From assembly GCF_947495725.1 (NCBI RefSeq), contig NZ_CANLZZ010000006.1, positions 124,001-188,000 of the forward strand: DNA of 64,000 bases. Reading direction: 5' to 3'. This document shows, in pieces, positions 1-64,000 of this stretch (within the stretch, counting starts at the first letter, position 1; each line of letters opens with the position of its first letter). The notes beneath the pieces were generated by a model. That model was not told where the DNA came from and searched no databases. It saw nothing but the letters and a program-made list of their open reading frames with translations. The position numbers and the translations under genes were made by a program. The DNA is from an uncultured Lutibacter sp. Its GTDB lineage: Bacteria > Bacteroidota > Bacteroidia > Flavobacteriales > Flavobacteriaceae.

Positions 1-103
1 TGCTCATAGAAATGAAATGCCACCATTAAGAAATCCGTTTATTAGACCAATTGATCTTCCTTCAGATGCTGTTAAAAATTTGCATCCTGTAGATCCGAAG
101 TAA
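1..103 (+). CDS. C-terminal end of an unidentified protein (5' cut by window)
   Basis: An open frame enters from the left edge and stops at TAA 101-103. About 33 residues are visible, rich in proline and basic residues (it reads HRNEMPPLRNPF and later LPSDAVKNLHP). It lies 21 bases upstream of the first sulfatase on the same strand, so it is probably the preceding gene of the same operon. The tail is too short to assign to a family; a sulfatase, GH117 or other secreted enzyme end are all possible. Confidence 0.55.
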   Translation, partial: AHRNEMPPLRNPFIRPIDLPSDAVKNLHPVDPK

Positions 104-124
104 TAATTATAATACTTAAAACAA

Positions 125-1645
125 ATGCATAAAAGTAAAATCATTTTACTTCTGTTAAGTGTAATAGCACTAAATACTAGTTGTCAATCTAAAAAGGTTG
201 AAAAAAAACCAAACATTCTATTTTGTATTGCAGATGATGTAAGTTTTATTCATACTTCAATAAATGGAACTGCAGAATTAAGTACACCAAATTTTGATAG
301 AGTTGCAAATAGTGGTGTTTTGTTTAACAATGCCTATTGTAATGTGTCATCTTGTGCGCCATCAAGAGCTTCAATTTTAACAGGAAAAAACATTTGGGAA
401 TTAGAAGAGGGCGGATTGCTTTTTGGTGGTCTGAAAAAAGAATATCCTACTTTTTCAACGGCATTAAAAAATATTGGTTATGCTACAGGCTATAGCGGAA
501 AAGGCTATATGCCCGCAAGTCACAAAGAACCATATCAAGCACAACCTTTGGCTCCAGAGTATAATAAGATAAGAAATAAAGTTCCGCAGTTTATGTCTAA
601 TAAAGATTATGCTGGGAATTTTGATGAATTTTTGTCTAAAAAAGACAAAGGTGCTCCTTTCTTTTTCTGGTATGGATCTCACGAAGCACACAGAAAATAC
701 AATCCTGGAATTGGAGTAAAATCAGGGAAAGATATTTCTAAAATTAAAGTACCCGGATTTTTACCTGATAATGATTTGGTGAGAAGTGATATGGCCGATT
801 ATTTTTATGAAATTGAATGGTTTGATACACATTTAGGAAGAATGATTAAAACTTTGGAAGAAGCTGGAGAACTAGAAAATACTATAATCATTGTAACTGC
901 AGATAATGGTATGCCGTTTCCAAGAGCAAAAAGCACGTGTTACGATTATGGAACGCATATGCCTTTAGCAATTTGTTGGGGAAATAAAATTAAAGGAGGT
1001 GCCAAAGTAGATGATTTTGTAAACTTCACAGATTTTGCTCCAACATTACTGGAAGCCGTAGGTCTTGAAATTCCAAAAGGAACAACAGGAAAAAGTTTTT
1101 TAGATGTTTTGTTTTCAGGTAAAAGCGGTCAAGTAGATGCTAAACGAGATAGAGTTTTTACAGCATTAGAACGTCACGCATATTGTAGACCTGAAGGTTT
1201 AGGCTATCCAATACGAACTATAAGAAAAGGAGATTGGTTGTATATCATAAATTTTGAACCAGAAAGATATCCTGCAGGAAATGCAGATTTTGATTCTGTT
1301 CATCAAGGATTTTATGGGGAAATTGATGCAGGTGCAACAAGAACTTATTTAATTGAAAACAAAGACAACGATTCGGTAAAATATTATGCTGATTTAAGTT
1401 TAAAAAGACGCCCGGAAGTTGAATTATTTAATGTGAAAGAAGATCCTTATAACCTTCATAATTTAGCTTCAGAAGAAAAATATGCGGATTTATGTAAAGA
1501 GTTAAAAGCTGAACTTTTTGAGTATTTAACAGAAACTGGAGATCCTAGAATGAAAGGTGAAAACCCTTGGGATAACTATCCATATTACTTCAAAGGGTTA
1601 GAAACAAAGCATTTAAAGCCAATAGGCGAACGAGATAAAAATTAA
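125..1645 (+). CDS. S1 family sulfatase, lipoprotein
   Basis: Sulfatases of this family hydrolyse sulfate esters (or N-sulfates) with a formylglycine made from the motif Cys. The visible motif is CAPSR with the reactive Cys at residue 77, followed by the A-S-I-L-T-G helix. The metal-binding ADD lies near residue 37 and the second metal site TADNG near residue 260. The usual GKWHLG is replaced by SGKGYMP, a pattern I associate with N-sulfoglucosamine sulfohydrolase-like members, so the subfamily differs from most neighbours. The leader ends in NTSC at Cys20, indicating a lipoprotein in the periplasm or on the cell surface. Length (506 aa) is normal. It is followed after 20 bases by a GH29 gene, suggesting coordinated removal of sulfate and a fucose or galactose unit. 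Confidence 0.93.
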   Translation: MHKSKIILLLLSVIALNTSCQSKKVEKKPNILFCIADDVSFIHTSINGTAELSTPNFDRVANSGVLFNNAYCNVSSCAPSRASILTGKNIWELEEGGLLFGGLKKEYPTFSTALKNIGYATGYSGKGYMPASHKEPYQAQPLAPEYNKIRNKVPQFMSNKDYAGNFDEFLSKKDKGAPFFFWYGSHEAHRKYNPGIGVKSGKDISKIKVPGFLPDNDLVRSDMADYFYEIEWFDTHLGRMIKTLEEAGELENTIIIVTADNGMPFPRAKSTCYDYGTHMPLAICWGNKIKGGAKVDDFVNFTDFAPTLLEAVGLEIPKGTTGKSFLDVLFSGKSGQVDAKRDRVFTALERHAYCRPEGLGYPIRTIRKGDWLYIINFEPERYPAGNADFDSVHQGFYGEIDAGATRTYLIENKDNDSVKYYADLSLKRRPEVELFNVKEDPYNLHNLASEEKYADLCKELKAELFEYLTETGDPRMKGENPWDNYPYYFKGLETKHLKPIGERDKN

Positions 1646-1665
1646 GAATATTACAAAACAATATA

Positions 1666-3186
1666 ATGATGAGAAATAGAATATTGATAGTTTTAGTAGC
1701 AATTATTGCTACAGTTACTTTAACCAACGCACAAGAAAAATTTAAGCCAGAATGGGAGAGTTTAAAAAAGCATAAAGTAACACCAGAGTGGTTTGCCGAT
1801 GCTAAATTGGGAGTTTATTTTCACTGGGGAGTTTACAATGTTCCAGCAAATGGAAATGAATGGTATGGTAGATTTATGTACGAGAAAGACCGTAGAAAAA
1901 CTTGGGGAAAAGATATTTATGATTACCACACAAAAACATATGGTAGAGATGTACATTACCACGATTTTATTCCGCAATGGAAAGCTGAAAAATTTTCAGC
2001 AAAACGTTGGGTTGATATGTTCGAAAATATGGGAGCTAAATTTATTGGAACCATTGCCGAACATCACGATGGGTTTTCATTATGGGAAAGTAAAGTGAAC
2101 CCTTGGAATTCAAAAGATAAAGGGCCTAAAATTGATGTTGTAAAACAAATTGCTAAAGAAGTAAAAAGTCGTGATTTAAAATTTATGACAACTTTTCACC
2201 ACGGTTTTCATATGATGTTTTTTCCAAAAAAAGAAAACAGTGCACTTCGTCCATTAAGTGAGCACAACGCGGTTTATAAAAATCCTGAAGTTCCACAAGA
2301 TCCAAAGTATCGTGCACTTTACGGAACAATGTCTTATAAAGAAGAATGTGATATTTGGTTAGGAAAATTAGATGAAGTAATAGAAGAATATTGTCCAGAT
2401 TATATTTGGATGGACTTTGCTCAAGGGTATGTGCAAGAAAATTACCGTCAGCAATTTTTGGCTAATTATTTTAATAAAGCACAAGAATTAAACAAAGAAG
2501 TTGTAGTAAATACAAAGGGAGACTTTTTCCCTACAGATTTGGCCGTTGTAAATGTAGAGCGAGCTACAATGGAAGATATTACACCATTTGTTTGGGTAAC
2601 AGATTTTCAATTAGGAAGTTCTTGGGGATACAACAAAGACAAACGTACCGCTTTAGATCCTAAAAAAGCAATTAGAATTCTTGCTGAAGTAGTTAGTAAA
2701 AATGGCGTTATGATTTTAGCTGCAGCTCCAATGGCAGAAGGTGTAATTCCAATTGAACAAGCACAAGCAATGGAAGGTATAGGTGCTTGGTTAAATTTAT
2801 ATGGAGAATCTATATACAACACAAGACCTTTTGTTGAATTTGGACAAGGACCAACGGAATTGAAGAGAAATCCTAATGATAATTGGAATGCTTATGGTTC
2901 TATTAAAGCAGGTTTAAATAGCTTAAATAGTCAAGATGTTCGTTATACAAAAAATGGTAAAAATGTATATGCAATTCAATTAGGTTGGCCAGGTTCTAAA
3001 AAAGAAATTACACTAAAAACTTTTGCAGGAAAAGCCAAGGACTTAAAAATTAGATCTATTTCTGTTCTAGGTTCAAAAGAAAGAATTAAATGGAAAAAAA
3101 CTTCAAAAGGATTGGTAGTTACTTCACCAAAAAACAAACCTGCTGAAGGTGATGCAGCTATAGTTTATAAAATTAAACTAAAATAA
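1666..3186 (+). CDS. GH29 alpha-L-fucosidase / alpha-L-galactosidase
   Basis: GH29 enzymes are retaining exo-glycosidases acting on alpha-L-fucose or, in some members, alpha-L-galactose. The signal peptide (residues 1-22, ending TNAQ) is followed by the TIM-barrel signatures KLGVYFHWGVY and EHHDGFSLWES, then YIWMDF, whose Asp250 is the expected nucleophile. A C-terminal beta-domain occupies roughly residues 385-506. Two adjacent ATG codons (1666 and 1669) are equally plausible starts. In the Bacteroides plebeius porphyran locus a GH29 acts as an exo-alpha-L-galactosidase after sulfatase action, and the sulfatases on both sides here fit such a role; that specificity is inference. Confidence 0.9.
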   Translation: MMRNRILIVLVAIIATVTLTNAQEKFKPEWESLKKHKVTPEWFADAKLGVYFHWGVYNVPANGNEWYGRFMYEKDRRKTWGKDIYDYHTKTYGRDVHYHDFIPQWKAEKFSAKRWVDMFENMGAKFIGTIAEHHDGFSLWESKVNPWNSKDKGPKIDVVKQIAKEVKSRDLKFMTTFHHGFHMMFFPKKENSALRPLSEHNAVYKNPEVPQDPKYRALYGTMSYKEECDIWLGKLDEVIEEYCPDYIWMDFAQGYVQENYRQQFLANYFNKAQELNKEVVVNTKGDFFPTDLAVVNVERATMEDITPFVWVTDFQLGSSWGYNKDKRTALDPKKAIRILAEVVSKNGVMILAAAPMAEGVIPIEQAQAMEGIGAWLNLYGESIYNTRPFVEFGQGPTELKRNPNDNWNAYGSIKAGLNSLNSQDVRYTKNGKNVYAIQLGWPGSKKEITLKTFAGKAKDLKIRSISVLGSKERIKWKKTSKGLVVTSPKNKPAEGDAAIVYKIKLK

Positions 3187-3193
3187 TTGTATT

Positions 3194-4621
3194 ATGAAAT
3201 ATAGCATCCAAATTTTTATTTTTTGTTGTTTTCTAGGGCTGAAGACACTTATCGCACAGGAGCAACCTAATTTCATCATCATTTTTACAGATGATCAAGG
3301 GTATGAAGATTTGAGTTGTTTTGGCTCAAATAAATTAAAGACACCAAACATTGATAAAATGGCTGATGAAGGTGTGAAATTGACAAGTTTTTATGTAGCT
3401 TCTTCGGTTTGTTCGCCTTCAAGAGCCGCTTTGTTAACTGGTAGAATGCCAAAAAGAGTTGGTATTCCAGGTGTTTTATTTCCGAAGAAAAATGAAAAAG
3501 GATTGCCAACTGAAGAAATTACAATTGCAGAATTGTTGAAAGAAAAAAATTATGCAACAGCATTGGTGGGTAAATGGCATTTAGGTCACGATAAGAAGTA
3601 TTTACCTTTAAATCAGGGTTTTGATTCTTACTTTGGAATTCCTTATAGTAATAATATGTCTATAGCATCAGGCATTGATATTTCCCCAAACATTGTTTTA
3701 AATGATGGTTATACGTTAGAAAAAATGCATTCAGATATGCAATTGGTGGATGCTTCTGGAAACAAAGAGGCTAAAAAGAGTTTAAAAGATAAACCGCCTT
3801 TAATGCGAGGAAATGAAATAGTTGAATATCCAACTAATCAAACTACGTTAACAGAACGATACACAAACGAAGCCGTTTCATTTATTAAAAACCATAAAGA
3901 AAAACCATTCTTTTTGTATGTAGCACATTCATTTCCACACGTTCCAATTTTTGTTGGCGATAAATTTAAAGGTTCAAGTGGAACAACACCGTTTTACGAT
4001 GCTGTTCAGGAAATTGATTGGAGTGTTGGAGAAGTTTTCAAAGCTTTAAAAGAAAACGGATTGTATGAAAATACCATCGTTATTTTTACTTCAGACAATG
4101 GTCCAAATAGTCATGGTTCAGCAAAACCATTAAAAGGAAGAAAATTTGATACTTATGAAGGAGGACAAAGAGTACCTGCAATTTTCTGGGCTCCAAATAA
4201 AGTGAAAGGTGGTGTTGTAAGTGATGAGATTGTTTCTTCATTAGACATTTTTCCAACTATAGCAAAATATGCAGGAATTTCTATACCAAAAGATAGAGTT
4301 TTTGACGGATATAATATTTCAAAATTTTTAGAAGGAAAATCAAAAAAATCACCTCGAAAAGAAATGTATTTCTATGGATCAAACTCGACTAAAATTGATG
4401 GTGTTCGTTTAGGTGATTGGAAATATTTAATTGAAGGTTATAGAAAAGCTTCTTGGCGAAAACTTACAGAAGAAGATACTAAAATTAAGCTGTACAATTT
4501 AAAAGAAGACAAGTCTGAATCTAAAAATCTAATAGACTTAAATGCTAAACAAGCAAAAAAACTGTTGAAAAAAATGCAGTGGTTTGATGCCGAATTAGAA
4601 AAAAACATTTCAAAAAAGTAA
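3194..4621 (+). CDS. S1 family sulfatase (arylsulfatase A-like)
   Basis: Secreted sulfatase with signal peptide ending LIAQ at about residue 22. It has a canonical formylglycine motif CSPSR (Cys73), metal ligands in IIFTDDQGYEDL, the GKWHLGH motif near residue 127, and FTSDNGPNSHG near residue 300. The 475 aa length and single-domain layout are typical. It starts 7 bases after the GH29 stop and ends 18 bases before the next sulfatase, so it is cotranscribed. The substrate position of the sulfate cannot be read from sequence alone. Confidence 0.94.
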   Translation: MKYSIQIFIFCCFLGLKTLIAQEQPNFIIIFTDDQGYEDLSCFGSNKLKTPNIDKMADEGVKLTSFYVASSVCSPSRAALLTGRMPKRVGIPGVLFPKKNEKGLPTEEITIAELLKEKNYATALVGKWHLGHDKKYLPLNQGFDSYFGIPYSNNMSIASGIDISPNIVLNDGYTLEKMHSDMQLVDASGNKEAKKSLKDKPPLMRGNEIVEYPTNQTTLTERYTNEAVSFIKNHKEKPFFLYVAHSFPHVPIFVGDKFKGSSGTTPFYDAVQEIDWSVGEVFKALKENGLYENTIVIFTSDNGPNSHGSAKPLKGRKFDTYEGGQRVPAIFWAPNKVKGGVVSDEIVSSLDIFPTIAKYAGISIPKDRVFDGYNISKFLEGKSKKSPRKEMYFYGSNSTKIDGVRLGDWKYLIEGYRKASWRKLTEEDTKIKLYNLKEDKSESKNLIDLNAKQAKKLLKKMQWFDAELEKNISKK

Positions 4622-4639
4622 AATTTTAAGACTCACATT

Positions 4640-6226
4640 ATGAAGCGTAAGCTGAATATTTTATTACTACTGTTGGCAATTCAATTATATGCTCAAAAAC
4701 AACCCAATATTGTTTTAATAATGGCAGATGATATGGGTTTTTCAGATATTGGTTGTTACGGTGGAGAAATTAAAACGCCAAACTTAGACAAACTTGCTGA
4801 AAATGGAGTTCGATTTACTCAATTTTACAATAATGCTAGATGCTGCCCAACACGTGCGGCATTGTTAACAGGTTTGTATCCACATCAAGTAGGAGTTGGC
4901 GGTATGGTTGGTCACGGTTATGGAGATTTGAATAATAAATGTGTAACAATTGCAGAAGCATTAAAAACAAATGGCTATGCAACGTATATGACAGGTAAAT
5001 GGCATGTGGCGGATTCTAATACAAACGATGATATTCATAACTGGCCAATTCAACGTGGTTTTGATAAATTTTACGGAACCATAAAAGGTGTAGGAAGCTA
5101 TTTTGATCCTTATACATTAACAAATAATAATGAAAATGTTAAGCTAAAACCAGATGATAAATTCTATTACACCGATGCTATATCTGATTCTACAGTAACT
5201 TTTCTAGATCAACATTTTAAAGAAAAAGCAAATAAGCCATTTTTCTTTTATGTGGCGTACACTGCTCCACATTGGCCTTTGCACGCTTTAGAAAAAGACA
5301 TTGCAAAATATGAAGGTGTTTTTGATAAAGGTTGGGATGTTTTAAGAGAGGAACGTTTGGTAAGAATGAAAAAAATGGGAATTATTCCTAAAAACACCAA
5401 ACTTAGTCAGCGAGACTTTAGAGCTACAGAATGGAATTCTGTTGAAAACAAAGAATGGGAAATCCAACGTATGAAAACTTATGTAGCTCAAATTGATAAT
5501 ATGGACCAAGGAATTGGAAGAATTATTGACAAGTTGAAAAAGGAAGGCGAGTTTGAAAATACACTAATTATATTTTTATCGGATAATGGAGGCTGTGCCG
5601 AAACATTACAAGGTGTTGAAAAATGGGTGAGTGAAAAAGAAGTTACTGTTACTTTAAAAGGAGAAAAAGTTACTCCAGGAAATGTCCCAAATCTTATGTC
5701 TGGACCAGCAACTACGTATATGAGTTATGGCGAATCTTGGGCTAATTTAAGTAATACACCTTATCGAAAATTCAAGAAATCTGGTCACGAAGGTGGTGTA
5801 GCAACACCATTTATTATGCATTGGCCCAAAAAGCTTAAAAAAAAGAATGTTTTAATAAAAGATGTTGCTAGTATTATAGATGTATTGCCAACCATTGTTG
5901 AGATATCAAATACTAGTTATCCACTTTCATATAACGGAAATAAAATTCAACCGATGGAAGGCTTAAGTTTAATGCCTGTATTTAAAGGTAGGAACTTAGA
6001 TCGCAATGAATGGTTTATGGAACACGGATCCAATAAAGCATACCGAAAAGGAAACTGGAAAATTGCTTGGTCTAAAGATAAAGATGGAAAAAAGTGGGAG
6101 CTTTTCAATTTAAAAAAAGATCCAACAGAACAGAATGATTTAGCAGTAAAATATCCAAAAAGACTTTCAGAAATGAAAGCGAGATGGTTTGAATGGGGGA
6201 AGAGAGTTAAAGTTGTAAAAAAATAA
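4640..6226 (+). CDS. S1 family sulfatase (arylsulfatase, CCPTR type)
   Basis: Secreted sulfatase with a short signal peptide (to about residue 18, LYAQ). The formylglycine motif is CCPTR with the modifiable Cys at residue 68 and a second Cys at 69. ADDMGFSDIGCYGGEIKTPNLD forms the first metal site, TGKWHVAD replaces GKWHLG, and FLSDNGGCAE is the second metal site. The insert between the SDNG motif and the GHEGG strand (around residues 320-385) is typical of larger arylsulfatases. It ends 2 bases before the next gene. Confidence 0.94.
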   Translation: MKRKLNILLLLLAIQLYAQKQPNIVLIMADDMGFSDIGCYGGEIKTPNLDKLAENGVRFTQFYNNARCCPTRAALLTGLYPHQVGVGGMVGHGYGDLNNKCVTIAEALKTNGYATYMTGKWHVADSNTNDDIHNWPIQRGFDKFYGTIKGVGSYFDPYTLTNNNENVKLKPDDKFYYTDAISDSTVTFLDQHFKEKANKPFFFYVAYTAPHWPLHALEKDIAKYEGVFDKGWDVLREERLVRMKKMGIIPKNTKLSQRDFRATEWNSVENKEWEIQRMKTYVAQIDNMDQGIGRIIDKLKKEGEFENTLIIFLSDNGGCAETLQGVEKWVSEKEVTVTLKGEKVTPGNVPNLMSGPATTYMSYGESWANLSNTPYRKFKKSGHEGGVATPFIMHWPKKLKKKNVLIKDVASIIDVLPTIVEISNTSYPLSYNGNKIQPMEGLSLMPVFKGRNLDRNEWFMEHGSNKAYRKGNWKIAWSKDKDGKKWELFNLKKDPTEQNDLAVKYPKRLSEMKARWFEWGKRVKVVKK

Positions 6227-6228
6227 AT

Positions 6229-7683
6229 ATGAAGCTAAAAAATAGATATTCAATTAAGGGAAATAGTTTAATGTTTCTTGTTTTATTGGTGAGTAATTTA
6301 CTTTTTTTTACGGTAGTTTCGGCTCAAGGTGAAGACCAAAATTGGCATCTACCTGATTTGTCTGAAAAGTTTAAATCTCACCCTAAAGGAATTTTTGTAG
6401 AGTTGGCCGACTCAATTCCAATTCGAGGAACTTTATATAGAATCCGAGTACCTAAAAATTGGAATGGAATTTTACTTAGTGATTTAGATTATTATAAATC
6501 TGCAGATTCTCAACGTAATGTAAAACTCTTAGAAATGGGGTATGCTTTATCAGGAACAAAAAGGCGCCCAGGTAGAATGAAAGCATACGATCCTGCTCAT
6601 GAAATACATGATATAATTTCTGTGTTAGATATATTTGAAGCTAATTTTGGAAAACCTTTAAAAACTATTCAAATAGGTTGCTCAGGTGGTGGAACTGTTA
6701 CTATTGCAATGGCTGAAATTCATCCAGACAGAATAGACGGTACAATTGCATTGTGTGGAGCAACAAGTCCTTGGATGGCAAATACGCATTTAGATGCATT
6801 ATTTGTTTTAAAGGCACTTTTGGCACCTGAACTTCCTATTTTAGAGATTCCTCTTAAAGGTGCTGAAATGCAGAGAATCGCAAAAGATTGGGAAAACGTG
6901 GTGAAAGCTGCGCAAAAAACTCCAGAAGGTCGTGCTAGAATTGCTCTGGCAATAACAATTGGACAATGGCAAGCTTGGGGAGGAAAAGGAGAAGCACCTG
7001 TTCCAAACCCAAATTTGAATAATACTATAGAATTACAAAATAGCATGTATGAAAGTTTGGTTCGTCTTTTACCAAATAGAGGAACTTTTGGAACTACAAT
7101 GATTGAACTTGCTGCACCAGGACAAATAAAAGGAAATACAGGTGTAGATTATAGAGAATTTTATGAAAACGGTAATGAGTTGTATAAAAAAACTGTTGAA
7201 GATTTATACAAGAAAGCTGGAATTAGCCTAAAAAGCGATATTAAAAAAGTAAATAACTTTCCTAGGATTAAAGCAGATGCTTCAGCAAAAAAATGGTGGA
7301 GTAAACCTGGTCGTACTCATATTGGAGAGCCTAAAATTCCATTTTTACGATTGAGTACTAGTGGAGATGGTTTAGTATATCCATCAATGGTTAAAGGTTA
7401 TGAAGATTTAGTGGTTAAAAATGGATATTCAAAACTTTTTCGCAGTGCTTATGTAAATCGTTGGGGACATTGCACATTTTCTGTTGGGGAATGGCTGGCA
7501 GCTATTGAAACGGTGAAGCAACGAATAGAAAAAGGAGTTTGGCCAAATACAGAGCCTAATGAACTTAACAAGTTAGCCAAAAAATTAGATCCTAATTCAA
7601 AGGCTGAATATTTTGAATTCAAAACAGTAAAAAAATATAATCGTACTTGGGTGCCAGGCATTAATGACTTTATAGGCGAATAA
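6229..7683 (+). CDS. Secreted alpha/beta-hydrolase, probable carbohydrate esterase
   Basis: An exported alpha/beta-hydrolase of 484 aa. The hydrophobic leader runs to about residue 33 (VVSAQ). The nucleophile elbow is GCSGGG with Ser152, the acid is probably Asp380 (STSGDGLVYPS) and the base His414 (RWGHCTF), giving a complete Ser-Asp-His triad. A long insert between strands 6 and 7 (residues 185-360) forms a probable lid. Placed between a sulfatase and a SASA esterase, it may remove acyl groups or methyl esters from the polysaccharide, though the substrate is not evident. Met15 could be an alternative start that still keeps the signal peptide. Confidence 0.75.
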   Translation: MKLKNRYSIKGNSLMFLVLLVSNLLFFTVVSAQGEDQNWHLPDLSEKFKSHPKGIFVELADSIPIRGTLYRIRVPKNWNGILLSDLDYYKSADSQRNVKLLEMGYALSGTKRRPGRMKAYDPAHEIHDIISVLDIFEANFGKPLKTIQIGCSGGGTVTIAMAEIHPDRIDGTIALCGATSPWMANTHLDALFVLKALLAPELPILEIPLKGAEMQRIAKDWENVVKAAQKTPEGRARIALAITIGQWQAWGGKGEAPVPNPNLNNTIELQNSMYESLVRLLPNRGTFGTTMIELAAPGQIKGNTGVDYREFYENGNELYKKTVEDLYKKAGISLKSDIKKVNNFPRIKADASAKKWWSKPGRTHIGEPKIPFLRLSTSGDGLVYPSMVKGYEDLVVKNGYSKLFRSAYVNRWGHCTFSVGEWLAAIETVKQRIEKGVWPNTEPNELNKLAKKLDPNSKAEYFEFKTVKKYNRTWVPGINDFIGE

Positions 7684-7704
7684 TAATAAACAAAATTTTA
7701 AGTA

Positions 7705-9270
7705 ATGAAAAAACAATTAATATTCGTATTTCTTTTTTGTATAAGTACTATTGTACTTCATGCAGAAGTTAAGGTAGCCAATGTTTTTGGTAGCCATATG
7801 GTGTTACAACGTCATCAACAAAATCCAATTTGGGGAACTGCGAATGTTGGGGAGAAAATAACGGTGTCAATTGCAGGTCAGTTGCATAAAACGGTTGCCA
7901 ATCACAAAGGTGAATGGCGAATTCAATTAGATGCTATGAAAGCTGGTGGACCTTATAAAATGGTTGTTGAAGGAGAGAATAAAATTGTTTTTGAAGATAT
8001 TCTTATTGGTGAAGTGTGGATATGTACAGGGCAATCTAATATGCAATGGAGTGTAGAAAATTCTAATCATGCTGAGCTTGAAATGCTTTCCGCAAACTAT
8101 CCTAAAATACGACTTATGAGTATTCCTTTAGTTGGTGTTTCAGAACCTCAATCAGATATTGAGAAAACAGATTGGGTTACTTGCACTTCAGAAACAATTC
8201 CAAAGTTTTCAGCTGCAGGTTATTTTTTTGGAAGAAGATTACATCAAATTTTAGATGTTCCTATAGGATTGATAAATGCGTCTTGGGGAGCATCTTCCTT
8301 AGAATCTTGGATTCCAAGAGATGCTATTGAAAAAAAGTACAAGCATAAAGAGTTTTTAGAAGATTGGGATTGGAGGATTAATCAATTTACAGATCAAATG
8401 TTAATTGATTATACTAAAGAATATAAGGCTTGGGAAAAAGCAGGAAAACCTGGGCAAAAAATGCGTCCTCCTAGAGATATTAGAATTGGACAAAATAGAC
8501 CTGCAAATGCATATAATGGAGTAATTCACCCAATTATAGGTTATGGTATTAAAGGTTCAATTTGGTGTCAAGGTGAAAGTAACCTTGGGCGTGGTGATCA
8601 ATACAGTGATTTATTTCCAATAATGATTAATTCGTGGAGAGAACGTTGGAAACAAGGCGATTTTCCTTTTTATTGGATTCAAATTGCAAGTATGAAAGAG
8701 CCAGACATAGAACCAACAGAGAGTTCTTGGGCCGAATTGCGTGAAGGAATGTCAAAAACCTTATCGTTACCAAACACAGGAGAAGTAATTTCTATGGATG
8801 TAGGTGAAGGAAATGATATTCATTATAGAAACAAGCAAGAAATGGGTAATCGTCTTGCCCGTTTAGCTTTAGATGATACTTATAATTTTAAAATTGAAGG
8901 TAGAAGTCCTCGATATAATTCAATGGAAATTCAAGGAAACAAAATAACTATCCAATTTGATAATATAGATCAAGGTTTATATGCCTTTAGTTCTAGTATT
9001 GTGAAAGGGTTTTCAATTGCTGGAGAAAATCAAAAATTTGTTTGGGCAGATGCTAAAATTATTGGTAAAAATAAAGTTGAGGTGAGTTCAGTTGGAATTA
9101 AAAACCCAGTGGCAGTAAGATACGCTTGGTCTAACAAGCCTGTTTCAAATTTAATAGATAGAAATGGATTGCCAGTTGCTTGTTTTAGAACGGATAAGTG
9201 GCCAATTCCTTCCGAAGGTAAAGTTTTAGCACAGAAACGTTATAAGTATCCTAATTCAAAAAAAGATTAA
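7705..9270 (+). CDS. SASA-type (sialate O-acetylesterase-like) carbohydrate esterase
   Basis: This SGNH-type esterase family removes O-acetyl groups from sugars. The block GQSNMQW carries the nucleophile Ser111; FHLVL-like N-terminal residues VFGSHMVLQR and PIWGTA form the usual entry beta-domain; IWCQGESN is the conserved central block; and NDIHYRNKQEMGNRLA carries the catalytic Asp-x-x-His equivalent (His373). The signal peptide ends near residue 20 (LHAE). Length of 521 aa matches family members of Bacteroidota. With the preceding alpha/beta-hydrolase it forms a two-esterase cassette inside the sulfatase run, implying an acetylated substrate. Confidence 0.88.
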   Translation: MKKQLIFVFLFCISTIVLHAEVKVANVFGSHMVLQRHQQNPIWGTANVGEKITVSIAGQLHKTVANHKGEWRIQLDAMKAGGPYKMVVEGENKIVFEDILIGEVWICTGQSNMQWSVENSNHAELEMLSANYPKIRLMSIPLVGVSEPQSDIEKTDWVTCTSETIPKFSAAGYFFGRRLHQILDVPIGLINASWGASSLESWIPRDAIEKKYKHKEFLEDWDWRINQFTDQMLIDYTKEYKAWEKAGKPGQKMRPPRDIRIGQNRPANAYNGVIHPIIGYGIKGSIWCQGESNLGRGDQYSDLFPIMINSWRERWKQGDFPFYWIQIASMKEPDIEPTESSWAELREGMSKTLSLPNTGEVISMDVGEGNDIHYRNKQEMGNRLARLALDDTYNFKIEGRSPRYNSMEIQGNKITIQFDNIDQGLYAFSSSIVKGFSIAGENQKFVWADAKIIGKNKVEVSSVGIKNPVAVRYAWSNKPVSNLIDRNGLPVACFRTDKWPIPSEGKVLAQKRYKYPNSKKD

Positions 9271-9297
9271 AGCAGCTGAGCATTAAATAAATGTAAT

Positions 9298-10284
9298 ATG
9301 AAACTTAAAATCGTATTTATTGTACTGTTTGTATTGGTATTTAACCAAGTAAATGCGCAAACAAATAAGGTGTTAGTACCAAAACAAGCCAACAATTATG
9401 TTGAAATTTATCAACCAGCAGGAGATTATTTTTTTGGACCAAATACTAATGAATTAAAAGAAGGAGAATGGTACGACCGCTGGATTCCAAACGATCATTG
9501 TTTTGTAAAAGCAGAAGATGGTTTATGGCATATATTTGGAATTACACACCCATATACGGATCCTAAATTGGGTAATATTCATCAAGGTGAATATGCTTCT
9601 TTTCATGCTGTTTCATCAAAATCAAATTTCAAAAAAACGGTTAAAGAACATCATTATAAAGATTTAAAAAAAGTATTAACTCCTAAAGAACGTCCAGGAG
9701 AAATTCCTGCGAATCACGCTCCTTATATTGTGAAGAAAGGTGGTTTGTATTATATGGTGTATGGTCATAGTCCAATACGTTTAGCAACCTCGCCAGATTT
9801 GTATAAATGGACCCCAAGAGGTACACTATTTGAAGAAGAAAAAGGAGCACGTGATCCAAATTTAATACTTCATAATGGAACTTATTATATGACATATTGT
9901 TCAGAAAAATGTGTTCGTATGAGAACTTCAAAAGATTTAATTGAATGGAGCGAGGCTAAAACGGTATTAACAACCAATGAGTTTGATCCTGAATCTCCAT
10001 CGGTTATTTTTCATAACAATACTTTTTATCTTTTTGTGTGTTCGTGGAAAAAAGGACAATGGGATAGGGTTAGCTTAATGGGAGCATACACACATAATGC
10101 GCACGTATATGCATCAAATGATATTTCAAATTTCGGAATAGATAACGAAAAAGAAATAACAATACTAAATGCGCACGCTCCTGAAATTTTTCAAGATGAA
10201 GATGGACAGTGGTATATTTCTAGTGTTGTTTACCCAGATATGGGAGTGAGTATTGATAAATTAGAATGGATTGAAACTAAATAA
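9298..10284 (+). CDS. Five-bladed beta-propeller glycosidase (GH43/GH117-like)
   Basis: A 328 aa secreted protein (signal peptide ending VNAQ, about residue 20) with repeated propeller strands such as GLWHIFG, GLYYMVYG, GTYYMTY and NTFYLFV. Acid residues placed as in the GH32/43/62/68/117/130 superfamily are visible: Asp in NDHCF of blade one, Asp186 in RDPNL, and Glu232 in DPESP. That supports an active inverting exo-glycosidase fold rather than a lectin. The exact family cannot be assigned by eye. The C terminus runs to 10284, just short of the next sulfatase start. Confidence 0.72.
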   Translation: MKLKIVFIVLFVLVFNQVNAQTNKVLVPKQANNYVEIYQPAGDYFFGPNTNELKEGEWYDRWIPNDHCFVKAEDGLWHIFGITHPYTDPKLGNIHQGEYASFHAVSSKSNFKKTVKEHHYKDLKKVLTPKERPGEIPANHAPYIVKKGGLYYMVYGHSPIRLATSPDLYKWTPRGTLFEEEKGARDPNLILHNGTYYMTYCSEKCVRMRTSKDLIEWSEAKTVLTTNEFDPESPSVIFHNNTFYLFVCSWKKGQWDRVSLMGAYTHNAHVYASNDISNFGIDNEKEITILNAHAPEIFQDEDGQWYISSVVYPDMGVSIDKLEWIETK

Positions 10285-10294
10285 AATATTAAAA

Positions 10295-11950
10295 ATGTAT
10301 AAGAAAGTAAATTTTAAACAACTTGTTTTGGTTGTAATATTAGGGTTGTATGTTATTTCAGGCTACTCGCAGAATACTAAGCGTCCAAATATCATTTTCA
10401 TTTTAACTGACGATCAATCCTATGGAATGATGGGGTGTACAGGTAATAAAATTATACAAACTCCTAATTTAGATAAGTTGGCTGGTGAAAGTGTTTTGTT
10501 TACAAATGCACACGTAAGTAGTGCTATTTGTACACCAAGTAGGGTTTCTATTTTGTTAGGACAGTATGAACGTAAACACGGTGTAAATTTTAATTCAGCC
10601 ACAACTGTTTCAAATGAAGCTTGGTCAGAATCGTATCCAGTTTTAATGCGTAAAGCCGGTTATTATACAGGTTATATTGGTAAAAATCATTCACCAATTG
10701 GAAAAGGAGGTTATGAAAGCGGTTTGGCAGAAAAAAGTTATGATTATTGGTATGCAAGTCATGGTGGTGTTTATTTTTATCCAAAGGAAAAACGAGAAAT
10801 TTTTCAAGATGCTATTGCAGATACTCAGGTTGAAATTTTACAAGAAGGAGTAGAACAGTTTTTAGATCCAAATGCAAGAAGGTTAAAAGGAGCGATAAGT
10901 TTTTTAGATAGCAGACCTAAAGACCAACCTTTTTTATTGAATTTAAATTTCAACATTCCCCATGGAGCAACAACTAGCACAATGCGCCAAAAAGAAACGG
11001 ATGATGCTATTTATAAAACGCTTTACAGAGATTTAGAAATTCCATTGCCAGAAAATTATATTGCAAGAGCAGATATTAAAACGCCCAAACTTCCTGCAGA
11101 AATTCATCATGCAAATGACAGGCAAACAGGTTATGATTATGTAGATACTCCTGAAGGTTTTCGCGAACGTTATATTCGTCAATTACAATGTATAACTGGA
11201 GTTGATAGGTTAGTAGGTAAACTTCGTAAAAAGTTGGAAGAACTAAAATTGGATAAAAATACCATTATCATTTTTACTTCAGATCACGGATTATTTATGG
11301 GAGAATTTGGCTTAGGAGGAAAATCGTTGTGTTATGAAAAAACAACACATGTACCTATGTTTATGTACAATCCTAAACAGAAAAAAGGTTTTAAAAGTGA
11401 TGCTTTAGTACAAACTATTGATGTTGCTCCAACATTATTATCATTAGCAGGTGCCGAGATTCCAAATTCAATGCAAGGAAAAGATCTTTCCAATTTTATA
11501 AATGGAGAAAAACCAAAAGTTAGAGATTATTTATACACCGAAAATTTATGGTCCACCACCTTCGGGAATCCTAGATGTGAAGCTGTTCAAACAAAAGATT
11601 GGAAATACATTAGATATTACAAAAACAACAATATTTCAGCTCAAAAGAGAGTAGAACTAGCCAAAGAATATAAAATTCCTTTGCGAGTAATGTTGTATGA
11701 AGTGCACCCAAGTCAAATGGCGGTTTATAGAAGTTTTGTTGAAGGACCTATAAATGGAGAACGACCTGTTTATGAAGAATTATATCATTTAAAGCAAGAT
11801 CCAAACGAGGTTCACAATTTAGTAAACGAATCAAAGAACAAAGCAATTCTTGAAGAATTAAGACAAGCTTGGAAAATTGAAATTAAAAAAGCTAGAGGTA
11901 AAGGCAAGCCAAAAGTTTACAGTTATACAAATATAAAATCTAAGATATAA
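10295..11950 (+). CDS. S1 family sulfatase (N-acetylglucosamine-6-sulfatase-like size)
   Basis: Secreted sulfatase with motif CTPSR (Cys79 counted from this start). Metal site ILTDDQSYGMMG is near residue 35 and FTSDHGLFMGE is the second site, where His replaces the usual Asn. GKNHSPIG stands in place of GKWHLG. I chose ATG 10295 because the in-frame ATG at 10271 lies inside the preceding gene and would put eight charged residues before the signal peptide, which ends GYSQ. It is the closest relative in the window to the sulfatase at 29969-31561, sharing the YERKHGV/YERINGV region, the IPHG/VPHG strand and the SDHGLxMGE motif. Confidence 0.92.
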   Translation: MYKKVNFKQLVLVVILGLYVISGYSQNTKRPNIIFILTDDQSYGMMGCTGNKIIQTPNLDKLAGESVLFTNAHVSSAICTPSRVSILLGQYERKHGVNFNSATTVSNEAWSESYPVLMRKAGYYTGYIGKNHSPIGKGGYESGLAEKSYDYWYASHGGVYFYPKEKREIFQDAIADTQVEILQEGVEQFLDPNARRLKGAISFLDSRPKDQPFLLNLNFNIPHGATTSTMRQKETDDAIYKTLYRDLEIPLPENYIARADIKTPKLPAEIHHANDRQTGYDYVDTPEGFRERYIRQLQCITGVDRLVGKLRKKLEELKLDKNTIIIFTSDHGLFMGEFGLGGKSLCYEKTTHVPMFMYNPKQKKGFKSDALVQTIDVAPTLLSLAGAEIPNSMQGKDLSNFINGEKPKVRDYLYTENLWSTTFGNPRCEAVQTKDWKYIRYYKNNNISAQKRVELAKEYKIPLRVMLYEVHPSQMAVYRSFVEGPINGERPVYEELYHLKQDPNEVHNLVNESKNKAILEELRQAWKIEIKKARGKGKPKVYSYTNIKSKI

Positions 11951-11958
11951 ACTCAGAG

Positions 11959-14067
11959 ATGAAACAATTTATTAAAAAGACAATATTTCTATTTGCATTT
12001 TCAATAGGAATAGGAAACGCGCAATCACAAGAAACAGATTTTATTATTCATACAGATATGCAAACTGGAGGAATTCAGAAGATTATGCATAAGAATGATA
12101 AGCACAATATGAATTGGATTTTTGCTACAGATGGAAGTGAGTTAGAATGGTTTACTCCTGAATTTGGTTGGGGATTAGGTTTTGTAACCATAGAAAAAGC
12201 AGGAAAAAAAGAAACTTTTAAATGGAATTCAATTTCTAATATTTCGGTAAAAGATGGAAAGACAACTTACACGTATAACTTTCCAGATTTTAATATGAAT
12301 ATCACAAGATCATTCAACAATGAAGGAGAATTAATTGAGAATTTTAATGTTGAAAATATCAGTCCAAATGATTTAAAAGTTGTTGATATGGGTATTTATA
12401 CACCGTTAAAAGATTGGTATGCTGGTGGAGCAGAAGTTTGTATGATAAGCCGTTGCAATGTACATGTTTGGGCAGGTGGATACAATTCATCATATGTAAA
12501 TGCTATTAGAATGGGAACGGAAGCTCCTCATTTAGGTTTGGTGGTAACTGATGGAAGTATTCGTCATTACGAACTTGTAAACACGAGTACAATGCCAAGA
12601 AAAGTGGCAGGTTCAAACCTACGTGGTGGAATTACATTAAAAGTAGAGCCAACTACTATAAAACCAAATAGTACTTATGGATTAACGTGGAAAGTATTTT
12701 GGCATAATGGTTATGAAGATTTTTATGCAAAAGCATTAGCAAACGGAACCGTAATTGCAGAGGCCGATAAGTATTTTATTCCATTGGGTGAAACTGCTAA
12801 AATGCGTTTTAAATCGAATAAAAAATTAGAAAATGTGAGTTGTTCTGTGGAAGGAACTCCAATTAAATTCAAACAAGTAGGTAATCTAATTACAGCAGAA
12901 TTCAAAGCAAAAAAAATAGGAGATAAAGTTGTAACCTTAAATTATAATGGTAAAAAAACGGTAATCAACCTATATTTTTCGCTTCCAACAAAAAAGTTAT
13001 TGAAAAAAAGGGTCGATTTTATTATTGATAAGCAACAAATGAAAGATAAATCAGATCCACGTTTTGGTGCTTATATGTTGTATGATAATGAAGAAAATGA
13101 GATTTATCAAAACATTCCATTTAAAGTAGATCACGATGAAGGTGCAGAACGTTTAGGAATGGGTGTTGCCATTGCAAATTGGTTACAACAATTTCCAAAT
13201 TCAAAAAAGAAATATAAAGAGTCTTTAGAAGAATATTACCAGTTTGTACGCTATAAATTACAAACGCCAGAGTATAAGGTGTATTCAACAGTAGATCATA
13301 CAAAACGACACAGAGGTTATAATTATCCTTGGGTTGCCGCTTTTTATGCAGAATTATACAAACAAACTAAAAACCCAGTTTACATTAAAGATTGTTACCA
13401 CACAATGCGTAAGTGGTATAAAGAGTTTGGTTACGATTTCTACGCTATTTGTGTGCCAATTAAAAAAAGTATCGATTATTTACGTGAAGCTGGGTTTAAT
13501 AAAGAGGCTGAAATTTTGTTGAATGATTATAAAATGGTAGCTAAAGAATATGATAAAAACGGAATTAATTATCCTAGTCACGAAGTTGTTTTTGAACAGT
13601 CTATTGTTTCGCCAGCTGTTAATTTCTATTTGGAATTATATCATATAACCAAAGACAAACATTATTTAGAAGAAGGTGAAAAACACCTTAAAATATTGGA
13701 AGCTTTTAATGGGCAACAACCAGATTATCATTTAAATGAAGTAGGTATACGTCATTGGGATGGATATTGGTTTGGAAAAAGACAATCGTGGGGAGATACT
13801 ATGCCACACTATTGGTCTGCATTAACTGGTAGAGCATATATTCAGTATTACGCAGCTACAGGTAATGAAGAATATTTGCGTAGAGGGAAAATTTGTTTAG
13901 AAAACAACCTTTGTAATATTAGAGACAATGGTACTGGAGCAGCAGTATATATTTATCCTGAAAAAGTGAACGGTGTAAAAGCAGAATTTTACGATGAATG
14001 GGCAAATGACCAAGATTGGGCATTGTTCTTTTTCTTAGAAATGAATGAAATATTAAAGTGGAAATAA
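11959..14067 (+). CDS. Secreted protein with predicted beta-sandwich plus alpha/alpha-toroid, family unassigned
   Basis: A 702 aa exported protein (signal peptide about residues 1-22, GNAQ). Residues 25-345 look all-beta; the stretch GTEAPHLGLVVTDG is followed by Ig-like strands to about 345. Residues 350-702 are helical with conserved aromatic and acidic blocks: DHDEGAERLGMG, GYNYPWVAAFYAEL, RHWDGYWFGKRQSWGDTMPHYWSALTGRAY and DEWANDQDWALFFF. This arrangement resembles six-hairpin glycosidases and polysaccharide lyases (GH88/105/154-like or lyase superfamilies), but I do not recognise the family. Its last 12 codons have a second, degenerate copy at 16401-16442, beyond the GH115 insertion. Confidence 0.7.
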   Translation: MKQFIKKTIFLFAFSIGIGNAQSQETDFIIHTDMQTGGIQKIMHKNDKHNMNWIFATDGSELEWFTPEFGWGLGFVTIEKAGKKETFKWNSISNISVKDGKTTYTYNFPDFNMNITRSFNNEGELIENFNVENISPNDLKVVDMGIYTPLKDWYAGGAEVCMISRCNVHVWAGGYNSSYVNAIRMGTEAPHLGLVVTDGSIRHYELVNTSTMPRKVAGSNLRGGITLKVEPTTIKPNSTYGLTWKVFWHNGYEDFYAKALANGTVIAEADKYFIPLGETAKMRFKSNKKLENVSCSVEGTPIKFKQVGNLITAEFKAKKIGDKVVTLNYNGKKTVINLYFSLPTKKLLKKRVDFIIDKQQMKDKSDPRFGAYMLYDNEENEIYQNIPFKVDHDEGAERLGMGVAIANWLQQFPNSKKKYKESLEEYYQFVRYKLQTPEYKVYSTVDHTKRHRGYNYPWVAAFYAELYKQTKNPVYIKDCYHTMRKWYKEFGYDFYAICVPIKKSIDYLREAGFNKEAEILLNDYKMVAKEYDKNGINYPSHEVVFEQSIVSPAVNFYLELYHITKDKHYLEEGEKHLKILEAFNGQQPDYHLNEVGIRHWDGYWFGKRQSWGDTMPHYWSALTGRAYIQYYAATGNEEYLRRGKICLENNLCNIRDNGTGAAVYIYPEKVNGVKAEFYDEWANDQDWALFFFLEMNEILKWK

Positions 14068-14070
14068 AAT
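14041..14070 (+). repeat. Left copy of 30-base near-direct repeat flanking the GH115 block
   Basis: These 30 bases encode the C terminus MNEILKWK and stop of the upstream gene plus a few bases. They match 16416-16445 at 28 of 30 positions. The two copies bracket a segment containing a sulfatase remnant and a GH115 gene of different base composition, which marks a recombination or duplication boundary. Confidence 0.8.
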
Positions 14071-14264
14071 ATCATCTAAAACATATCTACGAAAAAAACG
14101 ATTTAATGGAGCATCCAAACAATGCCTCTGTTCAAAAAGCGAAAGAGGAACTCCAAAAAGTGTTTAACACTGCACTTGCTGCTCCGATAGTTGCGGATGG
14201 TAGAAATACCAAAACACAAATTATATATCCCGATTGGAAGAATATTATAAATGCAAAATATTAA
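14070..14264 (+). pseudogene. C-terminal remnant of an S1 sulfatase
   Basis: The frame reads HIYEKNDLMEHPNN, then KAKEELQKVF, then GRNTKTQIIYPDWKNIIN. This aligns residue for residue with the last ~60 residues of the intact sulfatase at 18129-19541 (HEKHNLMQVSNN, KAKKSLQKVL, GRNATERILYTNWENIVN). No catalytic part is present. An open frame extends back to an ATG at 14058 inside the upstream gene, but that start is coincidental. The fragment is the left end of the inserted GH115 block and shows that the donor arrangement was probably sulfatase followed by GH115. Confidence 0.85.
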
Positions 14265-14268
14265 AACG

Positions 14269-16377
14269 ATGAGAAATAAAATAAATATCTACTTGGTAAT
14301 CATACTATTAATGGCCACTTCGTTAGGTGCGAAAAATGTTAAGTTGTATAATAATATTCGCATTCATGATAAAACAGAATCGCTAGCTGTGTCTTTTGCA
14401 CACAAAGCATTACAGCAAGATTTTCAACGAAAATTTGGAACTGCAATATCTCAGGAAGAAGCCATTGATATTGTTCTGAACATTGATAAGGATTGGAATG
14501 CGTTTGATAAATTCAAAATTGAAATAAGCAGTGGTAAAATCACTTTTACCGGTTCTGATGAATTAGGCTTACTACATGGGATTTACACTTTTTCAGAGGA
14601 TTATCTAGGCATTGACCCTTTTGTTTATTTTACCGATATAGTTCCACAGCCTGTGTCTTCTATTCAAGTAAAGGCAGGTACTGTTACCTCAAAACCATAC
14701 ACCTATAAACACCGTGTGTTTTTTGTAAACGATGAAGATTTAATCGTAGGATTTCAGATGGAAAAACTGGAATATGGTTTCAATCTGGAGTTTATGGAGC
14801 GTTTTTTTGAAACAATGTTGCGCCTTAAAATGACCGGAGTTATTCCTTCAACCTTGGTATTGGCCGATGAACCTCATCTTAAACTGGCTTCTGATATGGG
14901 CTTGTATATTGCACAGCATCATGCCGAACCCGTTGGAAGTGTGCCTTTGTATTGGCCAAAGAATATTCCTTATTCATGGTCAACACACAAAGAGCATTTT
15001 GTAAAATTCTGGCGAGATGCCATCGAACGACAAAAAGGTAAAAATGTAATATGGACCCTTAATTTTAGAGGTTATCTAGATGGTGCCTTTTGGCATAACG
15101 ACCCAAATGTTTCACATGATAGTCCACTAGCTGTGAAAGCAAAAGTGGTTAATGAAGTGATACAAACCCAATACGATTTAATCAAAGAAATCACTGGTAA
15201 TGACGAGCCTTTGGTGTGTGGTTATCTGTGGAGTGAATTGGGAGGGATGTATCGCGAGGGTTTATTAAAGTATCCGCCGCAGACAATGATTCTATTCTCT
15301 GACCAAGGATACGGTGAATTCCCTAAAGGCACATGGGAATCTGCAAAAAAGACAAATCTAGGTAAAGGCGTTTACCAACATGTTTCCTATCACAATCGTA
15401 AAACCCATCTGCGCATTAATACTATTCATCCTGACATTCTGCATCGTGAAATGGACAAAGCCATCAGTCATGGCCTAACGGATATGATTGTGCTCAATGT
15501 GGGCAATTTTAAGGAGAAGATATTCGGCGTGCAGCAAATGGTGAATTACATGAATGATTTCGATAGCTATAAAGAAAATGCCACTGGCGATTACTATTTC
15601 GATTGGTATGTAAACGACAAGTTCAACTCCGGTTCGCCTGCCATTATTCAAAGCTATAAAGACTTTTTTGCTAACCAATTCGACTTAGGAGACCCTGAAC
15701 GAAAACCTGGCGATGAATGGTTCTACTTTTACGTAGAGCAATTATTAAACATGGCCTATCAGAAAGAATTCAATGATAAATTTGTAAAGAAAGAATTTCC
15801 GGGTGATGGTCGTAAGGAGTTTAAACAGCAAAAGGACTTTCATTCGAAAATGAATTTTCTTCTTGATGCCTATGCTCAAACATACCGTTCTGCCAAATCA
15901 AAATGGGCAGTTTCGGTGCAACATACTCTTAATGCCAAAAGTTCATTATCGGGCGGAAGATTGAATTTTTATAATGTTGATATGGTATTACCTACAGCGA
16001 AAATGTTCCACTTAACGGCAATGGCTGCTGATTTTACGAAGTCCTTGAATTTCTATATTAACAAAGAATATCACAAAAGTCAATTGGCCGCTTATGCAGC
16101 TTTGGAACATGCCAAAAAAGCCAATGAAATTGAAACGAAGATAGAACAAAACGGCTCGGGTAAATTCAAAGATTGGTATCGCTGGGATGAAACAGCTTTG
16201 ACTTATCGTATAGAAGAGGTGCTAGAAAACTATATGGCCCACGTGAAAGACCTTAAGTACTTTAATCTGGAATACAAAAACCGAAATAGTAAAACACCAG
16301 GCATCCAACATAAATATCAACCCTTCTTTGAAAGTGAATACCAGAAGGAGCTTATTTATATGGAAAACGCACAATAA
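14269..16377 (+). CDS. GH115-like glycosidase (alpha-glucuronidase family), foreign composition
   Basis: GH115 enzymes remove alpha-linked (4-O-methyl-)glucuronic acid from polysaccharide side chains. The protein shows the family's N-terminal segment (ELGLLHGIYTFSEDYLGIDPFVYFTD), then the barrel region with FWRDAIERQKGKNVIWTLNFRG and the block LVCGYLWSELGGMY, and helical segments to residue ~700. It is shorter than many GH115 proteins, lacking an obvious extra C-terminal domain. I use ATG 14269, which gives a clean signal peptide (MRNKINIYLV to LGAK); the ATG at 14251 overlaps the sulfatase remnant. Hand counts of two 60-base samples (15301-15360, 15421-15480) give 25 and 27 G+C, against 15 in 13501-13560. 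Codon use is also richer in C-ending codons, consistent with transfer. Confidence 0.82.
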   Translation: MRNKINIYLVIILLMATSLGAKNVKLYNNIRIHDKTESLAVSFAHKALQQDFQRKFGTAISQEEAIDIVLNIDKDWNAFDKFKIEISSGKITFTGSDELGLLHGIYTFSEDYLGIDPFVYFTDIVPQPVSSIQVKAGTVTSKPYTYKHRVFFVNDEDLIVGFQMEKLEYGFNLEFMERFFETMLRLKMTGVIPSTLVLADEPHLKLASDMGLYIAQHHAEPVGSVPLYWPKNIPYSWSTHKEHFVKFWRDAIERQKGKNVIWTLNFRGYLDGAFWHNDPNVSHDSPLAVKAKVVNEVIQTQYDLIKEITGNDEPLVCGYLWSELGGMYREGLLKYPPQTMILFSDQGYGEFPKGTWESAKKTNLGKGVYQHVSYHNRKTHLRINTIHPDILHREMDKAISHGLTDMIVLNVGNFKEKIFGVQQMVNYMNDFDSYKENATGDYYFDWYVNDKFNSGSPAIIQSYKDFFANQFDLGDPERKPGDEWFYFYVEQLLNMAYQKEFNDKFVKKEFPGDGRKEFKQQKDFHSKMNFLLDAYAQTYRSAKSKWAVSVQHTLNAKSSLSGGRLNFYNVDMVLPTAKMFHLTAMAADFTKSLNFYINKEYHKSQLAAYAALEHAKKANEIETKIEQNGSGKFKDWYRWDETALTYRIEEVLENYMAHVKDLKYFNLEYKNRNSKTPGIQHKYQPFFESEYQKELIYMENAQ

Positions 16378-16400
16378 TTACACATAAATAAAATATAATT

Positions 16401-16445
16401 TTCTTATTGAGGGAAATGGATGAAATATTAAAGTTGAAATAAAAT
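16401..16445 (+). repeat. Right copy of flanking repeat: degenerate C-terminal remnant of the 11959-14067 gene family
   Basis: Read in frame, 16401-16442 gives FLLREMDEILKLK and a stop, matching FFFLEMNEILKWK at the end of the upstream unassigned gene. The part 16416-16445 is 28/30 identical to 14041-14070. There is no start codon or upstream coding sequence, so it is a scar. It lies directly before the sulfatase start at 16450. Confidence 0.78.
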
Positions 16446-16449
16446 AAAA

Positions 16450-18006
16450 ATGAACGTATATAAAATAAAAATAGTAGTTGCATTTATAACTTTACTAACG
16501 GTGTTTAGTGTTGAAATGTTTGCTCAAAAAAACAGTAGACCAAATGTTATCGTTGTATTAGCAGATGATTTAGGAACAGGTGATGTTTCATATTATAGAA
16601 AATTACATAGTAATAAAATTGTTTTGGAAACACCTAACTTAGATAAACTTGCTAATGAAGGAATGATTTTTACCAATGCTCATTCACCAGCAGCTTTGTG
16701 TGCAACATCACGTTATGCTATTATGACAGGTAATAGCTGTTACCGAAGTACAGAAGGTTGGGGTGTTTGGGGAGGATATTCAAAACCTGTAGTTAAAGAT
16801 GAACAGTTAACCTTGGGTCGTTTAATGAAACAAGCCAATTATAACACAGCATTTTTTGGTAAATGGCATATTGGTACAGGTTTCGGAAGAAAAGATAATT
16901 CAGAAGTGTTATTTATTTCAAATAGACAAGAAAAGAAAAATCCACGTGTACCAGTAGATATTACTAGAATATTATATGGTCCAAAACAGTTTGGTTTCGA
17001 TTATAGTCTTTCATTACCTGCTGGTATACAAAACACTCCATATGCTATTTATGAAAACCATAAATGGTTAAAGCTAAAAGAAAATTCAACAATAAAAGTT
17101 ATTAATCAAGATGATTATAATCGTTTAGGGGTTGATCATTTTAATAAGCCTGGTTGGGGAGATTCTAATTGGAACCCAAGCGAAATGGGTCCTCTTTTAG
17201 CGAGAAAAGCCGTTGATTATATTGCTGAAAATGCAAATAAATCAGCACCGTTTTTCATGTATTATTGTTCGCAAGCTGTTCATACACCACATGCTCCACC
17301 AACTGAAATTAATGGTGTTAAAATTAAAGGAACAACTCCATCAAAACATTTAGATATGGTTAAAGAGTTGGATCAACAAGTAGGTATGTTAATTAACGAA
17401 CTAAAAAAACAAGGAGTTTATGATAATACGGTAATAATTTTCACTTCTGATAATGGAGGATTGGGACCAGATATTGTTCCAGATAGTTATTCTTCAGGTC
17501 ATCAACCAAGTAGCATATATCGAGGTTCTAAAAATTTACCATATGAAGGCGGACATCGTGTGCCTTTTATAGTATCATGGCCTCATAATATAAAGAAACA
17601 ACAGCAATCTAGTCAGCCAATAATTGGCATGGATATTATGGCAACATTGGCAGGAATCACAAATCAAACTATTGGAAAATCTGTAGCGCAAGATTCTCAC
17701 AACTTAATGCCAGTGCTTAAAAATGTTAAAGGAGCCAAAACACATGATTTTTTAATGATTCAAGGTGGCGCAGACAAGGAATATATTATAAATGATAAAG
17801 GTTGGAAATTAATTCTTCAAGTCAATAAAAAAACGAAAGATTATTTAGATGCAACTCCTATTGGATTATTTAATTTGAATGATAACCTTATTGAAGACCA
17901 ATCTAAAGACTATATAAATAATCCTGCTTATCAAGACAAAGTAGCTTCATTATTAAAGAAGTATAAAGAAACTATTAAGTCTAATGTTTATTTAGGAAAT
18001 CGATAA
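16450..18006 (+). CDS. S1 family sulfatase with unusual CATSR motif
   Basis: Secreted sulfatase of 518 aa (signal peptide ending MFAQ, about residue 25). The formylglycine site is CATSR (Cys84): the third position is Thr instead of Pro or Ala, while the Arg and the following helix YAIMTG are kept. Metal sites are VVLADDLGTGD and FTSDNGGLGPD, with GKWHIG between them. It is a clear paralogue of the sulfatase at 46795-48339, which carries the same CATSR motif; both share RKLHS/RRLHS, FTNAHxPA and the GTTPSKHLDMVKELD block. Its original operon partner was probably the 11959-14067 gene before the GH115 block was inserted. Confidence 0.93.
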   Translation: MNVYKIKIVVAFITLLTVFSVEMFAQKNSRPNVIVVLADDLGTGDVSYYRKLHSNKIVLETPNLDKLANEGMIFTNAHSPAALCATSRYAIMTGNSCYRSTEGWGVWGGYSKPVVKDEQLTLGRLMKQANYNTAFFGKWHIGTGFGRKDNSEVLFISNRQEKKNPRVPVDITRILYGPKQFGFDYSLSLPAGIQNTPYAIYENHKWLKLKENSTIKVINQDDYNRLGVDHFNKPGWGDSNWNPSEMGPLLARKAVDYIAENANKSAPFFMYYCSQAVHTPHAPPTEINGVKIKGTTPSKHLDMVKELDQQVGMLINELKKQGVYDNTVIIFTSDNGGLGPDIVPDSYSSGHQPSSIYRGSKNLPYEGGHRVPFIVSWPHNIKKQQQSSQPIIGMDIMATLAGITNQTIGKSVAQDSHNLMPVLKNVKGAKTHDFLMIQGGADKEYIINDKGWKLILQVNKKTKDYLDATPIGLFNLNDNLIEDQSKDYINNPAYQDKVASLLKKYKETIKSNVYLGNR

Positions 18007-18128
18007 TATAAATATGTTTTTTAAATAATATGGCGGTTATAGAAATCAATAAAGCATTAATAAGTAAAGATATGTTTGGTAATACTAATTGTTGAAGAGC
18101 TTTGTAATTTGAAAAAAAATAGAGTGAG

Positions 18129-19541
18129 ATGGATTTAAATAGAAAAAGTATAGTTTCAATACTAGTGTTGCTAGTAACAATACAATTAACAGCGCAAAAA
18201 AAACCAAACATCATTTTAATTATGGCAGATGATGTTAGCTGGAATTGTTTTGGTACTTACGGAGCACAAGACTATAAAACGCCAAATATTGATGCTTTGG
18301 CTTCAACGGGAGTTCAATTTAATCACTGTTATTCTATGCCTATTTGTACACCATCACGTGTAAAAATTATGACTGGTCAATATAATTTTAGGAATTATAC
18401 ACATTTTGGATACTTAAACCCAAAGGATAAAACATTCGGACATTTAATGAAAGATGCAGGTTATAAAACAGCCATTGCGGGTAAGTGGCAATTAAACGGA
18501 TTGTACAATAATTTACCGGGCTCTTTAGATAAAACAAGACCTCAAAAAGCAGGTTTTGATGAGTCGTGTTTGTGGCAGGTAACTACAGGTAAAACTGGTG
18601 AAAATGGAGGGGAGCGTTTTTGGAGTCCACCATTACTTCAAAATGGAGAGTTTTTAACTGTTGAAGATAATAAAGGTAAATATGGACCAGATATTATGTC
18701 TGATTTTGTTTGCGATTTTATTGAAAAGCATAAAGCTGAACCATTTTTTGTGTATTATCCAACTGTGTTAGTGCATAGTCCTTTTGTTCCAACTCCTGAT
18801 ACAATTGGTGATAAACCTAGAACTCAGGATGCCAATAAAACACCAAAAGACAAAGATTTAAAGAAAGCAAATTATGTTGCAATGGTTAATTATTTAGATA
18901 AATTGGTTGGTAAAATTGTTCAGAAAGTAGAAAGTATTGGTCAGTTAGAGAATACTATTATTATGTTTACTTCAGATAACGGAACAGCTTCAATTACCTC
19001 TAAGTGGAAAGGAAAAAACATTACTGGAGCCAAAGGTAAATCTGTAGATATGGGAACTCATGTACCATTAGTAGCTTACTGGAAAGGACAGACTCCAAAA
19101 GGTGTAAAAAGTAATGATTTAATTGATTTTACTGATTTCTATACAACCATTGCTGATGCAGCTAGTATTAAACATGCTGCTGATGATCCAATTGATGGTA
19201 GAAGTTTTTTACCTCAATTACAAGGTAAAACGGGCAAGCCTCGCGATTGGGTGTTTTGGCAATATCAACCGTATTGGGGAAAATTTAAAGGAGTTCAATT
19301 TGTTCGAAATCAGTCTTATAAGTTGTATGAAACTGGCGAATTGTATGATGTTCCAAATGATATTCATGAGAAACATAATTTAATGCAAGTTTCAAATAAT
19401 AAAGCAGCCAAAAAAGCGAAAAAAAGTCTTCAAAAAGTTCTTGATTTAGCGCCACCAGCACCTTCGGTCATAGGAGGTAGAAATGCAACAGAACGTATTT
19501 TATATACGAATTGGGAGAATATTGTAAATCCAAATGATTAA
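18129..19541 (+). CDS. S1 family sulfatase
   Basis: Secreted sulfatase of 470 aa (signal peptide ending LTAQ, residue 22). Motif CTPSR with Cys73, metal sites LIMADDVSWN and MFTSDNGTAS, and GKWQLNG in place of GKWHLG. The C-terminal tail (KSLQKVLDLAPPAP, GGRNATERILYTNWENIVNP) is the intact counterpart of the remnant at 14070-14264, so two members of this subfamily once existed here. A 122-base gap separates it from the preceding sulfatase and may contain a promoter, since TATGTTTG at 18071-18078 matches the TAnnTTTG consensus. Confidence 0.93.
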   Translation: MDLNRKSIVSILVLLVTIQLTAQKKPNIILIMADDVSWNCFGTYGAQDYKTPNIDALASTGVQFNHCYSMPICTPSRVKIMTGQYNFRNYTHFGYLNPKDKTFGHLMKDAGYKTAIAGKWQLNGLYNNLPGSLDKTRPQKAGFDESCLWQVTTGKTGENGGERFWSPPLLQNGEFLTVEDNKGKYGPDIMSDFVCDFIEKHKAEPFFVYYPTVLVHSPFVPTPDTIGDKPRTQDANKTPKDKDLKKANYVAMVNYLDKLVGKIVQKVESIGQLENTIIMFTSDNGTASITSKWKGKNITGAKGKSVDMGTHVPLVAYWKGQTPKGVKSNDLIDFTDFYTTIADAASIKHAADDPIDGRSFLPQLQGKTGKPRDWVFWQYQPYWGKFKGVQFVRNQSYKLYETGELYDVPNDIHEKHNLMQVSNNKAAKKAKKSLQKVLDLAPPAPSVIGGRNATERILYTNWENIVNPND

Positions 19542-19656
19542 TTAAATAGAAAATAATGGATTTTTGTTAAGACTATATTTTTTTATTTTCTTCAACTCCT
19601 TTAGTAAAGAGGGAAAATAATAATTAAATTTCCTGAAATTTCAAAATATTAAAATT

Positions 19657-21255
19657 ATGCAACTAAGAATAGTGCTTTTAGTAACTTTTTTATTGATTTC
19701 AATTAACAGTATTGGACAAAAGAAGGAGGTTATATATAATAGGAAAAGTGTGCAATTAGAGAAGTATCAAGTAGTAGATGTGTCCTTTTTTGCTAAAAAA
19801 ATAGTGAAACAACCTTTTGAAGTTGATTTTGGTGCAATTTTCACCAAACCAAATGGTGAAAAACTAAAGGTTTTAGGTTTTTATAATGATGCTAAAGAAT
19901 GGTTACTGCGTTTTTCAGCAAATGAAATTGGAGAATGGACATACATTACATTTTCTTCTTTAAAAGAACTAGATAATAAAAAAGGGAAGTTTAATATTTC
20001 CACTTCAGAAGTAACTAAACACGGAGCAGTTGTAATTGATAAAAATAATCCAAAGAAATTCGCCTATGAAGATGGTACACCTTACTTTTTACAAGCGTTT
20101 GAGATTGATTGGTTATTTGCCTTGGACTATGATAATGATTCAGCAATTCCCAAAACAGAACATTTATTAAGTTTAATAAAAGAAAATGGTTTTAATCAAG
20201 TAGTAACTACATTGTATTCTTACGATGTGAGATGGGAAAAGGATGAAAAATTAAAACTACATCCAGAACACGAATTTGGATCAAGGGAAGATATTTTTCC
20301 ATTTTTAGGAAGTAACAGCAAGCCAGATCATTCTTCATTAAATGTCGCGTTTTTTAAGAAATTTGATCGTGTAATTAGTTCAATGCACAATGAAGATATT
20401 GTTGCTAATTTAATGATTTATGTATGGAATAAAAAAGTGAAATGGCCAAAAGCAGGTTCACCAGAAGATGATCGGTTTTTTGATTATGTGTTAAAACGTT
20501 ATCAAGCATTTCCAAATGTGGTTTGGAATATTTCAAAAGAAGCATTTAGACAATCTATTCCGTATATGTCTGAGCGTATAGAAAGAGCTAAAAAGTTAGA
20601 TGCATTTAATCGTTTGGTAACTATCCACGATTTTAGAAAGGCAGAAGATGCGCCAATTGATTTTATATCATACCAAGGTGGTTGGAGTACTCTTTACACA
20701 AAAATGATTGCTGAATATACAAAGCATAACAAGCCTGTTGTAAATATTGAAAATGCTGGATATTCAGAATCTAGTTATATGGTTTTTCCGTGCGATTTTA
20801 TTATTTCCGAAGAATGTTTAAAACGTAATTATCAATGTTATTTTGCAGGTGTATATACTAATTATTATTGGCAAGCTTTGGCTTGGAACGTAATGGTTTA
20901 TAATCCGTATGAGCAAGATGAAGATTTTATAAAACCAAATTTTGAATATTATAAATATTTAGAAAACTTTTTTACTATCTATAATTATCAAGATTTTTAT
21001 CCTGTTTGGGATGAGCGTAAAATTGGACATTGTTTAAAAAGTGACACTGGTGTTTACTTGTATTATATGGAAAAAGAAAACTATCAACTATCAATATATT
21101 CAAATAAAGGAGTTGGTTTGCCACAAGGAACCTATAGGTGGTTTAATACATTTACTGGAGAATTTTCCGAAGAGATAGAATATAAAGGGAAACATATTGT
21201 AAATCCGTTTCATCGTGTCGCCGATGCAATTTTAGTACGTAATACCAATAATTAG
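19657..21255 (+). CDS. DUF5060/DUF4038 glycoside hydrolase-like protein
   Basis: A 532 aa exported protein (signal peptide ending SIGQ, residue 21). Residues 30-125 form a DUF5060-like Ig domain (FEVDFGAIFTKPNGEKLKVLGFYND and a following GEWTY strand). Residues 135-440 form a TIM barrel of the apiosidase-like DUF4038 type. Likely catalytic glutamates are Glu295 in VVWNISKEAF (acid/base) and Glu365 in VVNIENAGY (nucleophile), which fits a clan GH-A retaining glycosidase. A C-terminal beta-domain follows. The 114-base gap upstream holds an imperfect hairpin but no convincing terminator. The substrate is unknown; placement before two GH16 genes suggests a role on oligosaccharides from the same polymer. 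Confidence 0.75.
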   Translation: MQLRIVLLVTFLLISINSIGQKKEVIYNRKSVQLEKYQVVDVSFFAKKIVKQPFEVDFGAIFTKPNGEKLKVLGFYNDAKEWLLRFSANEIGEWTYITFSSLKELDNKKGKFNISTSEVTKHGAVVIDKNNPKKFAYEDGTPYFLQAFEIDWLFALDYDNDSAIPKTEHLLSLIKENGFNQVVTTLYSYDVRWEKDEKLKLHPEHEFGSREDIFPFLGSNSKPDHSSLNVAFFKKFDRVISSMHNEDIVANLMIYVWNKKVKWPKAGSPEDDRFFDYVLKRYQAFPNVVWNISKEAFRQSIPYMSERIERAKKLDAFNRLVTIHDFRKAEDAPIDFISYQGGWSTLYTKMIAEYTKHNKPVVNIENAGYSESSYMVFPCDFIISEECLKRNYQCYFAGVYTNYYWQALAWNVMVYNPYEQDEDFIKPNFEYYKYLENFFTIYNYQDFYPVWDERKIGHCLKSDTGVYLYYMEKENYQLSIYSNKGVGLPQGTYRWFNTFTGEFSEEIEYKGKHIVNPFHRVADAILVRNTNN

Positions 21256-21445
21256 CCTCAGCCATTTTTAACATGAAATTTTTTGGGAAAACAGGCTGTT
21301 CTTGTAAGCTTTTTCCATACCCTAAAAAGAATAAGAGCAATTTTGAACAATTTTATGGTACAATTGGGTTTTTTGAGATAAATTCTTTTAATACTCTTTA
21401 ACTTAGTAAAAGTTAATATTAATTAAATAGAAAAATAATTTTCAA

Positions 21446-22330
21446 ATGAAATCAATTATCAAAATATCTCAACAATTTTTAGTGCTAGTAGTTCTTTTAA
21501 TAGCTGGTTCTATATTCGCTCAAACAGCTCCAACTTTTTTAAATGGGGAAGATCCAAAGCCAAGTGGTGCAAAGTGGAAATTGATTAAAAACATGTCTGA
21601 CGAGTTTGATGGGAAAAAAGTAGATGAAAATAAATGGCAAATTTCAGGTCAAGGTTGGATTGGTCGTGCTCCTGGATTATTTTTAGCAGAAAATGTAAAG
21701 GTAGCAGACGGAAGCTTACAAATTACAACTACAAAAATGGATAAAACTGTTGTTAAGAATAAAAAAGAATTTACTCACGGAGGAGGTTATGTTGGTTCAA
21801 GAGAAGGAATGACATATGGTTATTACGAGTGTGAGATGAAAGCAAATAAAACTTTCATGTCTTCTACGTTTTGGTTAATTAATGAAAGCAGAGGAGTTCA
21901 AGGTTGTGATAAAAGAACAACAGAGTTAGATATTCAAGAATGTGTAGGTCAAATTGTAAATGATGCTAAATGGATGAAAGATTTCGACCAATCAATGAAT
22001 TCAAATACACACAGTAGAAATATTCCCGAAGGATGTGATTACAAAAAAGGAACAAGTAAAGCTGGGAAACTTGCAGGAGGAAAAGTTTATGACGATTTTC
22101 ATGTATATGGTGTGTGGTGGAAAAGTAAAGATGAAATATTATTCTTTTTAGATGGTCAATTAGTAAAAAAAGTAACTCCACCCGCAGATTTTAATATTCC
22201 TATGCACTTAAGAATGGTAGTTGAAACGTATGATTGGAACCCTGTGCCAACTGATGGAGGCATGAATAAATCAAAAGAAGATAGAACAACAACATACAAT
22301 TGGGTACGATCTTGGAAATTAGTTGATTAA
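21446..22330 (+). CDS. GH16 endo-galactanase-like enzyme (first of tandem pair)
   Basis: GH16 enzymes are retaining endo-beta-glycanases, including agarases, porphyranases and carrageenases. The signal peptide (to residue ~26, IFAQ) precedes a single jelly-roll of 294 aa with the catalytic signature ELDIQE: Glu160 nucleophile, Asp162, Glu165 acid/base. Other hallmarks are GYYECEMKANKTFMSSTFWL and the substrate-cleft strand GRAPGLFLAENVKVADG. The MSSTFW/ELDIQE combination reminds me of the porphyranase/agarase branch rather than laminarinases, but the subfamily cannot be fixed by eye. No CBM or sorting domain is present. It is followed after 19 bases by a close paralogue. Confidence 0.88.
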   Translation: MKSIIKISQQFLVLVVLLIAGSIFAQTAPTFLNGEDPKPSGAKWKLIKNMSDEFDGKKVDENKWQISGQGWIGRAPGLFLAENVKVADGSLQITTTKMDKTVVKNKKEFTHGGGYVGSREGMTYGYYECEMKANKTFMSSTFWLINESRGVQGCDKRTTELDIQECVGQIVNDAKWMKDFDQSMNSNTHSRNIPEGCDYKKGTSKAGKLAGGKVYDDFHVYGVWWKSKDEILFFLDGQLVKKVTPPADFNIPMHLRMVVETYDWNPVPTDGGMNKSKEDRTTTYNWVRSWKLVD

Positions 22331-22349
22331 TTAAAGAATTGTTATTACA

Positions 22350-23243
22350 ATGAAACTAATAATGAATTTTTCAAAACAGATCTCAGTATTAATATTGTTA
22401 TTAATAACGGGTTCAATTACTGCTCAAAAATCTCCTACTTTTAAAAATGGTGAAGATCCAAAGCCATTAAATATGAAATGGGAATTGGTTGAAGAAATGT
22501 CTGATGAATTTGATGGAAATGCAATTGACCAAACAAAATGGCAAATTTCTGGTCAGGAATGGATTGGCCGTGCACCAGGGTTGTTTTTAGCTGAAAATGT
22601 AAAAGTTTCTGATGGAAATCTGAAAATTACTACAACCTTATTGCCTAAAAAAGTAATTAAGAAAGGAAGAGAATATACACATGGAGGAGGTTATGTTGGT
22701 TCTAGAAAAGGAATGACTTATGGCTATTATGAGTGTGAAATGAAAGCAAATAAAACCTTTATGTCTTCAACATTTTGGTTGTATAATAATAGAGAGGATG
22801 GAGAAGGTTGTGATAAAAGAAGTACCGAACTTGATATTCAAGAGTCTATAGGACAAATAACAGGTAAAGATGTTGAGGATTTGCAAAAGTTTGAAAAGTT
22901 CATGAATTATAATACACATAGTAGAAATATTGAAGAAGGTTGCGATGTGCCAAAAGGAATTATTGGAGGGAAAGCACGAATAGATGGAATGGTTTATGAC
23001 GATTTTCATGTTTTTGGTGTATGGTGGAAAAGTAAAAATGAAGTCTTATTCTTTTTAGATGGAATGTTTGTAGATAAAGTAACCCCACCTGCAGATTTTA
23101 ATGTTCCTATGTATTTAAGAATGGTAGTTGAAACATATAATTGGAATCCTGTTCCAGCTGATGGAGGAATGACAGGTTCTAAAAATGATAGAACAACAAC
23201 TTACAATTGGGTTCGTTCATGGAAATTGGTAAGCGATAATTAA
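22350..23243 (+). CDS. GH16 endo-galactanase-like enzyme (second of tandem pair)
   Basis: Paralogue of the preceding GH16, with the same catalytic positions (Glu160, Asp162, Glu165 in ELDIQE) and the same GGGYVGSRKGMTYGYYECEMKA block. Differences cluster in surface loops: YNNREDGEGC for INESRGVQGC, and a longer insert around ITGKDVEDLQKFEK and GIIGGKARIDGM. Such loops shape the cleft, so different sulfation patterns may be recognised. The signal peptide ends near residue 26 (ITAQ). Start choice: ATG 22350 is used; an in-frame ATG at 22362 would also give a full signal peptide. It is the last gene of its unit, followed by a 247-base gap with palindromes. Confidence 0.88.
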   Translation: MKLIMNFSKQISVLILLLITGSITAQKSPTFKNGEDPKPLNMKWELVEEMSDEFDGNAIDQTKWQISGQEWIGRAPGLFLAENVKVSDGNLKITTTLLPKKVIKKGREYTHGGGYVGSRKGMTYGYYECEMKANKTFMSSTFWLYNNREDGEGCDKRSTELDIQESIGQITGKDVEDLQKFEKFMNYNTHSRNIEEGCDVPKGIIGGKARIDGMVYDDFHVFGVWWKSKNEVLFFLDGMFVDKVTPPADFNVPMYLRMVVETYNWNPVPADGGMTGSKNDRTTTYNWVRSWKLVSDN

Positions 23244-23389
23244 AAAGTATATAAATATTTATTTAATTTTATTACAGTTTTTTTGTCTAGTTTTAAGTAT
23301 AATCAGTTGGAAATGAAGGTGTTTTCAATCTTTAAAATAGACAAGGTAAAGTTTTGTTGAATTGTATTGTAACCTATATAAAAGAGTAC

Positions 23390-23413
23390 ACTATTGGTTA
23401 ATTAACCAATAGT
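23390..23413. promoter_or_regulatory. Perfect 24-base palindrome upstream of the beta-helix gene
   Basis: ACTATTGGTTAA is followed immediately by its exact reverse complement. No T-run follows, so it is not a typical terminator. It lies 78 bases before the start at 23491. A second inverted repeat (AGTTATT, four-base loop, AATAACT; 23411-23428) overlaps its right edge, and TACTTTTG at 23460-23467 matches the TAnnTTTG -7 consensus. A dimeric regulator site is the simplest reading. Confidence 0.55.
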
Positions 23414-23490
23414 TATTATTTAATAACTATAAGTGGTATTCCCATTGTAGATGTCATGTTACTTTTGAATAAAGTAAACCTACAATTACT

Positions 23491-26082
23491 ATGATTAAAA
23501 TAACTAAATTTTTTATTTGCCTATCTTTTATTTTATATAGTTCAGTAATTTTTGCTGAAAATATTTATGTTGCAACTAATGGTGACGATACTAATAATGG
23601 TACAATTAATAGTCCATTTAAAACTTTTAGTAAAGCAATTTCTGTTATGTCTGCTGGCGATGTTTGTATCATAAGAGAAGGAGTGTATGAAGAAGAATTA
23701 TCAATAAATAAAAATGGTTCAGCTGGAAATTATTTAACTTTTAAAGCTGCTGATGGTGAAACTGTTGAAATTAAAGCAACTTCGATAATAAATGGTTGGC
23801 AACTTCATAGTGGAAATATTTACAAAACCAATGTAAATATGTCTATTGCAAGTAGGTTTAGAGCGGTCTATCACAATAGTGAATATATGGATTTAGCAAG
23901 ATGGCCAAATAATACAGATAATAACCGTTGGACAATAGATTGTACGCCAGTAACAGGTGGAGATGGAACTCATTTTGCAGTAAATAGTATACCTAATATC
24001 GACTGGACAGGAGGTTTAGTATATTATCTTGGAGCACATTCAGGTGCCAGTTGGACACGTACAATTACCAATAGTTCTGCAACAAGAATTGACTATGATG
24101 CGGTGGATATTAATAAATGGCCATTTACACCGCACAACCCAACGCAATGGAGAGATAACCCTGGGAATAATAGAGGACAGTTATACTTGTTCAATAAATT
24201 AGAGGCATTGGATTACGGAAACGAGTGGTATTACGACAATACATCAAGTACCCTTTATTTTCAAACTTCTAACGGAAATATGCCTGAAGATGGAAGTGTA
24301 GAATATGCTGCTCGAAAATTTGCAGCTCAGTTACAAGGAGATTACATAAAGCTTGAAGGACTAACTTTTTTTGGAGGAAGTATTAAAATTCATAATAATG
24401 CTGATAACAATCAAATTATTAATTGTAAGATTATTCACGGTAGTGAAGGTCATGATGATTTAACCAATACATCGGCTCAGGTTGGTGAAGCGGCACTTGA
24501 AGTTTTAGGAGATAATACCATAATAAAAGGATGTACCATAAATCACAGCTCAGTAAGTGGTATTATAATAGCAGGTTGGGCGGCTTCTGATTGTATTATT
24601 GAAGGTAATTATGTAAGTAATATTGATTATGTTGGTATTCATGCATCTCCCATTAGATCTAGTGGAAACAATGTGAAAATATTGAAAAACACAATAGTTA
24701 ATGCAGGTAGAGACGGTATGTATGTATCAGGCACTAATTGTGAAGTAGGGTATAATGATGTTTCGGGATCTCAAAAAATAAATAGTGATTCAGGTATATT
24801 TTACACCGTAGGGAATGCCAATTTAAAGAATAATGAAATTCACCATAATTGGTTTCACGATGCTACTGCACCAAGTTATTCTCATAATCCTAGCGATCCA
24901 GGAAAAGCTGCAGGTATTTATTTAGATAACAATAGTAAAGGGTATATCGTTCATCATAACGTAGTTTGGAATGTTTCGTGGACGGGTTATCAGGTTAATT
25001 GGAATAATACAGATTTAGACTTTTTTCATAATACCATTTGGAATGCTCAAAATGCCACAGGTACTTGGATTAATGGGTATACCCAAGAAAATAATAAAGT
25101 TTACAATAATTTTGCTAGTACCGGTAACTGGTTTAGTGAAGCGGCACCATCAGCATTTGATAAACAAGATAATTTAATAACCAGCAGCTCTCCTTTTGAA
25201 AATGTAGATAGTCAAAATTTTATGCCTGCAGCGGGCAGCGCTATAGTTGATGCTGGAAAAATTATATCAGGTTTTACTAAACCTTATAAAGGAAGTGCAC
25301 CCGATATTGGAGCTTATGAGCGATTTGGTACTAGGTGGACCGCTGGTGTTAACGCAATTGAAGACACTGGAGAAGGGCAAACTTTATCTGTACTAGATGC
25401 ACAATTTACCATTGCTACTACCACAGAAACTTGCCCAAATAAAAACAATGGAATTATTACTGTTAAAGCCGATCTTGAACAAGAATATAAAGTTAATTTT
25501 AATGGCTCAATTTTAAATTTTTTAGATGAAATAACTATTGAAGATATTGAGCCAGGAAGTTATGAATTATGTATTTCTGTCGATGGAAGTTCTGAAAGCC
25601 AATGTTTTAATGTTGAAATTAAAGAAGCTACTGAAATTTCTGGGAAATCATCTTTAGGAAAAAATAAATTAGCATTGAACATTGAGTCGGGAACAGCTCC
25701 TTTTACTGTTTTAATAAATAATGAAATGGTTTTTGAAACATCTGCTAAATCTTTTGCTGTTGATGTAAATCAAGGTGATAAGGTTAAAATAAAATCGAGT
25801 ATGGAGTGTGAAGGTGAAATTAATAGAAAAATTGATTTTTATGGTGATATAGCAGTTTATCCAAATGCTACAAGTGGAGATTTTTATTTATTATTGCCTT
25901 TAAATAGTGGTAATGTTCCTATAGAAATATATGATGCTTATTCGCGTTTAATATCATCAAAATTATACAGTATTGAATCGGGTAAAATTAACCTAAGTTT
26001 AAAAAATAAACCTGAAGGAGTGTATTTTGTAAAAGTTTTGGAAGATAAAAAACCTGTAACTATTAAAGTAATAAAAAAATAA
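23491..26082 (+). CDS. Secreted right-handed beta-helix protein with type IX sorting domain
   Basis: An 863 aa protein exported through Sec (signal peptide to about residue 22) and then probably the type IX system. It begins with IYVATNGDDTNNG and SPFKTFSKAI, the usual entry of secreted parallel beta-helix enzymes. Residues ~280-560 show short repeated strands (for example NQIINCKII, DCIIEGNYVSNI, NVKILKNTIVNAG, YIVHHNVVW), and SAPDIGAYE closes the helix. Residues 631-790 form two small beta modules shared with the 43036 protein. The last ~75 residues (VYPNATSGDFY to PEGVYFVKVLE) are a type A C-terminal sorting domain. Fold and secretion suggest a polysaccharide lyase or glycosidase, but I cannot name the family or catalytic residues. 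Confidence 0.8.
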   Translation: MIKITKFFICLSFILYSSVIFAENIYVATNGDDTNNGTINSPFKTFSKAISVMSAGDVCIIREGVYEEELSINKNGSAGNYLTFKAADGETVEIKATSIINGWQLHSGNIYKTNVNMSIASRFRAVYHNSEYMDLARWPNNTDNNRWTIDCTPVTGGDGTHFAVNSIPNIDWTGGLVYYLGAHSGASWTRTITNSSATRIDYDAVDINKWPFTPHNPTQWRDNPGNNRGQLYLFNKLEALDYGNEWYYDNTSSTLYFQTSNGNMPEDGSVEYAARKFAAQLQGDYIKLEGLTFFGGSIKIHNNADNNQIINCKIIHGSEGHDDLTNTSAQVGEAALEVLGDNTIIKGCTINHSSVSGIIIAGWAASDCIIEGNYVSNIDYVGIHASPIRSSGNNVKILKNTIVNAGRDGMYVSGTNCEVGYNDVSGSQKINSDSGIFYTVGNANLKNNEIHHNWFHDATAPSYSHNPSDPGKAAGIYLDNNSKGYIVHHNVVWNVSWTGYQVNWNNTDLDFFHNTIWNAQNATGTWINGYTQENNKVYNNFASTGNWFSEAAPSAFDKQDNLITSSSPFENVDSQNFMPAAGSAIVDAGKIISGFTKPYKGSAPDIGAYERFGTRWTAGVNAIEDTGEGQTLSVLDAQFTIATTTETCPNKNNGIITVKADLEQEYKVNFNGSILNFLDEITIEDIEPGSYELCISVDGSSESQCFNVEIKEATEISGKSSLGKNKLALNIESGTAPFTVLINNEMVFETSAKSFAVDVNQGDKVKIKSSMECEGEINRKIDFYGDIAVYPNATSGDFYLLLPLNSGNVPIEIYDAYSRLISSKLYSIESGKINLSLKNKPEGVYFVKVLEDKKPVTIKVIKK

Positions 26083-26184
26083 TATTAGTGAGTGGAAATA
26101 GGAGTGGATCTAAGACTAAATCTATTTCAAAGAATTAATTTGTTTCTAGTAGGAACTTATAAGAATAAAAACTTAAGAGAATAA

Positions 26185-26724
26185 ATGAATAAAAAAAATA
26201 GCGTATTTATAGCAACTAGTCTTGACGGTTTTATAGCTGATGAAAATGGCGGAATTGATTGGTTGAATTCCATTCCGAACCCTGAAAATAATGATATGGG
26301 GTATGTGGAGTTTATAAATGGAATTGATGCACTTGTGATGGGAAGAACAACATTTGAAACCGTTCTTGGATTTGATGTGGATTGGCCTTATAGTAAACCT
26401 GTTTTTGTATTAAGTAATAAATTAAAAAAAATACCTGAATCTCATAAGGATAAAGCTTATTTAATTAAAGGTTCATTAACAGAGGTTTTAGCTAAAATTC
26501 ACGAAAAAGGATATGAAAAATTATACATTGATGGAGGGACAACCATTAGTAGTTTTTTAAAAGAAGACTTAATAGATGAAATGATTTTAACAACAATTCC
26601 GATTTTATTAGGCGGTGGTTCTTCCTTATTTGGTGAACTACCAAACAAATTGAATTTTGAACTAGCTGGGTCAAAAACCTTTCTGAATCAAATAACTCAA
26701 AATCACTATAAACGAAAGAAATAA
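26185..26724 (+). CDS. RibD C-terminal/dihydrofolate-reductase-like protein
   Basis: A 179 aa cytoplasmic protein of the RibD_C family, which uses NAD(P)H and resembles dihydrofolate reductase. Visible signatures are FIATSLDGFIADENGGIDWL at the N terminus, DALVMGRTTFE (near residue 50), PVFVLSN, and YIDGGTTISSFL followed by PILLGGGSSLFG. No signal peptide. It has no evident role in polysaccharide breakdown and sits between a secreted beta-helix gene and a GH29 gene; it is probably a stray or housekeeping gene marking a junction between catabolic blocks. The true substrate of this subgroup is generally unknown. Confidence 0.85.
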   Translation: MNKKNSVFIATSLDGFIADENGGIDWLNSIPNPENNDMGYVEFINGIDALVMGRTTFETVLGFDVDWPYSKPVFVLSNKLKKIPESHKDKAYLIKGSLTEVLAKIHEKGYEKLYIDGGTTISSFLKEDLIDEMILTTIPILLGGGSSLFGELPNKLNFELAGSKTFLNQITQNHYKRKK

Positions 26725-26777
26725 TCCCGTACAATGGCATTGGGAATAGTTCTTAAACCTAATTAACAAATTAAAAA

Positions 26778-28127
26778 ATGATAAAAAAGAGTATTCTAAT
26801 TGTATTTTGTTTGATTTTAATGTCTTGCAGTTCAAAAGTTGAAAAGAAAACAGATCAAGATCCAGTGTTGTCATTTTTAAATTTGAATTTTGGAATGTTC
26901 ATTCATTATAATATGGGAACGTATCACGCAGAACAATGGGCAAAGCCTAACCACGATCCAAAATCTTTTGCTCCAACAAATTTAGATTGTAATCAATGGG
27001 CAAAAGCAGCGAAATCAGCTAAAATGAATTATGCTGTGTTTACTACAAAACACCACGATGGATTTTGTTTATGGGATACTAAAGTAACAGATTACGATAT
27101 TGCAAGTAGTTCATACAACGGTGATATTGTAAAGGAATATGTAGACGCTTTTAGAAAAGAAGATATTAAAATTGGTCTTTATTTTTCTGTTTGGGATAGA
27201 CAACATAAGATTGAAAATGGTAATATAAATCCGGATAACATTCAATTTACAAAAGATCAGTTAACGGAACTATTAACTAATTATGGCGAAGTAATTTGTA
27301 TTGTTATAGATGGTTGGGGTTCTAAATGGGGGCACGGACCAAATTTTGAAGAATTACCATTTAATGTATTGGCAGATCATATTCATTCAATCCAGCCAGA
27401 TTGTTTGGTTATAAATCACAGTTGTAAAACCGATTTAAATGTAACTCAATTAGTGCATTATGAGGCAACACACGGTCAACATTGTCCGTTTGATAATACG
27501 TTACCTTCGCAACAAGGCCCAACATTGCAATCTACATGGTTTTGGGAAAAAGGTTATGAAAACCAAGAATTAAAATCTGTAGCTTCAGTTGTTAAAGAAT
27601 TGAATTTTGCAAATTCACATTATTCAAATTACTTACTAAATGCAGCTCCGAATGATAAAGGTTTAATGGATGAAAACGTGGTGAATAGATTAAAAGAAAT
27701 TGGTAATGCTGTTAGCTTTCCAAAACCTTTAGAAGAGTTACCAAAAATTGAAAAACCACATAAAAATGTAAAAGTGACGGCGTCTAGTTGTTCTTCCGAA
27801 GAGTTTAAACCTGAAAATGTTACTGATTGTAACTTATTTACTCGTTGGCAATTTGCTGAAGGAGATGAAAATCCTTGGGTTGAATTAGATTTTGGAAAAC
27901 CAGAAACTTTTAACCAAGTAATTTGTGGTGAGTTTAAAAAAGGTGTAGAGAAATTTAAAATTGAAGCGTTGGTTGATGGAGATTGGAAATTGTTGGCTGA
28001 AGGAAATAGAATTACTAATAATTTTAACGCTTCATTTAATGATGTAACTGCTCAAAAATTTAGATTGGTAGTTTTAGAAAAATCTCAATTACCTAAAATA
28101 GCTGAAATTACGTTTGTAAAATATTAG
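26778..28127 (+). CDS. GH29 alpha-L-fucosidase-like lipoprotein with discoidin-like domain
   Basis: A 449 aa lipoprotein (LMSC, Cys17). The GH29 barrel shows FGMFIHYNMGTYHAEQWA, FTTKHHDGFCLWDTK and CIVIDGWGSKWGHG, whose Asp178 is the likely nucleophile. YLLNAAPNDKGLMDENV is the conserved end of the catalytic domain. Residues ~330-449 form an F5/8 type C (CBM32-like) domain: NVKVTASSCSSEEFKPENVTDCNLFTRW and PWVELDFGKPETFNQV. It differs clearly from the GH29 at 1666, so the two probably have distinct linkages or sugars. It converges with the regulator at 28161, from which it is separated by 33 bases. Confidence 0.88.
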   Translation: MIKKSILIVFCLILMSCSSKVEKKTDQDPVLSFLNLNFGMFIHYNMGTYHAEQWAKPNHDPKSFAPTNLDCNQWAKAAKSAKMNYAVFTTKHHDGFCLWDTKVTDYDIASSSYNGDIVKEYVDAFRKEDIKIGLYFSVWDRQHKIENGNINPDNIQFTKDQLTELLTNYGEVICIVIDGWGSKWGHGPNFEELPFNVLADHIHSIQPDCLVINHSCKTDLNVTQLVHYEATHGQHCPFDNTLPSQQGPTLQSTWFWEKGYENQELKSVASVVKELNFANSHYSNYLLNAAPNDKGLMDENVVNRLKEIGNAVSFPKPLEELPKIEKPHKNVKVTASSCSSEEFKPENVTDCNLFTRWQFAEGDENPWVELDFGKPETFNQVICGEFKKGVEKFKIEALVDGDWKLLAEGNRITNNFNASFNDVTAQKFRLVVLEKSQLPKIAEITFVKY

Positions 28128-28160
28128 TGTTTTCTTTTAGTTAAAAAAGGAGAACAATCT

Positions 28161-29756
28161 CTAAGAAAAATTTTGTAAAAATTCAGACAATATAGTTTTT
28201 CGAGGAAGGTTCATTTTTTTACGCAATCTACTTCTAGAAGTATTAATACCTTCAACGCTTATACCCATAATTTGGGCCATATCCTTACTTGAAAAACCAA
28301 GTTTAATAAATGCACACATTTTTAAATCTGTAGGCGTTAAAAGTGGATAATTAGACTTTAACGTAGAATAAAAACTGTCATTTACTGCTGTAAAATGCGA
28401 TTGAAACTCATTCCATTTTCCTTTAGTGCTTATGTTTAATGAGTTTTTAATTTCTTTAACAATATTAGTGTTTTCACCTTTTACACTTAGTTTGTTTAGT
28501 TGTTTTTTTAGGTCTTCTTGCAAGGTGTCTCGTTCTAGTAATTGTAAAGCAGAAGTTAGTAACTCCTTATTTTTTAGTTCTAATATTTCATCTTGTTTTT
28601 GTATTTCTAGTTGTTGTTTTTCATTTAAACTCTGTTGATTTAACAATTTCATTTTACTTTTTCGTTTGAAGTAAAAAAAGACAAATCCAAACAGACAGCT
28701 TAAAACAATAAATAAAGAAAACAATTTCAATATCCAAAATTCTTTTTCACTTTCTAGTAGCTTAAGTTGTTGCGATTTTAACTTTTCATTGTTTTCTTTA
28801 AGTTCAATTTCGTATTTATTTTTAATTTCAAATAATTCTTTGTTTTGCGATTTGTGACTACTAAAAATTTGATCATTTAAATCAGTCGCTAGGAGTAAAT
28901 ATTTATGCGCTAGTTTATAGTTTCCAATTTTTTCATAGTTTTCTGAAAGTTTCTTTGAAATTTGAAGCTTTTTATCTGGTTGATTTTCAAACTTCTCAAT
29001 AGCAGCAATACTTTTGCTGTAATAATAAATAGCAGAATCTCTATCTTTTTTTAATTCAGCGTATTGTCCAAGCCTTTGAAATAAAAGGGTGTGTGGTCTT
29101 TTTAAAGGAAGCGGGTAAATATTTTTTAATTTAAATAAGATTTTTTTTGCTTTGTTAGGTTCATTTTTTTTAATGTATATATGTGCTAATTGTATTTCAG
29201 AATAATGAAATGTGGCTTCATCAATATCACATTTTTTATAATATTCTATGCTTTTTAGAGCCAACTCTTCTGCTTTTTCAAAATTAAATGTAGATTTTAT
29301 TTCTATCCATGCTCCTAGGTTGTAAATTCTACCTAAAAACTTGTTTTTATTTTGTTGTTCATTACTTTGTTTTTCAATAACATCAATAGCTTTTAAATAA
29401 GTTTCTTTAGCTTTTTCATGCTGTTCAAAAACCATGTATAAAGAAATTAATATGTTTAGTGTTTCAATTTTCTGAGTTAAATATTTAGGTGTTTCTACCA
29501 ATGGAAAAAGTTTCCATAACTCATCGTAACTTTTACTATAAAATCCTTTTTTTGTATAAAATTGAATTAGTTTAAATCGAGCATTTATTATTTGAAGCGT
29601 ATCATTTTTTTTCTCGAAAGAAGTAACTGATGTTTGTAGTTTTTTTTCTTCTGAAAAAGCTTTGGTAGAATCAATTTGAATATTGTTCGAATAAAGAGAA
29701 AACGAAATAATAAAAAAAGATATATGTAAGATGTTCTTTAATAGCTTGTTAGTCAT
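28161..29756 (-). CDS. Membrane TPR protein with C-terminal LuxR-like helix-turn-helix
   Basis: A 531 aa regulator of the layout common in Bacteroidota. It has an N-terminal hydrophobic segment (residues ~7-24), tetratricopeptide-like helical repeats (~55-300), a transmembrane helix (~343-362, LFSLFIVLSCLFGFVFFYF), a cytoplasmic coiled coil rich in Lys, Glu and Gln, and a C-terminal helix-turn-helix near residues 475-525. In that HTH, LTPTDLKMCAFIKLGFSSKD precedes IMGISVEGINTSRSRLRKKM. TPRs would lie in the periplasm and the DNA-binding end in the cytoplasm. It is divergent from the three-sulfatase operon at 29969 and is a candidate local regulator; this is inferred from position only. Confidence 0.82.
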   Translation of the reverse strand: MTNKLLKNILHISFFIISFSLYSNNIQIDSTKAFSEEKKLQTSVTSFEKKNDTLQIINARFKLIQFYTKKGFYSKSYDELWKLFPLVETPKYLTQKIETLNILISLYMVFEQHEKAKETYLKAIDVIEKQSNEQQNKNKFLGRIYNLGAWIEIKSTFNFEKAEELALKSIEYYKKCDIDEATFHYSEIQLAHIYIKKNEPNKAKKILFKLKNIYPLPLKRPHTLLFQRLGQYAELKKDRDSAIYYYSKSIAAIEKFENQPDKKLQISKKLSENYEKIGNYKLAHKYLLLATDLNDQIFSSHKSQNKELFEIKNKYEIELKENNEKLKSQQLKLLESEKEFWILKLFSLFIVLSCLFGFVFFYFKRKSKMKLLNQQSLNEKQQLEIQKQDEILELKNKELLTSALQLLERDTLQEDLKKQLNKLSVKGENTNIVKEIKNSLNISTKGKWNEFQSHFTAVNDSFYSTLKSNYPLLTPTDLKMCAFIKLGFSSKDMAQIMGISVEGINTSRSRLRKKMNLPRKTILSEFLQNFS

Positions 29757-29803
29757 TTTAATTTGATGTGCTGTGTAAAAAGCTGATATTGTGATAATAA
29801 AAG

Positions 29804-29818
29804 TACTAAATATTAGTA
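29804..29818. promoter_or_regulatory. Short inverted repeat in the divergent gap before 29969
   Basis: TACTAA and TTAGTA flank a three-base centre. It is located in the 212-base gap between the minus-strand TPR/HTH regulator and the plus-strand sulfatase operon, 48 bases from the regulator start. It could be an operator for that regulator; the match is short and in AT-rich DNA, so chance is a real alternative. Confidence 0.3.
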
Positions 29819-29968
29819 AATGCTATGTGGTATTTAACTTAAAAATGCATATTGCTATGTTTATCCTATGTTGTTTTATTGTTGTTTATGAGTATTTATT
29901 TCAATATTTGTGTAGAAGTTTAGTGAATAAAACTAGCTTGATAATCTTTATACATAATTCATTTAATA

Positions 29969-31561
29969 ATGATTCAAAAAATTAAATATTTTCTTACTTT
30001 TTGCATAGTGATTTTGTTGATGTCTTGTGGTTCAATTGAAAAAGAACAAAAAGTACCTTCAAGGCCAAATATCATATTTTTACTTTCTGATGATCAACGA
30101 GATAATACATTTGGAGCTATGGGAAATCCAATTGTAAAATCGCCTAATGTAGATCAATTAATTAATGGAGGAGTTCGGTTTTCTAATACATATATTGCCG
30201 AACCAGTTTGTGCATCGAGCAGAGCTGCTTTATTTACTGGTACTTACGAGCGCATAAATGGTGTTGGTTTTACATCTAGTTATTCGTTAACGGAGGGTCA
30301 ATGGGAACATAGTTATCCTGAATTATTACGTAATAATGGATATTACACTGGATTTATTGGGAAATTTGGAATAGAATATTACACATTTAAGGGTAATGCT
30401 TCAGAAAAGTTTGATTATTGGAGAGCGCACGATGGTTGGTCTAAATTTTGGCCAAAAGGCTTAGAAAACTGTTCGGAATATTTCGATTCAAAAGAAGATA
30501 TTATTACACCAATAATGGGTGAAAGTATTGAAGATTTTTTACAAAAAACAAGAAAAGAAAAACCATTTTGTTTGTCTGTTAGTTTTTCTGTTCCTCATGG
30601 AAGCCAAATAATGTCTATGCATCCAGAAAATAGGCAAGCAGAAATATGTTTAGAACCTGCAAATAATTACGAAAAACTTAAAGGATTAGAATTTTACGAT
30701 ACTTTATATAGAGATGGTAAAATTGAAATTCCAAAAGAAACAGCAACAGATCCCTATAAATACATTCCAAAACGAATAATTGATCAAAATAAAGGTAGAG
30801 CTACAGAGACCTATATTTATGATTATAACACCATTTCTTGTAATGAGCATTACATAAGATATTACCAGCAAATTTCAGGTATGGATAAGGTTATTGGTGA
30901 TATGATGAGATCATTAAAAGAAAAAGGTTTGGCTGATAATACCATTATCATTTTTGCAAGTGATCACGGTTTATTAATGGGAGAATATGGAATGGGCGGT
31001 AAAGCTTTATTGTATGATTTAGCCTCAAAAATTCCTTGCTTTATCTACGATCCTCGTTTGCCTGAAAGTAAAAAAGGTCAGAATATTGAAGAGTTGGTTT
31101 CTAGTCTAGATTTAACTTCAACAATTTTGGAATATGCAGGAATTGAATCTCCAAAAGTTATGCAAGGAACTAGTTTAACTCCTTTAATCAATGGAAATGA
31201 AAAGAATTGGCGAAAAGAATTGTTTTTTGAAAGTTTTTTTACTGGAAGGGATAATCCATTTTGTGAAGGAATTAGAATGAGAGATTGGAAATATATTAGA
31301 ATGTATCGTGGAGGTTTTTGGGGGTATAATGAAACTCACCTAGATTTTAAGAATAAGAAACCCGATTTTGAACAATTATTTAATTTGAAGGAAGATCCTA
31401 AAGAAATGAATAATCTAATTGAACAATATAAAGGCAGTAAGTTATTAGCTGAACTTAGAAATAAAACAGCCAATTATGCCAATACTATGAATAAAACACG
31501 CGAAGATTACAAGCAAACTCACGAAATAGCATTAAGAAAGAAGAAAAAAAACAAGAAGTAA
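29969..31561 (+). CDS. S1 family sulfatase with unusual CASSR motif, lipoprotein
   Basis: A 530 aa lipoprotein (LLMSC, Cys20). The putative formylglycine site reads CASSR (Cys81), with Ser at the position normally occupied by Pro or Ala. Metal sites FLLSDDQRDNTFG and FASDHGLLMGEYG are intact, so an inactive protein is not indicated. GKFGIEYY replaces GKWHLG. The C-terminal part (PVCEGIRMRDWKYIRMYRGG-like, then LFNLKEDPKEMNNL) is normal. It is the paralogue of the 10295 sulfatase (YERINGV, VPHGSQ, SDHGLLMGE) but the two diverge in the active-site motif (CTPSR there). First gene of a three-sulfatase operon; the next ATG follows its stop immediately. Confidence 0.9.
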   Translation: MIQKIKYFLTFCIVILLMSCGSIEKEQKVPSRPNIIFLLSDDQRDNTFGAMGNPIVKSPNVDQLINGGVRFSNTYIAEPVCASSRAALFTGTYERINGVGFTSSYSLTEGQWEHSYPELLRNNGYYTGFIGKFGIEYYTFKGNASEKFDYWRAHDGWSKFWPKGLENCSEYFDSKEDIITPIMGESIEDFLQKTRKEKPFCLSVSFSVPHGSQIMSMHPENRQAEICLEPANNYEKLKGLEFYDTLYRDGKIEIPKETATDPYKYIPKRIIDQNKGRATETYIYDYNTISCNEHYIRYYQQISGMDKVIGDMMRSLKEKGLADNTIIIFASDHGLLMGEYGMGGKALLYDLASKIPCFIYDPRLPESKKGQNIEELVSSLDLTSTILEYAGIESPKVMQGTSLTPLINGNEKNWRKELFFESFFTGRDNPFCEGIRMRDWKYIRMYRGGFWGYNETHLDFKNKKPDFEQLFNLKEDPKEMNNLIEQYKGSKLLAELRNKTANYANTMNKTREDYKQTHEIALRKKKKNKK

Positions 31562-32995
31562 ATGAAAAATAATATCAAAAATATATTCAGAAAAATATTA
31601 TTACTTACTGTTGTAATAGTATTTGCTAACAGATTAGAAGCTCAAGAACGTCCAAATATAATTTTAATAATGACAGATGATCAAGGCTGGTTTGATGCTG
31701 GATTTAATGGGAATAAAACAATTAAAACTCCAAATTTAGATTTGTTAGCTTCAAAAGGAGTTATTTTCGATCGTTTTTATTCAGCTTCAGCAGTTTGTTC
31801 ACCAACAAGAGCAAGTGTAATTACTGGCAGAAATCCTTATAGAATTGAAATTCCTGATGCAAATTCAGGACATATGAAAACTCAAGAAATTACTATTGCC
31901 GAATTGGTAAAAAAAGAAGGTTATGCTACAGCACATTTTGGAAAATGGCATTTAGGTATTTTAACTAAAAAAGAAATGGATGCCAATCGTGGTGGAAAAG
32001 AAAAACATTTCAAACATTTTAGTATTCCAACAATGCACGGCTATGATGAGTTTTTCTGTACAGAGTCAAAAGTTCCTACTTATGACCCTATGATTTCTCC
32101 AGCTGTTTATGCTGAGGGAGAATCGCTAAAATACGGTTGGTCAGCAATTAAAAAAGGAACTCAATCTAAAGATTACAATACTGCTTATTGGGTTGGGGAT
32201 GAAGAAAAAGCTACTGAAAATTTAGAAGGAGACGACACCAAAGTAATAATGGATAGATTGCTGCCTTTTATCGAAAAATCTGTAAAAGCTAACAAGCCAT
32301 TTTTTACAACTGTTTGGCCACATACACCGCATTTACCGGTAGTTGCAAGTGAGTACTATAAAAATAAATATTATGGTATGACTAATAAACAAAAACTGTA
32401 TTACGGTTGTATTACTGCTTTGGATGATCAAATTGGGAGATTATGGAAAGATTTAGAAGAAAAAGGTATTGCAGATAATACTATGATTTGGTTTTGTAGC
32501 GATAATGGACCTGAAAATGGAACTCCAGGAAGTGCAGGTCATTTAAAAGGAAGAAAAAGAAGTTTACACGAAGGAGGTTTAAGAACACCTGCTTTTGTGG
32601 TTTGGCCAGCAAAATTAAAAGGAAATCAACGTATTGATTTTCCAGCTTTTACTAGCGATTATTTACCAACGGTTTTGAGTGTATTAGGTATTAAATATCC
32701 TGATAACAGGCCTTTAGATGGTATTAATTTAATGACAAGTATTAAAAATCCAAAATTAAAAAGGAAAAAGCCAATGGGCTTTCGTTACAAAAAGCAACTA
32801 TCTTGGGTAAACCATCAATACAAGTTAATTACAAAAAATAATGGTGAAACAAATGAATTATATGATTTACTTAATGATGTTTCTGAAGTAAAAAATATTA
32901 TTAAAGAAAAACCAGAATTAGCTAAACAAATGCATGAAGAATTAGATAAGTGGTTAGTGTCTGTAAATAATAGTAAAAACGGAAATGATTACTAA
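31562..32995 (+). CDS. S1 family sulfatase
   Basis: Secreted sulfatase of 477 aa (signal peptide ending LEAQ, about residue 27). Canonical CSPTR motif with Cys79; metal sites [14 protein letters not shown] and [18 protein letters not shown] near residue 129. The SDNGPE...[17 protein letters not shown] stretch is typical of arylsulfatase A-like enzymes. It begins directly after the previous stop codon and ends within 14 bases of the next start, so translation is probably coupled. Confidence 0.94.
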
Positions 32996-33008
32996 AGTTT
33001 TTATTTTT

Positions 33009-34535
33009 ATGAGATCTATAAAATTATTTACGTGCTACACTTTTGTTGTTTTGTTTTTTGTAAATGTTATAAAAGCCCAAGAAAAATCTAAACCCAATAT
33101 TGTAATTATTTACGCTGATGATATGGGCTATGGAGATTTAAATTGTCAAAATCCAAATTCAAAAATTCCTACTCCAAATTTAGATCAATTAGCTTCCGAA
33201 GGTATTCGTTTTACAGATGCACATAGCTCTTCTGGAATTTGTTCTCCAAGTAGGTTTGCTTTGCTAACAGGGCAATATCATTGGCGAAGAACTCATAATA
33301 TTGTAACTTCTTTTGGGCCACCAATGTTTAAAGATTCTGATATTACATTGCCGCAAACATTAAAGCAAGTTGGATATAAAACGGCTGCAATTGGTAAATG
33401 GCATTTAGGTTGGAATTGGAATTTTATAAATAAAAAACCTTCTGGAGAAAGAACCTATTGGGGCAGAACTCACAAAACATATTTGGTTGAAGATATTGAT
33501 TGGGAAGCGCCTTTAACTGGTGGCCCTTTAGATAGAGGTTTTGATTATTATTTTGGAGATGGAACAATTAATTTTCCACCATATGCTTGGGTTGAAAATG
33601 ATAAGTTTGTTGAAGCTCCAAATGATTTTTTTGAATTTAATCAGTTTGAACGAGAAGCTAAAGAAATTGACTGGGATTCTCGTCCAGGACCCAAAGTTGC
33701 AGGTTGGGATCCGTATACAGTATTGCCTACACTAACTAAAAAAACAGTTTCTTGGATTCGTAATCAAGAGAAAGATGAGCCATTTTTTCTGTACTTGGCA
33801 TTGCCTTCTCCTCACGCACCTATTATTCCAAATGATGAATTTGATGGTAAATCAGAGGCTGGTGCTTATGGTGATTTTATGTTTCAAACAGATTGGGTTG
33901 CAGGACAAGTGTTAAAAGCTTTAAAGGAAAAAGGTTTAGATGAAAATACCATTGTTATTTTTAGTTCAGATAATGGTCCTGAACAATTTGCTTTTGAAAG
34001 AGCCCAAAAATTTGATCATTACAGTATGGGAGATTTTAGAGGATTAAAAAGAGATATTTGGGAAGGCGGCCATCATATTCCGTTTATTGTAAAATGGCCA
34101 AATAATATAAAGCCAGGAACGGTTTCAGATAAATTAATATCTCAAGTTGATATTATGGCAACTATATTAGATATTACGAACATAAAAACTTCTGAAAAAG
34201 CCGCAATGGACAGTCACAGTTTCTTGTCAATTCTTACGGGTAAATCAGAAGGAGAACCTTTAAGAACTTCAACAATTCATAATACCAATAGAAAAGGATT
34301 TGCAGTTAGAAACGGCAAGTGGTTGTATATTAATCATTCTACTGGAGATGTTTCTAGAATGCCAGATTATTATAAAAAATTAAGAGGTTATAAAGATTTT
34401 ACAACAAAAGGTTTGTTATTTGATTTAGATAAAGACCCAGAACAAAGAACAAATTTGTATAATGAATATCCTAAAGTTATTTCAGAAATGGAATTGATGC
34501 TGAAAAAGGAATTAGATAGAGGTTATTTAAAATAG
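33009..34535 (+). CDS. S1 family sulfatase
   Basis: Secreted sulfatase with CSPSR motif (Cys78 from this start), metal sites [13 protein letters not shown] and [11 protein letters not shown], and GKWHLGW. The motif context [19 protein letters not shown] is widespread in marine Bacteroidota sulfatases with a Trp-Arg-Arg after the helix. I chose ATG 33009 ([12 protein letters not shown], signal peptide ending IKAQ) because the alternative ATG 32985 overlaps the preceding gene by 11 bases and adds MITKVFIF ahead of the signal; either is possible. It is the last gene of the operon, 140 bases before ssb. Confidence 0.93.
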
Positions 34536-34675
34536 GATTATGCGTTTATAAACGACTACAAACGTTTACATACGAAAGTAAATGCCTAATAACCGAATAA
34601 AATTTGACTACATATAGATATTTGCAGTGTTGAATTGAACGAAAGATATTCAGCATAACTATAAAAACTTATCTT

Positions 34676-35011
34676 ATGAGTACGTTAAGAAACAAAGTAC
34701 AGTTAATTGGAAATTTAGGAAACAACCCAGAAATCATTTCTTTAGATTCAGGAAAAAAAATAGCAAAATTTACGCTTGCTACTAATGAATCATATAAGAA
34801 TGCACAAGGTGAAAAAGTAACCGATACACAATGGCATAATTTAGTAGCCTGGAATAAAACTGCTGAAATAGCGGAACGATTTCTAGAAAAAGGTAAAGAA
34901 GTTGCAATAGAAGGAAAGTTAACTTCTAGGAGTTACGATGACAAAGATGGGAATAAGCGCTATATAACTGAAGTTGTTGTAAATGAATTATTACTTTTAG
35001 GGAATAAGTAA
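34676..35011 (+). CDS. ssb: Single-stranded DNA-binding protein, short form
   Basis: A 111 aa OB-fold protein: TLRNKVQLIGNLGNNPEI at the N terminus, KIAKFTLATNESYKN, the conserved TQWHNLVAWNKTAEIAERFL, and KEVAIEGKLTSRSYDDKDG. It binds single-stranded DNA as a tetramer in replication, repair and recombination. It ends right after the OB fold (VVVNELLLLGNK) and lacks the flexible linker and acidic tip that housekeeping SSB uses to recruit partners. This resembles the accessory short SSBs common in Bacteroidota genomes. It is unrelated to sugar breakdown and marks a seam between two catabolic operons. Confidence 0.93.
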   Translation: MSTLRNKVQLIGNLGNNPEIISLDSGKKIAKFTLATNESYKNAQGEKVTDTQWHNLVAWNKTAEIAERFLEKGKEVAIEGKLTSRSYDDKDGNKRYITEVVVNELLLLGNK

Positions 35012-35036
35012 TAGAATTTTAATTGTTATGAAAAAG

Positions 35037-35060
35037 AAAACCACCTAATTAGGTGGTTTT
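35037..35060. terminator. Bidirectional hairpin terminator between ssb and the regulator
   Basis: The 16-base perfect palindrome CCACCTAATTAGGTGG (35041-35056) is flanked by AAAA on the left and an eight-base T-run on the right. It therefore works as an intrinsic terminator for ssb on the plus strand; on the minus strand the stem is followed by TTTT, so it can also end the regulator transcript. Confidence 0.88.
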
Positions 35061-35093
35061 TTTATAGTTTTTTTAACCAAATATTCTTTAAAA

Positions 35094-36242
35094 TTAAAAT
35101 GGAACCACCATAATTGTTTCTATAGCTAAATTGGTTCTATCTTTTCCAAAAGCTTTATAAACTGCTGTAAAATGAGATTTTCCCTTGAGGTGTTTTTTAT
35201 TAAAAACTTTTAGAGAATCAGCATTTGTAAAATATTCAATGGTTGCTTTAACTCCAATATCGTGATTTGAAAAAAATATGAATTGTTCTGTATTTTGAGG
35301 TCCGGGAATTCGAGATACAATTGCTATGTCATAGTCAAACCCTGAGTTGTTAGTTTTGAAATTTTTCTTAGGTAATACTTTATGATTAGAAAAGGAAAGA
35401 CTGTTGTTATTTAATTTAAAATATGGATTTGAATTGTTAAATAAGGAAATAAATTTGTTTTCATTCCTAATTGGTCCAACATAAATTGTATTTCCTTTTT
35501 TTAAATCGGCAATAGAGGTGTTAGAAGAAAATCGGATGTCGAAATCACTGTTTTGTTTAGAAAATAACTTAGCTAAATCGTGCGATGCATGTGCACCCAT
35601 TCCGGTAATATAATTATATTGGGCTGGACTCGTATTTTTTTTTAATTCAGGTTTATCTTCAATAAAATTGAAGTAATCTTTGGTGTTGTTTATTGTATAA
35701 TCACGTGTCCATCCATTTGAACCTGTTATTGTGGTTCCTGCAATTCCAAAGGCATCACCAATAATTAAAGTATTTGGCTTATTATTTGTGTAAAATTGTT
35801 CCCATAAAATTGAAGGGGAAGCTTTATACTTATCTAAAACATAAAGCAATGCAAATGCAAGTAATAACAAATATGGAAATACCTGCTGGAATTTTAAATT
35901 TGTTATTGATTTTTTTACAGCTAATTGTTTTTCAAAACGAACACTATACTGACCTTTATCAATACATATTTTCCATTCATTATTCGCACCAATAGTGTTG
36001 TAATAAGTATCTAGTTTTTTTCGAAGATTATAAATGTTAACTCTAACTCTTGGATTTGTTTTGTCAAAACTAGATTTACTTCCAAAGAATTCAAAATCGA
36101 TAATGTCTTCTTTTAAAAAACTACCTTCAATATTTGCTTTTACTAAATAACGCAGTAATGCCGAACTTTTAGGTGATTTTAAAAAGATTTTACTTTTAAT
36201 TATGTTATCGGTTATTTGTAGTTTTTTTTCTTCAGAAATCAT
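35094..36242 (-). CDS. ToxR/CadC-like transmembrane winged-helix regulator (paralogue 1)
   Basis: A 382 aa protein of no named family that I recognise. Residues 1-105 look cytoplasmic. Their second half (PRVRVNIYNLRKKLDTYY, then EWKICIDKGQYSVRF) has the shape of the recognition helix and wing of OmpR/PhoB-type winged helices, with KGQYSVRF in the position of the RGxGYRF hairpin. One transmembrane helix follows (~121-138). Residues 140-382 form a probable periplasmic domain with NTLIIGDAFGIAG, GSNGWTRDYTINN, FDIRFSS and FIFFSNHDIGVKATIEYFTN. This is the one-protein signalling layout of ToxR and CadC. It is divergent from the 36424 operon and shares an operator with its paralogue at 55098. Function is inferred. 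Confidence 0.7.
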   Translation of the reverse strand: MISEEKKLQITDNIIKSKIFLKSPKSSALLRYLVKANIEGSFLKEDIIDFEFFGSKSSFDKTNPRVRVNIYNLRKKLDTYYNTIGANNEWKICIDKGQYSVRFEKQLAVKKSITNLKFQQVFPYLLLLAFALLYVLDKYKASPSILWEQFYTNNKPNTLIIGDAFGIAGTTITGSNGWTRDYTINNTKDYFNFIEDKPELKKNTSPAQYNYITGMGAHASHDLAKLFSKQNSDFDIRFSSNTSIADLKKGNTIYVGPIRNENKFISLFNNSNPYFKLNNNSLSFSNHKVLPKKNFKTNNSGFDYDIAIVSRIPGPQNTEQFIFFSNHDIGVKATIEYFTNADSLKVFNKKHLKGKSHFTAVYKAFGKDRTNLAIETIMVVPF

Positions 36243-36281
36243 TCTAATAATTGTTCTATATTTAAAACATTTTATCTTAAA

Positions 36282-36318
36282 TTTAACCGTTACAAGTACC
36301 GTTAAATTCAGGTTAAAT
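36282..36318. promoter_or_regulatory. Triple direct-repeat operator candidate (copy 1)
   Basis: Three GTTA(A/C)A cores at 36289, 36301 and 36312 give a 12- then 11-base period; the first two are preceded by ACC. The block aligns without gaps with 56272-56308 (29 of 37 positions identical), and the cores are kept while the spacers vary. It lies 40 bases before the minus-strand regulator start and about 105 bases before the plus-strand start at 36424. Such helical-turn spacing is what OmpR/PhoB-type winged helices bind. Confidence 0.72.
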
Positions 36319-36340
36319 ATAGTTATTTTAATTGATTGTA

Positions 36341-36348
36341 TTAATTTG
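36341..36348 (+). promoter_or_regulatory. Possible -7 promoter element for the 36424 operon
   Basis: TTAATTTG differs from the Bacteroidota -7 consensus TAnnTTTG at one base. It starts 29 bases after the start of the last operator core, almost the same distance as the exact match in the second copy (30 bases), which supports it. No good TTTG -33 box is seen, fitting an activator-dependent promoter. Confidence 0.45.
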
Positions 36349-36423
36349 TGCTTGCATTATAGAAGAAATAAAGATTTATAATGTTGTAGTAGTAAAATAA
36401 AATAGTATTAATAAAAATATTTA

Positions 36424-37788
36424 ATGAAAAACTTAATCACTTTAGCAGCGGTATTGACAATTGCATTTAATGTAAGTGCTCAAAAAACACAAGATCTTTT
36501 TAACGGTAAAAATTTAAATGGCTGGAAAGCTTTAAATGGTTTTGCTAAATTCGAAGTAGAAGATAATGCCATTGTTGGAATTTCAACCAAAGGATCACCA
36601 AGTACTTATTTATCTACAAAAAAAGAATACACTAATTTTATTTTAGAATACGAAATTAAAATTGATGAAACATTAAATAGTGGGGTTCAAATTCGAAGTC
36701 ATCACGATCCTTCTAAAGGAGATAATTCTGTGTATGGACCACAAGTAGAAGCAGAAACTTCACCAAGAGGTTGGAATGGAGGAATATTTGACCAAAGTAG
36801 GTATAACTGGAGATATACTATTGAATACAATCCTGAAGTTAAAACAGCTTGGAAAAATGGAGCGTGGAACCGTGTAAAAGTTATTGCAAGCGGCAATAGA
36901 ATTGCAACTTGGATAAACGATGTAAATATTGCCAACCTTATTGAGGAAAATGTAGAAACTGGATTTATTGCATTACAAGTACATGCAGCAGGTGGTGCAA
37001 AAATTGGAAAAAAATCTAGATGGAGAAATATTAAACTTACAGAAATTTCAGACAATTATAATTTTGAAACAACTGCTCCAGTTATTAGTTATTTAAAGAA
37101 CGAACTTACACAAGAAGAAAAGAATAATGGATGGAAAATGCTTTGGGATGGTAAAACTACAAACGGTTGGAGAGGAGCCAAGCAAGATAAATTTCCAAAT
37201 AAAGGTTGGAGTATGAATGATGGAATTCTTTCGGTACATGCTTCTGGAGGTGGAGAATCTGAACACGGAGGAGATATTGTAACTACAAAGCCGTATAAGA
37301 ATTTTATATTAGAATTAGACTTTCAGTTTGCTGAAGGAGCTAATAGTGGTATCAAATATTTTGTTGATACTAATTTAAATAAAGGTAAAGGTTCTGCAAT
37401 TGGTTGTGAGTATCAAATATTAGACGATAAAAAACATCCTGATGCTAAAAAAGGAGTGGATGGAAACCGTACTTTATCTTCGTTGTACGATTTAATTAGA
37501 GGTGATGCTCAAGAATATATTCCTTCACTTTACACCAAGAAATATGTAAATAAAACCGGTTGGAACAGAGCCCGAATTGTAGTGGATGGTAATAAAGTCC
37601 AACACTTTTTAAATGGTTGCAAAACTGTTGAATATATTAGAGGAACTCAGCAATGGAGAGCCTTAGTTAAATATAGTAAATATAAAAACTGGCCAAATTT
37701 TGGTGAGGCTAAAGAAGGTCTTATTTTATTACAGGATCACGGAGATGAGGTTCATTTTAAAAATATTAAAATAAAAGAATTGAATTAA
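36424..37788 (+). CDS. Tandem DUF1080 (3-keto-glycoside hydrolase-like) secreted protein
   Basis: A 454 aa secreted protein (signal peptide ending VSAQ, residue 19) with two DUF1080 jelly-rolls. The first spans residues ~22-210 (DLFNGKNLNGWKAL, then SGVQIRSHHDPS and YGPQVEAE) and the second ~235-454 (MLWDGKTTNGWRGA, GWSMNDGILSVHASGG, NSGIKYFVDT, GCEYQILDD). Each begins with the LFNGK/LWDGK and GW hallmark. The family includes 3-keto-disaccharide hydrolases that cleave oxidised glycosides. It is the first gene after the operator, so it may be strongly induced. No sugar oxidoreductase that would make a 3-keto substrate is in this window. Confidence 0.85.
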   Translation: MKNLITLAAVLTIAFNVSAQKTQDLFNGKNLNGWKALNGFAKFEVEDNAIVGISTKGSPSTYLSTKKEYTNFILEYEIKIDETLNSGVQIRSHHDPSKGDNSVYGPQVEAETSPRGWNGGIFDQSRYNWRYTIEYNPEVKTAWKNGAWNRVKVIASGNRIATWINDVNIANLIEENVETGFIALQVHAAGGAKIGKKSRWRNIKLTEISDNYNFETTAPVISYLKNELTQEEKNNGWKMLWDGKTTNGWRGAKQDKFPNKGWSMNDGILSVHASGGGESEHGGDIVTTKPYKNFILELDFQFAEGANSGIKYFVDTNLNKGKGSAIGCEYQILDDKKHPDAKKGVDGNRTLSSLYDLIRGDAQEYIPSLYTKKYVNKTGWNRARIVVDGNKVQHFLNGCKTVEYIRGTQQWRALVKYSKYKNWPNFGEAKEGLILLQDHGDEVHFKNIKIKELN

Positions 37789-37800
37789 TTAGTTGTTATT

Positions 37801-40218
37801 ATGAAATCTAAATTTTTTAAAATCATATTTAACTTATCACTTGTGCTTTTAGTTAGTGGCTGTGAAAATTCAATTCAAAAACCTTCAAAAAGTGAAGTAA
37901 AAGCAATTACTAAAAAAGTGGCCGATTGGCAAATAAAAACTTTCGAAGATCAAGGTAAATATAGAGCATTGCCGTTACCTGAAAATCAAAAAAAGTGGCA
38001 TCACAGAAATAGGTATCACGATGCAGAATGGATGGGAGCAGCTTTGTATGCTGGTATGTATGAGTGGTCAACTATTACAGCAGACCCAACCTATAGCAAA
38101 TGGCTGTATGGGATTGGGCAAAAAAACAATTGGAAATTGTATAAAAGAATGTTTCATGCTGATGATCACGCTGTTGGGCAAATGTATTTGAATATGCAAA
38201 AGATGTTTGGAAATCATCGGTTGATAAAACCGTTGCGTAAACAGTTCGATTCAATTTTAAATAGCGATGAAAGAGATAAATGGCACTGGCATTGGGCAGA
38301 TGCCTTGTTTATGGCTCCTCCAGTTTGGGCAAGATTAGCTAAAGCTACCAAACAACAAAAATATTTGGAATATATGGATGAGCAGTATCATAAAACGTAT
38401 GATGCTTTATGGGATAAGAAGGAACATTTATTTTATAGAGATAAGAAATATTTAGATCAAAAAGAAGAAAACGGAAAAGGTGTTTTTTGGTCACGTGGAA
38501 ATGGATGGGTTTTTGGAGGTTTGGCTTTAATGATACCAGATTTCCCTAACGATTGGGATGGTAAACAGTTTTATGTTGAAACATTTCAACAAATGGCAGA
38601 AACGTTGAAAAATACACAGCGAAAAGATGGAACTTGGTCTTCGGGAATATTAGGTGGTGAAAAAGCATATCCAACAAAAGAAATCAGTGGTTCTGCATTT
38701 TTTGTATTCGGATTAGCTTGGGGAATAAATAATGGAATAATAGATGCTGAAGTTTATGAACCAACTTTAATTAAAGGTTGGAATGCATTAACGGATTGTG
38801 TTACCGAAGATGGTTTGGTTGGCTATATACAACCTGTTGGAGCTGCTCCTGGAAATAGCTTTCCAAATTATACTGAATTGTATGGTGTTGGAGCATTTTT
38901 AGCTGCTGGAGCCGAAATGTATAAATATGTTGAAAAAATTGAGGACGTAAATTCAAACAAAAAAGAAGTTAGCGAATTTACTACTTTTATGAATGATGGT
39001 GGTTGGTGTTGGTATCAAGATCCACGCGCTATTATAAATAATGGAAAGTTGGTTATTGGAGGTTTAAGTGGCCAAAGTGGAGATGTAAAAGTGAGTGTGT
39101 ATGATTTAGAAACAAATACAAATAAAGGTACAGTTGTTTTAGATAAAAACTTTCAAGCTGATGATCACGATGTGCCAGCTTTGTATGCTAGACCTGATGG
39201 AAGTATACTTTCTGTTTGGGCAAAACATGGTAACGAAAAAATTCATCATTATAATATTTCATCACCTTCAAACTATTTAGAATGGAATAATAAAAGTGAA
39301 TTTAAATACGATTATAACGATAATAGAGGTGTTACCTATATGAATTTGTATTATTTAGAAAATGAAAATAATCTGTATAATTTTTATAGAGATGGTGAAA
39401 CTTTTAACCCAAGCTTTATAACATCAAAAGATCACGGAAATACTTGGGGAAATAGGACTCATTTTATTGCTGATGATGTTGAAGGTCGTCAGCGTCCATA
39501 TGCTCGATATTTTCAAAAAGACAATAATACTGTAGGAGTTTCATTTACAGACGGTCATCCACGTCAATACGGGAATAGTTTGTATTATGCCGAGTTTAAA
39601 AACGGAGCTTTTTATAATGTAGATGGTTCAAAAATTAAAGATTTGAAAGAACCTTTAAGAACTCCGGAAGCTGAAAAGATTTATGTAGGAAGCGAAACAA
39701 AAACGAAACCAAAAGGTTTTGAAAGTGTACCAAAAAGTGCTTGGACTTGCGCTATGGGAAAAGATTCAGAAAACAATCCGCATATTGGTTATTCTCTATA
39801 TTTGAGTAATAATGATCACCGTTATAGAATTGCCGCTTGGGATGGAAAAAAATGGATTGATAAAGAAATTGCATATGCAGGAACGTGTTTGTACACTATG
39901 GAAAGTAGTTACACTGGTTTAATGGCTTTTGACCCTGAAAATCCAACACAGGTTTATATTTCAACAGATGTAAATCCTTCAACAGGTGAAAAAATGAATA
40001 ATATTCACGAGATTTATAGTGCGAAAATTGGATTAAATGACGATATTTCAACTATAAAATGGAAAGCAATTACTTCAAATTCTGAATATAGAAATATCCG
40101 CCCAATTGTTGTAGCAGGTGAAGGGCATAAAGCCTTGATTTGGTTAAACGGACCTTGGAATTCTTTCGTGAATTACAAAGCAGATGTAAAAGGAATTATT
40201 CTTTCTTCAAAAAAATAA
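37801..40218 (+). CDS. GH105 fused to BNR_4 propeller (possible unsaturated-uronyl hydrolase plus lyase)
   Basis: An 805 aa lipoprotein (VSGC, Cys21) with two enzyme-like domains. Residues ~30-385 are a GH105 alpha/alpha barrel: HDAEWMGAALYAGMYEWS, HADDHAVGQMYL, WHWHWADALFMAPPVWARLA with probable catalytic Asp167, and SRGNGWVFGGLAL. GH105 enzymes hydrolyse the unsaturated uronic acid left by polysaccharide lyases. Residues ~395-805 are a BNR_4 propeller beginning NDGGWCWYQDPRAI and including QADDHDVPALYARPDG, a layout known from PL24/PL25 ulvan lyases and from uncharacterised relatives. A single chain would then cut the polymer and remove the new unsaturated end. Lyase activity is inferred from fold only. 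Confidence 0.83.
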   Translation: MKSKFFKIIFNLSLVLLVSGCENSIQKPSKSEVKAITKKVADWQIKTFEDQGKYRALPLPENQKKWHHRNRYHDAEWMGAALYAGMYEWSTITADPTYSKWLYGIGQKNNWKLYKRMFHADDHAVGQMYLNMQKMFGNHRLIKPLRKQFDSILNSDERDKWHWHWADALFMAPPVWARLAKATKQQKYLEYMDEQYHKTYDALWDKKEHLFYRDKKYLDQKEENGKGVFWSRGNGWVFGGLALMIPDFPNDWDGKQFYVETFQQMAETLKNTQRKDGTWSSGILGGEKAYPTKEISGSAFFVFGLAWGINNGIIDAEVYEPTLIKGWNALTDCVTEDGLVGYIQPVGAAPGNSFPNYTELYGVGAFLAAGAEMYKYVEKIEDVNSNKKEVSEFTTFMNDGGWCWYQDPRAIINNGKLVIGGLSGQSGDVKVSVYDLETNTNKGTVVLDKNFQADDHDVPALYARPDGSILSVWAKHGNEKIHHYNISSPSNYLEWNNKSEFKYDYNDNRGVTYMNLYYLENENNLYNFYRDGETFNPSFITSKDHGNTWGNRTHFIADDVEGRQRPYARYFQKDNNTVGVSFTDGHPRQYGNSLYYAEFKNGAFYNVDGSKIKDLKEPLRTPEAEKIYVGSETKTKPKGFESVPKSAWTCAMGKDSENNPHIGYSLYLSNNDHRYRIAAWDGKKWIDKEIAYAGTCLYTMESSYTGLMAFDPENPTQVYISTDVNPSTGEKMNNIHEIYSAKIGLNDDISTIKWKAITSNSEYRNIRPIVVAGEGHKALIWLNGPWNSFVNYKADVKGIILSSKK

Positions 40219-40221
40219 AAA

Positions 40222-41649
40222 ATGAAACAAATTAGAATAGTATTTATTGTTTTGATAAGCGTATTTACAAGCTCATTGATTGCACAATCTAAAAAGCAAA
40301 AAAATATTCTTCTAATTTGTATTGATGATTTACGTCCAGAATTGGCGTCGTTTGGGGCGTCGTATATAAAGTCGCCCAATATTGATAAGTTGGCAAGTGA
40401 AGGTAGAGCATTTCATAATCATTATGTAAATTCACCAACTTGCGGAGCCTCAAGGTTTACAATGCTAACAGGAATGTATGGAACCTCCAAAAACGATGCG
40501 CTTTTTTTAAGAGCAAAAACAATGGCTAAAAAACCGGCTGAAGTAAATCCTAGTATGCCAGAATGGTTTAGAAATAATGGATATACAACTGTTTCCGTAG
40601 GGAAAGTTTCGCATCATCCAGGAGGAAGAGGCGGTAAGAATTGGGATGATCCTAACGTTATTGAAATGCCAAATGCTTGGGATAAACATTTAATGCCAGT
40701 TGCTGAATGGGAACACCCAAGAGGAGGAATGCACGGATTGGCAAATGGAGAAATTAGAGAAAAAGCCAATGAAATGGATCTTTTTCAGTCTGTTGAAGGT
40801 GAAGATACTATTTACCCTGATGGACATATTACAAATGAGGCTTTAAATCAGTTAGATGAATTAACTCACAACTCCGAAAAACCTTTCTTTTTAGCAGTAG
40901 GAATTATCAGGCCTCATTTACCGTTTGGAGCACCAAAAAAGTATTTAGATTTATATGAAGGTGTTGATATACCAAAAATTCCAAGTCCTGAAAAGCCAAA
41001 AGGGAAAACAACTTGGCACGGTTCAGGAGAATTTATGAAATACAATCGTTGGGGTAAAAACCCAAATGAAGATACTGTGTTTGCCGAGGAAGTTAGAAGG
41101 CATTATGCGGCTTGTGTAAGTTATGCCGATGCGCAGGTTGGTAAAATTATTTCAAAATTAAAAGAAACTGGAGCGGCTGAAAATACAATTGTTGTTTTGT
41201 GGGGAGATCACGGTTGGAATTTAGGTGATCACGCTATTTGGGGAAAACACAATTTGTTTGAAGAAGGTGTGCATTCTCCATTAATAATTTTATACCCAAA
41301 TATTAAAAAGAAAGGAAAAAGCACAAAAGCAATTGTTGAAACGGTAGATATTTTTCCAACACTTTGCGATTTAACGGGACTTGATATTCCTAATTTTGCT
41401 GATGGGAAATCTTTAAAATCACAGCTTAAAAACCCAAAAAAGGGCGGTCACGTTGCATTTGGATATAGAAATGGAGTGCATACAATTAGAACTGATAAAT
41501 ATCGATTTACAGTGTATAAGAATGGTGAAATGGAATTATATAACCATAAAACAGATCCTTATGAAACTAAAAATATAGCTTTAGAAAATCCAGAAGAAAT
41601 AGAGCGGCTAAAGTTGATGTTAAATGAAAAAATAAGTTCGGTAAAATAG
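40222..41649 (+). CDS. S1 family sulfatase, iduronate-2-sulfatase-like
   Basis: Secreted sulfatase of 475 aa (signal peptide ending LIAQ, about residue 22). The motif is CGASR (Cys74), with Ala in the third position, as often seen in the iduronate-2-sulfatase-like branch (S1_7). Further signatures of that branch are [40 protein letters not shown] in place of [27 protein letters not shown], and [25 protein letters not shown] with a GDH second metal site. It is the last gene of the operon with GH105-BNR_4, 3 bases downstream, which fits desulfation next to a uronic acid. Confidence 0.93.
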
Positions 41650-42780
41650 TTATTCAACTACACCAAAATCATAAATAACAACTTCATTATATTTTTCTCC
41701 TGGTTTTAATAAGGTTGAAGGGAAATTTGAATGATTTGGACTGTCAGGCAAATGTTCAGTTTCTAAACAAAATGCAGAATGTTGTTCATATTTAAATCCG
41801 TATTTACCTTTAAAAGGTGCTATTGAGTTTCCTGAGTAAAATTGAACACCGGGTTGAGTTGTAGTAACGGTTAAAGTTCTCCCAGATGTTGGTTCAATTA
41901 CTTTAATAACTTCTTCTAACTTTTTTTCAGGCTTGTTAAAAATATAGCAGTAGTGATATCCATTATGATTTAACTTGTGAATATTATCTCCAATTCTTGT
42001 CATTTTTGTTAAATCCCAATCAGTTCCTTTTACTGTTGAAATTTTTCCAGTAGGAACTATGTCTTCATCAATTTCGGTATAATTATCTGCTTTAATTTGA
42101 ATTTTATGATTGTAAATGTTTTCTTTCATAGCAGTTAGGTTAAAATAACTGTGCTGTGTAAGATTTACATGGGTGCTTTTGTCGGTTGTAGCTTCAAATT
42201 GTACGTGAATAGCATTGTTTTTTGTTAAAGTGTAAGTAACATAAACATCTAAATTACCTGGAAACCCATTTGTTCCATCTTTTGAAAAATGATGAAATTT
42301 AATTCCTTTGCCAATTTTATTTTCAACGTATGTTCCATCCCAAAGCGTTCTGTCAAATTCATTGGCGCCATGTGAACAATGAACTTTGTCGTTTTGTTTT
42401 AATTGATATTTTACACCACCAATTTCAAACTGACCATTTCTAATTCTGTTTGCAAACCTACCAATAGTTGCTCCAAAGCACGGATTTTTATCTAAATATT
42501 GTTGTAAATTATCAAAACCTAAAACTACATCTTCAAAAACACCGTTTTTATCTGGTGCTAAAACAGACGTAATAATACCTCCATAATTGGTTAGTTTAAC
42601 TGTCATTCCATTTTTATTTGTAAGTGTATATAAAAAAGCAGTTTCCCCATTAACAGTTCCCCATTCTTCTTTTTGAAAACCTGTTTTTTTGGTTGAACAA
42701 CTTGTTAGGAATACTATACAAATTATATATAAAGTAATATTTTTTAAAATGAGGTAGAGGTTTTTACTAGTTGTTTTCAT
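41650..42780 (-). CDS. galM: Aldose 1-epimerase, lipoprotein
   Basis: Galactose mutarotase-type enzyme that interconverts alpha and beta anomers of free sugars. Signatures are LTNYGGIITSVLAPDKNG, ATIGRFANRIRNGQF, KVHCSHGANEFDRTLWDG, HVNLTQHSYFNLTA (catalytic His of the family) and FCLETEHLPDSPNH with the conserved Glu. I chose ATG 42778-42780, giving the lipoprotein leader MKTTSKNLY to FLTSC (Cys28); the longer reading to 42852 adds 24 residues before the signal. Export of this enzyme suggests anomer conversion in the periplasm before uptake. It converges with the sulfatase at 40222 with no spacer. Confidence 0.9.
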   Translation of the reverse strand: MKTTSKNLYLILKNITLYIICIVFLTSCSTKKTGFQKEEWGTVNGETAFLYTLTNKNGMTVKLTNYGGIITSVLAPDKNGVFEDVVLGFDNLQQYLDKNPCFGATIGRFANRIRNGQFEIGGVKYQLKQNDKVHCSHGANEFDRTLWDGTYVENKIGKGIKFHHFSKDGTNGFPGNLDVYVTYTLTKNNAIHVQFEATTDKSTHVNLTQHSYFNLTAMKENIYNHKIQIKADNYTEIDEDIVPTGKISTVKGTDWDLTKMTRIGDNIHKLNHNGYHYCYIFNKPEKKLEEVIKVIEPTSGRTLTVTTTQPGVQFYSGNSIAPFKGKYGFKYEQHSAFCLETEHLPDSPNHSNFPSTLLKPGEKYNEVVIYDFGVVE

Positions 42781-43035
42781 AGTGATGGTAAGTTTGGAAA
42801 GTATGAGGTTAGTGTTTTCAAAACATTTTCTTTTAAATGCTGTTGTAACCAAAGATAGTTACTTAATAATATTAGTCAAAATTATTAAATGCAATTAAGT
42901 ATGAATGATTTAATCAAAAATGTGTTTTATAAATAAATCATTTGTGGTATAAAAAATTCCATATGGGGTTAACATTAATAACTCTTAATATTAAATTTAC
43001 ACCGCTAACAAAAAATGCGAACTTAGATTAAATTT

Positions 43036-46000
43036 ATGAAGAGTTTATTAAAAGCAGTTATATTTTATTTGATTCCATTTTCTATAATGGCTCAAACGTT
43101 TAGTAGTGGGTTTGAAAATAATTTGAATATAGATTGGGATGCAGCAACTAGTGGAACTGGTCTTGCTAAATTTGAAATTAGTGAAGTGTCTAAATTTAAA
43201 GGTTCCAATGGTTTTCATATGAAATTCAGTCAAACTGGTCAGAAAGGAAATTTATGGACACCTAAAAATATTGACTGGAAAAAGGGTACATCATATACTA
43301 TTTCATTTTATTATAAGGCAATTGTTAAAGGAACTAATACAGAACCAAATATTAAAATATTTTCAGGTGACGGAACTAAAATAGATCATATTAATTTTTC
43401 TTTATCTAGCGAAAGTTGGGTGAAATATGAAACTTCTTTCACCTCAAATATTGACGATACTAATGGAAATATGTTGTTTTCAATCCGTCCAAATGATGAT
43501 GGTTCTGGAGAATTTTATTTTGATGATTTTTTAATTGAAGAAGTAATTCCAGAAACTGGATTTTTTGCTGATATAAAAAGTATTGATATTGCTTCAGATG
43601 AAACAATAAAATGGGTGCAGTTTGGTCCTGGAATGAGTGGGAATAATACTTGTTTTTATCCACATCCAACAGATGAAAATATTGTTTACACGAGTCCAAA
43701 TATGGGGAATTCTTATAGATCCACGGATAAGGGATTTACATATGAAACAATTTTAAGTGAAGATGCACCTGCAAATACCACAGGACTTAGAGGAGCCGTT
43801 GAAATGTATTCAGTTGATTTTTCTAGACAAAATGCTAACTATGGTTTTATGACAGGTAAAAGAAAAGGAGATTTATTTGTTTCAGAAGATCGAGGAAAAA
43901 CTTGGAATAGACAAATTTTAACACAAGGAATTATAGGTAATGCTTATTTGGCTTGTGTAGCTGTAAACCCACATGATGATAATATATGGTTTTTGGGCGC
44001 TGGTAGAATGCGAGATTATGGTAGGTTGTTATATCCACAATCTGCTCCAAAAGGAACTCATATTGACGCCAAAAGTCAAGGTAAAGTTTGGAGAAGTACA
44101 GATAAAGGTCAAAGTTGGACTTCAGTAAATTCAGGTATTAATTCAAATGCTGAATTTGAATCTATTTTAGTGGATCCAGTTGATGAAACAATTGTTTATG
44201 CCGGAACCAATTATGGGTTTTATAAAAGTACTGACGGTGGTTTAACTTGGACATTGAAATCAAATGGAATAGACCATGATATGATTCGTTCAATGGATAT
44301 TCACCATAATAAAACTACAAATCTAGTTACAATATACGCTTTAAGTAATATAACCTGGAAAGCAAATGGAACAACAGTAGAGAATGAATCTGGAGGAATT
44401 TTTAAAAGTACCGATAAGGGTGAAACTTGGACAAATATCAGTGGTGATTTAGGAGTTGATTTAACAGTTTTTGTTAGAAATGAAAACATTGAAAAGGATT
44501 ATTACCAATCAATATCTCATTATTTTGGATTATCATACGAAGCGGCAAAATCTACGTACCCAACACTTCCTTCAAAACTTACAACGCGTTTCAACATGAT
44601 TACAGTTGATCCTAACGATGTGAATAATATTTATTTAGTAAATAATTATTCCAATGCTTCTGAAAATAATTTTAGACCAGGTCAAATATGGAGAACTACA
44701 AATGGCGGTGAAAAATGGTTTGTAACTCTAAGAAATGGTAAAAATTGGAATAACGGAAGTGAAGATGCGTATTGGGTTACAAAACGAAATAATCCAATGG
44801 GTACAAATATAACCATGAAATATAAAAGTGATTGGGTAAATAGAGATGATTACGAGCGTAAGGGATGTAACTTTGTTAAGTTTAACGCTGATGGTTCGGT
44901 TCTTTATACGCAAATGGCTAAAATTGGATTTGTTTCATATAATAAAGGAGATTCTTGGGTAGATATCGATGATGAAGCAACTGGAACTCATAATAGTTGG
45001 GTTGGTGCTGGAAATAGCAATGTTCCGGGTCATGGTTTTTATCAATCAGAATTAATAAAAAATAAGGTTTTTTGTTCTTCAGGAGAGAATAGTTTATGGA
45101 TAACAAATGATGAAGGAGAAAATGTAAGGCCCAGCGCACAAGGAGCTGGGGTAATTGATATAACTGGAGGTGAACATTCTGTTAGTTCGGTTGTTGTTCA
45201 TCCTACAGACCCAACAATTTGGTATGCTACTTTTTTTAGACAAGAAAAGAAAGGGCAAATTGTTAAATCTACAGATAGTGGAAAAACTTGGAATAGCATA
45301 GGTACACCAGTTCCTTCACCTTGGCCAGTTTTGGGTGGTGGAGATCAAGCTGTACATCAATTAAGTTTAATTATTGATAAAAACAATCCTAATAATATGT
45401 ATTTTTGTGTTCCTCGATCAACTTTAAAATTAGAATGGGTTGGTGATAGCGTAACAGGTTATGGAATACACAAATCTACCGATGGTGGAGTTACTTGGAC
45501 CGAACCGAATACTGGATTACCTTCGTCATTAGATGTAGCTCGTTTAGCATTTTCACCAAATCATGACGCTTTATATGCAGCAGTAATAAATAACGGAGGC
45601 GGATTATTCAAATCGGTTGATAAAGGTGAAACTTGGACTGAAGTTGAATCTACCAAAAATATTTCGGGTACTTCTGGAATTAATGATATTCATTTTGATA
45701 AAGATGGAAAAGCTTATATAACATCAGGTTTTAAAAATGAACCTGCGGATAGTGGTGGCTTATGGGTAAGTGATGATAATATGCAAACTTGGACAAAGAA
45801 ATTTGATTATCCTTGGACCAATCGAGTAGAAGTTGCGAAATACGATACTAAAACTATTTTGGTGTCAACATTGCCTAATTCAAAAGTAAATTATAAAAAT
45901 GCTGGGACTTTTTTATCTAAAGATGCAGGTGAAACTTGGATTAAAATAAATAAAGGAAATGGGCAATCAGATAGGGTTAATGATATTGCAATCAATTACA

Positions 46001-46785
46001 CAGTTCCCGGAAAGTATTATGCTTCAACCAGAGGAAGTGGTTGGTATGTAGCAACTGATCCAAACCCTTATGATAAGGATGAAACCTTAGAAATACAGAA
46101 TTTTAAAATTAAAAGTACAAGCGAAACGTGTAGCGATAGTGATAATGGAAGTATTTCGATAAGTACCAATCAAAGTTTAAATTACACGGCTACATTAACA
46201 GGCAATTCAACTAATGAATCAAGAACTTTTACAAATTCCGTTGATTTTGAAAATTTAGCATCAGGAAGTTATGGTGTTTGTATTACGGTTGAAGAAAAAG
46301 CAGATTATGAAACTTGTTTTGCAATTGAAATAAAAGAGCCAGATGAACTAAAGGTATCTTCAAAAATTGATGTGAATTCAAGTAAAGTGTCAATTTTTTT
46401 GAAAGGAGCTAACCAATACTTTGTCACATTAAATAATCAGACATTTACAACAAATAAATCAGAATTAATTTTAAACCTTAAAAATGGTTCTAATAGCCTT
46501 TATGTAAAAACAGATAAGGAATGCCAAGGAGAACATAAAGAAAACTTGAATATTTTGGGAGCAGGTATTTTTGTTTATCCGAATCCGGTTTCAAATATTC
46601 TTAACGTACATGGATTGTCTTCGGAAAACGAACTTAGAATATTTTCAATTGAAGGGAAATTGTTATTCAGCAGCAAAGGCAATTCAACTGAAACTATAAA
46701 TGTATCATCCTTAAAGTCTGGATTGTATTTGTATTCAATAATAAATAACCTAGAAACTAAAACAGGAAAATTTATAAAATTATAA
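43036..46785 (+). CDS. Large secreted BNR/Asp-box propeller protein with type IX sorting domain
   Basis: A 1249 aa protein with signal peptide (to ~19, IMAQ). Residues ~20-170 form a CBM4/16-like beta-sandwich ending FYFDDFLIEE. Residues ~185-1000 contain about ten Asp boxes of the form S-x-D-x-G-x-T-W (STDKGQSW, STDGGLTW, STDKGETW, STDSGKTW, STDGGVTW, SKDAGETW), implying two propellers as in GH74 and sortilin-like proteins. From residue ~1018 follow two small beta modules shared with the 23491 protein, then a type A sorting domain (VYPNPVSNILNVHG to SGLYLYSI). It is probably cell-surface or released. Glycanase or lyase activity is plausible, but no catalytic residues are identifiable. First gene of an operon, divergent from galM across 255 bases. 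Confidence 0.82.
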   Translation: MKSLLKAVIFYLIPFSIMAQTFSSGFENNLNIDWDAATSGTGLAKFEISEVSKFKGSNGFHMKFSQTGQKGNLWTPKNIDWKKGTSYTISFYYKAIVKGTNTEPNIKIFSGDGTKIDHINFSLSSESWVKYETSFTSNIDDTNGNMLFSIRPNDDGSGEFYFDDFLIEEVIPETGFFADIKSIDIASDETIKWVQFGPGMSGNNTCFYPHPTDENIVYTSPNMGNSYRSTDKGFTYETILSEDAPANTTGLRGAVEMYSVDFSRQNANYGFMTGKRKGDLFVSEDRGKTWNRQILTQGIIGNAYLACVAVNPHDDNIWFLGAGRMRDYGRLLYPQSAPKGTHIDAKSQGKVWRSTDKGQSWTSVNSGINSNAEFESILVDPVDETIVYAGTNYGFYKSTDGGLTWTLKSNGIDHDMIRSMDIHHNKTTNLVTIYALSNITWKANGTTVENESGGIFKSTDKGETWTNISGDLGVDLTVFVRNENIEKDYYQSISHYFGLSYEAAKSTYPTLPSKLTTRFNMITVDPNDVNNIYLVNNYSNASENNFRPGQIWRTTNGGEKWFVTLRNGKNWNNGSEDAYWVTKRNNPMGTNITMKYKSDWVNRDDYERKGCNFVKFNADGSVLYTQMAKIGFVSYNKGDSWVDIDDEATGTHNSWVGAGNSNVPGHGFYQSELIKNKVFCSSGENSLWITNDEGENVRPSAQGAGVIDITGGEHSVSSVVVHPTDPTIWYATFFRQEKKGQIVKSTDSGKTWNSIGTPVPSPWPVLGGGDQAVHQLSLIIDKNNPNNMYFCVPRSTLKLEWVGDSVTGYGIHKSTDGGVTWTEPNTGLPSSLDVARLAFSPNHDALYAAVINNGGGLFKSVDKGETWTEVESTKNISGTSGINDIHFDKDGKAYITSGFKNEPADSGGLWVSDDNMQTWTKKFDYPWTNRVEVAKYDTKTILVSTLPNSKVNYKNAGTFLSKDAGETWIKINKGNGQSDRVNDIAINYTVPGKYYASTRGSGWYVATDPNPYDKDETLEIQNFKIKSTSETCSDSDNGSISISTNQSLNYTATLTGNSTNESRTFTNSVDFENLASGSYGVCITVEEKADYETCFAIEIKEPDELKVSSKIDVNSSKVSIFLKGANQYFVTLNNQTFTTNKSELILNLKNGSNSLYVKTDKECQGEHKENLNILGAGIFVYPNPVSNILNVHGLSSENELRIFSIEGKLLFSSKGNSTETINVSSLKSGLYLYSIINNLETKTGKFIKL

Positions 46786-46794
46786 TCATAAAAA

Positions 46795-48339
46795 ATGAAG
46801 TTATTAAAAATAGGAATTTCCATTTTTACAATGCTGATATTATTTTCAGCAAATGCACAAAAAAATGAAAGCAAAAAACCAAATATTATTGTTGTTTTAG
46901 CAGACGATGTTGGAGTTGGAGATATTTCAAAATATAGAAGATTACACAGTCCAAAAATTATTGTTGAGACTCCAAATATTGATAAGTTGGCTGAAGGTGG
47001 TATGATGTTCACAAACGCACACGCACCTGCATCATTATGCGCAACTTCACGTTATTCAATAATGACAGGTAACTATAATTTTAGAAGTCCACTACCTTGG
47101 GGAGTTTGGTCTGGATATGCGCCAGGTGTTTTTACAAATGAAACCTTAACCTTGGGTAGATTAATGCAAAAAGCAGATTATAATACTGCTTTTATTGGAA
47201 AATGGCATTTAGGAACACGATTTAAAGATAAAACAAATCCGGAAAAATTATACGAATTAAAAAGAGGTAAAGCCTTAAATTTAAACGTTGATATTACAAG
47301 TATTGCTGATGGAGGTCCTATGCAAAATGGATTTGATTACAGTTTTACACTTCCTTCTGGAATTCAAAATGAACCATATTCAGCTTATGAAAATGATAAA
47401 TGGTTTCCGTTGCACGAAAAATCTTTGATAGGTTTAATAGATGCTGCTTATTGCAATCGATTAGGTTTCGAGTTGGATAAAAAAGAAGGTTTGGGAGATT
47501 CTATGTGGAATCCTAGTGAAATTGGGCCGCTAATCGCTAACAAAGCAGTTAATTATATTAAGGGAAATGCTAATAAAAATAAGCCTTTCTTTATGTACTA
47601 CTGTTCTCAAGCAGTGCATACACCGCATACAGCTCCTGAAGAATTAGATGGAATTAAAGTTAGAGGAACAACTCCTTCAAAACATTTGGATATGGTTAAA
47701 GAGCTTGATATTCAAATGAAAATGATGATTGATGAATTAAAAGCACAGGGTATTTATGAAAATACCGTGTTTATTTTTACTTCAGATAATGGTGGTTTAC
47801 ATACTGATGGAGACACTTGGAATGCAAGACACGAACCAAGTGATATTTATAGAGGATGTAAAAATGATCCTTATGAAGGTGGAAGTAGAGTTCCGTTTAT
47901 AGTTTCTTGGCCAGGAAAAGTAAAGGCGGCAACTAAAGCAAATCAGCCAGTTTTAGGAACCGATATTTTAGCAACTATTGCTTCTATTTCTGGTGTGAAT
48001 TTAGAAAGCAATCAAGCTTTAGATTCGTACAATTTAGTGCCTGTATTAGAACAACCTAAAAAAGCAAAAACACGACCATTTGTAATAATTCAAGGAGGTT
48101 CAGGAAAAGAAGGTATGATTGTAAAAGATGGATGGAAATTAATTATTCAATTCGAAAAAAAAGACAAAACAGATAAAACAAGAACACCAATAGCTTTATT
48201 CGATTTGAAAAATAATATTTGGGAACACGAAGAGTTAAACCAAATAAACAATTCAAAATATAAAAAGAAAGTTACTAGTTTACTAAAATTGTATAATGAA
48301 ACTAGAGATAATGGTATTGCTACAAGAAAAAATATATAA
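46795..48339 (+). CDS. S1 family sulfatase with unusual CATSR motif (paralogue)
   Basis: Secreted sulfatase of 514 aa (signal peptide ending ANAQ, about residue 22). The formylglycine motif is CATSR (Cys82), again with Thr in place of Pro. Metal sites VVLADDVGVGD and FTSDNGGLHTD are intact, with GKWHLGT. Nearly every conserved block is shared with the 16450 sulfatase, including RRLHS, FTNAHAPASLCATSRYSIMTGNY, GTTPSKHLDMVKELD and YEGGSRVPFIVSWP. Two copies in different operons suggest duplication followed by recruitment, or two related sulfate positions. It begins 9 bases after the preceding stop. Confidence 0.93.
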   Translation: MKLLKIGISIFTMLILFSANAQKNESKKPNIIVVLADDVGVGDISKYRRLHSPKIIVETPNIDKLAEGGMMFTNAHAPASLCATSRYSIMTGNYNFRSPLPWGVWSGYAPGVFTNETLTLGRLMQKADYNTAFIGKWHLGTRFKDKTNPEKLYELKRGKALNLNVDITSIADGGPMQNGFDYSFTLPSGIQNEPYSAYENDKWFPLHEKSLIGLIDAAYCNRLGFELDKKEGLGDSMWNPSEIGPLIANKAVNYIKGNANKNKPFFMYYCSQAVHTPHTAPEELDGIKVRGTTPSKHLDMVKELDIQMKMMIDELKAQGIYENTVFIFTSDNGGLHTDGDTWNARHEPSDIYRGCKNDPYEGGSRVPFIVSWPGKVKAATKANQPVLGTDILATIASISGVNLESNQALDSYNLVPVLEQPKKAKTRPFVIIQGGSGKEGMIVKDGWKLIIQFEKKDKTDKTRTPIALFDLKNNIWEHEELNQINNSKYKKKVTSLLKLYNETRDNGIATRKNI

Positions 48340-48370
48340 TTAAAACAAACAAGAATTAAGAACAAACAAA

Positions 48371-50833
48371 ATGAGAAAAGTACTTTACGTAATGAGTTTT
48401 TTAATGCTAACATTTGTTGGTGTAAACAAAACTCAAGCACAAGACATTAAGTTTAATGATGATTGGCGCTTTTTTAATGCTGAAGCCGAAGGAGCTGAAA
48501 AAAATAGCTTTGACGATTCAAAATGGAGAAACCTAAATTTACCACACGATTGGGCAATTGAAGGTCCTTTTAGCGAAGAATACAATGCACGTTGTGGAGG
48601 TTTACCATTTCACGGAACAGGTTGGTACCGAAAAGATTTTAAAATGGAAGCTTCAGCAAAAGGAAAAATTGTAAGAATGGAGTTTGAAGGAGCAATGTAT
48701 GATGCGCACGTTTGGGTAAATGGAGAATTTGTAGGGAATAGACCTTACGGTTATATTGGTTTTGAATTCGATATTAGTAACTATTTAAAATACGATGGTT
48801 CAGATAATGTAGTGGCTGTGCGTTTACGTCCACAAGATTTATCTTCTCGTTGGTATCCAGGAGCAGGATTATACCGTTCAGTTTGGTTAAAAATAGACAA
48901 TCCAGTGCACGTTGAACAATGGGGAGCTTATATAACTACGCCAACTGTTTCAGAAAAATTAGGAGTTGTTCAAAATGAAACAACTATTGTAAATACAAGT
49001 AATAAAAACGCTAAAGTTGTGGTGAAGCAAGAGTATTTTTCACCTGATGGAAAATTAGCAGCATCAATTGAAGATGAAATTACAGTAAAAGCAAATTCAA
49101 AAGAAGTTTCAGGAACATACGTTGATGTCAAGAATCCTAAAATATGGGATACTGAAAATCCAAATATTTACAAAGCGGTTACTACTGTTTCTAAAAATGG
49201 AATAGTAATTGACACATATAATTCAACTTTTGGGTTTAGATCAATTTCTTTCACTACAGAAGGGTTTTTCTTAAACGGAAAGAAAATTAGATTTAACGGA
49301 GTTTGCTTACATCACGACAACGGAGCGTTAGGTTCAGCTGTTTATAGAAGAGCAGACGAACGTAAATTACAAATTATGAAAAGTATGGGTGTAAATGCAA
49401 TCCGTACAAGTCATAATCCGCCTTCTAGAGAGTTTTTAGAATTATGTGATGAGCTTGGTTTACTAGTTTTAGATGAAGCTTTTGATACTTGGGCTGAAGA
49501 AAAAGTTCCAAATGGTTATAATGTATTTTTTAAAGAATGGGCCGAGCGTGATATTAAAGATATGGTGAAAAGAGATAGAAATCACCCATCAATTATTATG
49601 TGGAGTACAGGAAATGAAATTCACGAACAACACGATAAAAAGAACGGATGGAAAGTTGCAAGAATGCTTCATAATTACTGTAAAGAAATTGATCCAACGC
49701 GCCCTACAACGTTAGGGATGAACAATTTTGAAGCGCCTTATAAAATGAATTTTGCTGCACAATCTGATATTGCAGGAATTAATTATAAGCCAACAAAATA
49801 TGGTTATATTCACGAAACTTACCCGCAATTAGCATTGTATGGTTCAGAAACTTCAAGTTGTACAAGTAGTAGAGGAGTATATCATTTACCAATAGAAAAA
49901 TACACCACACACGAATCTTTACACGTAACTAGTTACGATTTAATTGGTCCACCATGGGCATATCCACCAGATGTAGAATTCCATTTTCAAGAACAAAATC
50001 CAAACATTATGGGTGAGTTTATTTGGACTGGATTTGATTATTTAGGTGAGCCAACACCTTATGGAGGTAAAGACAATTCAACAAACGGATATTGGAATGG
50101 TCACTGGCCTTCTAAAAGTTCATATTTTGGAGCTGTAGATTTATGTGGTTTCCCAAAAGATAGATTTTATTTATACCAAAGTCAGTGGACTTCAAAGCCT
50201 ATGATTCACCTATTACCACATTGGAATTGGAAAGGAATGGAAGGACAAGATATTCCGGTTTATTGTTATACAAATTGTGATGAAGCAGAACTTTTTGTGA
50301 ACGGAAAATCAATGGGGAAAAAAGTTAAAGGAAAAGATTTAACAGAGTTAATTGTTAAGTTTACGAGATATGAAGGTGACTCATTTCAATCAAAATACCG
50401 TTTATCTTGGAATGTTCCTTACCAAGCCGGAAACATAAAAGTAGTTGGGTATAAAGACGGAAAACAAGTATTAGAAAAGCAAATTAATACAGCCGGTAAA
50501 CCTGCAAAAGTTAGCTTAAAAGTTGATAGAAGAGAAATTAATGCAGATGGTGAAGATTTAGCTTATGTAACCGTTAGAATTGAAGATAAAAACGGAAATT
50601 TATGTCCAAATGCAACAAACTTGGTAAACTTTTCTGTAAAAGGTGCAGGAGAATTGGTTGGAGTTGATAACGGAAATCAAATTAGTTTAGAGTCTTTTCA
50701 AGCAAATCACAGAAAAGCATTTAGCGGAATGTGTTTAGCAATTTTAAAGTCTTCAAAAACATCAGGAAAAATAATTTTAACAGCTAAATCTAAACGATTA
50801 AAAAGTGCTGTAGTTGTTGTAGAAACTAAATAA
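48371..50833 (+). CDS. GH2 beta-galactosidase/beta-glucuronidase-type glycosidase, DUF4982-like
   Basis: An 820 aa exported GH2 (signal peptide ending TQAQ, residue 24). Domains in order: sugar-binding jelly-roll (~25-190; NLPHDWAIEGPF, GTGWYRKDF, DAHVWVNGEFVG), Ig-like domain (~195-295), TIM barrel (~300-600) with acid/base Glu416 in STGNEIHE and probable nucleophile Glu493 in LYGSETSS, then DUF4982-like and Ig-like C-terminal domains (~620-820). It differs from the two GH2 enzymes at 57824 and 60660 in length and active-site surroundings, so it probably acts on a different unit. The stop is followed by a terminator hairpin, ending the first half of this gene run. Confidence 0.9.
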   Translation: MRKVLYVMSFLMLTFVGVNKTQAQDIKFNDDWRFFNAEAEGAEKNSFDDSKWRNLNLPHDWAIEGPFSEEYNARCGGLPFHGTGWYRKDFKMEASAKGKIVRMEFEGAMYDAHVWVNGEFVGNRPYGYIGFEFDISNYLKYDGSDNVVAVRLRPQDLSSRWYPGAGLYRSVWLKIDNPVHVEQWGAYITTPTVSEKLGVVQNETTIVNTSNKNAKVVVKQEYFSPDGKLAASIEDEITVKANSKEVSGTYVDVKNPKIWDTENPNIYKAVTTVSKNGIVIDTYNSTFGFRSISFTTEGFFLNGKKIRFNGVCLHHDNGALGSAVYRRADERKLQIMKSMGVNAIRTSHNPPSREFLELCDELGLLVLDEAFDTWAEEKVPNGYNVFFKEWAERDIKDMVKRDRNHPSIIMWSTGNEIHEQHDKKNGWKVARMLHNYCKEIDPTRPTTLGMNNFEAPYKMNFAAQSDIAGINYKPTKYGYIHETYPQLALYGSETSSCTSSRGVYHLPIEKYTTHESLHVTSYDLIGPPWAYPPDVEFHFQEQNPNIMGEFIWTGFDYLGEPTPYGGKDNSTNGYWNGHWPSKSSYFGAVDLCGFPKDRFYLYQSQWTSKPMIHLLPHWNWKGMEGQDIPVYCYTNCDEAELFVNGKSMGKKVKGKDLTELIVKFTRYEGDSFQSKYRLSWNVPYQAGNIKVVGYKDGKQVLEKQINTAGKPAKVSLKVDRREINADGEDLAYVTVRIEDKNGNLCPNATNLVNFSVKGAGELVGVDNGNQISLESFQANHRKAFSGMCLAILKSSKTSGKIILTAKSKRLKSAVVVVETK

Positions 50834-50846
50834 AAATTTAAAAAGT

Positions 50847-50879
50847 GCCCAGTTTTATATTTAAGATTGGGCTTTTTTT
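50847..50879 (+). terminator. Intrinsic terminator after the GH2 gene
   Basis: GCCCAG (50847-50852) pairs with TTGGGC (50867-50872), including one G-U pair, across a 14-base loop, and seven T follow. It lies 13 bases past the stop of the 48371 gene, so transcription of downstream genes probably needs read-through or a promoter in the 77-base gap. Confidence 0.72.
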
Positions 50880-50910
50880 ATTGAGCCATTTCGGTTAAAA
50901 TAATTTTAAG

Positions 50911-52017
50911 ATGATAAAAAATTGCATATTACTTTTAATAGCTTGTTTAACCTTATTTTCTTGTGGAGTTAAAACAACTTCAGAAATAAAAGATTATAAA
51001 AATTTAGGCTTTACACCAATTTCACCAGAAACGGTTGCAAGTTTTCAAAATAATAAGATAACAAAACAAGTATTGGTGGAGCCAGATAACTTTGTTTGGG
51101 GATTGAGTGTGGTTAAATGGGAAGGAGAATATCACGCATATTATTCTCGTTGGAATAAAAAATATGAACATAAAGGTTGGATGACAAATTGTGAAATTGC
51201 ACACGCTGTTTCAGATACTCCTGAAGGACCTTTTGAATTTGTAAACGTGGTTTTAAAAGATCAAAAAACAACAGGTTGGGATTTAAACAATTCTCACAAT
51301 CCGTATGCAACAATTGCTGAAGGAAAAATATGTTTGTATTACATAGCAAATGATATTAAATCCTTACTTGAGAAAGATAAAATTGAGTATCCAAACGAAG
51401 ATTGGTTTAATGAAAACAGAAAACCTTTACGTGATAGTCAACGAATTGGTGTTGCAATAGCAGATAATCCTTCAGGGCCATTTGTGCGTTCAGAAAAAGT
51501 GGTAGTGGAACCGGATAATGTGAAATTTAAAAAGATAGCAGTAAATCCAGCGGTAATTCACAAAGATGGTAAATACTTAATGATTATGAAAGGTGATGAT
51601 TTAAAGCACGAAAAACCTTTTAGAATTCAATTGGTAGGTAGTTCTAAAAATGCTGAAGGGCCTTTTGATTTCATAGAAAAACCTGTGTACGCAGAGGCTC
51701 AAACAGAAGATGCTTGTATGTGGTTTGATCAAGTGATGAATAAGTATTATATGGTTTGTCACGTAATGGGTAAAAAAGATTTGGCTTTGTTTAGTTCAGA
51801 AAATGGATTTGATTGGCAACAAGATGAAAGAAGTGTTTTTATGAAGAAAGAATTTGTACTTTCGGATGGAACATTATGGAAGCCAAAACGAGTTGAGCGT
51901 CCGTTTGTTTTAACCAATGAAAAAGGACAGCCAACAATGATATATGTGGCGGTTTACGATAATAATGTAAACGGAAATATTGCCATTCCAATTGAATATA
52001 ATAACATTGAAAAATAA
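50911..52017 (+). CDS. Five-bladed beta-propeller glycosidase-like lipoprotein
   Basis: A 368 aa lipoprotein (LFSC, Cys18). Propeller strands repeat as GEYHAYYSRW, GKICLYYIAND, GKYLMIMKGDD, NKYYMVCHVMG and QPTMIYVAVYD, with blade-joining phrases such as HAVSDTPEGPFEF and IADNPSGPFVRSEK. This is the GH32/43/117/130 superfamily fold. The canonical GH43 catalytic Asp in blade one is not obvious (DNFVWGLSVVKWEG), so the family is left open. It starts after a terminator and leads a group with a sulfatase and GH28, suggesting joint action on a short branch. Confidence 0.7.
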   Translation: MIKNCILLLIACLTLFSCGVKTTSEIKDYKNLGFTPISPETVASFQNNKITKQVLVEPDNFVWGLSVVKWEGEYHAYYSRWNKKYEHKGWMTNCEIAHAVSDTPEGPFEFVNVVLKDQKTTGWDLNNSHNPYATIAEGKICLYYIANDIKSLLEKDKIEYPNEDWFNENRKPLRDSQRIGVAIADNPSGPFVRSEKVVVEPDNVKFKKIAVNPAVIHKDGKYLMIMKGDDLKHEKPFRIQLVGSSKNAEGPFDFIEKPVYAEAQTEDACMWFDQVMNKYYMVCHVMGKKDLALFSSENGFDWQQDERSVFMKKEFVLSDGTLWKPKRVERPFVLTNEKGQPTMIYVAVYDNNVNGNIAIPIEYNNIEK

Positions 52018-52022
52018 AAATA

Positions 52023-53618
52023 ATGAAAAAATTAATCACACTTCTAACTCTAGTTTTTGCCTTATTTGTATCGTGCAATACAGATAAAAAAGTTGAGAAG
52101 AAAGCATCTGAACCAGAAAAGAAAAACATTCTATTTATTCTTGCAGATGATTATGGTTATAATGATATGAGTTTTAGAAACGATAGTTTTTATGAAACTC
52201 CAAACATTGATGCTATTGCAAAAAGCGGAACAGTTTTTAATAATGGTTATGCAAATTGTCAAGTTTGCTCTCCTTCAAGAGCAAGTATTATGAATGGTAA
52301 ATTTCCTGCACGCCATGGAATTACGGATTGGATTGGAGCTCGTGAAGGTGAAAAATGGAGAGAGAAAAAGAGATTTTCAAAGTTAATGCCAGCGAGCTAT
52401 AAGCACAATTTGGCGCATAAAGATGTTACGTTACCGGAAGCTTTAAAAGAAGAAGGTTATGCTACCTTTTTTGCAGGGAAATGGCATTTAGGTGAGAAAG
52501 GTTCGTGGCCTGAAGATCACGGTTTCGATGTAAATAAAGGAGGCTGGGATGCAGGCGGACCACGTGGAGGTTATTATTCGCCATACAGCAATCCAAATTT
52601 AAAAGATGGAGAAGATGGTGAGAGTTTAAGTATGCGTTTGGCTAAAGAAACAGTAGATTTTATGAAAGCTAATAAAGACGAAAAGTTCTTTGCTTATTTG
52701 TCGTTTTATGCTGTTCACGGTCCAATTCAAACTTCAAAAGAAAAATGGGAAAAATACCGAAAGAAAGCAGAAAAGAATGGTATTGCTGAAAGCTCTTTTA
52801 AAATGAAGAAATTCTTTCCAATGAGAGAAACTCAAGACAATCCGGTATATGCGGGCTTGGTTGAAACAATGGATGATGCAGTTGGAGTTGTGCTTAAAGG
52901 ATTAAAAGATTTAGGATTAGATAAAAATACCATTGTTGTGTTTACTTCAGATAATGGAGGTGTTTCAGCAGGTGATGCCTATTCTACTTCAAACTTGCCT
53001 TTAAGAGGTGGTAAAGGTTACCAATATGAAGGAGGAATTAGAGAACCATATTTTATAAAAGTTCCTTGGTTGAAAAATAGAATAAAAGAAAGCAATACAC
53101 CAGTTTCTGGAGCAGATTTTTATCCAACATTGTTAGATTTGGTTGGAGCTAAATTAAAGCCTGAAGAGCATTTAGATGGTGTAAGTTTATTACCGCTTTT
53201 AAAAGGAGAAACTATTAATGAGCGTCCACTTATTTGGCATTATCCACATTATGGAAATCAAGGAGGAGAGCCTTCTTCAATTATTAGAAAAGGTGATTGG
53301 AAGTTGATTCATTATTACGAGGATGGTAGAAATGAACTATTCAATTTGAAAAGTGATTTAAGTGAAATGAATGAAGTTTCAGAAGAGAATTCAGAATTAG
53401 TAGCTTCATTAAAATCAGAATTGTTCGAATATTTAAAAGAAGTAGGAGCAAATTTCCCTGAAAAAGATCCATTATATAGTGCAGAGCTAGAAGCCAAACA
53501 TTTAAATAAAATGGCTACTAAAAAACTGCAAAGTTTAGAAAAACAACGTAAAGCATATTTATCACCAGATTTTGATCCTAAAAATAATTGGTGGGGAAGT
53601 TTTCAAACTAAAGATTAG
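52023..53618 (+). CDS. S1 family sulfatase, lipoprotein
   Basis: A 531 aa lipoprotein sulfatase (FVSC, Cys18, followed by a Lys/Glu-rich linker). Canonical CSPSR motif (Cys82) with the helix reading ASIMNG instead of the usual LTG. Metal sites LFILADDYGYNDM and FTSDNGGVSAGDAYSTSNLPLRGGKGYQYEGG; GKWHLGEKGSWPEDHGFD. The basic, helical C-terminal extension (~490-531) is longer than in the other sulfatases here. It overlaps none of its neighbours, beginning 6 bases after the propeller gene and ending 21 bases before GH28. Confidence 0.94.
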   Translation: MKKLITLLTLVFALFVSCNTDKKVEKKASEPEKKNILFILADDYGYNDMSFRNDSFYETPNIDAIAKSGTVFNNGYANCQVCSPSRASIMNGKFPARHGITDWIGAREGEKWREKKRFSKLMPASYKHNLAHKDVTLPEALKEEGYATFFAGKWHLGEKGSWPEDHGFDVNKGGWDAGGPRGGYYSPYSNPNLKDGEDGESLSMRLAKETVDFMKANKDEKFFAYLSFYAVHGPIQTSKEKWEKYRKKAEKNGIAESSFKMKKFFPMRETQDNPVYAGLVETMDDAVGVVLKGLKDLGLDKNTIVVFTSDNGGVSAGDAYSTSNLPLRGGKGYQYEGGIREPYFIKVPWLKNRIKESNTPVSGADFYPTLLDLVGAKLKPEEHLDGVSLLPLLKGETINERPLIWHYPHYGNQGGEPSSIIRKGDWKLIHYYEDGRNELFNLKSDLSEMNEVSEENSELVASLKSELFEYLKEVGANFPEKDPLYSAELEAKHLNKMATKKLQSLEKQRKAYLSPDFDPKNNWWGSFQTKD

Positions 53619-53639
53619 AAGTTAAAATATAGTATAGAT

Positions 53640-55061
53640 ATGAAAAATAAAATAGCAATAGTTTTAAGTCTTGTTGTAATTACATTGTTTTCTTGTGAAA
53701 AACAAACAGAATGGAATGTAAAAGATTATGGAGCATTAGATGACAATAAAACAATAAATACAAAAGCCATTCAAAAAGCAATTGATGAATGCAACAAAGC
53801 GGGCGGAGGAACTGTAACTTTAGATGGAGGAACTTTTGTTTCGGGAACTTTATTGTTAAAAAGTAATGTTACTTTAAATATTACTGAAAATACTACTCTA
53901 TTAGGAAGTATTAACCCGAATGATTATCCCGTTGTTGACCCTTTTATTGATGCGACTGGTCAGTTTAGAGGTCAGTGTTTTATTGGAGCTGTAGATGTGG
54001 AGAATGTAGCAATTACAGGTAAGGGAACAATTGACGGACAAGGAGAAATGTTTACGCCTAAAAAAGTTAAGGAAACCATTAAAAAGCTAGGACTTACAAT
54101 TGTAAAACCAGATTTTTCAGATTTAATTTCAAAGGATAGTAAATATGTAAATAATAATATTCGTTATTCAAATCGTCCTTTTTTAGTACGTATGGTACGT
54201 TCTAAAAATGTGCAATTAAAAGATATTCATTTAACACGTCCTGCTGCTTGGACACTTCATTTTTATCAATGTGATGGTTTTGAGGTAGACGGAATAGATA
54301 TTTACAGTCACGCAAACAAAAATAATGATGCTATAGATATAGATTCAAGTATCAATGGAGTTATAAAAAATTGCACCATCGATTCAGGTGATGATGCTAT
54401 TTGTTTTAAAGGTACCAGTCCAAAACCTTCTCAAAATGTTTTAGTCAAAGATTGTAAGTTGAAAAGTCATTGGGGAGCTATAAAGTTTGGAACAGAATCT
54501 ATGGGAGATTTTAAAGATATTACCATTAAAGATTGTTTTATTCACGATACAAGAGGTGGAGGAATTAAAATGTTAAGTGTTGATGGAGCTAATATTGATA
54601 ATGTATTAATTGAAGACATTACAATGGAGAATGTCGAAATGCCAATTTTTGTTCGTTTAGGTGAAAGAGGCTTAACTTACAGAGGTGCTGAGAAAAAATC
54701 GGTTGGAAGTATCAATAATGTTGTAATAAGAAATATAAAAGCTAAAGTTTCAGACTTGTCTGAATTAAGATTAACTCCAACATCAGGTTTCTTTTTTACA
54801 GGAACTCCTAATCATAAAATTGGAAGCATAAAATTTGAAAACATAGAGGTAAGTTTGCCCGGTGGAGGAACTGAAGAAGATGCAAAAATTGAAGTGCCAG
54901 AAAATGAAACAGAATACCCTGAATTTACAAAATTAGGAGCTACACCAGCTTATGGTGTTTACGCAAGACATATTGAAAACCTTGAAACTAAAAACATTAA
55001 GTTTACGCTAAGAAGTGAAGACAAGCGTAAAGAAATTGTATTGGTTGATGTAAATGAATAA
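53640..55061 (+). CDS. GH28 family glycosidase, lipoprotein, with modified active-site motif
   Basis: A 473 aa lipoprotein (LFSC, Cys19) with a right-handed beta-helix. The N terminus WNVKDYGALDDNKTINTKAIQKAIDEC with GGGTVTLDGGTFVSGTL is the GH28 entry. Catalytic Asp positions are kept: NNDAIDID (Asp230, 233, 235) and SGDDAICF (Asp251, 252). Where polygalacturonases have Gly-His-Gly the sequence reads SHWGAIKFGTES, and the RIK motif is replaced by GGGIKML. GH28 members hydrolyse galacturonide, rhamnogalacturonan or related linkages; these changes suggest a non-pectin substrate. With uxaC just beyond, it fits release of uronic acids. Confidence 0.87.
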   Translation: MKNKIAIVLSLVVITLFSCEKQTEWNVKDYGALDDNKTINTKAIQKAIDECNKAGGGTVTLDGGTFVSGTLLLKSNVTLNITENTTLLGSINPNDYPVVDPFIDATGQFRGQCFIGAVDVENVAITGKGTIDGQGEMFTPKKVKETIKKLGLTIVKPDFSDLISKDSKYVNNNIRYSNRPFLVRMVRSKNVQLKDIHLTRPAAWTLHFYQCDGFEVDGIDIYSHANKNNDAIDIDSSINGVIKNCTIDSGDDAICFKGTSPKPSQNVLVKDCKLKSHWGAIKFGTESMGDFKDITIKDCFIHDTRGGGIKMLSVDGANIDNVLIEDITMENVEMPIFVRLGERGLTYRGAEKKSVGSINNVVIRNIKAKVSDLSELRLTPTSGFFFTGTPNHKIGSIKFENIEVSLPGGGTEEDAKIEVPENETEYPEFTKLGATPAYGVYARHIENLETKNIKFTLRSEDKRKEIVLVDVNE

Positions 55062-55083
55062 AATTAACTTTTAAAGAATTATA

Positions 55084-55117
55084 AAATGGCAGTAAGTTTA
55101 AAAACCTACTGCCATTT
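55084..55117. terminator. Bidirectional hairpin between GH28 and the regulator
   Basis: AAATGGCAGTA (55084-55094) and its exact complement (55107-55117) form an 11-base stem with a 12-base loop. The hairpin lies between convergent genes and includes the last codons and stop of the minus-strand regulator. On the minus strand the stem runs into TTTTATAATT; on the plus strand the T content after the stem is weaker. Confidence 0.68.
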
Positions 55118-56249
55118 CTAGTTTTATATCAGTATTAGTTCGGTGTTGTCCTTTTACTTTAAAAAGTGCTGTAAAATATTTTTTATTGTTTAAATAAGTC
55201 TTTATAAAACTTTGAATACTATCCTTATTGGTGAAATATTCTGCTGTAGCACTAACGCCAATATCGTGTTCAGAGAAAAAAACAAAATGTTCGGTGTTAT
55301 CTATACCTTGGTATTTTGATACAATGGCATATTCTTCATCTACTTCTCCAATATTAAAATGTATAATGGTATCCTTTATTTTTGGATGATTCGATAGAGT
55401 CAATTCATTTCTCGAAACTTTAAAATATGGATTTGATTCGTTGAAAAAGTGAGTGAATTGGTTTCCGTTTTTTATTGGACCAGCGTAAATTGCATTTCCT
55501 TCTTTTATTTCTGAAATTGAAGTTAATGTTGAAAATCTGATATCAAAATCCTTATTGTAATGTTGAAAAAAACGTTCAAATTGTTGTGTGGCCAATGAAG
55601 CCATTCTTGTAGTATATGTGTAGTTTGCAGGTTTTAGAGCGTTTTTTAAATCTGGGTTTACTTCGAGAAGATCATAAAATTCGTTCACGTTGTTCAACTC
55701 AAAATCACGTGTCCAACCTATTCCTCCAGTAACTGTTTTTCCCATAGCGCCAAAATGGTCTCCAATAATTAAATTAGTTGGTTTTTTTGTAGTGATAAAC
55801 GATTTCCAAATTCTTGGAGGCTTAGGAGTAGAATTTGTAATAATAAGCGCTAATATTGCCATTACTAAGGCTGCATATGGAATGGCTTTTGACCAACTGA
55901 AGTGTTTTGTAAATTGACTTTTAAGCTGTTTTCTGAAAAAACGAATCTGATACTGCCCTTTATCAATTGTCAGTTGCCAAATATCATCTTTACCTTCGTT
56001 TTCGTAATAGCTAGTAATTTTCTTTCTTAAATTGTAAACATTAACTCTAACTCGTGGGTTATTCCTATCGCTTACTTCTTTGCTTCCAAAAAAATCAATT
56101 TCAATAACACTTTCTTTTAAAGGAGTTTTTTTTAATGTAGCATCTAATAAGTATTGTAAAAGGGCATTACTTGTTGGGGCATTTTTAAATGTTTTACTAT
56201 TTCTTATTTTAGTTGTAATCTCTTGTTTTTGTTCATCTGAAAGTCTCAT
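55098..56249 (-). CDS. ToxR/CadC-like transmembrane winged-helix regulator (paralogue 2)
   Basis: A 383 aa paralogue of the 35094-36242 protein, aligned over its whole length. The cytoplasmic end contains ALLQYLLDATL and FFGSKEVSDRNNPRVRVNVYNLRKKI (recognition-helix candidate), then IWQLTIDKGQYQIRF (wing candidate). One transmembrane helix lies at ~120-137 (IPYAALVMAILALIITN). The outer domain keeps NLIIGDHFGAMG, GWTRDFELNN, FDIRFSTLTS, AIYAGPIKNGNQF and HFVFFSEHDIGVSATAEYFTN. Conservation of the outer domain suggests both bind related ligands. It is divergent from uxaC and the GH2-GH2-GH117 operon, with the second copy of the operator between. Function is inferred from layout. Confidence 0.7.
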   Translation of the reverse strand: MRLSDEQKQEITTKIRNSKTFKNAPTSNALLQYLLDATLKKTPLKESVIEIDFFGSKEVSDRNNPRVRVNVYNLRKKITSYYENEGKDDIWQLTIDKGQYQIRFFRKQLKSQFTKHFSWSKAIPYAALVMAILALIITNSTPKPPRIWKSFITTKKPTNLIIGDHFGAMGKTVTGGIGWTRDFELNNVNEFYDLLEVNPDLKNALKPANYTYTTRMASLATQQFERFFQHYNKDFDIRFSTLTSISEIKEGNAIYAGPIKNGNQFTHFFNESNPYFKVSRNELTLSNHPKIKDTIIHFNIGEVDEEYAIVSKYQGIDNTEHFVFFSEHDIGVSATAEYFTNKDSIQSFIKTYLNNKKYFTALFKVKGQHRTNTDIKLEMAVGF

Positions 56250-56271
56250 TTTCTGATAATTAGTTTAGTGC

Positions 56272-56308
56272 TTTAACCGTTATAGCTACCGTTAAAGTTG
56301 CGTTAAAG
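56272..56308. promoter_or_regulatory. Triple direct-repeat operator candidate (copy 2)
   Basis: GTTA(T/A)A cores at 56279, 56291 and 56302 reproduce the 12- and 11-base periods of the copy at 36282-36318. It begins 22 bases before the regulator coding start (minus strand) and ends 104 bases before the uxaC start. Both ends match the first copy in orientation relative to both divergent genes. Confidence 0.72.
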
Positions 56309-56331
56309 TTACTAAAACGATTCTTTATAAA

Positions 56332-56339
56332 TACATTTG
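56332..56339 (+). promoter_or_regulatory. -7 promoter element for the uxaC-GH2-GH117 operon
   Basis: TACATTTG is an exact match to the Bacteroidota -7 consensus TAnnTTTG. It starts 30 bases after the start of the last operator core. The -33 position falls just after that core, so a bound regulator would touch the polymerase there. The predicted leader to the ATG at 56413 is about 65 bases. Confidence 0.6.
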
Positions 56340-56412
56340 AGATAAGATTTTTAATATAGGTTAATTCAGACGTTAAAAATCGACATTAGTTATTCAAATT
56401 AAATAACATTTT

Positions 56413-57813
56413 ATGAAACCTTTTTTAGATAGTGAATTTATTCTTGAAACAAGAACAGCAAGTGAGCTTTTTCACAAGAGTGCAGAACATATGCCAATTA
56501 TAGATTACCATTGTCATTTGAGTCCAAAACAAATTGCCGAAAACAAAAACTTTAAAAATATAACAGAAATTTGGTTGTATGGTGATCATTATAAATGGAG
56601 AGCTATGCGAACAAATGGTGTAGATGAAAGATTTTGTACTGGTGATGCTTCAGATTGGGAAAAATTTGAAAAATGGGCACAAACAGTTCCATTTACATTG
56701 AGAAATCCATTGTATCACTGGACACATATGGAACTGAAAAATTATTTTGGTTTCGATGGAATTTTGAATGGTGAAACTGCAAAAGAAGTTTGGGACTTAG
56801 CCAATGAAAAGTTGCAGTTAGAAGCATTTAAACCACAAGGGTTAATGAAAATGATGAATGTTGAAGTAGTTTGCACAACTGATGACCCTATCGATTCTTT
56901 AGAATATCATATCCAAATTGCAAAAAGCGATTGTGAAATTAAGGTATTGCCAACTTGGAGGCCGGATAAAGCAATGGCTGTTGAAGATGCAGAAAGTTTT
57001 AATGATTATATGGTGAAATTATCTGAGGTTTCGGGTGTTTATATCAATTGTTATGAAGATTTATTAAGCGCCTTAAATACTCGTCACGATTTCTTTAATG
57101 AAATAGGTTGTAAATTATCAGATCACGGAATTGAAGTTTTTTATGCTGAAGATTATACAGAAGCCGAAATTAGAACAATCTTCTTTAAAATTAGATCTGG
57201 GATTGAATTAGGTTCAATTGAAATAGCGAAATTTAAATCTGCAATGCTCTATGAATTAGGAGTAATGGATCATAAAAAAGGTTGGGTTCAGCAATTTCAT
57301 TATGGTGCAATTAGAGATAATAATAGTAGATTATTGTCAAAGTTAGGTCCCGATACTGGATTTGATTCCATTCACGATTTAAATAGTGCGGCTGCTATGT
57401 CTAAATATTTAAATTTATTAGATAGTGAAGATAAATTGACTAAAACAATTATTTATAATTTAAATCCTTCACAAAATGAGGTTGTTGCCACAATGATTGG
57501 GAATTTTCAAGATGGTACAGTTCCCGGTAAAATTCAATTTGGTTCAGGTTGGTGGTTTTTAGATCAAAAAACGGGAATGGAAGCTCAAATGAATACATTG
57601 TCTAGCCTTGGTTTGTTAAGTCGGTTTGTTGGAATGCTAACAGATTCTAGAAGCTTTATGTCATATCCACGTCACGAATATTTTAGACGTATTTTATGCA
57701 ATTTATTAGGTAATGATGTTGAAAATGGATTGTTACCTAATGATATGAAATTGTTGGGAAGTATGGTGGAGGATATTTGCTATAACAACGCAAAAAATTA
57801 TTTCAAATTTTAA
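56413..57813 (+). CDS. uxaC: Uronate (glucuronate) isomerase
   Basis: Cytoplasmic enzyme of 466 aa converting D-glucuronate to D-fructuronate or D-galacturonate to D-tagaturonate, the first step of uronate catabolism. It belongs to the amidohydrolase superfamily: the metal-binding HxH lies in IIDYHCHLSPK (His33, His35). Other family blocks are LYGDHYKWRAMRTNGV, CTTDDPIDSLEYH, VLPTWRPDKA, FHYGAIRDNNSR and MLTDSRSFMSYPRHEYFRRILC. No signal peptide. It is the first gene of the operon driven from the second operator, which ties the regulator to uronic-acid release. The other enzymes of the pathway are not in the window. Confidence 0.95.
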   Translation: MKPFLDSEFILETRTASELFHKSAEHMPIIDYHCHLSPKQIAENKNFKNITEIWLYGDHYKWRAMRTNGVDERFCTGDASDWEKFEKWAQTVPFTLRNPLYHWTHMELKNYFGFDGILNGETAKEVWDLANEKLQLEAFKPQGLMKMMNVEVVCTTDDPIDSLEYHIQIAKSDCEIKVLPTWRPDKAMAVEDAESFNDYMVKLSEVSGVYINCYEDLLSALNTRHDFFNEIGCKLSDHGIEVFYAEDYTEAEIRTIFFKIRSGIELGSIEIAKFKSAMLYELGVMDHKKGWVQQFHYGAIRDNNSRLLSKLGPDTGFDSIHDLNSAAAMSKYLNLLDSEDKLTKTIIYNLNPSQNEVVATMIGNFQDGTVPGKIQFGSGWWFLDQKTGMEAQMNTLSSLGLLSRFVGMLTDSRSFMSYPRHEYFRRILCNLLGNDVENGLLPNDMKLLGSMVEDICYNNAKNYFKF

Positions 57814-57823
57814 ATGTCGAAGT

Positions 57824-60649
57824 ATGAAAGTTTTAAAAATAGTTCTGCTAATGCTAGTTGTATTTTCAACTCAGTTAGGAAATGCACAAGGTAAACACGA
57901 AACCCAAATTCAATATTTATCTGGTACAGATAAAGACAACCTTGTTGAATGGGATTTTTATTGTTCGGAAGGACGAAAAAGCGGTGAATGGACAAAAATT
58001 GGAGTACCATCTTGTTGGGAACAGCAAGGTTTTGGAAACTACAATTATGGAAGTGATGATGAGAAGAATAGAGCCAAAGAGTTTGGTTTGTATAAGCATA
58101 CTTTTAATGTGCCAAACAACTGGAAAAACAAAGATGTAAAACTTGTTTTTGAAGGTGTAATGACGGATGCCGAAGTGAAAATTAATGGAAAATTGGCCGG
58201 AGAAATTCATCAAGGTTCTTTTTATGAATTTAATTATACCATTTCAAAATTATTGAAATATGGTAAAGACAATGTATTAGAGGTTAAAGTAAACAAGGTT
58301 TCAGCAAACGAATCTATCAACCACGCAGAGCGTGTTGCAGATTTTTGGATTTTTGGAGGAATTTATCGTCCAGTTTATTTAACCATTTCACCTAAAGACA
58401 ATATTGATAGAGTTGCAATTGATGCAAAAGCAGATGGAAACATTATTGCAGATGTTTTTATAGATTCAAAAAAAGCTGATAACGTTGAATTGTCTTTATT
58501 CGATTTAAAAGGAAAGAAACTTCAAGATATTACAGTAGAAAATATTCAAAAAGAAATTGGAAAGTTTAAAGTTTCAGGAAAAGCAAACAATGTAAAATCT
58601 TGGAATCCAGAACAGCCAAATTTATATGTGTTACAATTTGATTTGTTGGATAAAAAAGGAAATGTTTTACATACAGTGAATAAACGTGTTGGGTTTAGAA
58701 CCGTTGAAATTTTAGAAGGTGATGGAATTTATGTAAACGGTGAGCGAATTAAATTTAAAGGTGTAAACCGTCATTCTTTTCATCCAAAATCTGGACGAAC
58801 AACATCAAAAGCATTTAGTATTGAGCACGCAAGAATGATGAAAGATATGAATATGAATGCGGTTCGTATGGCTCATTATCCGCCAGACACTCATTTTTTA
58901 GAAGTATGTGATTCTATTGGATTATTTGTTATTGATGAAATTTGCACCTGGCACAATCCAATGCTAGAAACTAAAGTTGCTCGTAAAATTGTAAAAGAAA
59001 CGGTAGTTCGTGATGTAAATCATCCATCAATTTTATTGTGGGCAAATGGAAATGAGCAAGGTTGGAATCCAGAAGTTGATGATGATTACGCAAAATGGGA
59101 TATTCAAAACAGAGAAGTAATTCACCCTTGGAGTATTTACAAAAAAACAAATACACTTCATTATGGCCATTATCACTCGTTAATTAATGATGCTTATACA
59201 AAAGATAAAATTTTATTTCCAACAGAATTTTTACACGGTTTATACGATGGTGGTCACGGTGCAGGACTAGATGATTATTGGAATGTAATGTGGAATTTAC
59301 CATTAAGTGCTGGAGGTTTTCTTTGGGATTTTGCAGATGAAGGTATTGAGCGAACTGACCGAAATAATGAGATTGATTTACAAGGAAATAAAGCTCCTGA
59401 TGGTATAGTTGGACCTTATGGAGAAAAAGAAGGAAGTTATTTTACTATTAAAGAAATTTGGTCGCCAATCTATATTGAAAATCGTTTTATTAGAAATGAT
59501 TTTAATGGAGTTTTTAGAGTTGAAAACCGTTACCATTACACCAATTTAGAAGAATGTACAATGACAGCTAAATGGGTAAAGTTTGAAGCTCCAAACGAGG
59601 GATTGAAAACAACCATTTTAGCTGAAAATAAAGTGAAACTTCCAAGTTTAAAACCTTCAGAAAAGGGAATTTTTAATATTGAAAAACCTCAAAATTGGCA
59701 GTCAGCTGATGCGTTGCATTTAACAGCAATCGATGCTCACGGAATGGAAATTTTCACGTGGACTTACCCAGTAGCTTCACCAAAAGAAGTAAGTAACTCA
59801 AAAATTGATTATTCAACAAAAGGAAGTGTTAAAACTGAAACAACAAACAAAACTATTAAAGTTGAGGCAAATGGAATTATGTATTCATTTTCAGAAGAGA
59901 ACGGTTTACTTCAAGAAGTGAAAAAAGGGAACAAAATAATTCCATTAAATAATGGTCCAATTATTTTAAATCAGAAGGATAAAATCATTGATGTGAGTGT
60001 AAAAGAACTTGAAGGTAAAACCGAAATTCAAGTAACTTTTGAAGAGAAAAAATGGATGCCAGCTTGGTCAACAATTAAAGAAAAGCGTTCAGATATTATC
60101 AAATGGACCGTTCATTCTAACGGATTATTAGATTTAAAAGTTGAGTTTAAAGGATTAAGAAATTTAAAGGGGTTTAGAGGAATAACGTTTTCTTTTCCAG
60201 AAGAAGAAGTTGCAGGTATGAAATGGTTGGGTGATGGCCCATACAGAGTGTGGAGAAATAGAATGAAAGGAACAAAATTCCAAGTTTGGGAAAACGATTA
60301 TAACAACACCGTAACAGGAGAATCTGGTTTTGTGTACCCAGAATTTAAAGGGTTCTTTTCAAGTTTATATTGGTCAAAAGTAAAAGGAAATAACAATAAC
60401 GGATTTACAGTGTATTGCAAAACGCCACACACGTATTTGCGAATGCTCACTCCGCAAGAACCAAAAGAGAATAAAAAAGGAAAAACACATCCTGAATTTC
60501 CAAAAGGAGATATTTCATTTGTAATGAATATTCCTGGAATTGGTACAAAATTTCAGTTCCCAGAAAGTACAGGTCCACAAGGAAATAGTGAACACTATTT
60601 TGGAAATGATGACAAGCCTATAATTCTTGATTTAACATTTGAATTTTAA
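57824..60649 (+). CDS. GH2 beta-galactosidase (first of tandem pair)
   Basis: A 941 aa exported GH2 (signal peptide ending GNAQ, residue 22). Domains: jelly-roll (~28-190; VPSCWEQQGFGNYNYG, GVMTDAEVKINGKLAGEIHQG), Ig-like (~195-290), TIM barrel (~295-600) with acid/base Glu411 (NGNEQGWN) and nucleophile Glu468 (FPTEFLHG), a further beta-domain, and a C-terminal beta-sandwich (~680-941; GMKWLGDGPYRVWRNRMKGT) like the small-chain domain of large beta-galactosidases. The N-terminal block TQIQYLSGTDKDNLVEWDFYC is one I associate with GH2 enzymes of red-algal galactan loci, where exo-beta-D-galactosidase activity is known. It starts 10 bases after uxaC. Confidence 0.92.
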   Translation: MKVLKIVLLMLVVFSTQLGNAQGKHETQIQYLSGTDKDNLVEWDFYCSEGRKSGEWTKIGVPSCWEQQGFGNYNYGSDDEKNRAKEFGLYKHTFNVPNNWKNKDVKLVFEGVMTDAEVKINGKLAGEIHQGSFYEFNYTISKLLKYGKDNVLEVKVNKVSANESINHAERVADFWIFGGIYRPVYLTISPKDNIDRVAIDAKADGNIIADVFIDSKKADNVELSLFDLKGKKLQDITVENIQKEIGKFKVSGKANNVKSWNPEQPNLYVLQFDLLDKKGNVLHTVNKRVGFRTVEILEGDGIYVNGERIKFKGVNRHSFHPKSGRTTSKAFSIEHARMMKDMNMNAVRMAHYPPDTHFLEVCDSIGLFVIDEICTWHNPMLETKVARKIVKETVVRDVNHPSILLWANGNEQGWNPEVDDDYAKWDIQNREVIHPWSIYKKTNTLHYGHYHSLINDAYTKDKILFPTEFLHGLYDGGHGAGLDDYWNVMWNLPLSAGGFLWDFADEGIERTDRNNEIDLQGNKAPDGIVGPYGEKEGSYFTIKEIWSPIYIENRFIRNDFNGVFRVENRYHYTNLEECTMTAKWVKFEAPNEGLKTTILAENKVKLPSLKPSEKGIFNIEKPQNWQSADALHLTAIDAHGMEIFTWTYPVASPKEVSNSKIDYSTKGSVKTETTNKTIKVEANGIMYSFSEENGLLQEVKKGNKIIPLNNGPIILNQKDKIIDVSVKELEGKTEIQVTFEEKKWMPAWSTIKEKRSDIIKWTVHSNGLLDLKVEFKGLRNLKGFRGITFSFPEEEVAGMKWLGDGPYRVWRNRMKGTKFQVWENDYNNTVTGESGFVYPEFKGFFSSLYWSKVKGNNNNGFTVYCKTPHTYLRMLTPQEPKENKKGKTHPEFPKGDISFVMNIPGIGTKFQFPESTGPQGNSEHYFGNDDKPIILDLTFEF

Positions 60650-60659
60650 TTGATAAAAA

Positions 60660-63494
60660 ATGAAATACTATAAAATATATACACTTCTAATAGTTGCTTT
60701 TCTATTCAGTAATTCAGAAGTTGTTTTGGCCCAAAATTTAATTGAAACTCAATATTTGTCTGGTACAGATAAAGACAATTTGGTTGAATGGGATTTTTAT
60801 TGTTCAGATGGAATGAACAGTAAAGAATGGGCTAAAATTGGAGTGCCTTCTTGTTGGGAATTGCAAGGTTTTGGAAACTACAATTACGGACGTGATTATA
60901 AAATTCCAAAAGAGTATCACGATGAATACGGTTTATATAAACACAAATTTATAGTGCCAAAAGCGTGGAAAAATAGAGAAGTGAAAATTGTTTTTGAAGG
61001 TGTTATGACGGATGCTGAAGTAAAAATTAATGGAAAATTAGCCGGAGAAATTCATCAAGGAGCTTTTTATGAATTCAAATATTCCATTACAAAATTATTA
61101 AAATATGGAGCAGAGAATTTAGTAGAAGTGAAGGTGAATAAAATGTCTTCAAACAAATCTATTAATAGTGCTGAACGTAATACAGATTTCTGGATTTTTG
61201 GTGGAATTTATCGCCCAGTGTATTTACAAGCATTTCCAAAAGAACACATTGAGCGTGTTGCTGTTGATGCAAAAGCAAATGGAACAATTAAGGCAGAACT
61301 GTTTACAAAATCTAAAAAAGCTTTACAAACTAAAATTGTTTTAGCGAATGCTAAAGGAGAGAAAATAAATGATTTAAATGTAGAGCAATTGGCTAAAGAA
61401 AATGGAAAATGGACGGTTTCAACCAAAGCTTCAGATATAAAATCTTGGAATCCTGAGAAACCAGTGATGTATCAATTACATTTTAGTTTAATGGATAAAA
61501 ATGGAAAAAATCTTCATACTTATATCCAAAAAATAGGATTTAGAACTGTTGAAGTTAGAGAAGGAGATGGAATTTATGTAAACAACCAACGTATTAAGTT
61601 TAAAGGTGTAAATCGTCATTCGTTTCATCCAGAATCAGGGAGAACAACTTCAAAAGCATTGAGTATTGAGCATATTAAAATGATGAAGGATATGAATATG
61701 AATGCCGTACGTATGTCGCATTATCCGCCAGATGTTCACTTTTTAGAGGCTTGTGATTCTTTAGGATTATTTGTACTTGATGAGCTTTGTACTTGGCACA
61801 CACCGTATTTAGATACCAAAGTTGGAAAAAAACTGGTTAAAGAAACGGTAGTTAGAGATGTCAATCATCCATCAATTGTACTTTGGGATAATGGAAATGA
61901 AAGTGGATGGAATACTGAATTGGATGATGAATTTTCTAAATGGGATATTCAAAATAGAGAGGTAATTCATCCGTGGGGAATTTTCAAAAAAACAAATACA
62001 TTCCACTATTTACCATATCACGGACTGGCTTATGATGGCTATGTAAAAGATAAAATATCATTTCCTACCGAATTTTTACACGGATTGTATGATGGTGGTC
62101 ACGGAGCTGGATTAGATGAATATTGGAAAATAATGTGGGATTTACCATTATCAGCAGGAGGGTTTTTATGGGATTTTGCAGATGAAGCAGTTGTTAGAAC
62201 AGATAAAAATAGAGCTTTAGATGCCGATGGAAATCACGCACCTGACGGTATTGTTGGTCCTTACGGAGAAAAAGAAGGAAGTTACTTTACTATTAAAGAA
62301 GTTTGGTCTCCAATTTATATTGAAGATCGTTATATAAGAGAAAGTTTTAACGGTGAATTTAGGGTTGAAAATCGCTATCACTACACAAATTTGAATGCTT
62401 GCACTATAAAAGCGAAATGGGTGAAGTTTGATGGCCCAAAAGGTTCAACAGAAGAGCAAATAATTTCAGAAAGTAATGTAAATCTACCTTCAGTAAAACC
62501 AGAACAAAAAGGAATTTTTAAAGTTGATTTACCTCAAAATTGGACTTCAGCTGATGCATTGTATTTAACAGCTACAGATCAACACGGAATGGAAATTTTT
62601 ACGTGGTCGTATCCTGTTAAACTTCCAAAAAACTATAATAAAAATAAAATCAGTTATTCTGGAAATGGGAAAATAATAACCAAAACTGGCGATTCTAAAA
62701 TTGAAATTACAGTAAAAGAATTAGACTTAACATTTTCTGCTAAAACAGGTTTAATTGAAAAGGTTGTTAAAAACGGAGTATTGATTCCATTATCAAATGG
62801 ACCAATTATTTTAGATAGTAAAAACAAAATAGATACTGTTTACGTAAATTCTTCTGAAGAAAAAGTAGAAGTAATAGCCTTGTTTGAAGCCAAGAAAAAA
62901 TACTATGATTGGAAAGATAATAACGAAATGACAAGAGAATCTATTAAATGGACAATTCATTCAAACGGTATTGTAGATTTAAATGTTGAAATAAAAAGTA
63001 CACGTAAAACAAAAGGCTTTAAAGGAATTACATTTTCATTTCCAGAGAAAGAAGTTGCAGGTATGAAATGGTTAGGTGACGGACCGTACAGAGTTTGGCG
63101 AAATAGAATGAAAGGAACTCAATTAAAAGTTTGGGAAAGCGATTATAACAATACAATAACAGGAGAATCTGGTTATGTGTATCCAGAATTTAAAGGTTAT
63201 TTCTCAAGTTTATATTGGATGCAATTACGTGGCAATAATAACAATGGTTTTAATGTATATAACCATAATGCACATACTTTTTTACGTATGCTTACTCCAG
63301 ATAAACCTTTTGAAGCATTGCGAGGTTCAGATGATACAAAATGGCCTAGTGGAGATATTTCTTTTGTGAAAAATATTTCACCTATTGGATCTAAATTTAA
63401 AGAAATTGGAGAAATGGGACCTACAAGTAACGAAGAAATGATTTTTGGTAACGATGATGAGCCAATTAAAATAGATTTAACCTTTGAATTTTAA
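60660..63494 (+). CDS. GH2 beta-galactosidase (second of tandem pair)
   Basis: A 944 aa paralogue of the preceding gene with the same domain order. Acid/base Glu414 is in DNGNESGWN and nucleophile Glu471 in FPTEFLHG. Long blocks are unchanged, including GVMTDAEVKINGKLAGEIHQG and GGFLWDFADE. Differences occur near the active site (WDNGNESGW against WANGNEQGW; CTWHTPYLDTK against CTWHNPMLETK) and in an extra five residues near the N terminus (RDYKIPKEYHDEYG), so the pair may separate substituted from plain galactose. The signal peptide ends VLAQ, residue 25. It starts 10 bases after its paralogue. Confidence 0.92.
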   Translation: MKYYKIYTLLIVAFLFSNSEVVLAQNLIETQYLSGTDKDNLVEWDFYCSDGMNSKEWAKIGVPSCWELQGFGNYNYGRDYKIPKEYHDEYGLYKHKFIVPKAWKNREVKIVFEGVMTDAEVKINGKLAGEIHQGAFYEFKYSITKLLKYGAENLVEVKVNKMSSNKSINSAERNTDFWIFGGIYRPVYLQAFPKEHIERVAVDAKANGTIKAELFTKSKKALQTKIVLANAKGEKINDLNVEQLAKENGKWTVSTKASDIKSWNPEKPVMYQLHFSLMDKNGKNLHTYIQKIGFRTVEVREGDGIYVNNQRIKFKGVNRHSFHPESGRTTSKALSIEHIKMMKDMNMNAVRMSHYPPDVHFLEACDSLGLFVLDELCTWHTPYLDTKVGKKLVKETVVRDVNHPSIVLWDNGNESGWNTELDDEFSKWDIQNREVIHPWGIFKKTNTFHYLPYHGLAYDGYVKDKISFPTEFLHGLYDGGHGAGLDEYWKIMWDLPLSAGGFLWDFADEAVVRTDKNRALDADGNHAPDGIVGPYGEKEGSYFTIKEVWSPIYIEDRYIRESFNGEFRVENRYHYTNLNACTIKAKWVKFDGPKGSTEEQIISESNVNLPSVKPEQKGIFKVDLPQNWTSADALYLTATDQHGMEIFTWSYPVKLPKNYNKNKISYSGNGKIITKTGDSKIEITVKELDLTFSAKTGLIEKVVKNGVLIPLSNGPIILDSKNKIDTVYVNSSEEKVEVIALFEAKKKYYDWKDNNEMTRESIKWTIHSNGIVDLNVEIKSTRKTKGFKGITFSFPEKEVAGMKWLGDGPYRVWRNRMKGTQLKVWESDYNNTITGESGYVYPEFKGYFSSLYWMQLRGNNNNGFNVYNHNAHTFLRMLTPDKPFEALRGSDDTKWPSGDISFVKNISPIGSKFKEIGEMGPTSNEEMIFGNDDEPIKIDLTFEF

Positions 63495-63502
63495 GCAGTA
63501 TT

Positions 63503-64000
63503 ATGAAAAAACTAATTTACATTATTGTAGCAAGTTTAGTTATGTACTCTTGCGAGCAAAAACAAGCTACGGAACAAAATAAAACTAAAGAGGTTTCTTC
63601 AACTGAAGAATTTCCGTTTTTTATTCCTTCAGAAAAACCAAATAGGCCTTTAAGTAAAGCAGTAAAAAGAAATTATGATGCTTATGAACATATTCGTCCT
63701 GAAGCTTCGGAATTATACACGCAATTTAAATACACAAAGTTAAAAGGGTTTGATTATAATGATGGTGATGGAACAATTACCCGTAGAGATCCATCAAAAG
63801 TGATTTTTGAAAACGGAAAATATTACGTTTGGTATACACATAGAAAATCTCCAGTTAAGCCAGTTGGAATGTCAAGAGCAAAAGAAGCAACAGATGTAAT
63901 TCCATCTGCAGATTGGGATTTGTCTGATATTTTTTATGCAACTTCAGAAGATGGTTTTACGTGGGAAGAACAAGGCGTTGCCGTTCCTCGTCCACCAAAA
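63503..64000 (+). CDS. GH117 glycosidase, lipoprotein (3' end cut by window)
   Basis: The first 166 codons of a lipoprotein (MYSC, Cys17). The N-terminal helical segment (LSKAVKRNYDAYEHIRPEASELYTQF) and the propeller entry DGTITRRDPSKVIFENGKYYVWYTHR, followed by DWDLSDIFYATSEDGFTWEEQG, match GH117. Characterised GH117 enzymes remove terminal 3,6-anhydro-L-galactose from neoagaro-oligosaccharides and have a helix that swaps between subunits; the helical segment fits that. Other clades are uncharacterised. The Asp in RRDPS is one of the expected catalytic acids. It starts 8 bases after the second GH2. The remaining half is outside the window, so completeness cannot be judged. Confidence 0.85.
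   Translation, partial: MKKLIYIIVASLVMYSCEQKQATEQNKTKEVSSTEEFPFFIPSEKPNRPLSKAVKRNYDAYEHIRPEASELYTQFKYTKLKGFDYNDGDGTITRRDPSKVIFENGKYYVWYTHRKSPVKPVGMSRAKEATDVIPSADWDLSDIFYATSEDGFTWEEQGVAVPRPPK

Follow-up and report, generated by a model that had tools for sequence, protein, structure and literature searches.

An intergenic 40-bp block that occurs twice in the window studied here (64,000 nucleotides from an uncultured Lutibacter sp., the whole stretch of DNA analysed) is, in our judgement, quite probably the operator of the membrane-anchored one-component regulator encoded beside it, which would activate the divergent catabolic operon from there. Sequence comparison shows it to be a composite site with three ACnGTTA-like cores at 12 and 11 bp, which occurs once per regulator neighbourhood, is linked to one regulator clade and lies in fixed phase with the -7 element of the divergent promoter. 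The two loci comprise the following features (window coordinates).

35094-36242, minus strand: regulator 1 (382 aa), with a winged-helix-like domain at residues 1-105, a transmembrane helix at about 118-138 and an alpha/beta domain at 147-382
36282-36321, plus strand: operator 1 (40 bp), TTTAAC-c-GTTA / ACCGTTAAA / GTTAAA..TA, core spacings 12 and 11, 51.1 bits by a matrix without its own copy
36341-36348, plus strand: -7 promoter element of operon 1, TTAATTTG, one mismatch to TAnnTTTG, starting 29 bases after the last core start
36424-37788, plus strand: first gene of operon 1, 3-keto-disaccharide hydrolase domain protein (PF06439; Pfam)
37801-40218, plus strand: operon 1, glycosyl hydrolase family 88, unsaturated uronyl type (Pfam)
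40222-41649, plus strand: operon 1, sulfatase (Pfam)
55098-56249, minus strand: regulator 2 (383 aa), 45% identical to regulator 1
56272-56311, plus strand: operator 2 (40 bp), architecture of operator 1, subtype T12, G26, G37, 60.6 bits by a matrix without its own copy
56332-56339, plus strand: -7 promoter element of operon 2, TACATTTG, an exact TAnnTTTG, starting 30 bases after the last core start
56413-57813, plus strand: first gene of operon 2, glucuronate isomerase UxaC (Pfam)
57824-60649, plus strand: operon 2, glycosyl hydrolase family 2 (Pfam)
60660-63494, plus strand: operon 2, glycosyl hydrolase family 2 (Pfam)

The surroundings of these loci are rich in polysaccharide genes. The window holds 45 reading frames with a length of 90 aa or more, and besides both regulators 28 of them were scanned with Pfam; they include nine sulfatases, members of GH2, GH16, GH28, GH43 and GH88, an alpha-L-fucosidase, a mutarotase, UxaC and the 3-keto-disaccharide hydrolase protein. 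Despite this richness in sulfatases and glycoside hydrolases, no SusC- or SusD-type protein was found among the 28 scanned frames. Amid the polysaccharide genes there is also a 531-aa frame (28161-29756, minus strand) for which Pfam gave nothing at E up to 1e-5.

The preliminary description of this DNA had reported two 37-base blocks agreeing at 29 positions, with three GTTA cores at periods of 12 and 11 bases, each block standing between a minus-strand membrane regulator and a plus-strand catabolic operon, and a TAnnTTTG-like element 29 and 30 bases after the last core start. All of this was recovered at both loci. The blocks at 36282-36318 and 56272-56308 are identical at 29/37 bases in an ungapped alignment, a value reached by 0/2000 simulated intergenic pairs (first-order Markov), whose best ungapped 37-base match was 28. 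The cores start at 36289, 36301 and 36312 in the first block and at 56279, 56291 and 56302 in the second. When the window was scanned with a matrix of 40 columns derived from 64 copies elsewhere, leaving out the two in the window, the top two places were exactly the two reported sites (60.6 and 51.1 bits) and the next scored -0.5; the maximum in 20 simulated windows under the same matrix was 8.9 bits.

Conservation of the block upstream of orthologous regulators, on which the earlier proposal had been made to depend, is widespread. The first round comprised 85 loci (the best 80 of 153 contig matches plus five host-genome loci), in which the 300 nt upstream of each regulator were scored on both strands against 29 fixed bases. 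Scores of 23-29 were obtained in 58/85 loci, and 58/58 of these sites point away from the regulator, while 850 shuffled upstream sequences gave at most 20/29. Two further searches for relatives brought the set to 121 distinct regulators, the later ones being scanned in the away-from-regulator orientation only, and the block is present upstream of 66 of them (score at least 23). Several genera contribute close copies; with regulators more than 60% identical merged, 22 groups have a median score of 27, the floor of 23 being the selection rule. The operator observation is real, and far stronger than two copies alone could show.

In a quick tree of the 121 regulators (LG+G4, SH-aLRT only), the carriers are 66/70 members of a single clade (SH-aLRT 95). 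The operator class requires 5 changes on this tree and the first divergent gene, coarsely coded, 14 among carriers, indicating that the site follows the regulator and not the kind of target. Indeed, the divergent targets among carriers range over UxaC, GH2, GH88, 3-keto-disaccharide hydrolases and SusC-sized proteins, and a divergent reading frame is present at 118/121 regulators. The closest named relatives, among the matches listed, are from Lutibacter. The restriction to flavobacteria that had been suggested stands only in that Flavobacteriaceae belong to the clade, since operators also adjoin orthologues in Labilibaculum, Draconibacterium, Flammeovirga, Reichenbachiella and others, that is, in Labilibaculum-type and Flammeovirga-type genera too. 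At E 1e-20, the regulator was matched in 3/38 genomes of the genus, 21/299 of a family sample and 10/296 of a phylum sample (host counted each time); the system is sparse and accessory, as expected for polysaccharide loci. Another genome has a tail-to-tail pair of regulator family members separated by 37 bases (G009:C51:566970-569325).

The four clade members without a regular nearby site are single cases from draft assemblies, and three of them (L047, L114 and L141) have no divergent reading frame. At L047, which comes from a metagenome bin, a 326-aa frame in the same direction as the regulator intervenes, occupying bases 67-1045 upstream of its start. The operator (54.2 bits) is found 1147 bp from the regulator, and the next plus-strand frame begins about 100 bp beyond it. 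We take the intervening frame to be reminiscent of Rpn-type transposase-like proteins, and L047 amounts to a natural separation experiment in which the regulator was parted from its operator. The site at L114 has decayed to 2.9 bits, no operator was found at L141, and L147 has both a target and a variant site (22/29, 20.9 bits).

The consensus over 58 sites is wTTAACsGTTAyArnTACCGTTAAAgnnrsGTTAAAknTA, with flanks near background; conservation extends to block base 40 (TA at 39-40) and then falls until the -7 element. Three direct GTTA repeats had been proposed, of which units 2 and 3 are clearly tandem but unit 1 is not a plain direct repeat. Unit 1 (TTTAACsGTTA) fits unit 2 better inverted than direct. 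A direct reading needs A at base 12, where 62/66 carriers have T or C; an inverted one agrees with unit 2 over ACsGTTAAA, base 3 being T in 64/66 and base 2 in 65/66. The mismatch at base 12 and the inverted fit together indicate that unit 1 is palindromic and preferentially inverted. Among the 66 carriers, the distance from unit 2 to unit 3 is 11 bp in 55 and 10 bp in 5, and it was not found in 6. A third subtype, at L131, L146, L147 and L148, reads TTTAACCnTTAAAACAACCnTTAAA followed 10 bp on by GTTAAAA, and adjoins 3-keto-disaccharide hydrolase genes.

Cores at this spacing are also seen in part of the wider family. Among 55 paralogous regulators below the site threshold, pairs of ACnGT 11 or 12 bp apart occur in 39/55 (expected 0.1-0.3) and are lacking in 16/55; among the spacings, 11 bp (21 pairs) and 12 bp (41 pairs) stand out, where shuffles give 0.1-0.2. 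Longer chains, of three or four ACnGT, are present in 15/55, with zero for seven other gap pairs, and TTAACnGTTA is present in 27/55, followed in 24/27 by ACnGT at 11/12. Since ACnGT is its own reverse complement, core spacing alone cannot set orientation, and a strand test with ACnGT alone was discarded because the opposite strand gives an equal count (39/55). In 15 held-out regulators from a phylum-wide sample, a pair at 11/12 was found in 3/15, and in 0/12 of the most distant of them (208-316 bits). The idea that every family member has the repeat was therefore rejected; the operator code is valid for part of the regulator family only.

The reading of the block as an activator site follows mainly from its fixed phase to the -7 element. 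An exact TAnnTTTG is found at offset 61 in 21/66 carriers and once at each of three other offsets. When one mismatch is tolerated, 48/66 have it at offsets 60-63, whereas 200 shuffles gave a mean of 4.0 and a largest value of 10; a good element at the expected offset is absent from 18/66 carriers, and 15/22 merged regulator groups have one. The flavobacterial -7 box is placed at -12 to -5 and given as TAnnTTTG in the available text of an earlier study (PMC9723704), so that the operator would extend from about -72 to -33 with respect to the divergent catabolic promoter and the last core would lie at about the -33 region, abutting or replacing it. The predicted transcription starts would be near 36353 and 56344, with leaders of about 71 and 69 nt. 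As the start codons of the window regulators are only 22-39 bp from the site, its occupancy probably influences transcription of the regulator gene as well.

The same geometry bears on a rival view, in which the regulator, bound at the site, represses the divergent operon, its own gene or both until its ligand releases it. The site ends beside the -33 region, where a bound protein could block either promoter, and lies 22 and 39 bp upstream of the start codons of the window regulators (14-71 bp in nearly all first-round carriers). Yet the spacing to the -7 element is kept within 60-63 in those 48/66 carriers, a constraint that activators need and repressors rarely do; the site at L047 stayed with the far promoter, away from the regulator; and no second -7 element conserved in the direction of the regulator was seen in the site profile. 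We thus consider repression unlikely.

Activation by the adjacent protein also has to be weighed against a proposal in which an unlinked transcription factor binds the site and the regulator is merely a neighbour. In its favour, the adjacent protein is a putative binder of the site, and its DNA-binding domain has no confident solved relative. The distribution of the site argues against it: no locus has a second site above 15 bits in the 1.24 Mb covered, so there is one per regulator neighbourhood, and the site tracks one regulator clade over several lineages. In the host genome (4.24 Mb), which has five full-length regulator relatives and one C-terminal fragment, a pattern search with up to three mismatches gave 8 places, no more than a reversed control (25); four of these are found upstream of the five regulators, another (L088) falls within a 763-aa reading frame, and the only mismatch-free core matches are the two window sites. 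A dispersed regulon was discarded on the same control. Control thus looks local, with weaker distant sites possible, and an unlinked factor seems to us very improbable. The C-terminal fragment (G000:C3:552815-553087, minus strand) matches only the C-terminal end of the family and has one internal stop.

We give hardly any credence to an RNA element in the regulator leader or the end of a mobile element: the TTTAAC/GTTAAA inverted repeat can pair and the regulator-strand stretch 36243-36330 folds better than its own shuffles (z -2.5), but the other three of four stretches fold like shuffles (z -0.7 to -1.3), the central S base alternates between C and G without a pairing partner, and the block is phased with the promoter of the opposite strand and is unrepeated within loci.

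The anatomy of the regulators is compatible with the proposed role as membrane-anchored activators. AlphaFold2 models built with 44 sequences reached a pLDDT of 89.7 and a pTM of 0.65 for the whole chain, and 92.2 and 0.86 for residues 1-110. Modelled helices at 24-39, 45-51 and 64-82 with a hairpin at 90-94/101-105 resemble a helix-turn-helix plus wing, the last of the three helices being the presumed recognition helix. An N-terminal beta-sheet is absent from both models, in which helices 4-15 and 18-21 come first and the only strands are 90-94 and 101-105. A strong predicted transmembrane window (19 residues, Kyte-Doolittle at least 1.6, start index 113-137) is present in 113/121 regulators and a weaker one (1.19-1.58, index 116-133) in the remaining 8; none of the 121 has a second. 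Lysine and arginine are richer on the N side of this window in 95/121, and we infer a cytoplasmic N-terminal and an extracytoplasmic C-terminal domain.

For the assignment of the DNA-binding domain to the OmpR/PhoB type, made in the preliminary description, only a profile comparison speaks, and it points to a remote link at most. A comparison by hhalign with 22 OmpR-type C-terminal domains gave a probability of 51 and a score of 29.7, against at most 1.9 and 17.5 in 60 column shuffles and a probability of 1.6 for MarR; the probability was 24 while three wrongly picked sequences sat in the OmpR-type set. Against the assignment stand the missing N-terminal beta-sheet, the Pfam scores and the structural search. 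Regulator 1 scores 13.6 bits with PF00486 (Trans_reg_C), for which the cut-off is 26.2, and regulator 2 is unmatched at E up to 1; in the wider family, 29/44 sequences have a match at E up to 1, the best at 9.7e-4, and a search of the host genome at E up to 0.001 gave 3 places, none among the 5 regulators. At E up to 1, the only Pfam matches in the regulators are sub-threshold ones to PF00486 and GerPE, and NCBIfam gave none. No solved relative was found by sequence for regulator 1 or the 44-member profile (E up to 1), Foldseek returned no match under E 0.001 for the whole or the N-terminal model, and no OmpR-type chain was among the 50 matches listed. With no confident Foldseek match, the term winged helix rests here on model anatomy and profile comparison. 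For the alpha/beta domain, the best Foldseek match was BcsB (7l2z; E 3.5e-3, probability 0.96, TM-score 0.22), with alpha-glucuronidases lower.

A possible mechanism can be drawn from these elements. The periplasmic alpha/beta domain would sense a polysaccharide breakdown product which, as a guess from the gene context, is probably a uronate-containing, partly sulfated oligosaccharide. The ligand might gather regulator molecules or alter their stance, so that two or three of the cytoplasmic winged-helix-like domains (residues 1-105) would bind the cores side by side. The domain on the last core might then contact RNA polymerase at the promoter and switch on the degradative operon.

No description of the regulator family or of the operator was found in the literature covered, most subscription journals and preprints being outside this coverage, and a text search for operator strings gave no Bacteroidota regulation paper among the matches listed. 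Within these bounds the control circuit is undescribed, as had been proposed, and the membrane-anchored switch protein beside algal-polysaccharide genes of marine Bacteroidetes is apparently of an undescribed kind. We lean slightly towards a broader view, in which these proteins form a family of their own: one-component activators anchored in the membrane, whose winged helix is reduced, whose periplasmic domain senses glycans and whose composite operator, a palindrome plus a tandem pair, is fixed at the -33 edge. The family would have spread through Bacteroidota and would serve polysaccharide operons as a modular switch that turns them on strictly locally, existing alongside SusR, hybrid two-component and ECF systems, and its operator code would predict the target, the promoter and probably the inducing sugar. 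How marine Bacteroidota sense the identity of algal polysaccharides is known for few loci. In the present sensor family, sequence is enough to tell the target promoter, the binding site and the likely polarity (66 sites, one architecture), which makes predictions testable at single-base level. Moreover, the signal must cross the inner membrane within one chain, a step that is poorly understood even for CadC-like proteins, and such proteins hold the prospect of ready-made, self-contained glycan-responsive switches for Bacteroidota.

Several known systems resemble this one in part. The regulators of polysaccharide utilization loci (SusR-like, hybrid two-component, ECF sigma/anti-sigma and the AraC-type CgrA of the Zobellia carrageenan locus) likewise control polysaccharide operons locally and mostly sense in the periplasm. 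In contrast to them, Pfam (E up to 1) found no kinase, receiver, AraC, sigma-70 region or FecR domain in either regulator, and thus none of the domains of those systems. In the text available from them, the Zobellia regulon papers name AraC-, PadR-, TetR-type and other regulators and not the present family (PMC5698469, PMC5613140), and the accessible part of a review names other classes of such regulators but not the one described here (PMC10766802). The weak Foldseek likeness of part of the sensor to BcsB and to non-catalytic domains of GH67/GH115 may serve as a lead only.

CadC, according to the part of the text available, has a DNA-binding domain with an N-terminal four-stranded sheet and binds AT-rich DNA through few specific contacts, at TTAxxxxT head to head (PMC5430869). 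Compared with this account, the regulators described here have no N-terminal sheet, another sensor domain and a conserved three-core operator. Like CadC/ToxR-type activators, they combine a cytoplasmic winged-helix-like DNA-binding domain, one transmembrane helix and an extracytoplasmic sensor in a single chain, with sites upstream of the promoter to be activated; the OmpR-type winged helix of that class was not found in them by Pfam, models or Foldseek. The PhoB/OmpR response regulators bind tandem sites next to the -35 region. The present system differs from them in that its regulators are membrane-fixed, without receiver domain or kinase and with Trans_reg_C below cut-off, and in its palindromic first operator unit. 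It resembles them in its tandem cores, which are spaced by about one turn and end at the upstream element of the promoter, and in the VRVxxxxLRKKL helix of the regulators, which aligns with IDVHIRKLREKI in OmpR-type proteins from the same genus. Taken together, the regulators would act like CadC- or PhoB-type activators, yet by the tests made they appear to fall outside PF00486.
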